The notes under the pieces: generated by a model | What the model saw: the letters and a program-made list of their open reading frames with translations, nothing else | Databases searched by the model: none | Told to the model about the DNA's origin: nothing | Program-made: the position numbers and the translations under genes | Part shown: in pieces, positions 1 through 35,037 of the stretch | Position numbering within the stretch: the stretch's first letter is position 1 | Layout of the letters: each line of letters opens with the position of its first letter | Origin: Sphingomonas sp. | GTDB lineage: Bacteria; Pseudomonadota; Alphaproteobacteria; Sphingomonadales; Sphingomonadaceae | Assembly: GCA_013816595.1 (NCBI GenBank) | Contig: JACDEB010000014.1 | Span: 1-35,037, forward strand | Direction: 5' to 3' | Length of the DNA: 35,037 nt

Positions 1-18
1 CTCCTGCTTTCGCAGGAG
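1..18 (-). terminator. Hairpin downstream of sucD
   Basis: A perfect 7-bp stem (1-7 with 12-18) closes a TTTC loop four bases beyond the sucD stop. It is likely the stem of the sucD terminator. Any T-tract on the minus strand would lie outside the window, so this is not proven. Confidence 0.55.
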
Positions 19-22
19 CACT

Positions 23-1998
<1,976 letters not shown>

Positions 1999-2098
1999 TT
2001 ACAGCCTCACGTTCGAAAAGGAGTGATCCCGCGGGCACGCGGTCGTTCGCTGACAACGGTCACCTCCGGTTCACCTCCAAGGGTATAGGAAAAGCATT

Positions 2099-2560
2099 AT
2101 GAAACAAACACTTCTCATCGCGGGCGCAATGGCGCTCCTCGCCTCCGCACCGGCTTTGGCAAAGCCCGGCAACGGTCATGGATCGGGCAATGGCAAGGGC
2201 AGTAACTCTGGCCTGGTTCACGTTTCCGCTCATAGCCAAGGCAAGGTTCACGGCAAAGCCAATAAATCCCACGGCAAGGGTACGCTATATGGCTATGGCC
2301 AGGGCGGCTGCCCGCCGGGTCTCGCCCGCAAGAACAATGGCTGCTTGCCCCCCGGACAGTTCAAAAAGCTGTACAGCAATGGCCAGCGTTACCCGACAAA
2401 TTACGGCAATCAATGGTCGTACAATCAGATCCCCCTCGATCTGCGCAGCCAGTATGATCTGAGCCGCAATTCGCGCTATTATTACGGCGATGGCTATCTC
2501 TATCAGGTCGATCCGCGGACCAGGCTCGTCCAGCAGGTCGTCAACGCGATCGTCCGATAA
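2099..2560 (+). CDS. Small secreted protein, RcnB/CigR-like
   Basis: A 153-residue exported protein. Residues 1-21 form a clear signal peptide ending in APALA, cleaved before KPGNG. The mature N-terminus is a low-complexity Gly/Asn/His/Lys/Ser stretch (about 22-62), which could bind metal or be disordered. The C-terminal third has LPPGQFKK, then IPLDLRSQYDL and YYGDGYLYQVDP followed by a short amphipathic end. This pattern resembles the RcnB/CigR group of small periplasmic proteins, but the match is from memory and weak. An AGGA at 2087-2090, eight bases before the ATG, supports the start. A strong terminator follows, so it is probably monocistronic. Function is unknown. Confidence 0.75.
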   Translation: MKQTLLIAGAMALLASAPALAKPGNGHGSGNGKGSNSGLVHVSAHSQGKVHGKANKSHGKGTLYGYGQGGCPPGLARKNNGCLPPGQFKKLYSNGQRYPTNYGNQWSYNQIPLDLRSQYDLSRNSRYYYGDGYLYQVDPRTRLVQQVVNAIVR

Positions 2561-2585
2561 ACCGGTCCATTCGGTTGGGAATTGA

Positions 2586-2616
2586 GGGTCGTCCGCATGC
2601 GGGCGGCCCTTTTCTT
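2586..2616 (+). terminator. Intrinsic terminator after the secreted protein
   Basis: A GC-rich stem of about nine pairs with two G-T wobbles (from GGG at 2586-2588 to CCC at 2607-2609) is followed by TTTTCTTT. It lies 26 bases past the stop at 2560 and before the sdhB ribosome site, separating the two transcripts. Confidence 0.75.
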
Positions 2617-2650
2617 TGCGCTCCTCTCCATGCTAGCGGCAGGCCAGCAA

Positions 2651-2655
2651 AGGAG
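2651..2655 (+). promoter_or_regulatory. Ribosome binding site deciding the sdhB TTG start
   Basis: AGGAG eight bases before the TTG at 2664. No ATG or GTG in frame fits the conserved SdhB N-terminus better, so translation very likely starts at TTG. Confidence 0.75.
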
Positions 2656-2663
2656 CATAAGTC

Positions 2664-3440
2664 TTGGCCGAGTTCACCCTCCCGAAGAACAGCAAGATCA
2701 CCAGCGGCCGGAAGTGGCAGGCTGAACCGGGCAAGTCGCTCAAGCGCTTCAAGATCTACCGCTATGATCCCGAGAGCGGCGCCAACCCGCGCTACGACCA
2801 TTACACCATCGATCTCGCCAAGACCGGCCCGATGGTGCTGGACGCGATCATTCGCATCAAGAATGACATCGACCCGACGTTGACCTTCCGCCGGTCGTGC
2901 CGCGAAGGCATTTGCGGGTCGTGCGCGATGAACATCAACGGCACCAACGGCCTCGCCTGCACCACCGCGATCGAGGATCTGAAGGGCGACATCCGGATTA
3001 CCCCGCTGCCGGCGATGGCGGTGGTCAAGGATCTGGTCCCCGACCTGACCCACGCTTATGCCCAATATGCCTCGATCCAGCCGTGGCTGAAAACCGCCTC
3101 GCCGGTGCCATCGATGGAGCGGTTGCAAAGCCCCGCCGATCGCGCCAAGCTCGATGGCCTGTACGAATGCATATTATGCTTCTGCTGCTCGACCAGCTGC
3201 CCGAGCTATTGGTGGAACAGCGACCGCTTCCTTGGACCCGCGATCCTGCTCGCCGCCTATCGCTGGATCGTCGACAGCCGCGACGAAGCGACGGGCGAGC
3301 GCCTCAACGAGCTCGAAGACCCGTTCCGCCTGTACCGCTGCCACACGATCATGAACTGCGCCAATGTCTGCCCCAAGGGCCTCAACCCCGCCGAAGCCAT
3401 CGCCAAGACCAAGCAATTGGTCGCGGAGCGCGCGGCTTGA
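2664..3440 (+). CDS. sdhB: Succinate dehydrogenase iron-sulfur subunit
   Basis: Iron-sulfur subunit of succinate dehydrogenase (complex II), passing electrons from the SdhA flavin to quinone at the inner membrane. The 258-residue product has all three cluster motifs: the [2Fe-2S] set CREGICGSC plus a later Cys (about 76-96), the [4Fe-4S] set [11 protein letters not shown] (about 166-176), and the [3Fe-4S] region [14 protein letters not shown] (about 223-236). It starts with TTG behind a good AGGAG. sdhC, sdhD and sdhA are not upstream, where a terminated unrelated gene lies, so sdhB is detached from the other subunits. It overlaps the next gene by 4 nt, suggesting co-translation. Confidence 0.97.
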
Positions 3441-3937
3441 GCGATGTTCCCGAGGATTTTTCCGCCACTTCCTCACCATCCGACGTTCCGGCCGGCGCCA
3501 AACCCGATCCCGACCATCCCGGCTGGTTCAGCTGGGGCGATTTCCCGCGCGGATCGTTCGCTGCGGCGACCGGCAAATTGCTGTTCAAGCCCGATGGATC
3601 CGGACGCGCCATCGTTCGCATGTTCCCTAACGAATCCCACATGAACATGGGCGGATCGCTCCACGGCGGCGCGGTGATGAGCTTCATCGACATGTCGATC
3701 TTCGCCGGCGGACTGTGCGCGGGGATGGAGCGAGCGCATTATGTGACGCTTGACCTGACCACCCATTTCATCGCCCGCGGCCAGCCGGGCGAGCCGCTCG
3801 ACAGCCACGTCGAATTGATCAAGCAGACCCGCGGCCACGCCTTCCTGCAGGGCGTGGTCAAGCAAGGCGGCCTGCCGTTTTACAGCTTCACCGGCACGCT
3901 CAAACGGGTGTCGCGCGGCAATCCGTCGGAGCGATGA
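3437..3937 (+). CDS. PaaI-family hotdog thioesterase
   Basis: A 166-residue acyl-CoA thioesterase of the PaaI / 4HBT hotdog fold. The signature [18 protein letters not shown] (about residues 65-82) contains the HGG motif that binds the thioester, followed by strands such as [14 protein letters not shown]. The substrate cannot be told from sequence. The chosen TTG start overlaps the sdhB stop as TTGA, with GGAG at 3425-3428 eight bases upstream; the first forty residues are a polar, proline-rich extension. Its stop overlaps the zapE ATG as ATGA, so sdhB, this gene and zapE form a tightly coupled unit. Confidence 0.88.
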
Positions 3938-5046
3938 GCGGAGCGGTCGCCCGGGCCTATGCCGGGCTGGTCAGCGCGGGTGAATTGCGGCTCGACCCGG
4001 TGCAGGAAGCGGCGGCTAAGGCACTCGACCGGCTGGATGGCGCCAATCCGGGCTGGATCGCCCGGCTCACCGGAAAGCCCGACGACGGTCCGCACGGCGT
4101 CTATCTGTGGGGCGGGGTCGGGCGCGGCAAGACGATGCTGATGGATCTCGCCTTCGATCAACTCGCGATCACCCCCAAGCGCCGGGTCCATTTCAACGAA
4201 TTCATGATCGAGACCCACGAGCGCCTGCGGGTCGCGCGCGAGGCCGAGGAGGGCGACCCGATCGAACCCGTCGCCGAGGCCATAGCGGCGGAAGCGCGCT
4301 TGCTCTGTTTCGACGAGATGCAGGTCAACAATCCCGCCGACGCGATGATCCTGTCGCGGCTGTTCACGCGGCTGCTTGGCGAAGGCGTCAAGATTGTCAC
4401 CACCTCCAACCGCCCGCCCATCGACCTCTACAAGGACGGCCTCAACCGCGAATTGTTTGTTCCGTTCATCCAGTTGATCAAGCGCCAGATGCTGGTTGTG
4501 CCGGTCGACGGAGCGACCGATTACCGGCTTCAGCGGCTCCACGGGGTCGACGCCTGGCACGTCCCCAACGGCCCCGCGGCCAGCGCCGCACTCGCCCAGG
4601 CGTTCTTCCAGCTGACCGATTATCCGGTCGAAGATCGCGCCAAAGTGCCGTCCGAGGAACTCGATGTCGGTGGCGGCCGGACGCTCCACGTGCCCAAGAG
4701 CCTCAAGGGCGTCGCCGTCTTCTCGTTCAAGCGCCTGTGCGGCGAAGCCCGCGGCGCGCCGGATTACTTGGCGATCGCGCGGCGCTTTCACACCGTCATC
4801 ATCGTTGGCATTCCGGTCATGGGACCCGACATGCGCAACGAGGCCAATCGCTTCGTCACGTTGATCGACGCGCTTTACGATCACCGAGTCAAATTGCTCG
4901 CCGCCGCGGATGCCGAACCCGCCGGACTCTATCCCACGGGCGACGGCCGCTTCGAATTCGACCGCACCATCAGCCGCCTCGAGGAAATGCGCAGCACGGA
5001 TTATTTGGCGGAGGGACATGGCATAGCGGAGGTCGGGGCCGGGTGA
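3934..5046 (+). CDS. zapE: AFG1/ZapE-family ATPase
   Basis: A 370-residue P-loop ATPase of the AFG1 family, called ZapE in proteobacteria. In E. coli ZapE associates with the Z-ring under stress; mitochondrial AFG1 acts in turnover of respiratory-chain subunits. Walker A is GGVGRGKT (about 60-67), Walker B LLCFDEMQV with Asp127/Glu128, and a sensor-like TTSNRPP follows near 160. RRFHTVIIVGIPVM in the C-terminal third is typical of the family. The length matches alphaproteobacterial members. It lies at the end of the sdhB-thioesterase-zapE unit, overlapping its upstream neighbour by 4 nt. Its link to a complex II gene fits either quality control of respiration or conserved synteny. Confidence 0.93.
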   Translation: MSGAVARAYAGLVSAGELRLDPVQEAAAKALDRLDGANPGWIARLTGKPDDGPHGVYLWGGVGRGKTMLMDLAFDQLAITPKRRVHFNEFMIETHERLRVAREAEEGDPIEPVAEAIAAEARLLCFDEMQVNNPADAMILSRLFTRLLGEGVKIVTTSNRPPIDLYKDGLNRELFVPFIQLIKRQMLVVPVDGATDYRLQRLHGVDAWHVPNGPAASAALAQAFFQLTDYPVEDRAKVPSEELDVGGGRTLHVPKSLKGVAVFSFKRLCGEARGAPDYLAIARRFHTVIIVGIPVMGPDMRNEANRFVTLIDALYDHRVKLLAAADAEPAGLYPTGDGRFEFDRTISRLEEMRSTDYLAEGHGIAEVGAG

Positions 5047-5071
5047 GACTCTGATCCGGAAAAGCGAACCT

Positions 5072-5087
5072 GCGACGCTAGCGTCGC
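5072..5087. repeat. Perfect 16-bp palindrome
   Basis: GCGACGCTAGCGTCGC, 26 bases past the zapE stop and 80 bases before the cupin ATG. It has no T-tract, so it is a poor intrinsic terminator. It could be an operator or a processing hairpin; role unknown. Confidence 0.5.
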
Positions 5088-5166
5088 GCGCAGCGCTACC
5101 TGATCCCTCCAGGCAAGAAACAATGGCAAACGAGCTGTGTTGCGAGACCATCCAGGGAGACTCAAA

Positions 5167-5646
5167 ATGCGTCTGACGATCACGATTGCGGCATTCGCTT
5201 TGAGCGCGTGCAATGCCACGAACGAGAAAGCCGCCGAACAAGCCGATCTGAACGGGAGCGCCGCCAGTTCGCCAAGTGCGAATGGTGCGATTGTCACCCC
5301 CATAATACGCACCCGGCGAACAATCTCGGATCAGCCGCTGAAACTGCCGCAGGGAGAAGCGGAGATGGTGTCCATCGCGGTCGACATTCCGGCGGGTGGA
5401 GCTCTGCCAATCCACAAGCACCCCTGGTCGAGGTTCTTTTATGTCGAGCGCGGAACGCTTCGAGTCGTCAATCATGAAACGGGTCAATCAAGGGATTTCA
5501 AGGCCGGGCAAGTTCAGGCCGAAGCCGTTGGACAGTGGCATGAAGGACAGGCAATTGGCCGTGACCCCGTCCGAGTGATTGTCATCGATCTGGTGCCGCC
5601 GGGCGCCAGCACCACGATCACGAAACCCAAGACCGCCGCTCCTTGA
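5167..5646 (+). CDS. Cupin-domain lipoprotein
   Basis: A 159-residue predicted lipoprotein. A very short signal peptide (MRLTITIAAFALSAC) ends in the lipobox LSAC, so Cys15 would be acylated. A Ser/Ala/Asn-rich linker follows. The rest is a single small-barrel cupin: IPAGGALPIHKHPWSRFFYVERG (about 73-95) carries the first metal-binding motif with two His, and QWHEGQ supplies a further His of the second. It may bind or sense a small molecule or metal in the periplasm; no enzyme activity can be assigned. The ATG is preceded by GGGAG at 5155-5159 with a spacing of seven. It stands alone between zapE and a convergent flavoprotein gene. Confidence 0.8.
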   Translation: MRLTITIAAFALSACNATNEKAAEQADLNGSAASSPSANGAIVTPIIRTRRTISDQPLKLPQGEAEMVSIAVDIPAGGALPIHKHPWSRFFYVERGTLRVVNHETGQSRDFKAGQVQAEAVGQWHEGQAIGRDPVRVIVIDLVPPGASTTITKPKTAAP

Positions 5647-5686
5647 ACCAAGCGTCAAGCGCGCCGCGGCAACAGGGGGGGGAAAC

Positions 5687-6877
5687 CTAAATCGCCTGCG
5701 CCGCGGCGTTGGCGCTGGCCCAGGCCCATTGGAAATTATAGCCGCCGAGCCAGCCGGTGACATCGACCGCCTCGCCGATCGCATAGAGGCCGGGAACACG
5801 CCGCGCCGCCATCGTCTTGGATGACAGCTCGGCGGTGCTGATGCCGCCGATGGTCACCTCGGCCTTGGCGAAGCCCTCGCTGCCGTTGGGCATGAAGCGC
5901 CAGTCGCGCAGGCGGCCCTCGGCGGCGTCGAGCGAACGGTCGGGCACATTGGCGAGTTCGCCGGACACTCCCAACTGATCCGCGAGCGTCTCCGCCAGCC
6001 GATCGGGCAGGTGGCGCGAAAGCAAGCGGCAGAGCGTGGTTCGCGGTTCATCGCTCTTGGCCTGCCGCATCCATCCTCCGCCAAGATCGGGCAGGAAATC
6101 GACCGCGACCGCCTCGCCGTGGCGCCAATAGGATGACACTTGGAGAATCGCCGGGCCCGACAGGCCGCGATGGGTGAACAGGCCGGCTTCGCGGAAGACG
6201 CCGGTAGCCGCTCCCCTGCCCGCGCTTGCGACAATTTCGGCCGAGACCCCGGACAAGGTCGCGAACAATGCCTGCTTGCCGGCCAAGGTCAGCGGCACCA
6301 GCGCTGGACGCGGCTCGACGATCTTGAGCCCGAAACGCCGCGCCACGTCATAAGCGAAGCTCGTCGCGCCAAGCTTTGGTATCGACAGCCCGCCGGTGGC
6401 CAGGACCAAGGCTGGAGCGCGGGATGTGGACGCTCCGCTGCCGACCTCGAATTGGCCGTCGCGATGCTCGATGGTGGCGGGATATCCGAACGCCGTCTCG
6501 ACCCCGCCCGCCGCGCATTCGTCGAGCAACATGGCGACGATCTGGCGCGACGATCCGTCGCAAAACAATTGGCCGAGAGTCTTTTCGTGCCAGGCGATGC
6601 CGTGGCGATCGACCAGAGCGATGAAGTCGGCGGGCGTGAAGCGGCCCAGCGCCGACTTGGCGAAGTGCGGGTTGGCCGACAGGAAATTGTCCGCGCTGGC
6701 GCCGATATTGGTGAAATTGCAGCGCCCACCGCCCGAAATGAGGATTTTGCGCCCGGGTTCGGGGCTGTGGTCGATCAGCAGCACCTTGCGTCCGCGTTGC
6801 CCGGCGAGCGCTGCGCACAACAGGCCCGCCGCGCCGGCGCCGATAATGATCGCGTCGAAAGTCCGGGCGGCGTTCAT
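5687..6877 (-). CDS. YhiN/HI0933-family flavoprotein
   Basis: A 396-residue NAD(P)/FAD-dependent oxidoreductase of the YhiN/HI0933 family, whose substrate is unknown. The N-terminus is a dinucleotide-binding fold, DAIIIGAGAAGLLCA (about 8-22), with an acidic LLIDHS end of the second strand. The family-defining KILISGGGRCNFTN lies near 44-57, and the C-terminal GLYAIGEAVDVTGWLGGYNFQWAWASG-like segment binds FAD (the last residue is Ala here). The ATG at 6875-6877 is preferred to the TTG just before it because AGGGA lies seven bases from the ATG. It is convergent with the cupin gene and divergent from the DUF347 protein. Confidence 0.9.
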   Translation of the reverse strand: MNAARTFDAIIIGAGAAGLLCAALAGQRGRKVLLIDHSPEPGRKILISGGGRCNFTNIGASADNFLSANPHFAKSALGRFTPADFIALVDRHGIAWHEKTLGQLFCDGSSRQIVAMLLDECAAGGVETAFGYPATIEHRDGQFEVGSGASTSRAPALVLATGGLSIPKLGATSFAYDVARRFGLKIVEPRPALVPLTLAGKQALFATLSGVSAEIVASAGRGAATGVFREAGLFTHRGLSGPAILQVSSYWRHGEAVAVDFLPDLGGGWMRQAKSDEPRTTLCRLLSRHLPDRLAETLADQLGVSGELANVPDRSLDAAEGRLRDWRFMPNGSEGFAKAEVTIGGISTAELSSKTMAARRVPGLYAIGEAVDVTGWLGGYNFQWAWASANAAAQAI

Positions 6878-6992
6878 CAAGGGTCCCTAGCGCTTTGGGG
6901 CGAAATCGCGAATGGGCGCGTTTGGCAGAAAGCTGTGGCGCAGCGCGTTTGTCGCGGTCATTGAGTTCGAACCGAACGCTGGAGTTCTATCG

Positions 6993-7814
6993 ATGAGCGC
7001 GACCGACACGAAGCATATGACTGCCGACGCTCTCAGCAAGGTGCCCGAAGTGACCTTGTGGTTCTGGATCGCGAAGATTTTCGCGACCACCCTGGGCGAG
7101 ACCGGCGGCGACGCGGTCAGCATGAGCTGGCTTGGCGAAACCACCGCTCAGGCGGGACAGAATGGCCTCAACGGCTATCTCGTCGGCACCGCTTTGTTCG
7201 GGCTCGTTCTCGCGGTCCTGGTCGCGGTGCAAATGCGGGCGCGCGGCTATCATCCGACGCTATACTGGCTGACGATCATCGCCTCGACCACGGCCGGAAC
7301 GACGCTTGCCGATTTCGCGACGCGATCGATGGGGATTGGCTACACCGGCGGGTCGGCGCTGCTGTTCGGGCTCGTGCTCGCCTCGCTTGCGACATGGAAG
7401 TCGGTCGAAGGCAAGATCAGCTCGAGCCACGTGGTCAGCGGCCGCGCCGAACTGTTTTACTGGATCACCATTACCTTTTCGCAGACCCTCGGCACCGCGC
7501 TCGGCGATTGGGCGGCGGACCCGGCAACGCTCGGCCTCGGCTATCTCGGCGGTGCGCGCCTGTTCGGCGGGCTGATTGCGCTGGTTGCAATGCTGTACTT
7601 CACCACCAGCATCAGCCGCACTGCCTTGTTCTGGGCAGCGTTCATTCTCACCCGGCCGCTCGGGGCAACGGTCGGCGATTTCCTCGACAAGCCGCTGGCC
7701 AAGGGCGGGCTGGCACTGTCGCGGCCACTGGCGACGCTGTTGCTGGCAGTCGCAATCCTGGTGATTGTCGCGCTGACTCCGCGCCGGCAGGTAGCGATTG
7801 ACCCCAAGCGCTGA
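6993..7814 (+). CDS. DUF347-repeat membrane protein
   Basis: A 273-residue inner-membrane protein made of four repeats of the DUF347 type (COG4705, function unknown). Each repeat is a hydrophobic helix pair entered by a Gly-rich acidic motif: TTLGETGGDAVS (about 31-42), TTAGTTLADFATRS (about 105-118), TLGTALGDWAADP (about 167-179) and PLGATVGDFLDKP (about 226-238). The recurring G-x-x-x-(G/A)-D suggests an internal pseudo-symmetry as in small transporters, but no substrate is known to me. The ATG at 6993 follows GGAG at 6981-6984 by eight bases; further upstream in-frame starts add a charged segment without family features. Confidence 0.85.
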   Translation: MSATDTKHMTADALSKVPEVTLWFWIAKIFATTLGETGGDAVSMSWLGETTAQAGQNGLNGYLVGTALFGLVLAVLVAVQMRARGYHPTLYWLTIIASTTAGTTLADFATRSMGIGYTGGSALLFGLVLASLATWKSVEGKISSSHVVSGRAELFYWITITFSQTLGTALGDWAADPATLGLGYLGGARLFGGLIALVAMLYFTTSISRTALFWAAFILTRPLGATVGDFLDKPLAKGGLALSRPLATLLLAVAILVIVALTPRRQVAIDPKR

Positions 7815-7853
7815 CCTTCTAGCCTCCCCCGCTTCAGCCCCGGAGTCGAACCC

Positions 7854-9311
7854 ATGCGCCTTGTTCTCGCCAGCCTGCTCAGTGTTGCCGCCACCGGCGC
7901 CATCGCCCAGACCGTCCCGCCGGTTACTTCGCCGCCGCCGGCAACGCTGACCGGGGCCAAGCCGCTCGATGCCAAGTGGGAAGCGGTGGCGCGCGAAATC
8001 TACAAGTTCGCGATGGAAACGCCGACCGTAAAGGGCCGAGGCGAGTTACCCAAACTCCAGAATTATCTGGCGGCCAAACTGAAGGCGGCGGGCTGGGCTG
8101 AGGCGGACCTCCACGTGCTTCCTTATGAATCGGTCCCGGGCAATGACACCGCTGCGCTGATCGCGCGCTGGCCCGCGGCCGGACCGCCCAAGGCCAAACC
8201 GCTGCTCATCCTTGCCCACATGGATGTTGTCGAGGCGCTGCCCGCCGACTGGACCACCGACCCGTTCAAGCTCATTGAAAAGGACGGTTATTTCTATGGA
8301 CGTGGGACCGGCGACGACAAGGGCGGCGGAATTCCGGCTTTCGTCGCATTGATGAAATTGCGCGCCGAAGGTTTCAAGCCCGACCGCGACCTCGTCATCC
8401 TGTTCACCGGCGATGAGGAAACCCAGGGCAAGGGCGCCGAGCTTGGAGCGACCGAATGGCGCAAATGGACCGAGGCAGAGTTCGCGCTCAACGCCGATGC
8501 CGGCGGGTTCGGCTTTACCCGCGACGGAGCGCCGCTTGGGGCCGGGCTGCAAACCTCGGAAAAGACCTTTCAAAGCTATTATTTCCGCGCCCGTAACCCC
8601 GGTGGCCACAGCAGCCGGCCGCGCCCCGACAACGCCATTTACGACCTTGCCGACGCGCTGAAGAAGCTCCAGAACCACCGCTTCACACCGATGCTGACCG
8701 AAACCACGACCGCTTACTTCACCGCGCGGGCCAAGCAGGAAGGCGACAACCAGCTTGGCCGGGCAATGCGCGCCTGGCTGGCCGACCCCAATAACGGCGC
8801 CGCGGCCGACGCAATCGAGGGCGATCCGCTCGAGGTCGGACTGACCCGCACCCGCTGCGTCGCGACCATGCTTAAGGGTGGACACGCCGATAATGCGCTT
8901 CCGCAGCTGGCCGAAGCGACCGTCAATTGCCGGATCATGCCGGGGGTCGAACCCAAAGCTGTGGAAGCCGAACTCAAAGCCATGGTCGGCCCCAAAGTCG
9001 AAGTCGCACCGTTCGCCGATACCGGCCGCCCAACGCCAGCGTCACCGCTCCGGCCCGACGTGGTCGCGGCCTACACCAAAGCGGTCCACGCGCGCTTCCC
9101 GAACCAGCCGATCATCCCGCAAATGTCGACCGGCGCCACTGACGGGCTCGAATTCAGAGCCCGCGGAATCCCGGTCTATGGTGTCGACGGTCAATGGGGC
9201 GTCTTCCCCGACGACGAACGCGCCCACGGCAAGGACGAGCGCATCCCCGTCCAGTCGCTGTGGGACAATGTGCGGCACTGGGAATCGATGCTCCGCGACC
9301 TCGCGGGATGA
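7854..9311 (+). CDS. Exported M20-family metallopeptidase
   Basis: A 485-residue zinc peptidase of family M20 (M20/M25/M40, carboxypeptidase or aminoacylase-like). Residues 1-19 form a signal peptide ending AIAQ, so it acts in the periplasm or outside. Metal and catalytic residues are visible: His122 and Asp124 in LILAHMDVV, the bridging Asp154/155 in GRGTGDDKGG, and Glu188/Glu189 in FTGDEETQG. The dimerisation lid contains GGHSSRPRPDNAIYDLA. The C-terminal part has STGATDGLEFRARGIPVYGV. The length fits secreted sphingomonad M20 enzymes. It is 39 bases behind the DUF347 gene and faces the peroxiredoxin gene across a palindromic repeat. The actual peptide substrate is unknown. Confidence 0.92.
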   Translation: MRLVLASLLSVAATGAIAQTVPPVTSPPPATLTGAKPLDAKWEAVAREIYKFAMETPTVKGRGELPKLQNYLAAKLKAAGWAEADLHVLPYESVPGNDTAALIARWPAAGPPKAKPLLILAHMDVVEALPADWTTDPFKLIEKDGYFYGRGTGDDKGGGIPAFVALMKLRAEGFKPDRDLVILFTGDEETQGKGAELGATEWRKWTEAEFALNADAGGFGFTRDGAPLGAGLQTSEKTFQSYYFRARNPGGHSSRPRPDNAIYDLADALKKLQNHRFTPMLTETTTAYFTARAKQEGDNQLGRAMRAWLADPNNGAAADAIEGDPLEVGLTRTRCVATMLKGGHADNALPQLAEATVNCRIMPGVEPKAVEAELKAMVGPKVEVAPFADTGRPTPASPLRPDVVAAYTKAVHARFPNQPIIPQMSTGATDGLEFRARGIPVYGVDGQWGVFPDDERAHGKDERIPVQSLWDNVRHWESMLRDLAG

Positions 9312-9312
9312 C

Positions 9313-9393
9313 CGTCATTGCGAGCGGAGCGAAGCAATCCAGTCTTCTTGGAAAGCGCTGGATTGCCGCGGCGCTGAGCGCCTCGCAATGACG
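9313..9393. repeat. REP-like palindromic repeat in a convergent intergenic gap
   Basis: Two nested inverted repeats fill the gap between convergent genes: 9313-9324 (CGTCATTGCGAG) pairs exactly with 9382-9393, and 9333-9341 (GCAATCCAG) with 9358-9366. This resembles a class of dispersed CGTCATTGCGAG...GCAATCC intergenic palindromes seen in many bacterial genomes. Only one copy lies in the window. As RNA it would form a long hairpin usable in both directions, so it may also end both transcripts. Confidence 0.75.
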
Positions 9394-9394
9394 A

Positions 9395-9850
9395 TCAGAT
9401 TTTCGCCGCCGCAAGCACTTCCGCCGCATGCCCCGGCACCTTCACCTTTCGCCACTCCTTGAGTACATGCCCGTCGGCGCCGATCAGGAAGGTTGAGCGC
9501 TCCATCCCCATATATTCGCGGCCGTACATGCTCTTTTGAACCCAAGTCCCGAAGGCGTCCGAAATCGCCCCGTCCTCATCGGCGATCAGCGGCACCTTGA
9601 GGGCATATTTGTCGATGAACTTGTCATGCTTATTCATCGGATCGCGTGACACTCCGACGACCGTCACGCCTGCGGCCTTGAAATCCTCCGCCATGGCTGT
9701 GAAGTCCTGTGCCTCGCGGGTGCAGCCCGAGGTATCGTCCTTGGGGTAGAAAAAGAGCACCAGTTTCGATTCTGGAGCGCCGATATCGACGGTGCTTCCG
9801 TCGCTTGCCTTAGCGCTTAGCGTCGGAGCCTTGCCGCCTTCACCGATCAT
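9395..9850 (-). CDS. bcp: Bcp/PrxQ-type peroxiredoxin, single-Cys form
   Basis: A 151-residue thioredoxin-fold peroxiredoxin of the Bcp/PrxQ class that reduces hydroperoxides. The peroxidatic Cys43 is in FYPKDDTSGCTREAQDF, with the catalytic Thr/Ser and a later Arg in VVGVSRD. The resolving Cys found five residues on in many Bcp proteins is replaced by Gln48, and no other Cys is present, so this enzyme must work as a 1-Cys form with an external thiol. The ATG at 9848-9850 lies inside the end of glnE (11-nt overlap), so expression is probably coupled to glnE. Annotated length is normal for the family. Confidence 0.93.
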   Translation of the reverse strand: MIGEGGKAPTLSAKASDGSTVDIGAPESKLVLFFYPKDDTSGCTREAQDFTAMAEDFKAAGVTVVGVSRDPMNKHDKFIDKYALKVPLIADEDGAISDAFGTWVQKSMYGREYMGMERSTFLIGADGHVLKEWRKVKVPGHAAEVLAAAKI

Positions 9851-12545
9851 CGCCTTGTCCTTTCACATCTTGCCACCGCTGAGCAATCCTGTGCCGCGCC
9901 ATATCGATCGCCGCAACCAGCGATTGCCAGTCGTCGAAGCCGCACAGGCTCGCCACCAGCCCGCGCGAAAGTTCGGCCGGTTCCATCGGTCCCGGAGCGA
10001 CCAGCCGGAGCACGACCAGGACCGCGCTCAACAGCCGCAAATCGGGATCGGCCTCGGCATCGATCAACCCCGCTTCGGCCAGTTCGGCAATGGCCACCTC
10101 GAGCCGCGGATCGAGGCCCTTGTGCCTGGTCAATTGAAGCGTGTGGACCGCGAATTCGAGGTCGACCAGTCCGCCGCTGCCAAGCTTTATGTCAAACGTG
10201 CCGGCAGGCGGTTTGTGCGCCGCCATGTCGGCCCGCATCTTCGCCGCCGCCGAGCGCACCTGCTTCGGATCCGACGGGGCCGTGAGGATCGCGCAAACCA
10301 GATCGCGCATCTTTTTGCGCGCCGCTGGCGATCCGGTCAGCGGCCGTGCCCGGCACAGCGCCATATGCTCCCACGTCCATGCTTCTTCGCGCTGGTAGGT
10401 TTCAAAGGCACTCACCGCGACCGCGAGCATGCCTTGGGCGCCTTGCGGGCGAAGGCGGGTATCGACATCGTAGAGCGGGCCGCTTGCGGTCGGGACTGCA
10501 AGCGCCGCCGAAACCCGGCTCGCCAGGCGATTGTAATAATCCGCCGCGGGCAGCGACTTGGCACCGGTCGAGGCGGCGCCGTCGGGCGCGTCGTAGAGAT
10601 AGATGAGGTCGAGGTCGGAGGCATTGGTCAGCGCCCGACCGCCCAATCGCCCGAGCGCCAGAACGATCAGCTCGCCGCCCGCGACGCGACCGTGGGATGC
10701 CTTGAATTCGCGCGCGGTCAAAGCGGACAATGCGACGATGGTCCCTTCGGCAAGGTCGCTATAGCCTTCGGCAATGGTGATCGGATCGCGGTAGCCGGCG
10801 ATCAGCTGAACGCCCAAAGCGAAGCGCCGTTCGCCGACCATCAACCGGATCCGCTCGAGCGCTTCGCCATAGGCCAGGCTCTTCGCCGCCGCCCCCAGAT
10901 TGGCCGCGGTCGCTTGGGCGTCGGGCGGCTCGGCGAAGCTCGACTGGTCGATCAAACCGTCGAGCAGGCCCGGGCGGCGGCCGACTTGCTCGGCCAGCGC
11001 CGGGGCATGGGCCAGGATCAGTGCCAGCGTGCTCGCCAGCCGCGGCTGCGCCTCGAGCAATCGGAACAGGTTCACGCCGCTCGACATCTTGTCGACGATG
11101 TCGGCGAAGCGATTGAGCGCATGGCCCTGGTCGGGGCTATCGGCGATCGCGCGCAGAAGCGTCGGAAGCATCGCTTCGAACGCGGTTCGGGCCGCTGGCG
11201 AGCGCAGCGACCGCGCCCTGCCCGATCGCCAGTCGCCGATCAGCCGGACGGCCTGACCGACATCGGCAAAGCGCATTGCAGCGACTTCGCGGGCAAGGAT
11301 ATCGGGATCGTTCGACAGGATTTCGCCGGCTTCAGTGACCAGCCCGTCAAAGGCTTCGCCGACCGCTTCCTGGTGCGGCGCAATCCAGCCGAGGAAGGCG
11401 GCGCCGTCGCCAAAGCCCGACAGCGCCGCGAGATTATCGATCTCCGCTCGATTGACCGGCAGGCGATGTTCCTGCTTGTCCTCGACCATCTGGATGCGGT
11501 GCTCGGCGGTGCGCAGGACCCGGTAGCCGGCGCCGATCGCATCGGCGACTGCGGGCTCGAGCCGTCCGCCCTTCGCCAGTGCATCGAGCGCATCGAGAGT
11601 TGCCGGAGCACGCAGTTCGGGTTCGCGGCCGCCATGGATCAATTGCTGGACCTGGGTGAAGAATTCGGCCTCGCGGATTCCGCCGCGCCCGCGCTTCAGG
11701 TCGAAACCGGGGCCAAATTGCTGGCCTTGAGCGAAATGGTCGCGGATCCTCAGGCTGATCGAGCGGATTTCCTCGATCGCTCCGAAATCGAGCGCCCGGC
11801 GCCAGATGAACGGCCGGATTTCGCCGAGGAACCGATTGCCCAGCGCCCGATCCCCGGCGGCGGCGCGGGCGCGGATGAACGCCGCCCGCTCCCACGACAG
11901 CGCCTGGCTTTCGTAATAGGAAATCGCCGCGTCGACGGGGAGGACGATCGGCGTCACTTCGGGTGACGGGCGAAGGCGCAAATCGACCCGCGCGACATAG
12001 CCGTCCTCGGTCCGTTGCTGGAGCAGTTCGACCAGCCGCCGGCCAACCCGAACCGCGGCTTCGCCCGGATCGTCGCGGTCGCGCCGCGCAAGGACCGCCG
12101 GGTCGAACAATAATTGTAGATCGACGTCGGACGAATAATTGAGCTCGCGGCTGCCCAATTTGCCCAAGGCGATGACCGCGAAACCGTCGGTGGTCGCGCC
12201 GGGCAGCCGCTCGTCGATCGCCAGCGCCAATGCGCGATCGATCGCCTGGTCGGCAAAGTCGCTGAGGACCGCCGTCACCCGCTCAAGCGGCAACTCTTCG
12301 CTAAGGTCGCCGAGCGCCACCGCAAGCGCGAGCGCGTGTCGCTGTCGGCGCAAGGCGACTGCAACCGGTTCGCCGCCGTCCGCGAGCGCAGCGGCAATCG
12401 CCGCTTCCGCCCCCTTGGCGACGAAAATGGCTCCAATCTGGTCGAATTTCTTCAATGCCTGAGCGAGGAACGGGCTATGCTTCGTAGCGCGTTCGACACT
12501 TTGTGCCCGTCGCGCTGTCGGCGAAATTTGCTGTGGCTCGCGCAT
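9840..12545 (-). CDS. glnE: Glutamine synthetase adenylyltransferase/adenylyl-removing enzyme
   Basis: Bifunctional GlnE, which adenylylates and deadenylylates glutamine synthetase in answer to PII signals. The 901-residue product has two nucleotidyltransferase domains: the N-terminal adenylyl-removing one with LGSRELNYSSDVDLQLLF, and the C-terminal adenylyl-transferring one with LGRLGGRALTNASDLDLIYLY, each carrying the D-x-D metal motif; a C-terminal helical bundle follows each. The ATG at 12543-12545 is chosen; a TTG 39 bases upstream (12584) is also in frame, and neither has a strong ribosome site. It overlaps bcp by 11 nt. A long open frame on the opposite strand is a codon shadow. Confidence 0.96.
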   Translation of the reverse strand: MREPQQISPTARRAQSVERATKHSPFLAQALKKFDQIGAIFVAKGAEAAIAAALADGGEPVAVALRRQRHALALAVALGDLSEELPLERVTAVLSDFADQAIDRALALAIDERLPGATTDGFAVIALGKLGSRELNYSSDVDLQLLFDPAVLARRDRDDPGEAAVRVGRRLVELLQQRTEDGYVARVDLRLRPSPEVTPIVLPVDAAISYYESQALSWERAAFIRARAAAGDRALGNRFLGEIRPFIWRRALDFGAIEEIRSISLRIRDHFAQGQQFGPGFDLKRGRGGIREAEFFTQVQQLIHGGREPELRAPATLDALDALAKGGRLEPAVADAIGAGYRVLRTAEHRIQMVEDKQEHRLPVNRAEIDNLAALSGFGDGAAFLGWIAPHQEAVGEAFDGLVTEAGEILSNDPDILAREVAAMRFADVGQAVRLIGDWRSGRARSLRSPAARTAFEAMLPTLLRAIADSPDQGHALNRFADIVDKMSSGVNLFRLLEAQPRLASTLALILAHAPALAEQVGRRPGLLDGLIDQSSFAEPPDAQATAANLGAAAKSLAYGEALERIRLMVGERRFALGVQLIAGYRDPITIAEGYSDLAEGTIVALSALTAREFKASHGRVAGGELIVLALGRLGGRALTNASDLDLIYLYDAPDGAASTGAKSLPAADYYNRLASRVSAALAVPTASGPLYDVDTRLRPQGAQGMLAVAVSAFETYQREEAWTWEHMALCRARPLTGSPAARKKMRDLVCAILTAPSDPKQVRSAAAKMRADMAAHKPPAGTFDIKLGSGGLVDLEFAVHTLQLTRHKGLDPRLEVAIAELAEAGLIDAEADPDLRLLSAVLVVLRLVAPGPMEPAELSRGLVASLCGFDDWQSLVAAIDMARHRIAQRWQDVKGQGDDR

Positions 12546-12580
12546 CAGCGGCTCATGTTGGGGAGCGGCGAATTTTTCAA

Positions 12581-12606
12581 GCAACTTCCGGGCCGGTCGA
12601 TGCGTT
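12581..12606 (+). promoter_or_regulatory. Possible EcfG-type promoter for the NepR-like gene (one mismatch)
   Basis: GCAAC-N17-CGTT, one base off the EcfG consensus GGAAC-N16/17-CGTT. The -10 element ends only about ten bases before the ATG at 12617, so the transcript would be leaderless or nearly so, and the AGGA there would not be transcribed. A perfect-hexamer alternative at 12467-12493 has an N18 spacer. Weak on sequence; supported mainly by location. Confidence 0.3.
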
Positions 12607-12616
12607 AGGAATCATG

Positions 12617-12796
12617 ATGTACGACGAACATTCTTCTGAACCGGGCGAAATTCCGTCGCTTGATCGCGAGATCATCCGAGTCGATTTCCCGCTTGCCAAT
12701 GCCGGAATTGCGGCCGCGCTCCGGCGTGCCTTCCAGGCCGCTGCCGATGAGCCGACCGACCGCGATTTCGAATCCTTGCTGCGCCGCCTCAACTAA
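12617..12796 (+). CDS. Small NepR-like protein, candidate second anti-sigma factor
   Basis: A 59-residue protein. Its C-terminal part, ALRRAFQAAADEPTDRDF followed by ESLLRRLN (about 35-59), aligns without gaps to NepR at 14870 (ALRTVYDDTLRESVPDEF then TDLLGKLD), and both proteins stop right after this motif. The pattern LR-x2-(Y/F)-x5-E-P-x4-F-x2-LL-x2-L is the NepR signature that forms the two helices wrapping EcfG or the sigma-like domain of PhyR. The first 30 residues are polar and unrelated. The ATG at 12617 follows AGGA by six bases; ATG 12614 is an alternative. It is convergent with ecfG (14-base gap). A NepR paralog is inferred, not proven; chance similarity in so short a protein is possible. 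Confidence 0.62.
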   Translation: MYDEHSSEPGEIPSLDREIIRVDFPLANAGIAAALRRAFQAAADEPTDRDFESLLRRLN

Positions 12797-12810
12797 ACCG
12801 GCTGTACAGA

Positions 12811-13458
12811 CTACCTAGGCTGGTGATCGCGGCTTAATTCTTCGACTTGCCCCATGATCGTTTGAAGCGCCGATTTGTTCGGGTCGGTCTTGTGCAGTCG
12901 CCGTGACGGCAAATCCCCGCCCGAGAGCAATTGTTCGAGCGCCACCCGGCCGCGCGCCACGCGGCTTTTGATCGTGCCGACGGCGCAATCGCAAATCGCC
13001 GCCGCTTCTTCATAGGCAAATCCGCCCGCACCAACGAGGATCAGCGCCTCGCGCTGCGGCTGCGGCAAATGCATGAGCGCGCGCTGCATATCCGATAATT
13101 CGATATGGCGGTCTTGGCTGGCGGGCGCGGAAAGGATTTTCGCGGCGGTGATCTCGTCCCATTCACCCTTAAAGCGGGCGCGGCGCATCTGGCTGAGGAA
13201 CAGGTTTCTAAGGATAATAAAGGTCCAGGCGCGCATGTTGGTCCCGGCCTGGAACCGCAATCGCGCGGCCCACGCCTTGAGCAGCGTTTCCTGAACCAGA
13301 TCGTCGGCCAGGTCGCGGCTTCCCGATAACGACCGGCCAAAGGCGCGCAGATGCGGAATTACCGCCGCCAGCTGTTCCTTGAATTCAGGATCGGACAGCG
13401 GGACGTGTTCAACCGGTTCAATCTCGGCTTCGTCGTCGTTTTCCAGCTCGTCAGCCAA
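12811..13458 (-). CDS. ecfG: General stress response ECF sigma factor EcfG
   Basis: ECF-type sigma factor of the EcfG (ECF15) group, the output of the alphaproteobacterial general stress response. Region sigma-2 spans about 30-100 (DLADDLVQETLLKAWAARLR, then MRAWTFIILRNLFLSQ) and region sigma-4 about 125-185 (LPQPQREALILVGAGGFAYE, then CAVGTIKSRVARGR as the DNA-recognition helix). An acidic N-terminus and a 30-residue C-terminal tail flank them. I prefer the TTG at 13458 (215 residues) because GGGGTGGA lies eight bases upstream; the ATG at 13494 lacks a ribosome site and adds a Cys-rich segment. It sits 90 bases behind the small membrane protein gene, probably on one transcript from the EcfG promoter at 13741-13765. 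Confidence 0.93.
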   Translation of the reverse strand: MADELENDDEAEIEPVEHVPLSDPEFKEQLAAVIPHLRAFGRSLSGSRDLADDLVQETLLKAWAARLRFQAGTNMRAWTFIILRNLFLSQMRRARFKGEWDEITAAKILSAPASQDRHIELSDMQRALMHLPQPQREALILVGAGGFAYEEAAAICDCAVGTIKSRVARGRVALEQLLSGGDLPSRRLHKTDPNKSALQTIMGQVEELSRDHQPR

Positions 13459-13548
13459 ATTGAAGATCCACCCCTGACACTTGACACACGCCATTACGCG
13501 TCACGCTTTGATCGCGCATGAACGGCAATAGGATTGAAACCTAGTGGC

Positions 13549-13704
13549 TTAGGCCCTGGTTACCAAGATGATGATGATAAATAAAATCACCACCAGCGCT
13601 GTACCGATGCCCAGAACATAGCGCGCGACCCCCGGGGTCGACCCCGCCCGAGCCTCGGTCGTGGTCTCGTGAATCTGCTTTTCGTTCTGATTCTGTTCGG
13701 TCAT
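13549..13704 (-). CDS. 51-residue single-pass membrane protein in the stress locus
   Basis: A small reading frame of 51 codons. Residues 1-25 are polar (MTEQNQNEKQIHETTTEARA at the start); residues about 28-49 are one hydrophobic helix rich in Val, Leu and Ile, ending TRA. It would be a one-TM inner-membrane protein with a cytoplasmic or periplasmic N-tail. I know no family for it. It lies between phyR and ecfG on their strand, and a perfect EcfG promoter (13741-13765) ends 37 bases before its ATG, so it should be among the most direct stress-induced genes. The ribosome site is weak. It could modulate a membrane sensor or be a short stress peptide; that is speculation. Clean composition and promoter position argue that it is real. 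Confidence 0.7.
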   Translation of the reverse strand: MTEQNQNEKQIHETTTEARAGSTPGVARYVLGIGTALVVILFIIIILVTRA

Positions 13705-13740
13705 GTCATTTTCGCTGCGAAACGTGTTGTTCGGTCGGCC

Positions 13741-13765
13741 AACGCGGCTGAAGATGACCTGTTCC
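13741..13765 (-). promoter_or_regulatory. EcfG-dependent promoter (perfect consensus)
   Basis: On the minus strand GGAAC (13765-13761), a 16-base spacer, and CGTT (13744-13741) match the EcfG consensus GGAAC-N16/17-CGTT exactly. The expected start site is near 13733, giving a leader of about 30 bases to the small membrane protein at 13704 and then ecfG. It lies just past the phyR stop. This implies positive autoregulation of ecfG, as known in other alphaproteobacteria. Confidence 0.82.
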
Positions 13766-13772
13766 GCCTCGA

Positions 13773-14573
13773 TTAGCCGGCCGGAACCGTCGCAGCGTCA
13801 AAAAACAGGGCCTGGGCAATAGCCGCTTTGACGGTCGAGCGCTGGAACGGCTTGGTGATCAGGAACGTCGGCTCGGGCCGGGTGCCGGTCAACAAACGCT
13901 CGGGGAAGGCGGTGATGAAGATCACCGGCACTGAAAATTCCGCGAGGATGTCCTTAACCGCGTCGATCCCGCTAGAATCGTCAGCCAGCTGGATATCGGC
14001 GAGGACCAGTCCCGGCGGGCTCTGGCGGGCTTGCGCGACCGCTTCGTCGCGAGTCACCGCAACGCCGGTAACATTATGGCCGAGATCGCGGACGATGGTT
14101 TCGATATCCATGGCGATGATCGGTTCGTCTTCAATGATCAGCACGTCGGCATGGGTCTGGCGTTCGATTTCCTCAAGCGCTTCGGCAACCAGCGATTCCA
14201 CATCCTGCGGACTCGCGCTGATAAGATAGGCAGTGTCGTCGGACGAAAAGCCCTCGAGCGAGGTCAGAAGCAAAGCTTGGCGCGACAATGGCGTGATTCG
14301 CGACAGGCGCGCATGGGCGATGTTTTCGGCACCGATCGCGCCACTGCCAGGCTCCTCGCCTTCTTCGATATTGGCTGTCGACCAGATGGCATGAAACGTC
14401 TTGTAGAGGCCAAGGCGGGCATCGACGTCGCGCGGGAATTCGTCGGGCTGGGCGACAATCGCCTCGAGCGTTGCACGAACGAATGCATCGCCATGGGTCT
14501 GGCTGCCGGTCAAAGCGCGCGCGTAGCGACGCAAGAAAGGCAGATGCGGGGCTAGTTCCTGGCCAAGCGACAT
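13773..14573 (-). CDS. phyR: Stress response anti-anti-sigma regulator PhyR
   Basis: PhyR controls the general stress response by partner switching: once phosphorylated, its sigma-like domain binds NepR and frees EcfG. The 266-residue product has the N-terminal sigma-like domain (about 1-135), with LAPHLPFLRRYARALTGSQ for sigma-2 and LSRQALLLTSLEGFSSDD for sigma-4. The C-terminal receiver (about 142-262) has acidic Glu148/Asp149, the phospho-acceptor Asp193 in LVLADIQL, Thr221 and Lys241; ITAFPERLLTG and ITKPF are typical of PhyR receivers. The ATG at 14571-14573 fits the conserved N-terminus. It is divergent from nepR-phyP and upstream of the small membrane protein and ecfG. Confidence 0.97.
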   Translation of the reverse strand: MSLGQELAPHLPFLRRYARALTGSQTHGDAFVRATLEAIVAQPDEFPRDVDARLGLYKTFHAIWSTANIEEGEEPGSGAIGAENIAHARLSRITPLSRQALLLTSLEGFSSDDTAYLISASPQDVESLVAEALEEIERQTHADVLIIEDEPIIAMDIETIVRDLGHNVTGVAVTRDEAVAQARQSPPGLVLADIQLADDSSGIDAVKDILAEFSVPVIFITAFPERLLTGTRPEPTFLITKPFQRSTVKAAIAQALFFDAATVPAG

Positions 14574-14695
14574 AAGGGAAAGGACTCCGTGGATGACGAT
14601 TTGAGCTGTCTTTGACGGGCGGCTTAGTCCCTTGCAACCCCAAGCGCCAAACTGTTGCCTGGATTCAACCGTCGCCAACTTAATCGATTGTCAGT

Positions 14696-14720
14696 GGAAC
14701 AAAGCTGTGCCCCTTTGGTT
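14696..14720 (+). promoter_or_regulatory. EcfG-type promoter upstream of nepR-phyP
   Basis: GGAAC at 14696-14700, 16 bases, then GGTT at 14717-14720: one mismatch at the weakest position of the -10 element (consensus CGTT). It would give nepR a leader of about 140 bases. The direction and location fit autoregulation of the anti-sigma factor. Confidence 0.65.
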
Positions 14721-14856
14721 TCCTCGCTGGACCAGCTCCGGCCCACGGGGTCGGACTGCGAAGTCATAACACGCGCCTCACGGATGTTGTTTAGCCATGT
14801 GAACGGCCGTTGCGCGCCAAGGAAGTTTGAGTATGACGCGCGTTCTTTTCGGGACT

Positions 14857-14862
14857 GGGGGA
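14857..14862 (+). promoter_or_regulatory. Ribosome binding site for the nepR TTG start
   Basis: GGGGGA seven bases before the TTG at 14870. The frame is closed by a TGA at 14834, and no ATG lies before codon 24, so TTG is the likely start. Its run of G is complementary to the C-rich loops of the RNA at 16700-16801. Confidence 0.6.
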
Positions 14863-14869
14863 CGAGAGG

Positions 14870-15061
14870 TTGAGTGCCAAAAAGCAAAGCAAGTCCGACA
14901 AAGAGGGCGCCGCCACTCCGCCGCCACCACCGCCGCCCATGGACAGGAATAAAAAAGGACGCAGCAGCGATCTCGGTCGTGCGTTGCGCACGGTCTATGA
15001 CGACACGCTGCGCGAATCGGTTCCCGACGAGTTCACGGATCTTCTCGGCAAGCTCGACTGA
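14870..15061 (+). CDS. nepR: Anti-sigma factor NepR
   Basis: NepR holds EcfG inactive until phosphorylated PhyR takes it away. The 63-residue product has a charged N-terminus, a run of seven prolines (about 17-23), and the NepR core LGRALRTVYDDTLRESVPDE followed by FTDLLGKLD at the C-terminus. The TTG start is set by GGGGGA at 14857-14862. It is 21 bases upstream of the phyP-like gene and divergent from phyR, the usual GSR arrangement in sphingomonads. The core motif has Ser where most NepR proteins have the Pro of E-P. Confidence 0.92.
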   Translation: MSAKKQSKSDKEGAATPPPPPPPMDRNKKGRSSDLGRALRTVYDDTLRESVPDEFTDLLGKLD

Positions 15062-15082
15062 GTTTCGCGATCGAACAGCGCC

Positions 15083-16615
15083 GTGAGCGTCGCCAGCCGT
15101 TTTGAAGGTCTGCCGACCGCTGCCAAGCTGCTGATCATTCTGTCGCTGGTGATGCTGCCGATCGGCATTGTCCTAACGGCGCTCGGGTCGGCCGGGATCA
15201 ATGAAGCCAAAACGGCACAGCGCGATCGCGCCAATGACCAGGGCAGGCTGACCGCAAAGGCGATCGAAAGTCTGCTCGCGCGCAACGCGCTTGCGCTTCG
15301 CGTCGCCGCCAACGGAGCGATGGTCAACGGCACCGCCCAGGCGTGCGAGGAAGCGCGGCAATCGCTGTCGATTGCACCCGCATTGGCACAGAATTTCGAG
15401 CTTGATACCGTCGAGGGAATGAAAATCTGTTCGGTCGGAACACCGATCGACACCGGTCGAATGCCACTGGTCGCCCCCGGTGACGTCAAGGTTGCGATTG
15501 CTCCCGACGCCCATGCCGTCGCCATCCGCATGGGCGTAATCGGCGGGATGGCGACGGGTGTCGTGCCGATCGAAGAGATCAAGGCGGCGGCTCGTGAAGC
15601 CGGAACGACGTTCGATTCGCTGTCGATTAGTGGTCAGGGCACCAGCGAGCCGCTGGCGATCCAGGCCGCTCCCATTGGGCGGAGGCTTTACTATAGCGAA
15701 TGGCCGCTTGGTACGCGCCAGGTCATCGCCCGGGTTGGCACGCGCGATTCCACCCTTGCGGTTCCCGAGCGCCTGCTTCTTCTGCTGCCGTTGTTGATGT
15801 GGATCGCGGCGGCATTGATCACCTGGCTCCTTGTCACCCGACTGCTCATTCGACCGCTGCGCCGGCTGGAGCGGGCGATCAGCGATTTCCGGCCCGGCGA
15901 GACCGAGCTCGACCTTCCGGATCGGCTTGGTCCTTCGGCCGAAATCCAGCAATTGCGCGAGAGTTTCGGCCGGGCGATCTCGCGCATCGACGATAGCGAC
16001 CGCGAAATGACCAATGCGCTTGAAGGTCAGCGGCGGCTGGTTCGTGAAGTCCACCACCGCGTGAAGAACAACCTCCAGGTCGTTGCCTCGCTGCTCAACA
16101 TCCACGGCCGCAATGCCGAATCCGTCGAAGCGCGCTCCGCCTATCTGGCGATCGGCCGCCGGGTCGGGGCGCTGTCGGTGGTCCACCGCAACCACTTCGC
16201 GGAGATGGAAGAGAATCGCGGCATCGCCCTTCGCCCATTATTGTCCGAGCTTGCCGCCGAACTGCGCTCAAGCGCGCCTGACAATGCCCGCGCACTGGTC
16301 ATCGAGCTCGACGTCGATACCGTTCACACCACCCAGGATGTGGCGGTCGCGATCGCCTTCCTGGTAACTGAAATCGTCGAATATGCGATGCTTCATTGCC
16401 CGGGCGAGTCGGTTGAAATCTCGCTTCGAAGGACCAGCGAACTGACTGCTCGATTGTCGCTTGGCAACCAGGCCCTCAATCCGGCCGAGGACGGCGAAAA
16501 GGAAAAGGTCCAGTTCGAGCGAATCGTCGCTGGTCTGGCCAAGCAATTGCGCTCGACCCTGGAGCGGAAATTAGGACGCTACAGCGTCGAGCTGCCGATT
16601 TTTCCGCCAAAATAA
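15083..16615 (+). CDS. phyP: PhyP-like HisKA_2 regulator with degenerate ATPase domain
   Basis: A 510-residue membrane protein built like a sensor kinase. TM1 is about 15-36, an extracytoplasmic sensor region about 40-225, TM2 about 230-255, then a HAMP-like linker and a HisKA_2 domain with REVHHRVKNNLQVVASLLN (His324/325). The following ATP-binding domain is degenerate: the N-box position reads FLVTEIVEYA (Glu430 where Asn is expected), and no D-x-G-x-G or Gly-rich lid is visible in the last 80 residues. In Sphingomonas melonis Fr1 the gene in this place, PhyP, is a negative regulator that acts as a phosphatase of PhyR; missing ATPase motifs fit that. It starts with GTG 21 bases after nepR. 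A kinase for PhyR must be elsewhere. Confidence 0.85.
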   Translation: MSVASRFEGLPTAAKLLIILSLVMLPIGIVLTALGSAGINEAKTAQRDRANDQGRLTAKAIESLLARNALALRVAANGAMVNGTAQACEEARQSLSIAPALAQNFELDTVEGMKICSVGTPIDTGRMPLVAPGDVKVAIAPDAHAVAIRMGVIGGMATGVVPIEEIKAAAREAGTTFDSLSISGQGTSEPLAIQAAPIGRRLYYSEWPLGTRQVIARVGTRDSTLAVPERLLLLLPLLMWIAAALITWLLVTRLLIRPLRRLERAISDFRPGETELDLPDRLGPSAEIQQLRESFGRAISRIDDSDREMTNALEGQRRLVREVHHRVKNNLQVVASLLNIHGRNAESVEARSAYLAIGRRVGALSVVHRNHFAEMEENRGIALRPLLSELAAELRSSAPDNARALVIELDVDTVHTTQDVAVAIAFLVTEIVEYAMLHCPGESVEISLRRTSELTARLSLGNQALNPAEDGEKEKVQFERIVAGLAKQLRSTLERKLGRYSVELPIFPPK

Positions 16616-16631
16616 CCGCGGATTTTCGCGG
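16616..16631 (+). terminator. Weak hairpin directly after phyP
   Basis: A 5-bp GC stem (16616-16620 with 16627-16631) with loop GATTTT starts right after the TAA, followed by TCGTTTC. It may attenuate read-through into the small RNA gene; the stem is short. Confidence 0.35.
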
Positions 16632-16667
16632 TCGTTTCGGTCCTGGCAAAAAAACTTCCGATTGCTT

Positions 16668-16693
16668 GGAACCGGGTTCGACGTTGCGACGTT
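16668..16693 (+). promoter_or_regulatory. EcfG-dependent promoter of the candidate small RNA (perfect consensus)
   Basis: GGAAC (16668-16672), 17 bases, CGTT (16690-16693) fits GGAAC-N16/17-CGTT exactly. No reading frame follows it on the plus strand before the terminator at 16747-16801, so the transcript would be a short RNA starting near 16700. Confidence 0.82.
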
Positions 16694-16699
16694 TTACTA

Positions 16700-16801
16700 T
16701 TCGGATAGCGAATTTATGCCCCCCCGCTCTCGCTATCCGACAATATGGGCCCGGAACCGCTACCCTCCCCCCCGGTAGCGCTTCCGGGCCCCTCATTTTT
16801 T
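16700..16801 (+). ncRNA. Candidate EcfG-controlled small RNA with two C-rich hairpin loops
   Basis: A transcript of about 100 nt is predicted from the EcfG promoter to the T-tract. Hairpin 1: 16701-16711 pairs perfectly (11 bp) with 16730-16740; its 18-nt loop holds seven C in a row (16719-16725). Hairpin 2: 16747-16764 pairs with 16774-16791 (17 of 18 positions, one C-C mismatch); its loop CTCCCCCCC holds another run of seven C. TCATTTTTT follows. Exposed C-rich loops usually pair with Shine-Dalgarno sequences. The Caulobacter GSR sRNA GsrN also has a sigma-T/EcfG promoter and a C-rich loop that binds katG mRNA, so this may be a functional counterpart; homology is not shown. There is no plausible ORF inside. 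Confidence 0.78.
16747..16801 (+). terminator. Intrinsic terminator forming the 3' hairpin of the small RNA
   Basis: A stem of 17 pairs with one mismatch, a 9-nt C-rich loop, and six T at 16796-16801. It ends the plus-strand transcript exactly at the tatC stop codon. On the minus strand the same hairpin could close tatC, but no T-tract follows there. Confidence 0.85.
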
Positions 16802-17571
16802 CAGACCTCTGAATCTTTGCTCTTCGGCGCTGCTCGAGCCGCGCGCCAATGGGTCAGGCGGATCGCCAATATGGCGAATTCGTAGAGCGAATAGAGCGGC
16901 ACCAATAGCAGCAGCATCGAGACCGCGTCGGGCGGGGTCAGAACCGCCGCCACCCCAGCGCATGCGACAATCGCGTAGCGCCGCGAGCTGGTCAGCTGGG
17001 CCAGGCTGACGATGTTCGCGCGCTCGAGGATCATCAGCAGTACCGGAGACAGGAACGCGACTCCAAAGCCGAACAGGAAGCGGGTGACGAAATTGAGGTA
17101 ATTGCCAATCGCCGGGAGCGCTTCCTGGGTGACTCCGCCGATATTTCCTTCGAAGCCGAGCAGGAATTTGAGCGCCCACGGCATGGCGACATAATAAGCG
17201 AACGCCGCGCCGCCGCCAAAAAAGAACGGAGTTATCAGCAAAAACGGCAGAAACGCCTTCTTTTCCTTCACATACAGGCCCGGCGCGACGAACCTCCACA
17301 ATTGCGTCGCGAACACCGGGAAGGCGAGCATCAGCGCCGCGAAGAACGCCACTTTGACCTCGACGAAAAAGGCTTCGAAGATGTCGGTGTAGATCAGCTT
17401 GCCCTGCCCCGCGGCGAGCAATGGCTGGACCAGAACGGCAAAAATCGGCCTGGCGAAGTACAGGCAGATAAAGAATCCCGAGAGCAAGGTCGCGACTACC
17501 CACAACAGGCGCCGGCGAAGCTCGATCAGATGGTCGAGCAGCGGGGCCTTGCTGTCATCAGGATCGGTCAC
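16801..17571 (-). CDS. tatC: Sec-independent translocase subunit TatC
   Basis: TatC, the multi-spanning receptor of the twin-arginine pathway that exports folded proteins. The 256-residue product begins with the conserved cytoplasmic LLDHLIELRRRLLWV (about 11-25), followed by six hydrophobic segments; ELRRR, the periplasmic IFEAFFVEVKVAFF and the FGFGVAFLSPV segment are typical. It starts at GTG (17569-17571), overlapping the tatB stop as GTGA, and is the last gene of the long minus-strand run. The C-terminal tail is short and charged. Confidence 0.97.
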   Translation of the reverse strand: MTDPDDSKAPLLDHLIELRRRLLWVVATLLSGFFICLYFARPIFAVLVQPLLAAGQGKLIYTDIFEAFFVEVKVAFFAALMLAFPVFATQLWRFVAPGLYVKEKKAFLPFLLITPFFFGGGAAFAYYVAMPWALKFLLGFEGNIGGVTQEALPAIGNYLNFVTRFLFGFGVAFLSPVLLMILERANIVSLAQLTSSRRYAIVACAGVAAVLTPPDAVSMLLLLVPLYSLYEFAILAIRLTHWRAARAAPKSKDSEV

Positions 17572-17957
17572 GGCAGCGGCCGCTCGCTCGGCGGCGTGGG
17601 ATCGTCGTCATCGACCGCCAGGCCAGCGCCCGGTGACGCCACTTGCGGTTCGGATGGCGCCGCTGCCGCTTCAGTCGGCGGCAATTCGCCCGCCGGCGGC
17701 GGATCGGGGTAATGCGCGTCCGGCGGATGGGCGGACATGATCCGCTGATTATCCTCGCGCCACTTGCGCTCCATTTCCTCGAGTTCGGCCTCGCGCATCA
17801 CATTTTCGATGCCGGAGGTGAAATGACGCGCGTAGCCGCGCACCTTGCCGACCCAGCGGCCGATCTTGAGCATGACGTTCGGCAGGTCCTTGGGCCCGAT
17901 GAACAACAGGGCCAGCACTGCAACGATCAGCAGTTCGGTGGAATCGACGCCGAACAT
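17568..17957 (-). CDS. tatB: Sec-independent translocase subunit TatB
   Basis: TatB joins TatC to form the signal-peptide receptor. The 129-residue product has one N-terminal membrane helix, STELLIVAVLALLFIGPKDLP (with the family's Gly-Pro hinge at about 21-22), then an amphipathic helix with the MLKIGRWVGKVRGYARHF segment, a charged helix, and a disordered Pro/Ala-rich tail. It has Asp6-Ser-Thr-Glu8-like acidity before the helix as expected for TatB. It lies 21 bases after tatA and overlaps tatC by 4 nt. Confidence 0.95.
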   Translation of the reverse strand: MFGVDSTELLIVAVLALLFIGPKDLPNVMLKIGRWVGKVRGYARHFTSGIENVMREAELEEMERKWREDNQRIMSAHPPDAHYPDPPPAGELPPTEAAAAPSEPQVASPGAGLAVDDDDPTPPSERPLP

Positions 17958-17978
17958 CGGCGCTATGCCCGGCCGCGA

Positions 17979-18245
17979 CTACAGCGGTTTGTCGTCGGCT
18001 GGCGGGATCGGCGGCGGGGTTACCGGCTCGACCGGCCGCGCGGTAACGTCGATCGGTTGCGACGGCGGCGGGGTCTGCTGCGGCGGTAGGCTTTTGGTCT
18101 TTTCATCCTCGTCGGACAGGCCCTGCTTGAAGCTTTTCAGCCCCTTGGCGACGTCGCCCATCATGTTTGAAAAGCGACTGCCGCCGAACAGCAGCAACAG
18201 CAATACGGCGAGGATAATCCAATGAATCAGGCTGAAACCGCCCAT
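17979..18245 (-). CDS. tatA: Sec-independent translocase subunit TatA
   Basis: TatA forms the protein-conducting oligomer of the Tat system. The 88-residue product has the short membrane helix SLIHWIILAVLLLLLFGGSRF (about 5-25), the amphipathic helix NMMGDVAKGLKSFKQGLSDE, and an acidic then Pro-rich tail. The FGGSRF turn replaces the more common FG-x-K-K-L-P. It follows scpB by 38 bases and heads tatABC. Confidence 0.96.
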   Translation of the reverse strand: MGGFSLIHWIILAVLLLLLFGGSRFSNMMGDVAKGLKSFKQGLSDEDEKTKSLPPQQTPPPSQPIDVTARPVEPVTPPPIPPADDKPL

Positions 18246-18283
18246 CGACTTGCACTCCGCGAATAAAAGGCTCGAAGCCCCTC

Positions 18284-18865
18284 TTAGTCTTCCTCGGTCT
18301 CGCTTTCCAGTTGCAGCTGTCCGAGCGATTCCAATACGCTTTCGTCGAGCGGATCGAGGAGCCCCGCAGCCCTCAGATCATCGATTCCAGGCAGATCGCG
18401 GCGCGATCCAAGCCCGAAGTGGGTCAGGAAGTCCTGGGTCGAGGCATAAAGCAATGGCCGCCCCGGCCCTTCGCGCCGTCCGGCGGGGCGGACCCAGCCG
18501 GCGTCCATCAGCACGTCGAGCGTGCCCTTGGAAATCTGCACCCCGCGAATCGCCTCGATCTCGGCCCTGCTCACCGGCTCGTGATAAGCGATGATTGCCA
18601 GCGTTTCGGTCGCCGCGCGCGACAATCGCCGGCTTTCCTCGCGGGTCCGGCGAAGCAAATGGGCGAGATCGGGAGCGGTCTGGAAATGCCAGCGGCCGCC
18701 GCGCTCGACGATTTCAATCCCGCGCCCGGCATAGGTTTCGGCAAGCGCGGCAAGCGCGCTGCCGACATCGCCCTCCCCGACATGCTCGGCGATATCACCC
18801 GCCGTCAGCGGCTCGGCGGACGCGAACAACGTCGCCTCGACCGCCCGGGTGAATTCATCGCTCAC
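18284..18865 (-). CDS. scpB: Segregation and condensation protein B
   Basis: ScpB is the winged-helix kite subunit of the SMC-ScpAB condensin that compacts and separates chromosomes. The 193-residue product has two winged-helix units; LSRAATETLAIIAYHEPVSRAEIEAIRGV (about 82-110) is the family signature. The C-terminus is acidic (ESETEED). It starts at GTG overlapping the scpA stop as GTGA, so the two subunits are made together. Confidence 0.95.
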   Translation of the reverse strand: MSDEFTRAVEATLFASAEPLTAGDIAEHVGEGDVGSALAALAETYAGRGIEIVERGGRWHFQTAPDLAHLLRRTREESRRLSRAATETLAIIAYHEPVSRAEIEAIRGVQISKGTLDVLMDAGWVRPAGRREGPGRPLLYASTQDFLTHFGLGSRRDLPGIDDLRAAGLLDPLDESVLESLGQLQLESETEED

Positions 18866-19623
18866 GCTGCGCTCCGCAACATCAATGCTCCGAACGCATC
18901 CTCCTGAGCCATTTCGATCCGGCCCTGACGCGCCAGTTCGAGCATCGCGACGAAGCTCGAGGCCAAGGCCGAGCGGCGATATTGCGCGTCCTGGCTCGAC
19001 GGTAGGAAACTCTCCAGCCGAGTCCAGTCGAGCGCCGAGCCGATCATCCGGCTGACCCGCTCGATCGCCTCATCGAGCGTCATGACCGCCCGCGCATGAA
19101 CCACGTGCATCGCCGGAGCGGTCCGCGCCTTGACCGCGCCATAAGCCGCGAACAAATCGAAATCGCGTACTTGCCAATGCGACTTGCGAATTTGCCGGAG
19201 CCCCTCGGGAGCCCCGCGAACGAAGACGTCGCGGCCAATCCGGTCCCGCCCAAGCAGCCGCGCACCGGCCTCGCGCATTGCGTCCAGCCGAAGCAACCGC
19301 ATCTGCAGGCGCAGCGCGATCTCCTCGGGGCTTGGGTCGGCCTCCGGATCCTTGGGTAGCAGCAGGCACGATTTGAGGTACGCCAGCCACGCCGCCATGA
19401 CGAGATAATCGGCGGCGATCTCCAACTTGAGCGCCCGCGCCTGTGCAAGATAAGCGAGATATTGTTCGACCAGCTCGAGGATCGAGATTTGCGTCAGATC
19501 GACCTTTTGCGACCGCGCCAGGTTGAGCAGCAGGTCGAGCGGCCCTTCCCACCCATCGAGGTTGAGGTTGAGCTCGTCCGACTGGCGCAGCGGCCGTTCC
19601 TCGAAATCGGAGTCGAAATCCAT
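18862..19623 (-). CDS. scpA: Segregation and condensation protein A
   Basis: ScpA is the kleisin that bridges the SMC heads. The 253-residue product has the N-terminal helical domain with GWEGPLDLLLNLARSQKVDL (about 24-43) and LEIAADYLVMAAWLAYLKSCLLLP, which binds the SMC neck, and a C-terminal winged helix that caps the other SMC (RQGRIEMAQEDAFGALMLRS). The ATG is at 19621-19623, nine bases after nagZ; the end overlaps scpB. Confidence 0.96.
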   Translation of the reverse strand: MDFDSDFEERPLRQSDELNLNLDGWEGPLDLLLNLARSQKVDLTQISILELVEQYLAYLAQARALKLEIAADYLVMAAWLAYLKSCLLLPKDPEADPSPEEIALRLQMRLLRLDAMREAGARLLGRDRIGRDVFVRGAPEGLRQIRKSHWQVRDFDLFAAYGAVKARTAPAMHVVHARAVMTLDEAIERVSRMIGSALDWTRLESFLPSSQDAQYRRSALASSFVAMLELARQGRIEMAQEDAFGALMLRSAA

Positions 19624-19632
19624 CGCCTCAGC

Positions 19633-20640
19633 CTAGGCCAGCGCCAGCAACTCGTCACGCTTGGCGATCGCCTCGGCAAAGTCGATCCCGTCCGCCTCGG
19701 GGTTGACGTTGGCCATCGCCCGGGCGCGACGCTCGGCGCCCTTGGGGGTCATCGCCGGGACCGCCTTTGCGACCGCGACCATCTCCTCCATCTTGCCCGA
19801 ACAATGGAGCGCGACATCGCAGCCAGCGGCGACCACCCCCGCCGCCCGCTCGCCGAAATCGCCCTGAAGCGCTTCCATGCCCAGATCGTCGCTCATCAGC
19901 CAGCCATCGAACCCGATTCGGCCGCGAATGATATCGCTTATTACCGTCGGCGACAGGCTCGCGGGGCGCTGGTCGTCCCACGCGGTGTAGACGACATGCG
20001 CGGTCATCCCCATCGGGGCCCAATTGAGGCACTCGAACGGTTCGAGGTCGATTTCCAGTTCGTCCGCGCTGGCGCTGACCACCGGCAGTTCCTTGTGGCT
20101 GTCGACCAGCGCCCGGCCATGGCCCGGCATGTGCTTGACCACACCGACCACCCCCGCCGAGCCAAGCCCATCGAGCACTGCTCGCCCCAGCGCCGCAACC
20201 TGCATCGGCTCCTCGCCCAGCGCGCGGTCGCCGATGATGTCGGTCGCTCCGGGCTGGCGGACATCGAGCAATGGCAGGCAATCGACATTGACCCCGACCT
20301 GCCACAGCATCAGGCCCAATGCTCGGGCGTTCGAACGCACCGCCTCGATCGCGGAGGATGGCGCCGCGCGGTAGAGCAAGGCAAACCGCTCAGCCGCCGG
20401 GAAGTGGGGCCATTCGGGCATCCGCATGCGCGCTACCCGGCCGCCTTCCTGGTCGATCAGGATCGGCAAATCGTCGCGCCCGGTCAGATCGCGAAGCCCA
20501 TCGGTCAGCGCCAGCACCTGCGCCGGATCGCTACAATTGCGCCGGAACAGGATGTAGCCCGCGGGGTCGGCTTCGCGGAAAAAATCGCGCTCCGAAGCGC
20601 TCATCGTCATGCCTTCAAGGCCGTAAATCGCTGCCTGCAT
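19633..20640 (-). CDS. nagZ: Beta-N-acetylhexosaminidase NagZ
   Basis: NagZ is the family GH3 glycosidase that removes GlcNAc from anhydromuropeptides in cytoplasmic cell wall recycling. The 335-residue single-domain TIM barrel is of family length. The substrate motif KHMPGHGRALVDSHKELPVV (about 169-188) carries the mobile-loop acid/base pair (Asp180/His182), and GWLMSDDLGMEAL carries the nucleophile Asp251 or Asp252. It has no signal peptide. It lies ten bases after the second SPOR gene and nine before scpA. Confidence 0.96.
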   Translation of the reverse strand: MQAAIYGLEGMTMSASERDFFREADPAGYILFRRNCSDPAQVLALTDGLRDLTGRDDLPILIDQEGGRVARMRMPEWPHFPAAERFALLYRAAPSSAIEAVRSNARALGLMLWQVGVNVDCLPLLDVRQPGATDIIGDRALGEEPMQVAALGRAVLDGLGSAGVVGVVKHMPGHGRALVDSHKELPVVSASADELEIDLEPFECLNWAPMGMTAHVVYTAWDDQRPASLSPTVISDIIRGRIGFDGWLMSDDLGMEALQGDFGERAAGVVAAGCDVALHCSGKMEEMVAVAKAVPAMTPKGAERRARAMANVNPEADGIDFAEAIAKRDELLALA

Positions 20641-20650
20641 CGTTCCTGCC

Positions 20651-21325
20651 TTATTGCGCGACGAAGCAACTTTCGCCCGCCGCCTTCAATGCCTGGCACG
20701 CGGCCTTGGCGTCGGCCGGCGAAGCGGCCGAAGCGCGCAACCGGATTCCCCCCGAAAATAGGACGACCATCTTGGTCATCGCAGCGACCGACGGGAAGCG
20801 GCTGCTCAGCGCGGTCCAGGCGCGTTCGGCCTGCGCCTGATTCTGGAATGCGCCGAGCTGGACGACGCTGCCACTGCCACCGCGCGCAGGGGCTGCGGGC
20901 CCGGGCGCTGCGACCGGCGGAATCGCCGCTTTGGGGTCAACCGGCGCCGTGGGCAGCGGCTTGGGCGGTGCCTGGACCGGCGTCTCGGGGACTTTGCTGA
21001 GGTCGAGTTGGGCGTCGGGATCTTGACCCGCACTGGTCTCAAACGCGGTTTCGCTGTCGCCCGCGACATCGAGCCCGCCGGGATCGGTCGGCTTGATCTT
21101 ATAGGGTCCCGCAGGCGCCTTGATCAGCTCGGGCGGGCCATCGCCAACCGCTTCGCGCCGGCCAAGCCAGAAAAAGGTCGCTGCGACGATCAATGCGGCC
21201 GCGATCACCACCAGCAAGGCAATGAACATCTTGCGCGCCGACAGACCGCGCGGCTCGTCTTCGTCGTCGACCGCTTGCAGCCACGGCAACTGGCCATCGT
21301 CATAACCCGTCCGCCGATCGCTCAC
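20651..21325 (-). CDS. SPOR-domain membrane protein (second of a tandem pair)
   Basis: A 224-residue protein. A cytoplasmic N-terminus with LPWLQ at 13-17 is followed by an acidic stretch, one membrane helix (about 33-53, ending FFWLG), a Pro/Ala-rich periplasmic linker, and a C-terminal SPOR domain (SGSVVQLGAFQNQAQAERAW to the end). SPOR domains bind peptidoglycan freed of stem peptides at the division septum. The GTG at 21325 overlaps the previous gene's stop as GTGA; longer upstream readings run into that gene. Residues 1-17 and the helix exit match the upstream SPOR protein, so the two arose by duplication. Confidence 0.9.
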   Translation of the reverse strand: MSDRRTGYDDGQLPWLQAVDDEDEPRGLSARKMFIALLVVIAAALIVAATFFWLGRREAVGDGPPELIKAPAGPYKIKPTDPGGLDVAGDSETAFETSAGQDPDAQLDLSKVPETPVQAPPKPLPTAPVDPKAAIPPVAAPGPAAPARGGSGSVVQLGAFQNQAQAERAWTALSSRFPSVAAMTKMVVLFSGGIRLRASAASPADAKAACQALKAAGESCFVAQ

Positions 21326-22053
21326 TTCACTGACCTCGCGGATTGGCTCAGGCCGAGGACGATGCAGCTTTGGCCGATAACCCGCATTCGTTGGCACAAC
21401 ACTTCGGAATGCGCCTGCGATGTCGTGCCCATCTGGAGCCGGTAATAGGTCCGGCCATTGCGCAGCGACCGGACCGGAACGACCACCGTTCTGATCCGCG
21501 ACATACCGGGATAAATGCCCATGACCTTGCGCCAGCCGGTCTTGGCCTGGGCGGCCGATTCGAATGTGCCGATACGCACCATCCGCCCCAATGCGCCGGT
21601 ACTTTTGCGCGCCGGCCAATATTCAACCCGGCTCGAGCCGTTCACTGCTTTTTTTGGCGGAGCCGGCGCGGTTGCTTTCGCCGCTGCCGGTCGCCGGGTT
21701 ACCGCCCGGCCATGGCGCACCGTCGGTGGCGCTGGCCGCGCCACCGGTGCGGTGGGCGCTACAGTCACTTCGGATATCGCTGACGGCTGTTCCGCCACAT
21801 CCGGCACCTGCGGCTCGGGCAGGGTCGCGGTCGTCGCCGGGGGCCGAGTGGCTGACTGTTCGGCCGCCGGTGCCCCGAAATCGAATTGCTTGACCGAGCG
21901 CGACCCCAGCCAGAACGAGATTCCGGCAACCAGCAGCAGCGCCGGAATCGACCAGCGCCACAGGCCGGGCAAGGCGCTACGGGCCGCTTTGGGCGGCTCA
22001 TCCTGGAGCCACGGCAGCCGGTCGATTGCAGCCACCGCGCGACTGTCGCTCAT
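21322..22053 (-). CDS. SPOR-domain-like membrane protein (first of a tandem pair)
   Basis: A 243-residue protein with the layout of its downstream neighbour: LPWLQ at 13-17, a membrane helix (about 31-50, SIPALLLVAGISFWLG), a Pro/Ala/Thr-rich linker, and a C-terminal SPOR-type fold (GRMVRIGTFESAAQAKTGWR, then YYRLQMGTTSQAHSEVLC). The SPOR part is more divergent than in the neighbour. Its ATG lies two bases after the argS stop, so it is coupled to argS. A role at the septal wall is inferred from the domain. Confidence 0.85.
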   Translation of the reverse strand: MSDSRAVAAIDRLPWLQDEPPKAARSALPGLWRWSIPALLLVAGISFWLGSRSVKQFDFGAPAAEQSATRPPATTATLPEPQVPDVAEQPSAISEVTVAPTAPVARPAPPTVRHGRAVTRRPAAAKATAPAPPKKAVNGSSRVEYWPARKSTGALGRMVRIGTFESAAQAKTGWRKVMGIYPGMSRIRTVVVPVRSLRNGRTYYRLQMGTTSQAHSEVLCQRMRVIGQSCIVLGLSQSARSVK

Positions 22054-22055
22054 GG

Positions 22056-23789
22056 TCAGCGCATCTCCTCGGTCGCGGTCACTCCCATCAGGCCGAGACC
22101 GCTTCGGATAACCTGCCCGATGCCGAGCGCCAATTCCAGCCGAGCGCGAGAAAGTTGGGGATTGTTTTCAACGAGGAAGCGCCGCCCGGGGTCGTCATTG
22201 CCCTGGTTCCACAAGGAATGGAATTCGGCCGCCAAATCGTGGAGGTAGAAGGCGAGGCGGTGCGGCTCATGGGCGATTGCAGCGCTTTCGACGACGCGCG
22301 GATATTGGGCCGCGAACCGGACCAGCGCCAGTTCCTCACCATCAAGAAGCGACAAATCGGCCTTGCTCGACAGATCGACCCCGGCATCGCCCGATTTGCG
22401 TTTCAGCGATCCGATCCGCGCATGGGCATATTGGACGTAGAACACCGGATTGTCCTTCGACGCCTCGACCACCTTGGAAAAGTCGAAATCGAGCATCGAA
22501 TCGGTGCGCTTGGTCAGCATGATGAACCGCACCACGTCCTTGCCGACTTCTTCGACCACTTCCGCGAGCGTGATGAAATCGCCGGAGCGCTTGCTCATCT
22601 TGATCGGCTCGCCATAGCGGAACAGCCGCACCATCTGGACCAGTTTGACGTCGAGATCGACGCGCCCGTCGGACAGCGCGGTGACCGCCGCCTGGACGCG
22701 CTTGACGGTTCCCGCGTGATCCGCGCCCCAGATGTTGACCAGATGGTCGGCGGCCCGCGCTTTCTGGAAATGATAAGCGGCATCGGACCCGAAATAGGTC
22801 CAGCTGCCATCCGATTTCTTCATCGGCCGGTCCTGATCGTCGCCGAACCTGGTCGATCGGAACAAGGTCAGCTCGACCGGCTCCCATTCGTCATGCGCGT
22901 CGAGGCTCTTGGGCCGCTCCAGCGCGCCTTCGTAGACCAGACCCTTGTCGCGCAGCACCTTCAGCCCGGTCTCGACCGCACCTGTGCGCTGGAGCTCGGC
23001 TTCAGACGAAAACAGATCGTGGTGTATCCCGAGCAGGCCGAGGTCGTGGCGGATGAGGTCGAGCATCGCTGCGATCGCCCGCTCGCGGAACGGCTCCAGC
23101 CACTCGTCTTCCGGAGCGGCGGCATAGCGATTGGCATATTCGGCGGCGAGCAATTCCCCGACCGGCACCAGATAATCGCCCGGATACATGCCGTCTGGAA
23201 TGTCGCCAATATCTTCGCCCAGCGCTTCGCGATAGCGCAGGTGGACCGAGCGGGCGAGCGTATCGACCTGCGCCCCGGCGTCGTTGACATAATATTCCTT
23301 GGTGACTCGAAAGCCCGCGGCCTCAAGCAGCCGCGCCAGGCTGTCGCCGACCACCGCCCCGCGGCAATGGCCCATGTGCAGCGGCCCGGTCGGATTGGCC
23401 GAAACATATTCGACATTGACCCGCTCGTTGTTGCCGATGGTCGACAGGCCGTAGGCGTCACCCTTGGCCAGAATGATGCGCAATTCGTCGCGCAGGGCAT
23501 CGGCGGTCAGCCGGATGTTGATGAAGCCGGGGCCCGCGACTTCGACCGCGGTGATGGTCGGGATCGCTTCAAGCTTGGGCTTGATCAGCTCGGCCAGCGC
23601 GCGCGGGTTGGTTCCCGCCGCCTTGGCCAGGACCATCGCCGCATTGGTCGCAAGATCGCCGTGCGCGGGATCGCGCGGCGGCTCGACCGTCACGTTCCTG
23701 CGCTCAAGGCCAGCCGGCAATTCGCCGTCTTCGACCAGGGCATCGAGCACTTCGTCGAGAAGCGCTGCATATTGGGCGTAAAGGCTCAA
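22056..23789 (-). CDS. argS: Arginyl-tRNA synthetase
   Basis: Class I arginyl-tRNA synthetase, 577 residues. The N-terminal Add-1 domain (about 1-105) precedes the catalytic fold with the HIGH-like signature NPTGPLHMGHCRGAVVGD (about 129-146) and KMSKRSGDF as the KMSKS loop (about 396-404). The C-terminal DALR domain ends in LGIGQVIRSGLGLMGV. It starts at TTG behind GGTGGA (six-base spacing). It leads the run argS-SPOR-SPOR-nagZ-scpA-scpB-tatA-tatB-tatC. Confidence 0.97.
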   Translation of the reverse strand: MSLYAQYAALLDEVLDALVEDGELPAGLERRNVTVEPPRDPAHGDLATNAAMVLAKAAGTNPRALAELIKPKLEAIPTITAVEVAGPGFINIRLTADALRDELRIILAKGDAYGLSTIGNNERVNVEYVSANPTGPLHMGHCRGAVVGDSLARLLEAAGFRVTKEYYVNDAGAQVDTLARSVHLRYREALGEDIGDIPDGMYPGDYLVPVGELLAAEYANRYAAAPEDEWLEPFRERAIAAMLDLIRHDLGLLGIHHDLFSSEAELQRTGAVETGLKVLRDKGLVYEGALERPKSLDAHDEWEPVELTLFRSTRFGDDQDRPMKKSDGSWTYFGSDAAYHFQKARAADHLVNIWGADHAGTVKRVQAAVTALSDGRVDLDVKLVQMVRLFRYGEPIKMSKRSGDFITLAEVVEEVGKDVVRFIMLTKRTDSMLDFDFSKVVEASKDNPVFYVQYAHARIGSLKRKSGDAGVDLSSKADLSLLDGEELALVRFAAQYPRVVESAAIAHEPHRLAFYLHDLAAEFHSLWNQGNDDPGRRFLVENNPQLSRARLELALGIGQVIRSGLGLMGVTATEEMR

Positions 23790-23954
23790 ATTTCGTCCAC
23801 CAATGAGGAGCCGTCGCCTCTAGCGCAGGGACAAGCGAAGGTCACGTGCCGCTTCCCGGGTCCAGCGACCGGTGTTAGCTTGGCCGGCGAGACACTGAGG
23901 CAGGGGGTAAATTTGGGGGCGAACGTCATTGGCAAAGGCGATGGCGCAAGCCCG

Positions 23955-25139
23955 ATGGTCGAGGCCAAGCCCGGCGGCTTGACCCGGTCCGGCGCAGTCC
24001 GGATCGACGCCATTGACATGATGCGCGGGCTGGTCGTCGTCATCATGGTGCTCGACCATGTGCGCGATTTCTTTCACTTAAATCCGGGCATCGACCCGAC
24101 CGATCCGTTGCGGTCGTACCCCGCACTTTACCTCACCCGCTGGGTCACACATTTGTGCGCTCCGACCTTCGTTTTCCTCGCCGGGGTTTCGATCCTGTTC
24201 CAGAAAACCAATGGCAAGGATCCGGCGCATCTCAGCCGCTTCCTTCTGACCCGCGGTCTGTGGCTGCTGTTCCTCGAGGCGACAGTGGTCACCTTCGGTT
24301 TCAATTTCGGCGAGCCGTTCGTATTCCTGCAGGTGATCTGGGCGATCGGCATGGGCATGATCTTCATGGCCGCGCTGGCCCACCTTTAGCCGCGTATAGT
24401 GCTTGGGATTGGAATCGCGATCCTCGCGCTTTATCCCTTCGTCGTCCCGCTGGTCGGAGGCGCGACCGGGGTCGCACGCGTGGTCGCCTTGCTGGCGCTG
24501 GGGATCGGGGCGGTGCCCGGCACTCCGATCTTCCTCGCTTACGCAGCGATTCCGTGGCTCGGAGTGATGTGCCTTGGCTTCGGGCTTGGCCCAATGTTCC
24601 AATTACCGCCCGAACAGCGCGGCCGGCGTATCGCGCTGATTGCCGCTGCAATGCTGGCACTGTTCGCGGTGGTTCGGACGCTCAACGGCTATGGCAATCC
24701 GCAGTCGTGGCACGGCAATCCCGATTTGACCCGCGAAGCGATGGAATATTTCAACGTCGTCAAATATCCTCCAAGCCCCGATTATGTGCTTGCGACATTG
24801 GGCTGCTCGCTGCTGATCTTCCTCGGCATCGGCCACCTGCGCGGCACCATCGCCCGGGTCCTGCTGGATTTTGGCCGGACCCCTTTATTCACCTACGTCT
24901 GCCACATCTACATCGCCCACGGCCTGATGCTCGCCGTCGCCGCGGCAATGGGCAAACCGCAGGTCGCAATCGGGGTGTTCCAGCGCCTGTTCAGCGCTGC
25001 GCCGCCCGAGCCATGGGGTTTCTCGCTCGGCGTGACCTTCGCCATCTGGGCGCTGGTCATCGCGATTCTGATCCCGCTCGCCCATTGGTTTGCGGGCGTC
25101 AAACACCGCCGCCGCGACTGGTGGCTGTCCTACCTTTAG
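23955..25139 (+). pseudogene. HGSNAT/DUF1624-like membrane acetyltransferase, interrupted by an in-frame TAG
   Basis: The reading frame continues through a TAG at 24387-24389. The first half (23955-24386, 144 codons) has the family's start, RIDAIDMMRGLVVVIMVLDHVR, and RWVTHLCAPTFVFLAGVS. The second half (24390-25139) carries the remaining membrane segments and ends DWWLSYL. Together they would make about 394 residues, the usual length of the DUF1624 / heparan-alpha-glucosaminide N-acetyltransferase-like family of ten-helix proteins that move acetyl groups across the membrane. Both halves keep frame and coding composition, so the stop is recent, a sequencing error, or read through. A GTG at 24399 could restart the second half. 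The ATG at 23955 is a best guess. It overlaps the convergent methyltransferase by 4 nt. Confidence 0.8.
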
Positions 25140-25963
25140 GCCGCTGCGCGGATGCTGATTGCCCGGCGCTTGCGGCCCTCGACGGTCCCAAGCGTTGGCA
25201 TTGCTCGATCCTCGATCAGCTCGAGGCCGGGCGCTCCCGAAGCCATTGCGCCGAGGATCTGGTTTAGCGGATAAACCCAGTTGAGCGCTTTCACCCGTTT
25301 CATCCGCGACGCGGCGATATAGATGATGTGCGCGGTGCAATTGCCGCTCATAATGCTGCCCAGGCGGCGGAAATATTCGGGCAGTTCCTCGGGCGGAACA
25401 TGCTGCAGGACCGCGCTCGAAAAGATAAAGTCGGGCTTCCATTCGGCCACTTGCGACAAATGCTCCGGAGTGATCGTCAGAAGCAGCGGCGCCTTGTCCG
25501 CGATGAGCTTAGGGTCGATCAGTTCAAGCCCTTGGTTGATGAACGTATCGACCACGTCCATCCCGCAATATTTGCCGGCCTCGAGATAGCGCATGGCGTG
25601 CTGGCCAAGCCGCAATGAGCCGCAGCCATAATCGACGCACTTCATCCGCGGCGTCAGGCCGAAGCTCAGGATCGCGTCCCAGATATCGAGCGCGCGAGTG
25701 GCGAAATCGTCGGGCGTCCAGTCGATCTCAGCCTTATGGTCCTTGGCCTTGCCGCGCTGGCCGAGCGTGTAATGGCTTCGGCCCTCCTCAAGGTGAGCGA
25801 TGGTCTTGGCGGCATAATAGTCGCCGAAGGTGCCGTCGGGGTTATTCGCCTGCCAGGCGCGGAAGCGGCGATCGCTGATGCGGTTGGCAATCGCCTCGAT
25901 CAGCGGCAGTTCGCGCAGCTTCCGCTTCAAGCGGCTCGGCCACTTTTTGATTTTGATACTCAT
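25136..25963 (-). CDS. Class I SAM-dependent methyltransferase
   Basis: A 275-residue methyltransferase. A basic N-terminus (MSIKIKKWPSRLKRKLRELP) is followed by a helical segment and the Rossmann fold. Motif I is MKCVDYGCGSLRLGQHAMRY (about 106-125), the acidic end of strand two is YCGMDVVDTF, and FSSAVLQHVPPEELPEYF (about 180-197) is the post-motif region common in small-molecule methyltransferases. The substrate is unknown; the basic N-terminus could contact a membrane or nucleic acid. The ATG at 25963 follows a purine-rich AAGGCGG. It and the broken acetyltransferase sit between dgt and argS, which suggests an inserted pair. Confidence 0.82.
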   Translation of the reverse strand: MSIKIKKWPSRLKRKLRELPLIEAIANRISDRRFRAWQANNPDGTFGDYYAAKTIAHLEEGRSHYTLGQRGKAKDHKAEIDWTPDDFATRALDIWDAILSFGLTPRMKCVDYGCGSLRLGQHAMRYLEAGKYCGMDVVDTFINQGLELIDPKLIADKAPLLLTITPEHLSQVAEWKPDFIFSSAVLQHVPPEELPEYFRRLGSIMSGNCTAHIIYIAASRMKRVKALNWVYPLNQILGAMASGAPGLELIEDRAMPTLGTVEGRKRRAISIRAAA

Positions 25964-26010
25964 CGCACCGCCTTGGCTTTCAACCGTCCGCGCAGCAAGG
26001 CGCAAGGCGC

Positions 26011-27219
26011 CTAGAAACGGTCGGCGGGCAGATTGACCGGCCCGACCAGTTCCACATGCCGGGCAATGGCGAAGCGGTCGGTCATGCCAGCGATGAAGTC
26101 GCCGATCGTTCGCAATTGCTCGTGCTGGTCACCGGACTTGCGCCAGCCATCGGGCAACAAGCCGGGATCGGAGCGATAGGCCGCGGCGAGGTTGGCGACG
26201 ATCCTGCTGGCTTCGACCCGGACCTGTTCGAGCTCGCTCGCGCCGTAAAGCCGATCGTAGAGAAAGCGCTTGAGCGCCTTCTCTTCCGCAACCATCGAAT
26301 CAGAAAACCCCGCCAGCTGGTGCCCCGCGGCACGAACTTCGCCGATGGTCGTAACACCGCTGTCCAGCACCCGCTTTCTGGTCTCGCTGAGCACGTCGGC
26401 GACCATCGATCCGATCATGTCGCGCACCAAAGCACGCTGCAGGCGTTCGCGATCAACCCCCGGATGGCGCGTCCCGATCGCCGCCCAATGGCGCTTGACC
26501 AGCGGCACCTCGACCAACTCGTCGAGGTCGAGAATACCCGAGCGCAGGCCGTCGTCGATGTCGTGATTGTCGTAGGCGATATCGTCGGCGATCGCGGCGA
26601 CTTGAGCTTCCAGCCCCGGCCAGCTGGCCAGCTCCAGCGGCCATTCGGTGTCGGCTTCGGCCAGCGCCCAGCTCGGCACCAGGACCGGCCCATTATGCTT
26701 GGCCAGACCCTCCAGCGCTTCCCAGCTCAGGTTCAGCCCGTCGAGCCCGACATACGGCGTTTCCAGCCGGGTCACGATGCGCAGCGTGTGGGCGTTGTGA
26801 TCGAACCCGCCAGCGTCGGCCAGCGCCGCGTCGAGCGCATCCTCGCCGCCATGTCCAAATGGCGGATGGCCGAGATCATGCGCTAGGCACAAGGCCTCGG
26901 TCAGGTCCTCGTTGAGGCCCAGTGCGCGGGCGATGGTGCGGCCGATCTGCGCGACTTCGAGGCTGTGGGTCAGGCGGACCCGGAAATGGTCGCCATCGGG
27001 GGCGACGAATACCTGGGTCTTGTGGCGCAATCGGCGGAAAGCGATCGAATGGACGATCCGATCGCGGTCACGCTGGAAAATGTCGCGCGGACCGCGCGGT
27101 CCATCGTCGCGTTCGGGGTGACAGCGGCCACGCGACAGCGCCGGCTGCGCCGCAAGCGCGGCGGGAAGCCTCAGTTCGTTCCCAGAGGGACGACCAGGTC
27201 GCTGTCCGAATTGCTCCAC
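26011..27219 (-). CDS. dgt: dGTPase-like deoxynucleoside triphosphohydrolase
   Basis: HD-domain enzyme that splits dNTPs into nucleoside and triphosphate. The 402-residue frame has RIVHSIAFRRLRHKTQVF, then RLTHSLEVAQIGRTIAR, LAHDLGHPPFGHGGEDALD (His-Asp pair, about 112-130) and ADDIAYDNHDIDDG with the last metal Asp. The start is uncertain: the only standard one is GTG at 27219, 49 bases inside the preceding gene and without a good ribosome site; a CTG overlapping the preceding stop at 27171-27173 is the other option. In several alphaproteobacteria dgt lies next to argS; here two unrelated genes separate them. Confidence 0.93.
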   Translation of the reverse strand: MEQFGQRPGRPSGNELRLPAALAAQPALSRGRCHPERDDGPRGPRDIFQRDRDRIVHSIAFRRLRHKTQVFVAPDGDHFRVRLTHSLEVAQIGRTIARALGLNEDLTEALCLAHDLGHPPFGHGGEDALDAALADAGGFDHNAHTLRIVTRLETPYVGLDGLNLSWEALEGLAKHNGPVLVPSWALAEADTEWPLELASWPGLEAQVAAIADDIAYDNHDIDDGLRSGILDLDELVEVPLVKRHWAAIGTRHPGVDRERLQRALVRDMIGSMVADVLSETRKRVLDSGVTTIGEVRAAGHQLAGFSDSMVAEEKALKRFLYDRLYGASELEQVRVEASRIVANLAAAYRSDPGLLPDGWRKSGDQHEQLRTIGDFIAGMTDRFAIARHVELVGPVNLPADRF

Positions 27220-28370
27220 TTCTTGGCGTTCACATTCACCGATTCGAGGTCGGCGGCGAACGTATCGGCATCGGACGCATTGCGGAATGGACCAATCAGC
27301 AGTCGCGACCGGTCGGACCCGCGCGCGACATAACCGTGAATGCCGTCGAACAAATCCTCATTGCGGGAGCGCATCTTGGCGAACTGGCTGTTGAGCGCTT
27401 CCGAATTCGCACTCGAGCCAAGCTCGAGCCACAGCTTGCGCGCCGCGGCGCTGCTTTTCTGCACCGACGATGTCCGCGGCGCCGGAATAGATGCTGAAAC
27501 CATTGGCGGTGTCGCCTGCTGCGCGATTTGCGGCAGCGGTGCGGCTTGCTGAAGCACCCGCGCCGGCGCCATCGGCGGCAAGTTCGACGCGGCATAAGCA
27601 TAATTCTGCTCGCCAGCGTCGGGGAACATACCAAGGTTGACCGCTGCCGCCTTCTGGCCGGCGCTAAGGCCGGAGAGCCGGGACAGGAACGGCGCCAGGC
27701 TGGACGAACTGCCCGGCATCGCAATGTCGATCGCCACCCGAGCGCCCGACGGATCGCCGGTCAGCGCAAGGACGAACGCCCGGGCGCGGGCACCGGCGGG
27801 ATCGCGTTTGGCGACGAGCGGGCCAAGCGTTTCCAGCGCTCCGGCGCGATTGCCGCTGATCGCCATGCTCAACGCCAGCCGCGCCCGCGCCAAATCCTTG
27901 TCCGGACCGGTCAAAGCGGCGCGATAATCGGCCTGCGCTTCGCCCAGTCGGCCAAGCAAATCATAAGCGAGCCCGCGGTCGGCGCCGAAATTGGCGACCG
28001 TCGCTCCCAATTGCTGGGCGCGCGCGAAATAGGGCAAGGCAGCCTGCGCTTCGCCACTGCCGACCGAAACCGCGCCCATGCCCGCCTGCGGTTGCCAGCT
28101 CCTCGGGTTGACCTCGTCGGCGCGGGCGAAAAATCCCGCCGCGGCCTGCGCATCGCCTAGTTCGAGCGCCGCGCGCCCGGCGGCAACCAACGAGGCAAAA
28201 TCCCTGGGATCGGCGGTAATTGCACGCACGTAGCGAGCGAGCGCCGCGGTCGCGGTCTCATTATATGGCGAATAGCTGCCTTGGGCGGCCGCCGGAACGG
28301 CCGCGACGAGCGCTCCCGCGGCCACGGCCGCAAGCGCTCCAGCACGCAAAAGATGCATGGTTCCCCGCAT
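27171..28370 (-). CDS. Exported TPR and SPOR-domain protein
   Basis: A 399-residue periplasmic protein. A signal peptide (about 5-29, ending PAAAQG) precedes helical repeats of TPR type (about 38-175, for example ARYVRAITADPRDFASLVAA and AAAGFFARADEVNP). A Pro/Ala-rich linker lies near 260-305. The C-terminal SPOR domain (about 310-399) includes KLWLELGSSANSEALNSQF and SRLLIGPFRNASDADTFA. It probably binds septal peptidoglycan. The ATG at 28370 follows GGGAGG closely; ATG 28358 is equally possible. It lies between ftsZ and dgt and overlaps the dgt frame. Confidence 0.88.
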   Translation of the reverse strand: MRGTMHLLRAGALAAVAAGALVAAVPAAAQGSYSPYNETATAALARYVRAITADPRDFASLVAAGRAALELGDAQAAAGFFARADEVNPRSWQPQAGMGAVSVGSGEAQAALPYFARAQQLGATVANFGADRGLAYDLLGRLGEAQADYRAALTGPDKDLARARLALSMAISGNRAGALETLGPLVAKRDPAGARARAFVLALTGDPSGARVAIDIAMPGSSSSLAPFLSRLSGLSAGQKAAAVNLGMFPDAGEQNYAYAASNLPPMAPARVLQQAAPLPQIAQQATPPMVSASIPAPRTSSVQKSSAAARKLWLELGSSANSEALNSQFAKMRSRNEDLFDGIHGYVARGSDRSRLLIGPFRNASDADTFAADLESVNVNAKKWSNSDSDLVVPLGTN

Positions 28371-28487
28371 AATCCTCCCAGTTGCACAGAGAATCTTGCC
28401 GAGAGGTTTCTGGCTAGCCCCTAATCGGTGAGTTGTGCGGCTTAGGCGATGAGACGGTTATAAATGGATTGAATGGTTTAGCGTATA

Positions 28488-28514
28488 CGACAAACGCCCC
28501 CGAAAGGAGGCGCC
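28488..28514 (-). terminator. Intrinsic terminator after ftsZ
   Basis: On the minus strand a 7-bp GC stem (28512-28506 with 28501-28495, one G-T wobble) with loop TTTC is followed by TTTGTCGT. It lies about 25 bases past the ftsZ stop. Confidence 0.65.
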
Positions 28515-28537
28515 TGAAGTAAAAATCCGGATTTTGA

Positions 28538-29926
28538 TTACTGGTTGTTCTGGCGGTTGAGAAAGCGCGGGATCTCGATCGACGCTTCGTCTTTGATCTC
28601 GTCGTCGAGCTGCGCTTTGGGCGCTCCGCGGGCGATATTGCTCATCCGTTCGAACAAGGTCCCGCCACCCGTGGCTGCAGCGCCGCTGGCGCTGGCCATT
28701 GGCGAATCGCCGTCATCGTCTTCGTCGGTCGGCGGTTCGATCGGTGGCGCGCCGACCGGGCTGGTCAGGATGTCGTCGCTCCCGAGCATCAATTCGTCGC
28801 CATCGTCAGCCATCTCGCTGTCGCTGTCTTCGGTCAGCTCGAGCGTCGGCAAGTCGTCGTCGCTGTCGAGCCCGAGGCCGGATCCGCCATCGCCGGTCGG
28901 CGGTGAGGCCGGCCGCGGCGGGAAGGTGAATACCTTGCCCGGCTGCGGCTGGACGCCGGCTTCGGCCTCGATGCCGGTGGCCACGACCGATACGCGGATC
29001 TTGCCGCCAAGGTCGTTGTTGAACGCCGAGCCCCAGATGATGTTGGCGTCGGGATCGACCAGTTCCTTGATGTGGCTGGCCGCTTCATCGACTTCCATCA
29101 GGCGCATGTCCTCGCCGCCGGTGATCGAAATGATCACGCCCTTGGCGCCCTTCATGCTGACGCCGTCGAGCAAGGGGTTGGAAATGGCTTTTTCGGCGGC
29201 TTCGATGGCGCGATTTTCGCCCTCGGCTTCGCCGGTGCCCATCATCGCCTTGCCCATTTCGCTCATCACCGAGCGGACGTCGGCGAAGTCGAGATTGATC
29301 AGGCCCGGCATGACCATCAGATCGGTGATCCCGCGAACGCCCTGCTGGAGCACTTCATCGGCCATTTCGAACGCTTCTTTGAAGGTCGTGTCCGAATTGG
29401 CGAGGCGGAACAGATTCTGGTTCGGAATGACGATCAATGTGTCGACATGCTGCTGAAGCTCGCTGATCCCGGTATCTGCCGAACGTCCTCGGCGCGTGCC
29501 CTCGAAGGCGAACGGCTTGGTTACTACGCCGACGGTCAAAATGCCCTTGTCGCGCGCGGCCTTGGCGATGACCGGAGCGGCGCCGGTGCCGGTGCCCCCG
29601 CCCATGCCGGCGGCGATGAAGCACATGTGCGCACCCTCAAGCGCCTTTTCGATTTCGTCGAGCGTCTCTTCAGCCGCGGCGCGGCCAATTTCGGGGCGCG
29701 ACCCAGCGCCGAGGCCCTGGGTAATCCTGAGCCCGAGCTGAAGTCGGCGGTCGGCATCGCTGGCATTGAGCGCCTGAGCGTCGGTATTGGCGACGATGAA
29801 GTCGACCCCCTGGACGTCGGCGCGCATCATATTGGCAACGGCGTTACCCCCAGCACCGCCAACGCCGATCACGGCGATGCGCGGACGAAGCTCGTCAACT
29901 TCGGGGCGGATGAAATCGATGCTCAT
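28538..29926 (-). CDS. ftsZ: Cell division GTPase FtsZ
   Basis: Tubulin homologue that forms the division ring. The 462-residue product has the GTPase domain with [17 protein letters not shown] (about 17-33), the tubulin signature [19 protein letters not shown] (about 103-121), and [11 protein letters not shown] near 210. A long acidic linker, rich in Asp/Glu/Ser (about 335-440), ends in the conserved peptide [13 protein letters not shown] that binds FtsA. The ATG at 29926 has AGGGAG upstream. It lies 174 bases from the MFS gene, which has its own terminator, so ftsZ probably has its own promoter. Confidence 0.97.
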
Positions 29927-30100
29927 GGACCAAACTCCCTCTCAAGCGGCAACGCGTTGAGCTTCCGGGATGAATCATTGAATCATCGCGGTTCGCAAGC
30001 CAAGCGAAAACGTTAACGAGGGCGAAAAATTTACGTTGATAAGTGGCCCATGGGACTCACTTCCAATGCAAAAACGGCGCGACTTGCGTCGCTTATCCGG
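29927..30100 (-). promoter_or_regulatory. ftsZ leader region with three GANTC sites
   Basis: This 174-base gap holds GANTC sites at 29972-29976, 29980-29984 and 30055-30059. GANTC is the CcrM methylation target that times ftsZ transcription with GcrA in Caulobacter. There is also a TTAACG half-site at 30013. No full CtrA box or sigma-70 promoter was recognised with confidence. Confidence 0.5.
30070..30092 (-). terminator. Likely terminator after the MFS gene
   Basis: On the minus strand a 5-bp stem GCGAC/GTCGC with loop GCAA (30092-30079) is followed by GCCGTTTTT. It is short but well placed, nine bases past the MFS stop. Confidence 0.5.
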
Positions 30101-31345
30101 TCAGTCGAAAGCGAGCGGGCGGATTTTCGGGACGGCCGCCACCCACCACAAAGCCGAGAACAGGCATACCGCCGCGGTCAGCAGGAAGGCATTGTCGTAC
30201 AGCCCGGTCCAGTCGATGATCATCCCGGTGACGATCGGCCCGACGATACCCGGGATATTGCCGACGCCGTTCTGAATACCGATGAAGCTGCCGGCGGCGC
30301 GGGGTCCGGCGAAAATCTGCGCTATGGCATAGAGGTTGAGTCCGCCGGTCGCGGTTGCCGCGCCGAACAGCATCAGCAAGCCCCCGATTGCAATCGGGGT
30401 GCGCGCACCGATCAGTGCAATGATCGCTCCGCCCATGACCAGATTGCCAATCACCATCGAGGCTCGGCGAAACGCGGTTTCGCTTCGCCCGGTCTTGGTC
30501 CAGCGATCCGACAACCAGCCCTGGACCAGCGCGCTGACTGCTTGCGCAACGAAGCCGAGGGTCGCCAGATAGGTCATCTGGAGAATAGAGAAGCCGCGCG
30601 CCTGGACCAAATACAGCGGCAGCCAGACGATCACGAAATAGAGCGGATAGGTAGCGCCGAAGTGACCGACCCCCATGGCCCAGACCTCGCGGGTCGCGGC
30701 AACCCGCGCCATTGGCACCGGGACAGCCTTCTCCGCCGCTTTGAAATTGGGAAGCCGCCGTGCCGTGAGCAGCCACGGGCCGACCCACAGCATCGTCAAT
30801 ACTCCAAAGACGACGAACATCGTGCGCCAGCCGACGCTCGCCACCAGCAATCCCCCGGCAAAGGTGCCGACCACCGGCCCGATCGCAATCCCGGCGGCGA
30901 CCACGCTGTTGGCGATTCCTCGATTTTCCGGAGCGACATGGCGGGCGATGACCTTGGATGTGCCGGGAAAGGTGATGCTTTCCCCGACGCCGAGCAGCAG
31001 CCGGAACAGAACCAGCGAGGTCAGGCCGGCAACCAGCCCCATTGCAATCGTGCTCGCCGCCCACAATGCGATTCCGGCCGCGATCAGTCGGTAGACGCAC
31101 CACCGGTCGCACGCCCAGCCGACCAGGAATTGCAGTGGCACATAGGCCCAGAAAAAAGCCGAAACCGCGATCCCGAAGCCGGTGGCGGAGAGTCCGAGCT
31201 CGGGCTTGAGCTTGGGCGCGGCGATGGCGATGGCGCCGCGATCGACATAATTGAGGAGAATCGCGAGCCCGAGCAAAAGGACCAGCGCAAGCCCGCCCGA
31301 TGCAATCGTGGACTTCGGCTTTTCCGCCACATTCGCTGCTGTCAT
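30101..31345 (-). CDS. Major facilitator superfamily transporter
   Basis: A 414-residue, twelve-helix transporter that resembles the anion:cation symporter (ACS) group, which takes up hexuronates and other organic acids. Helix 1 carries LLLGLAILLNYVDRGAIAIAAP, where N-Y-x-D-R is typical of the group. The loop 2-3 motif reads GWACDRWCVYRL, and helix 4-5 RLLLGVGESITFPGTSKVIARH with the conserved Arg and Glu. The substrate cannot be assigned. The ATG follows GGGGGG-rich sequence. The gene stands between ftsA and ftsZ, 42 bases after ftsA on the same strand, and may be read from the ftsA transcript. It has no known role in division. Confidence 0.9.
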   Translation of the reverse strand: MTAANVAEKPKSTIASGGLALVLLLGLAILLNYVDRGAIAIAAPKLKPELGLSATGFGIAVSAFFWAYVPLQFLVGWACDRWCVYRLIAAGIALWAASTIAMGLVAGLTSLVLFRLLLGVGESITFPGTSKVIARHVAPENRGIANSVVAAGIAIGPVVGTFAGGLLVASVGWRTMFVVFGVLTMLWVGPWLLTARRLPNFKAAEKAVPVPMARVAATREVWAMGVGHFGATYPLYFVIVWLPLYLVQARGFSILQMTYLATLGFVAQAVSALVQGWLSDRWTKTGRSETAFRRASMVIGNLVMGGAIIALIGARTPIAIGGLLMLFGAATATGGLNLYAIAQIFAGPRAAGSFIGIQNGVGNIPGIVGPIVTGMIIDWTGLYDNAFLLTAAVCLFSALWWVAAVPKIRPLAFD

Positions 31346-31387
31346 GATCGCCCCCCAGCCGTTTGACGCTAGCAGGTCGCGGGCCGA

Positions 31388-32641
31388 TTAATAGCCTTTG
31401 CGAAGCACGCTGACGAGGCGCGACATGACCCCGCCCGCCGCCTTTTTCGAAATCGACGGAGTGTCGATGCCGCGGATATCGCCCGACTCCGACGCCGCCA
31501 GAAGCGCCAGCCCGACCAGGGTCGAGAAGGCTGGACCGCTATGGGCATCGGGCAAGCCGGTAAGTTGCTTGGGCCGGCCGACCCGAACCGCTCGGCCGAG
31601 CACGCCCTGCATGTAATCGGCGATATTCTTGAGTTCCGCACCGCCACCGGTGAGCACGACCTGGCGGCCAACCGGCCCGGTGAACCCTAGTTCCTTGAGC
31701 GCGGTCGCGATCTCTCCGGTCAGCTCTTCGATCCGTTGGCGGATGACCATCATCAATTGGGCCCGGGTGATCTTGATCGGCTCGGCGCCGGGCTCGGCGG
31801 CGATCTGATTGGCTTCGATCATTTCGTGATTGTCGCGCGGGCTGGTCATGGCCGACCCGTAAAAGCATTTCAGGCGCTCGGCATCGCGGCGCTGGACGGC
31901 GAAGGCGCAGGCGATATCGTTGGTGATGTCATGTGCACCGAGCGGGATCGACCGCAGCCCGACCAGCATCCCGCCGAGGTGGACCGAAACGTTGGTAACA
32001 TCCGCGCCAAGCTCGACCAGTGCGACCCCGAGCTCGCGTTCCTCGTCATTGAGACAGGCCAGGCCGGCGGCGATCGGCGAGGCGATAATCGCCCGGACGC
32101 CGAGGTGGGCCGACCTGATGACGGTGTCGATATTGCGCAGCGGCGAGGTGTCGGCGGCGATGACATGGATATCGACCCCGAGCCGGTTGGCAAACAGGCC
32201 GATGGGTTGGTGAACCCCTTGCGCTCGGTCGATGGTGTAGAGCGCCGGATGGGCGTGAAGCACTTCCTGGCTGGTGCGCTCGATCGCCGCGCTGGCATTG
32301 CGCATCAGCTCGTCGATGTCGGCCTGTTCGATGGCATGCCCGCCAAGCTCGACCTCGACGTTGGCGACGTCGCTGACAAGTCCGCCGGCGCCATAGCTGG
32401 CGAGCACCTCTTCGACCGTCCGGCCGGACATGCGTTCGGCCAGCTCGACCGCTTCGCGAACAGCGAATTCGCTCAGGCCCATATCGGTGATGTATCCGCG
32501 CTTGACCCCGCGGCTTTCACGCTGGCCGGTGCCGAGCACGGTCGGCCGGCCTTCGCCATCGACCGACGCAATAATCGCGCTGACCTTCGACGATCCGATG
32601 TCGAGTGCAGCGATCAGCACAGGTTCCGCGAGCGCAGCCAT
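31388..32641 (-). CDS. ftsA: Cell division protein FtsA
   Basis: Actin-like protein that ties FtsZ to the membrane. The 417-residue product has the phosphate-1 motif LIAALDIGSSKVSAIIA (about 9-25), the SHS2-like 1C domain (about 85-165), ALVELGADVTNVSVH as phosphate-2 (about 205-220), and VVLTGGGAELKNIADYM as the adenosine motif. The C-terminal helix MSRLVSVLRKGY is the membrane anchor. The ATG at 32641 begins the homologous part; an extra 65 codons upstream overlap ftsQ and are not coding. It follows ftsQ by ten bases. Confidence 0.96.
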   Translation of the reverse strand: MAALAEPVLIAALDIGSSKVSAIIASVDGEGRPTVLGTGQRESRGVKRGYITDMGLSEFAVREAVELAERMSGRTVEEVLASYGAGGLVSDVANVEVELGGHAIEQADIDELMRNASAAIERTSQEVLHAHPALYTIDRAQGVHQPIGLFANRLGVDIHVIAADTSPLRNIDTVIRSAHLGVRAIIASPIAAGLACLNDEERELGVALVELGADVTNVSVHLGGMLVGLRSIPLGAHDITNDIACAFAVQRRDAERLKCFYGSAMTSPRDNHEMIEANQIAAEPGAEPIKITRAQLMMVIRQRIEELTGEIATALKELGFTGPVGRQVVLTGGGAELKNIADYMQGVLGRAVRVGRPKQLTGLPDAHSGPAFSTLVGLALLAASESGDIRGIDTPSISKKAAGGVMSRLVSVLRKGY

Positions 32642-32651
32642 TCGTCCTGTG

Positions 32652-33563
32652 TCAACCTTCCTTCGGCGATGGAGCGATCGGCTCGCCCGGGGACCGCGGC
32701 AGCCGGACAACCATTTTCTTGGGATCGCGCATGTCGAAACGGACAATTCCACGGCCCAACAGCCCACTGCTCTTGTCGAGCTTGGCGAATTTGGCAAGCG
32801 CGGTTCGAGCGGCCTTGTCTCCTTCGGGCAAGGCAATCACCTCGCCCGACTGGAAATTGAGGTCCCAGCGGCGTCCGCCAACCCAGTTCGCGGACGACAA
32901 TTGGGGCGCCATGGTCGGGACAATCGACATCATGTCGCGCAACTGCTTTTCTTGGCGATTGGCGCCCTCGCCGATGAGCAAGGGCAGGTCCGGCATCTTG
33001 TCCACCGCCACCCGGTCGAGGACCACGCCGTCCTCGTCGATCAGCTGGAGTCCGCCCTGGTTCTGCCACAGCGCCGCCGGTTTGCGCTCGACGATGTCGA
33101 TGACCAATGTGTCGGGCAAGCGGCGAGAGACGCGGGCGTCCTTGACCCAGCCGAAGCGGAGCAATTGCGCGCGGATCGCTGCGACATCGACCAGCGTCTG
33201 CGGCGCCTTGACCGCGCCGGCTTCCTGGGCGGCGCTGCGCAGTTCGCCGGTGACCACGTCATCGACAAGAGCGCGGTCGAGATTGGCGATCCCGAGAATC
33301 TGGTAACCGCTGACGGTGAAGCCAGCGCGCCCGACGAGGGTGCCGGCGGCGCGCTCGGCCTTGGCCGGGATGTCGAGCGCGATCAGGACGACGATCCCGA
33401 TCGCAATAATGAAGGCGCCGAACACCAATCCGGCGATCTTGTTGGCGCGCGCCTGGTCGACCGGCAGCCGTTTGGCGATCTTTTTGGGAACACTGACCTT
33501 GGGTGTCGACCGGCGCGGCTTGGTCCGTCCGGAAGCGCCGCGGCGAACGTGGGCGGCGCTCAC
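32652..33563 (-). CDS. ftsQ: Cell division protein FtsQ
   Basis: Bitopic divisome protein that joins FtsB and FtsL. The 303-residue product has a basic cytoplasmic part (about 1-45), one membrane helix (about 50-70, IAGLVFGAFIIAIGIVVLIA), a POTRA domain starting FTVSGYQILGIANLD (about 93-107), and the FtsQ beta domain with DTLVIDIVERKPAALWQ and LIDEDGVVLD. The GTG at 33563 overlaps the ddl stop as GTGA. The C-terminus has a Pro-rich tail. Confidence 0.94.
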   Translation of the reverse strand: MSAAHVRRGASGRTKPRRSTPKVSVPKKIAKRLPVDQARANKIAGLVFGAFIIAIGIVVLIALDIPAKAERAAGTLVGRAGFTVSGYQILGIANLDRALVDDVVTGELRSAAQEAGAVKAPQTLVDVAAIRAQLLRFGWVKDARVSRRLPDTLVIDIVERKPAALWQNQGGLQLIDEDGVVLDRVAVDKMPDLPLLIGEGANRQEKQLRDMMSIVPTMAPQLSSANWVGGRRWDLNFQSGEVIALPEGDKAARTALAKFAKLDKSSGLLGRGIVRFDMRDPKKMVVRLPRSPGEPIAPSPKEG

Positions 33564-34498
33564 GCCAGCGCCTCGGCGATCAGCCGTTCGACCAGCTCGC
33601 CATAGTCGACACCCTTCAATCGCGCCTGCTCGGGGACCAGGCTGAGCGGGGTCATCCCCGGCTGGGTATTGACCTCGAGCAGATAGAGCCCGGCTCCGCC
33701 TTGCTCCTCGTCCCAGCGGAAGTCGGAGCGCGATGCGCCTTTGCAGCCGAGCAGGCGGTGGGCGTCCAGCGCCATCTCCATCATCGCCCTGGCAATGTCT
33801 TGGGGCACGTCGGCGGGGCAGATGTGGTCGGTCTCGCCATCGGTATATTTGGCGGCATAATCGTAGAATTCGCCATGCGGCTTGAGTTCGGTCACTGCCA
33901 GCGCTTCGCCGCCGAGAACCGCCACGGTGAGCTCGCGGCCCTTGATGAAGGGCTCGGCAAGCAACCGCTCGAAATGCCGCCACGGCCCCTCGACCTCGCG
34001 CCCGATGGGGTTGCCGTAATTGCAACCATCGTGAACGATCGCGACCCCGACCGAAGAGCCTTCGTTGACCGGCTTGAGGACATAAGGCCGGGCGATCGGG
34101 TCGCGCTCATAGAGGCTGTCGCTGTCGACCATCGTGCCGACCGGCATCCGAATGCCATTGGGCACGAGCAGCAATTTGGTCAGTTCCTTGTCGATCGCGA
34201 TCGCCGAAGTTGTCAGCCCGCTGTGGGTATATTTGAGGCCCATCAGGTCCATCATGCCCTGGACGCTGCCATCCTCCCCCGGAGTGCCGTGGAGCGCGTT
34301 GAATACGACGTCGGGCTTGAGCTCAGCGAGCCGCGCCGCAACGTCATGGCCCATGTCGAGCTCGGTGACCCTTGTCCAGCCGCGTTGGCGAAGCGCGGCC
34401 GCGACACCCTGCCCGCTCGACAGCGAGACTTCGCGCTCGTTCGACCAGCCGCCCATCAGAACGACGACATGGAGGTCCTTGTTCAACCCAGCGCTCAT
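33560..34498 (-). CDS. ddl: D-alanine--D-alanine ligase
   Basis: ATP-grasp enzyme that makes D-Ala-D-Ala for peptidoglycan. The 312-residue product has VVVLMGGWSNEREVSLSSG (about 10-28) with the catalytic Glu, NALHGTPGEDGSVQGMMDLM, KPVNEGSSVGVAIV (about 138-151, omega-loop side), and the metal-binding LYLLEVNTQPGMTPLSLVPE near the end. The ATG at 34498 overlaps the murB stop as ATGA. Confidence 0.97.
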   Translation of the reverse strand: MSAGLNKDLHVVVLMGGWSNEREVSLSSGQGVAAALRQRGWTRVTELDMGHDVAARLAELKPDVVFNALHGTPGEDGSVQGMMDLMGLKYTHSGLTTSAIAIDKELTKLLLVPNGIRMPVGTMVDSDSLYERDPIARPYVLKPVNEGSSVGVAIVHDGCNYGNPIGREVEGPWRHFERLLAEPFIKGRELTVAVLGGEALAVTELKPHGEFYDYAAKYTDGETDHICPADVPQDIARAMMEMALDAHRLLGCKGASRSDFRWDEEQGGAGLYLLEVNTQPGMTPLSLVPEQARLKGVDYGELVERLIAEALA

Positions 34499-35037
34499 GG
34501 CCGTCCTACCCGCTGGATTTCCCATTCGAGCGAGATCCCGCTGTCGTCCTTCACCCGGCGCCGAACGTCTTCGCCCAATTGTTCGATATCCTTGCTGCTT
34601 GCCTGTCCCAGATTGAGCAGGAAGTTACAGTGTTTTTCGGAGACCTGAGCGCCGCCCAGCGTGAGCCCGCGGCAACCCGCCTTGTCGATCAGCCGCCACG
34701 CCTTGTCGCCGTCCGGATTCTTGAAGGTCGACCCGCCGGTGCGGCTGCGCAAGGGTTGCGATTGCTCGCGGCTGTGGGCGATCCGGTCCATCTCGGCCTG
34801 GATTGCCGAAGAGTCGCCGGAAGACCCGCGCAACGTCGCCGCGACCACGATCGCCTGGGCCGGCAATTGACTGTGGCGGTAACTGTAGTTCAAATCGGCT
34901 GCGCTCAACGTGACCCGCTCGCCCGATCGCAACACGACATCGCAGTCGACCAGCACCTCGCGGGTTTCGCGGCCGTAAGCGCCGCCGTTCATGCGCACGA
35001 ATCCGCCCACGGTGCCGGGGATCGAGCGGAGGAATTC
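34495..35037 (-). CDS. murB: UDP-N-acetylenolpyruvoylglucosamine reductase, N-terminus outside the window
   Basis: MurB reduces UDP-GlcNAc-enolpyruvate to UDP-MurNAc with NADPH and FAD. Only the last 180 codons are present; the frame runs off the right edge. The visible part has IPGTVGGFVRMNGGAYG of the FAD domain, the catalytic Ser region RTGGSTFKNPDGDKAWRLID, GLTLGGAQVSEKHCNFLLN with the conserved Glu, and the C-terminal helix. It matches MurB type I. It overlaps ddl by 4 nt; order murB-ddl-ftsQ-ftsA is the usual dcw order. Confidence 0.96.
   Translation of the reverse strand, partial: EFLRSIPGTVGGFVRMNGGAYGRETREVLVDCDVVLRSGERVTLSAADLNYSYRHSQLPAQAIVVAATLRGSSGDSSAIQAEMDRIAHSREQSQPLRSRTGGSTFKNPDGDKAWRLIDKAGCRGLTLGGAQVSEKHCNFLLNLGQASSKDIEQLGEDVRRRVKDDSGISLEWEIQRVGRP

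Follow-up and report, generated by a model that had tools for sequence, protein, structure and literature searches.

A conserved, predicted small RNA with two C-rich hairpin loops and an EcfG-type promoter beside nepR–phyP in sphingomonads

The gap between a phyP-like histidine kinase gene and tatC in a Sphingomonas sp. genome apparently encodes a conserved non-coding RNA. In the window, which denotes the whole 35,037-nt stretch of DNA analysed, the gap carries an EcfG-type promoter motif and two hairpins whose predicted structure exposes a run of C in each loop. The promoter motif, the hairpins and the locus are conserved among relatives, the stems covary, and the adjacent nepR gene has G-rich leaders in the clade that bears the element. 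In the reading preferred here, to which a probability of about 0.55 is given, the element would be transcribed in dependence on EcfG as a small RNA of ~100 nt in the general stress response (GSR), its C loops would pair with G-rich Shine-Dalgarno sites, and nepR would be a likely target, with repression as the outcome.

The RNA gene and its surroundings

The gap (16616–16800) contains the promoter motif and both hairpins. The features of the locus, in window coordinates, are:

14857–14862, plus strand: GGGGGA in the nepR leader, ahead of the TTG at 14870; candidate target site
14870–15061, plus strand: nepR, anti-sigma factor gene, TTG start
15083–16615, plus strand: phyP-like HWE/HisKA_2 histidine kinase gene, 5' of the RNA, assigned by its Pfam domains
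16668–16693, plus strand: EcfG-type promoter motif, with the -35 GGAAC at 16668–16672, a 17-nt spacer and the -10 CGTT at 16690–16693
16699–16801, plus strand: predicted small RNA of ~100 nt, ends estimated
16701–16740, plus strand: hairpin 1, an 11-bp perfect stem (16701–16711/16730–16740)
16719–16725, plus strand: C7 in the loop of hairpin 1 (predicted structure)
16747–16791, plus strand: hairpin 2, 17 paired positions and a single mismatch (16747–16764/16774–16791)
16767–16773, plus strand: C7 in the loop of hairpin 2 (predicted structure)
16796–16801, plus strand: T6 following hairpin 2 and reaching the tatC stop codon; putative intrinsic terminator
16801–17571, minus strand: tatC, convergent with the RNA (Pfam TatC, 4.9e-66)

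The kinase gene matches the Pfam domains HisKA_2 (1.9e-16), HWE_HK (3.7e-6) and HAMP (2.4e-5), and the name phyP was taken over from the initial annotation of this DNA; PhyP is a negative regulator of PhyR. The frame at 14870–15061, which we take to be nepR from its C-terminal motif, is the first gene of a nepR–phyP pair directly 5' of the RNA gene, and an HMM seeded from it picked up nepR-like frames in relatives. The 5' end of the RNA was placed 6–8 nt past the CGTT and its 3' end after hairpin 2. Most BLAST matches within the genus span query positions 51–152, equivalent to window 16690–16791 (from the -10 element through the end of hairpin 2), and two covariance models, R1 and R2, align to 16696–16805.

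Two small frames near ecfG were also observed. A predicted membrane protein of 51 aa with one hydrophobic stretch lies between phyR and ecfG (13549–13704, minus strand), and a strict GGAAC-N16-CGTT starts just 5' of it, from 13765 on the minus strand; it may be a small protein under EcfG control, encoded ahead of ecfG. Between glnE and ecfG, a 59-aa frame (12617–12796, plus strand) is convergent with ecfG, and a loose GGAAC-N18-CGTT is found at 12467.

Conservation of promoter and structure within the genus

With 176 bp of the gap as query, BLAST found a strong homologue (E ≤ 1.8e-12) in 69 of 71 genus genomes, the source genome included; G055 gave no match and G058 gave chance-level matches only. 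The resulting genus alignment has 69 rows from 68 genomes, with two copies from G052 and with G060 left out at a contig end. Alignment A1 omits L001, a duplicate, and L045, which ends at a contig end.

The perfect GGAAC-N17-CGTT promoter that the initial annotation saw facing the gap was read as described. A first-order Markov model predicts 0.55 strict GGAAC-N16/17-CGTT matches in the window and two occur, which gives the motif no significance on its own; what is significant is its conservation. All 69 aligned genus rows with an upstream side carry it (N17 in 43, N16 in 26), at a nearly constant distance, 23–25 nt upstream of the G ahead of the first C-run. Of the more widely sampled relatives that share an exact hairpin 1 core, 108 have room upstream. 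The promoter is strict in 96 of these and relaxed in its -10 or spacing in 10, and two have GGAAC without a matching -10. From this motif we infer that EcfG would recognize the promoter.

The gap folds with a minimum free energy (MFE) of -52.3 kcal/mol (z = -8.0), and equal stability was reached in 0 of 200 shuffles, in agreement with the two stable hairpins first described, of 11 bp and of 18 positions with one mismatch. The C7 reported in each loop is likewise present. The hairpin 1 run is C7 in 65 of the 69 genus rows and 6, 8 or 9 C in the remaining four, while the hairpin 2 run varies from C7 to C11 (8–11 C in 68 of 69 rows) and spans 4 to 13 across the 91 sequences of the structural alignment described below. 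Loop bases are near-invariant in the genus alignment. The window reads AATTTATG at a site that is CCTTTTG in most relatives, which counts against the preferred reading.

The gap had also been described as free of reading frames, and a protein-coding reading was rejected: no frame is conserved, the ATG of the window loop is found in 3 of 69 rows, and the length of the C-run shifts one base at a time. An RNA on the minus strand was rejected as well, given that R1 scored 26.3 bits on the opposite strand versus 112.9, a weak match of the kind that near-palindromic hairpins would give. The T6 past hairpin 2 is real, but a run of T6 or longer stands at this place in only 8 of 69 genus rows. This makes the reading of it as a terminator weak, and a U-tract past the GC hairpin is absent as a genus trait across these rows despite its presence in the window.

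Covariation of the stems

Covariation was assessed in an alignment of 91 sequences (A4) fitted to the structure, comprising 12 from the genus, 58 fetched by the exact hairpin 1 core and 21 by model; L202 and L209 were excluded as likely gene-end terminators. Since 58 of the 91 rows were retrieved by that exact match, the conservation of hairpin 1 in A4 is inflated; the genus BLAST set was selected independently of the core. Changes on both sides were present in 24 of 27 stem pairs, each in at least one sequence. There were 179 double-change cells, compared to 38.8 in shuffles and 9–30 with the partners slid, and 96.1% of cells were pairing.

The helix of hairpin 1 showed a double change in all 10 modelled pairs and hairpin 2 in 14 of 15, in each case in at least one of the 91 sequences. 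In 62 of 89 sequences, however, the outermost hairpin 1 pair does not form, and no double change was seen in A4 for the two additional pairs that the MFE fold draws within the loop of this hairpin. Within the genus alone, a MAFFT alignment contained double changes in 7 of the 27 pairs.

Distribution beyond the genus

An exact scan with the 25-base core of hairpin 1 returned 109 stretches of named genomes, which overlap in part with the genomes of the genus and family sets. Of the 109 titles, the 80 listed belong to Sphingomonas, Sphingomicrobium, Stakelama, Sphingosinicella, Allosphingosinicella and Parasphingopyxis, to one 'Sphingomonas-like' isolate, or to MAGs of higher-rank name only. Sphingomonas leidyi DSM 4733 and Sphingomicrobium lutaoense DSM 24194 are two carriers of this core. 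Where the stretch left room, phyP lies 5' of the RNA on the same strand in 93 of 96, and tatC is convergent with it within 1.3 kb in 72 of 82.

Covariance-model searches across sphingomonads, proposed as a check in the initial annotation, matched 102 of 298 family genomes with R1 and 124 of 298, from 42 of 91 genera, with R2 (E-values rough), the family being taken as GTDB Sphingomonadaceae by inference; NCBI places Sphingomicrobium in Sphingomicrobiaceae. Stems and C loops are kept across related genomes, so the loss of both that would have spoken against the RNA was not found. The weakest R2 matches (E near 0.001–0.01) are doubtful. Among 40 family genomes without an R2 match, 35 have PhyR; the 700 nt past tatC were scanned in 30 of these 40, giving diverged copies in G117 and G089 and no copy within that distance in the other 28. 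The figure of 124 of 298 therefore omits some diverged copies, besides including doubtful matches.

Two model matches in two genera, L202:6001–6091 (G236) and L209:3001–3091 (a second match in G119), are GC-rich hairpins with C-rich loops that end frames apparently closing ...VGKI by eye; they look like C-loop terminators or 3'-UTR RNAs.

Among 387 genomes of the class, R2 at E ≤ 0.05 with stricter filters matched two of its own family (the source genome and G155) and, weakly, four outsiders. The best of the outsiders, G468 (7e-5), has no GGAAC within 60 nt upstream, and nothing convincing was found outside the family in this set. Rfam 15 gave no family at gathering score in the window, and a single tRNA was its sole match over 15 copy-bearing loci. 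Judged by these sequence searches, the RNA is a sphingomonad family absent from Rfam, in which it would merit an entry.

Distant and second copies

Further information came from 29 distant or second copies (L191–L227 minus L202, L209, L211–L215 and L219). The promoter is strict in 19, near in seven and missing in three (L197, L218 and L224). Both loops have five or more C in 24 of the 29, and one loop has a shorter or broken C-run in L197, L210, L222, L224 and L225. Several copies have stems unlike those of the window, for example L192, L220, L221, L222, L223, L226 and L227. Because promoter and C loops are kept on unrelated stems, it is these that selection appears mainly to hold.

The surroundings of some of these copies also differ. 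L220, L222, L223, L224 and L225 are convergent with tatC and have no phyP in the stretch examined, and second twin-C-loop copies were seen at a distance from the tatC locus in G281 (L210:3001–3103), G273 (L216), G080 (L192:6001–6098) and G314 (L218, with a poorer promoter); the other copy of G080, L217, adjoins nepR–phyP. In the first hairpin of L210 the stem differs but the loop is still CCTTTTGCCCCCCCGCTCTC. In hairpin 2 of two diverged members, L222 and L310, the unbroken C-run is replaced by CTCCTCCC, which resembles the CCUCCUCCC motif of the cuckoo RNAs.

The nepR leader as a candidate target

The GGGGGA described earlier as the nepR ribosome site is present, and nepR is the best local candidate target. 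In the window, the duplex of the nepR leader with the loop of hairpin 2 reaches -22.6 kcal/mol, matched or beaten by one of 29 mechanically called frames. Across the RNA-bearing clade, 68 of 103 distinct nepR leaders contain G5 or longer and 96 of 103 contain four or more G; nine neighbour genes have 0–2 G5 leaders each (44–117 leaders per gene). G5 or longer is found in 3 of 30 nepR leaders from genomes without a model match, a contrast in which the genomes are not phylogenetically independent, and G ≥ 5 in 6 of 28 diverged RNA carriers. Mean loop duplexes were -19.8 and -21.3 kcal/mol for nepR in the clade, and the neighbours ranged from -6.9 to -12.6 kcal/mol. This comparison favours nepR given that its starts were chosen by best Shine-Dalgarno and those of the neighbours by homology; the 3-of-30 contrast is free of this bias.

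Exceptions exist in both directions. G117 and G089, counted among the 30, carry a diverged RNA copy and only G2 in the nepR leader (L285, L286), and G095, where no RNA was found by tatC, has GGGGG (L228). The nepR leaders also pair best of the tested genes with the anti-Shine-Dalgarno sequence (mean -10.4), and some of the G-run signal is thereby accounted for by a strong ribosome site. Folded as a dimer, the complete RNA and the nepR leader gave -65.4 versus -64.9 kcal/mol summed, and this gain of 0.5 kcal/mol by itself lends no support to pairing. By best Shine-Dalgarno, nepR starts in the clade are TTG in 65 of 103 and ATG in three, compared to ATG in 20 of 30 genomes without a model match.

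A near-consensus EcfG promoter, GGAAC-N16-GGTT, is located at 14696 (plus strand) in the phyR–nepR intergenic region and points at nepR. With this motif 5' of the gene, transcription of nepR may be increased by EcfG, and the RNA would at the same time limit translation of its message.

A wider regulon was sought through GGGGGG-N2-11-ATG sites. In G000, G038 and G070 this pattern matched 46, 43 and 62 times, and its reverse 13, 7 and 18 times; the counts include overlaps, and the reversed pattern is a crude control given that GTA and ATG frequencies differ. Several sites precede secreted or envelope proteins predicted by eye. Of the distinct sites, 41 of 44 in the source genome and 37 of 37 in G038 were examined, yielding 23 and 30 usable frames, which share one orthologous pair (L402 and L440, peptidase-like by eye). 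The candidate regulon was set aside, being enriched over the reversed pattern but almost without conservation.

Proposed mechanism and alternatives

Under stress, freed EcfG would drive the RNA from its own promoter, and two rigid hairpins would present their C-rich loops for pairing with the G-rich Shine-Dalgarno regions of target mRNAs. Pairing would change the translation of the target, most simply by blocking the ribosome. With nepR as a likely target, less anti-sigma factor would be made and the stress response prolonged, a positive feedback. The sign of regulation could be the opposite, as the known target of the Caulobacter RNA GsrN is activated. The fuller proposal, that the twin C loops of an EcfG-made RNA block translation of NepR, and perhaps of a coupled phyP, so as to place an RNA-based positive feedback within the GSR locus of a broad bacterial group, is speculative and on balance rather unlikely. 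Under such feedback the stems would be free to change, while the C loops, the promoter and, often, a G-rich nepR leader with a weak start would be kept.

The main alternative retains the EcfG-driven C-loop RNA and directs it chiefly at other mRNAs, for example katG, by analogy with GsrN, or envelope-protein messages, which it may activate, the G-rich nepR leader being then no more than a strong ribosome site; we consider this a tentative but serious possibility. It would accommodate the exceptions to the nepR signal in both directions, and it draws on the excess of GGGGGG-N2-11-ATG over its reversed pattern, several of these sites lying before secreted or envelope proteins, and on the activation of katG by GsrN (PMC5869019, excerpts). 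These G6 sites, however, are hardly conserved, with one orthologous pair between two genomes. The nepR site, in contrast, occurs commonly throughout the clade.

It is improbable that the C-rich loops, instead of pairing with mRNAs, bind a protein or act as a sponge that captures a G-rich small RNA. Two equivalent loops would suit either function, and in Caulobacter the G/A-rich sponge RNA CrfA pairs with C/U-rich sibling RNAs (PMC12559287, excerpts), yet the drift of the hairpin 2 run from 4 to 13 C is easier to reconcile with pairing than with a protein site that depends on shape. A reading of the hairpins as nothing more than a terminator, serving phyP and on the opposite strand tatC, with no RNA acting in trans, would fit the convergent genes, the strong GC-rich hairpin and the T6 of the window, but is very improbable in view of the rarity of that T-run in the genus, the near-invariant loop bases, the conserved promoter inside the gap and the copies away from phyP that keep both promoter and loops.

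Comparison with known RNAs

The general stress response of alphaproteobacteria has one of its main models in the sphingomonads. Among open PMC papers, no title or abstract opening described this RNA, and no small RNA was found described in the sphingomonad response. Term searches of two papers on sphingomonad EcfG gave nothing on an EcfG-regulated small RNA in PMC6599016 and only a reference to SuhB in PMC7083833. A conserved RNA with an EcfG promoter beside nepR–phyP offers a concrete post-transcriptional arm of the stress response to test.

Other alphaproteobacterial RNAs share parts of this design. The ar14 or 'cuckoo' RNAs of Rhizobiales (RF02344) have a CCUCCUCCC motif in their hairpin loops, and have in common with the present RNA anti-Shine-Dalgarno-like C-rich motifs in two hairpin loops; the loops in the window lack CCUCCUCCC, and the promoter here is of EcfG type. 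The Rfam ar14 model scored 17.9 bits on the window versus a cut-off of 58.8 (E 0.16), and at a loose threshold Scr3202 scored 33.9 bits versus a cut-off of 52 (E 0.0017). Both are under their Rfam cut-offs, and the likeness was taken as chance between GC-rich twin hairpins. SisA–D (alphaR8) of Caulobacter also contain a stretch with an anti-Shine-Dalgarno signature, and overexpressed SisA represses many targets (PMC12559287, excerpts). Theirs is UUUCCUCCCU in a single-stranded stretch, whereas the C-runs here lie in two hairpin loops.

The closest parallel, already drawn in the initial annotation, is GsrN, an Hfq-stabilised RNA with a processed 5' isoform, known here from its description. Excerpts of PMC5869019 describe a sigma-T-dependent Caulobacter RNA of ~100 nt, with six tandem C in a 5' loop that pairs with the katG leader mRNA and activates it. 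The nepR mRNA co-purified with GsrN, with a predicted site GGGGGGCG; the authors report no evidence for regulation, and no effect of GsrN on sigT/NepR was detected (PMC5869019, excerpts). Its BLASTn homologues are limited to Caulobacteraceae, with putative gsrN-like RNAs in Rhizobiaceae (PMC5869019, excerpts).

As far as those excerpts go, the two RNAs have in common a length of ~100 nt, a promoter of a general-stress sigma factor (here a motif rather than an activity), an exposed C-run in the 5' loop (six C in GsrN, a predicted structure here), a gene that as a rule is near ecfG/nepR/phyR (some diverged copies here being by tatC without phyP, or elsewhere), and G-rich partners, with nepR mRNA in the GsrN pull-down and a candidate nepR site here. 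They differ in that the present RNA has two C-loop hairpins, while GsrN has one 5' C-loop and a second exposed 3' region. Erythrobacter litoralis belongs to the same order as the sphingomonads. It has no apparent gsrN-like gene according to a figure legend (PMC5869019, excerpts). As to relation in sequence or structure, GsrN was compared by description only, and R2 gave just the four weak matches outside the family among 387 class genomes. The analogy stands for design, and membership of the GsrN family does not follow from it, the model finding nothing convincing beyond the sphingomonad family: judged by this comparison, the RNA is GsrN-like in design and is probably not GsrN itself. Sphingomonads would then be a second lineage in which a stress sigma factor, a C-loop RNA and a G-rich nepR mRNA occur together.
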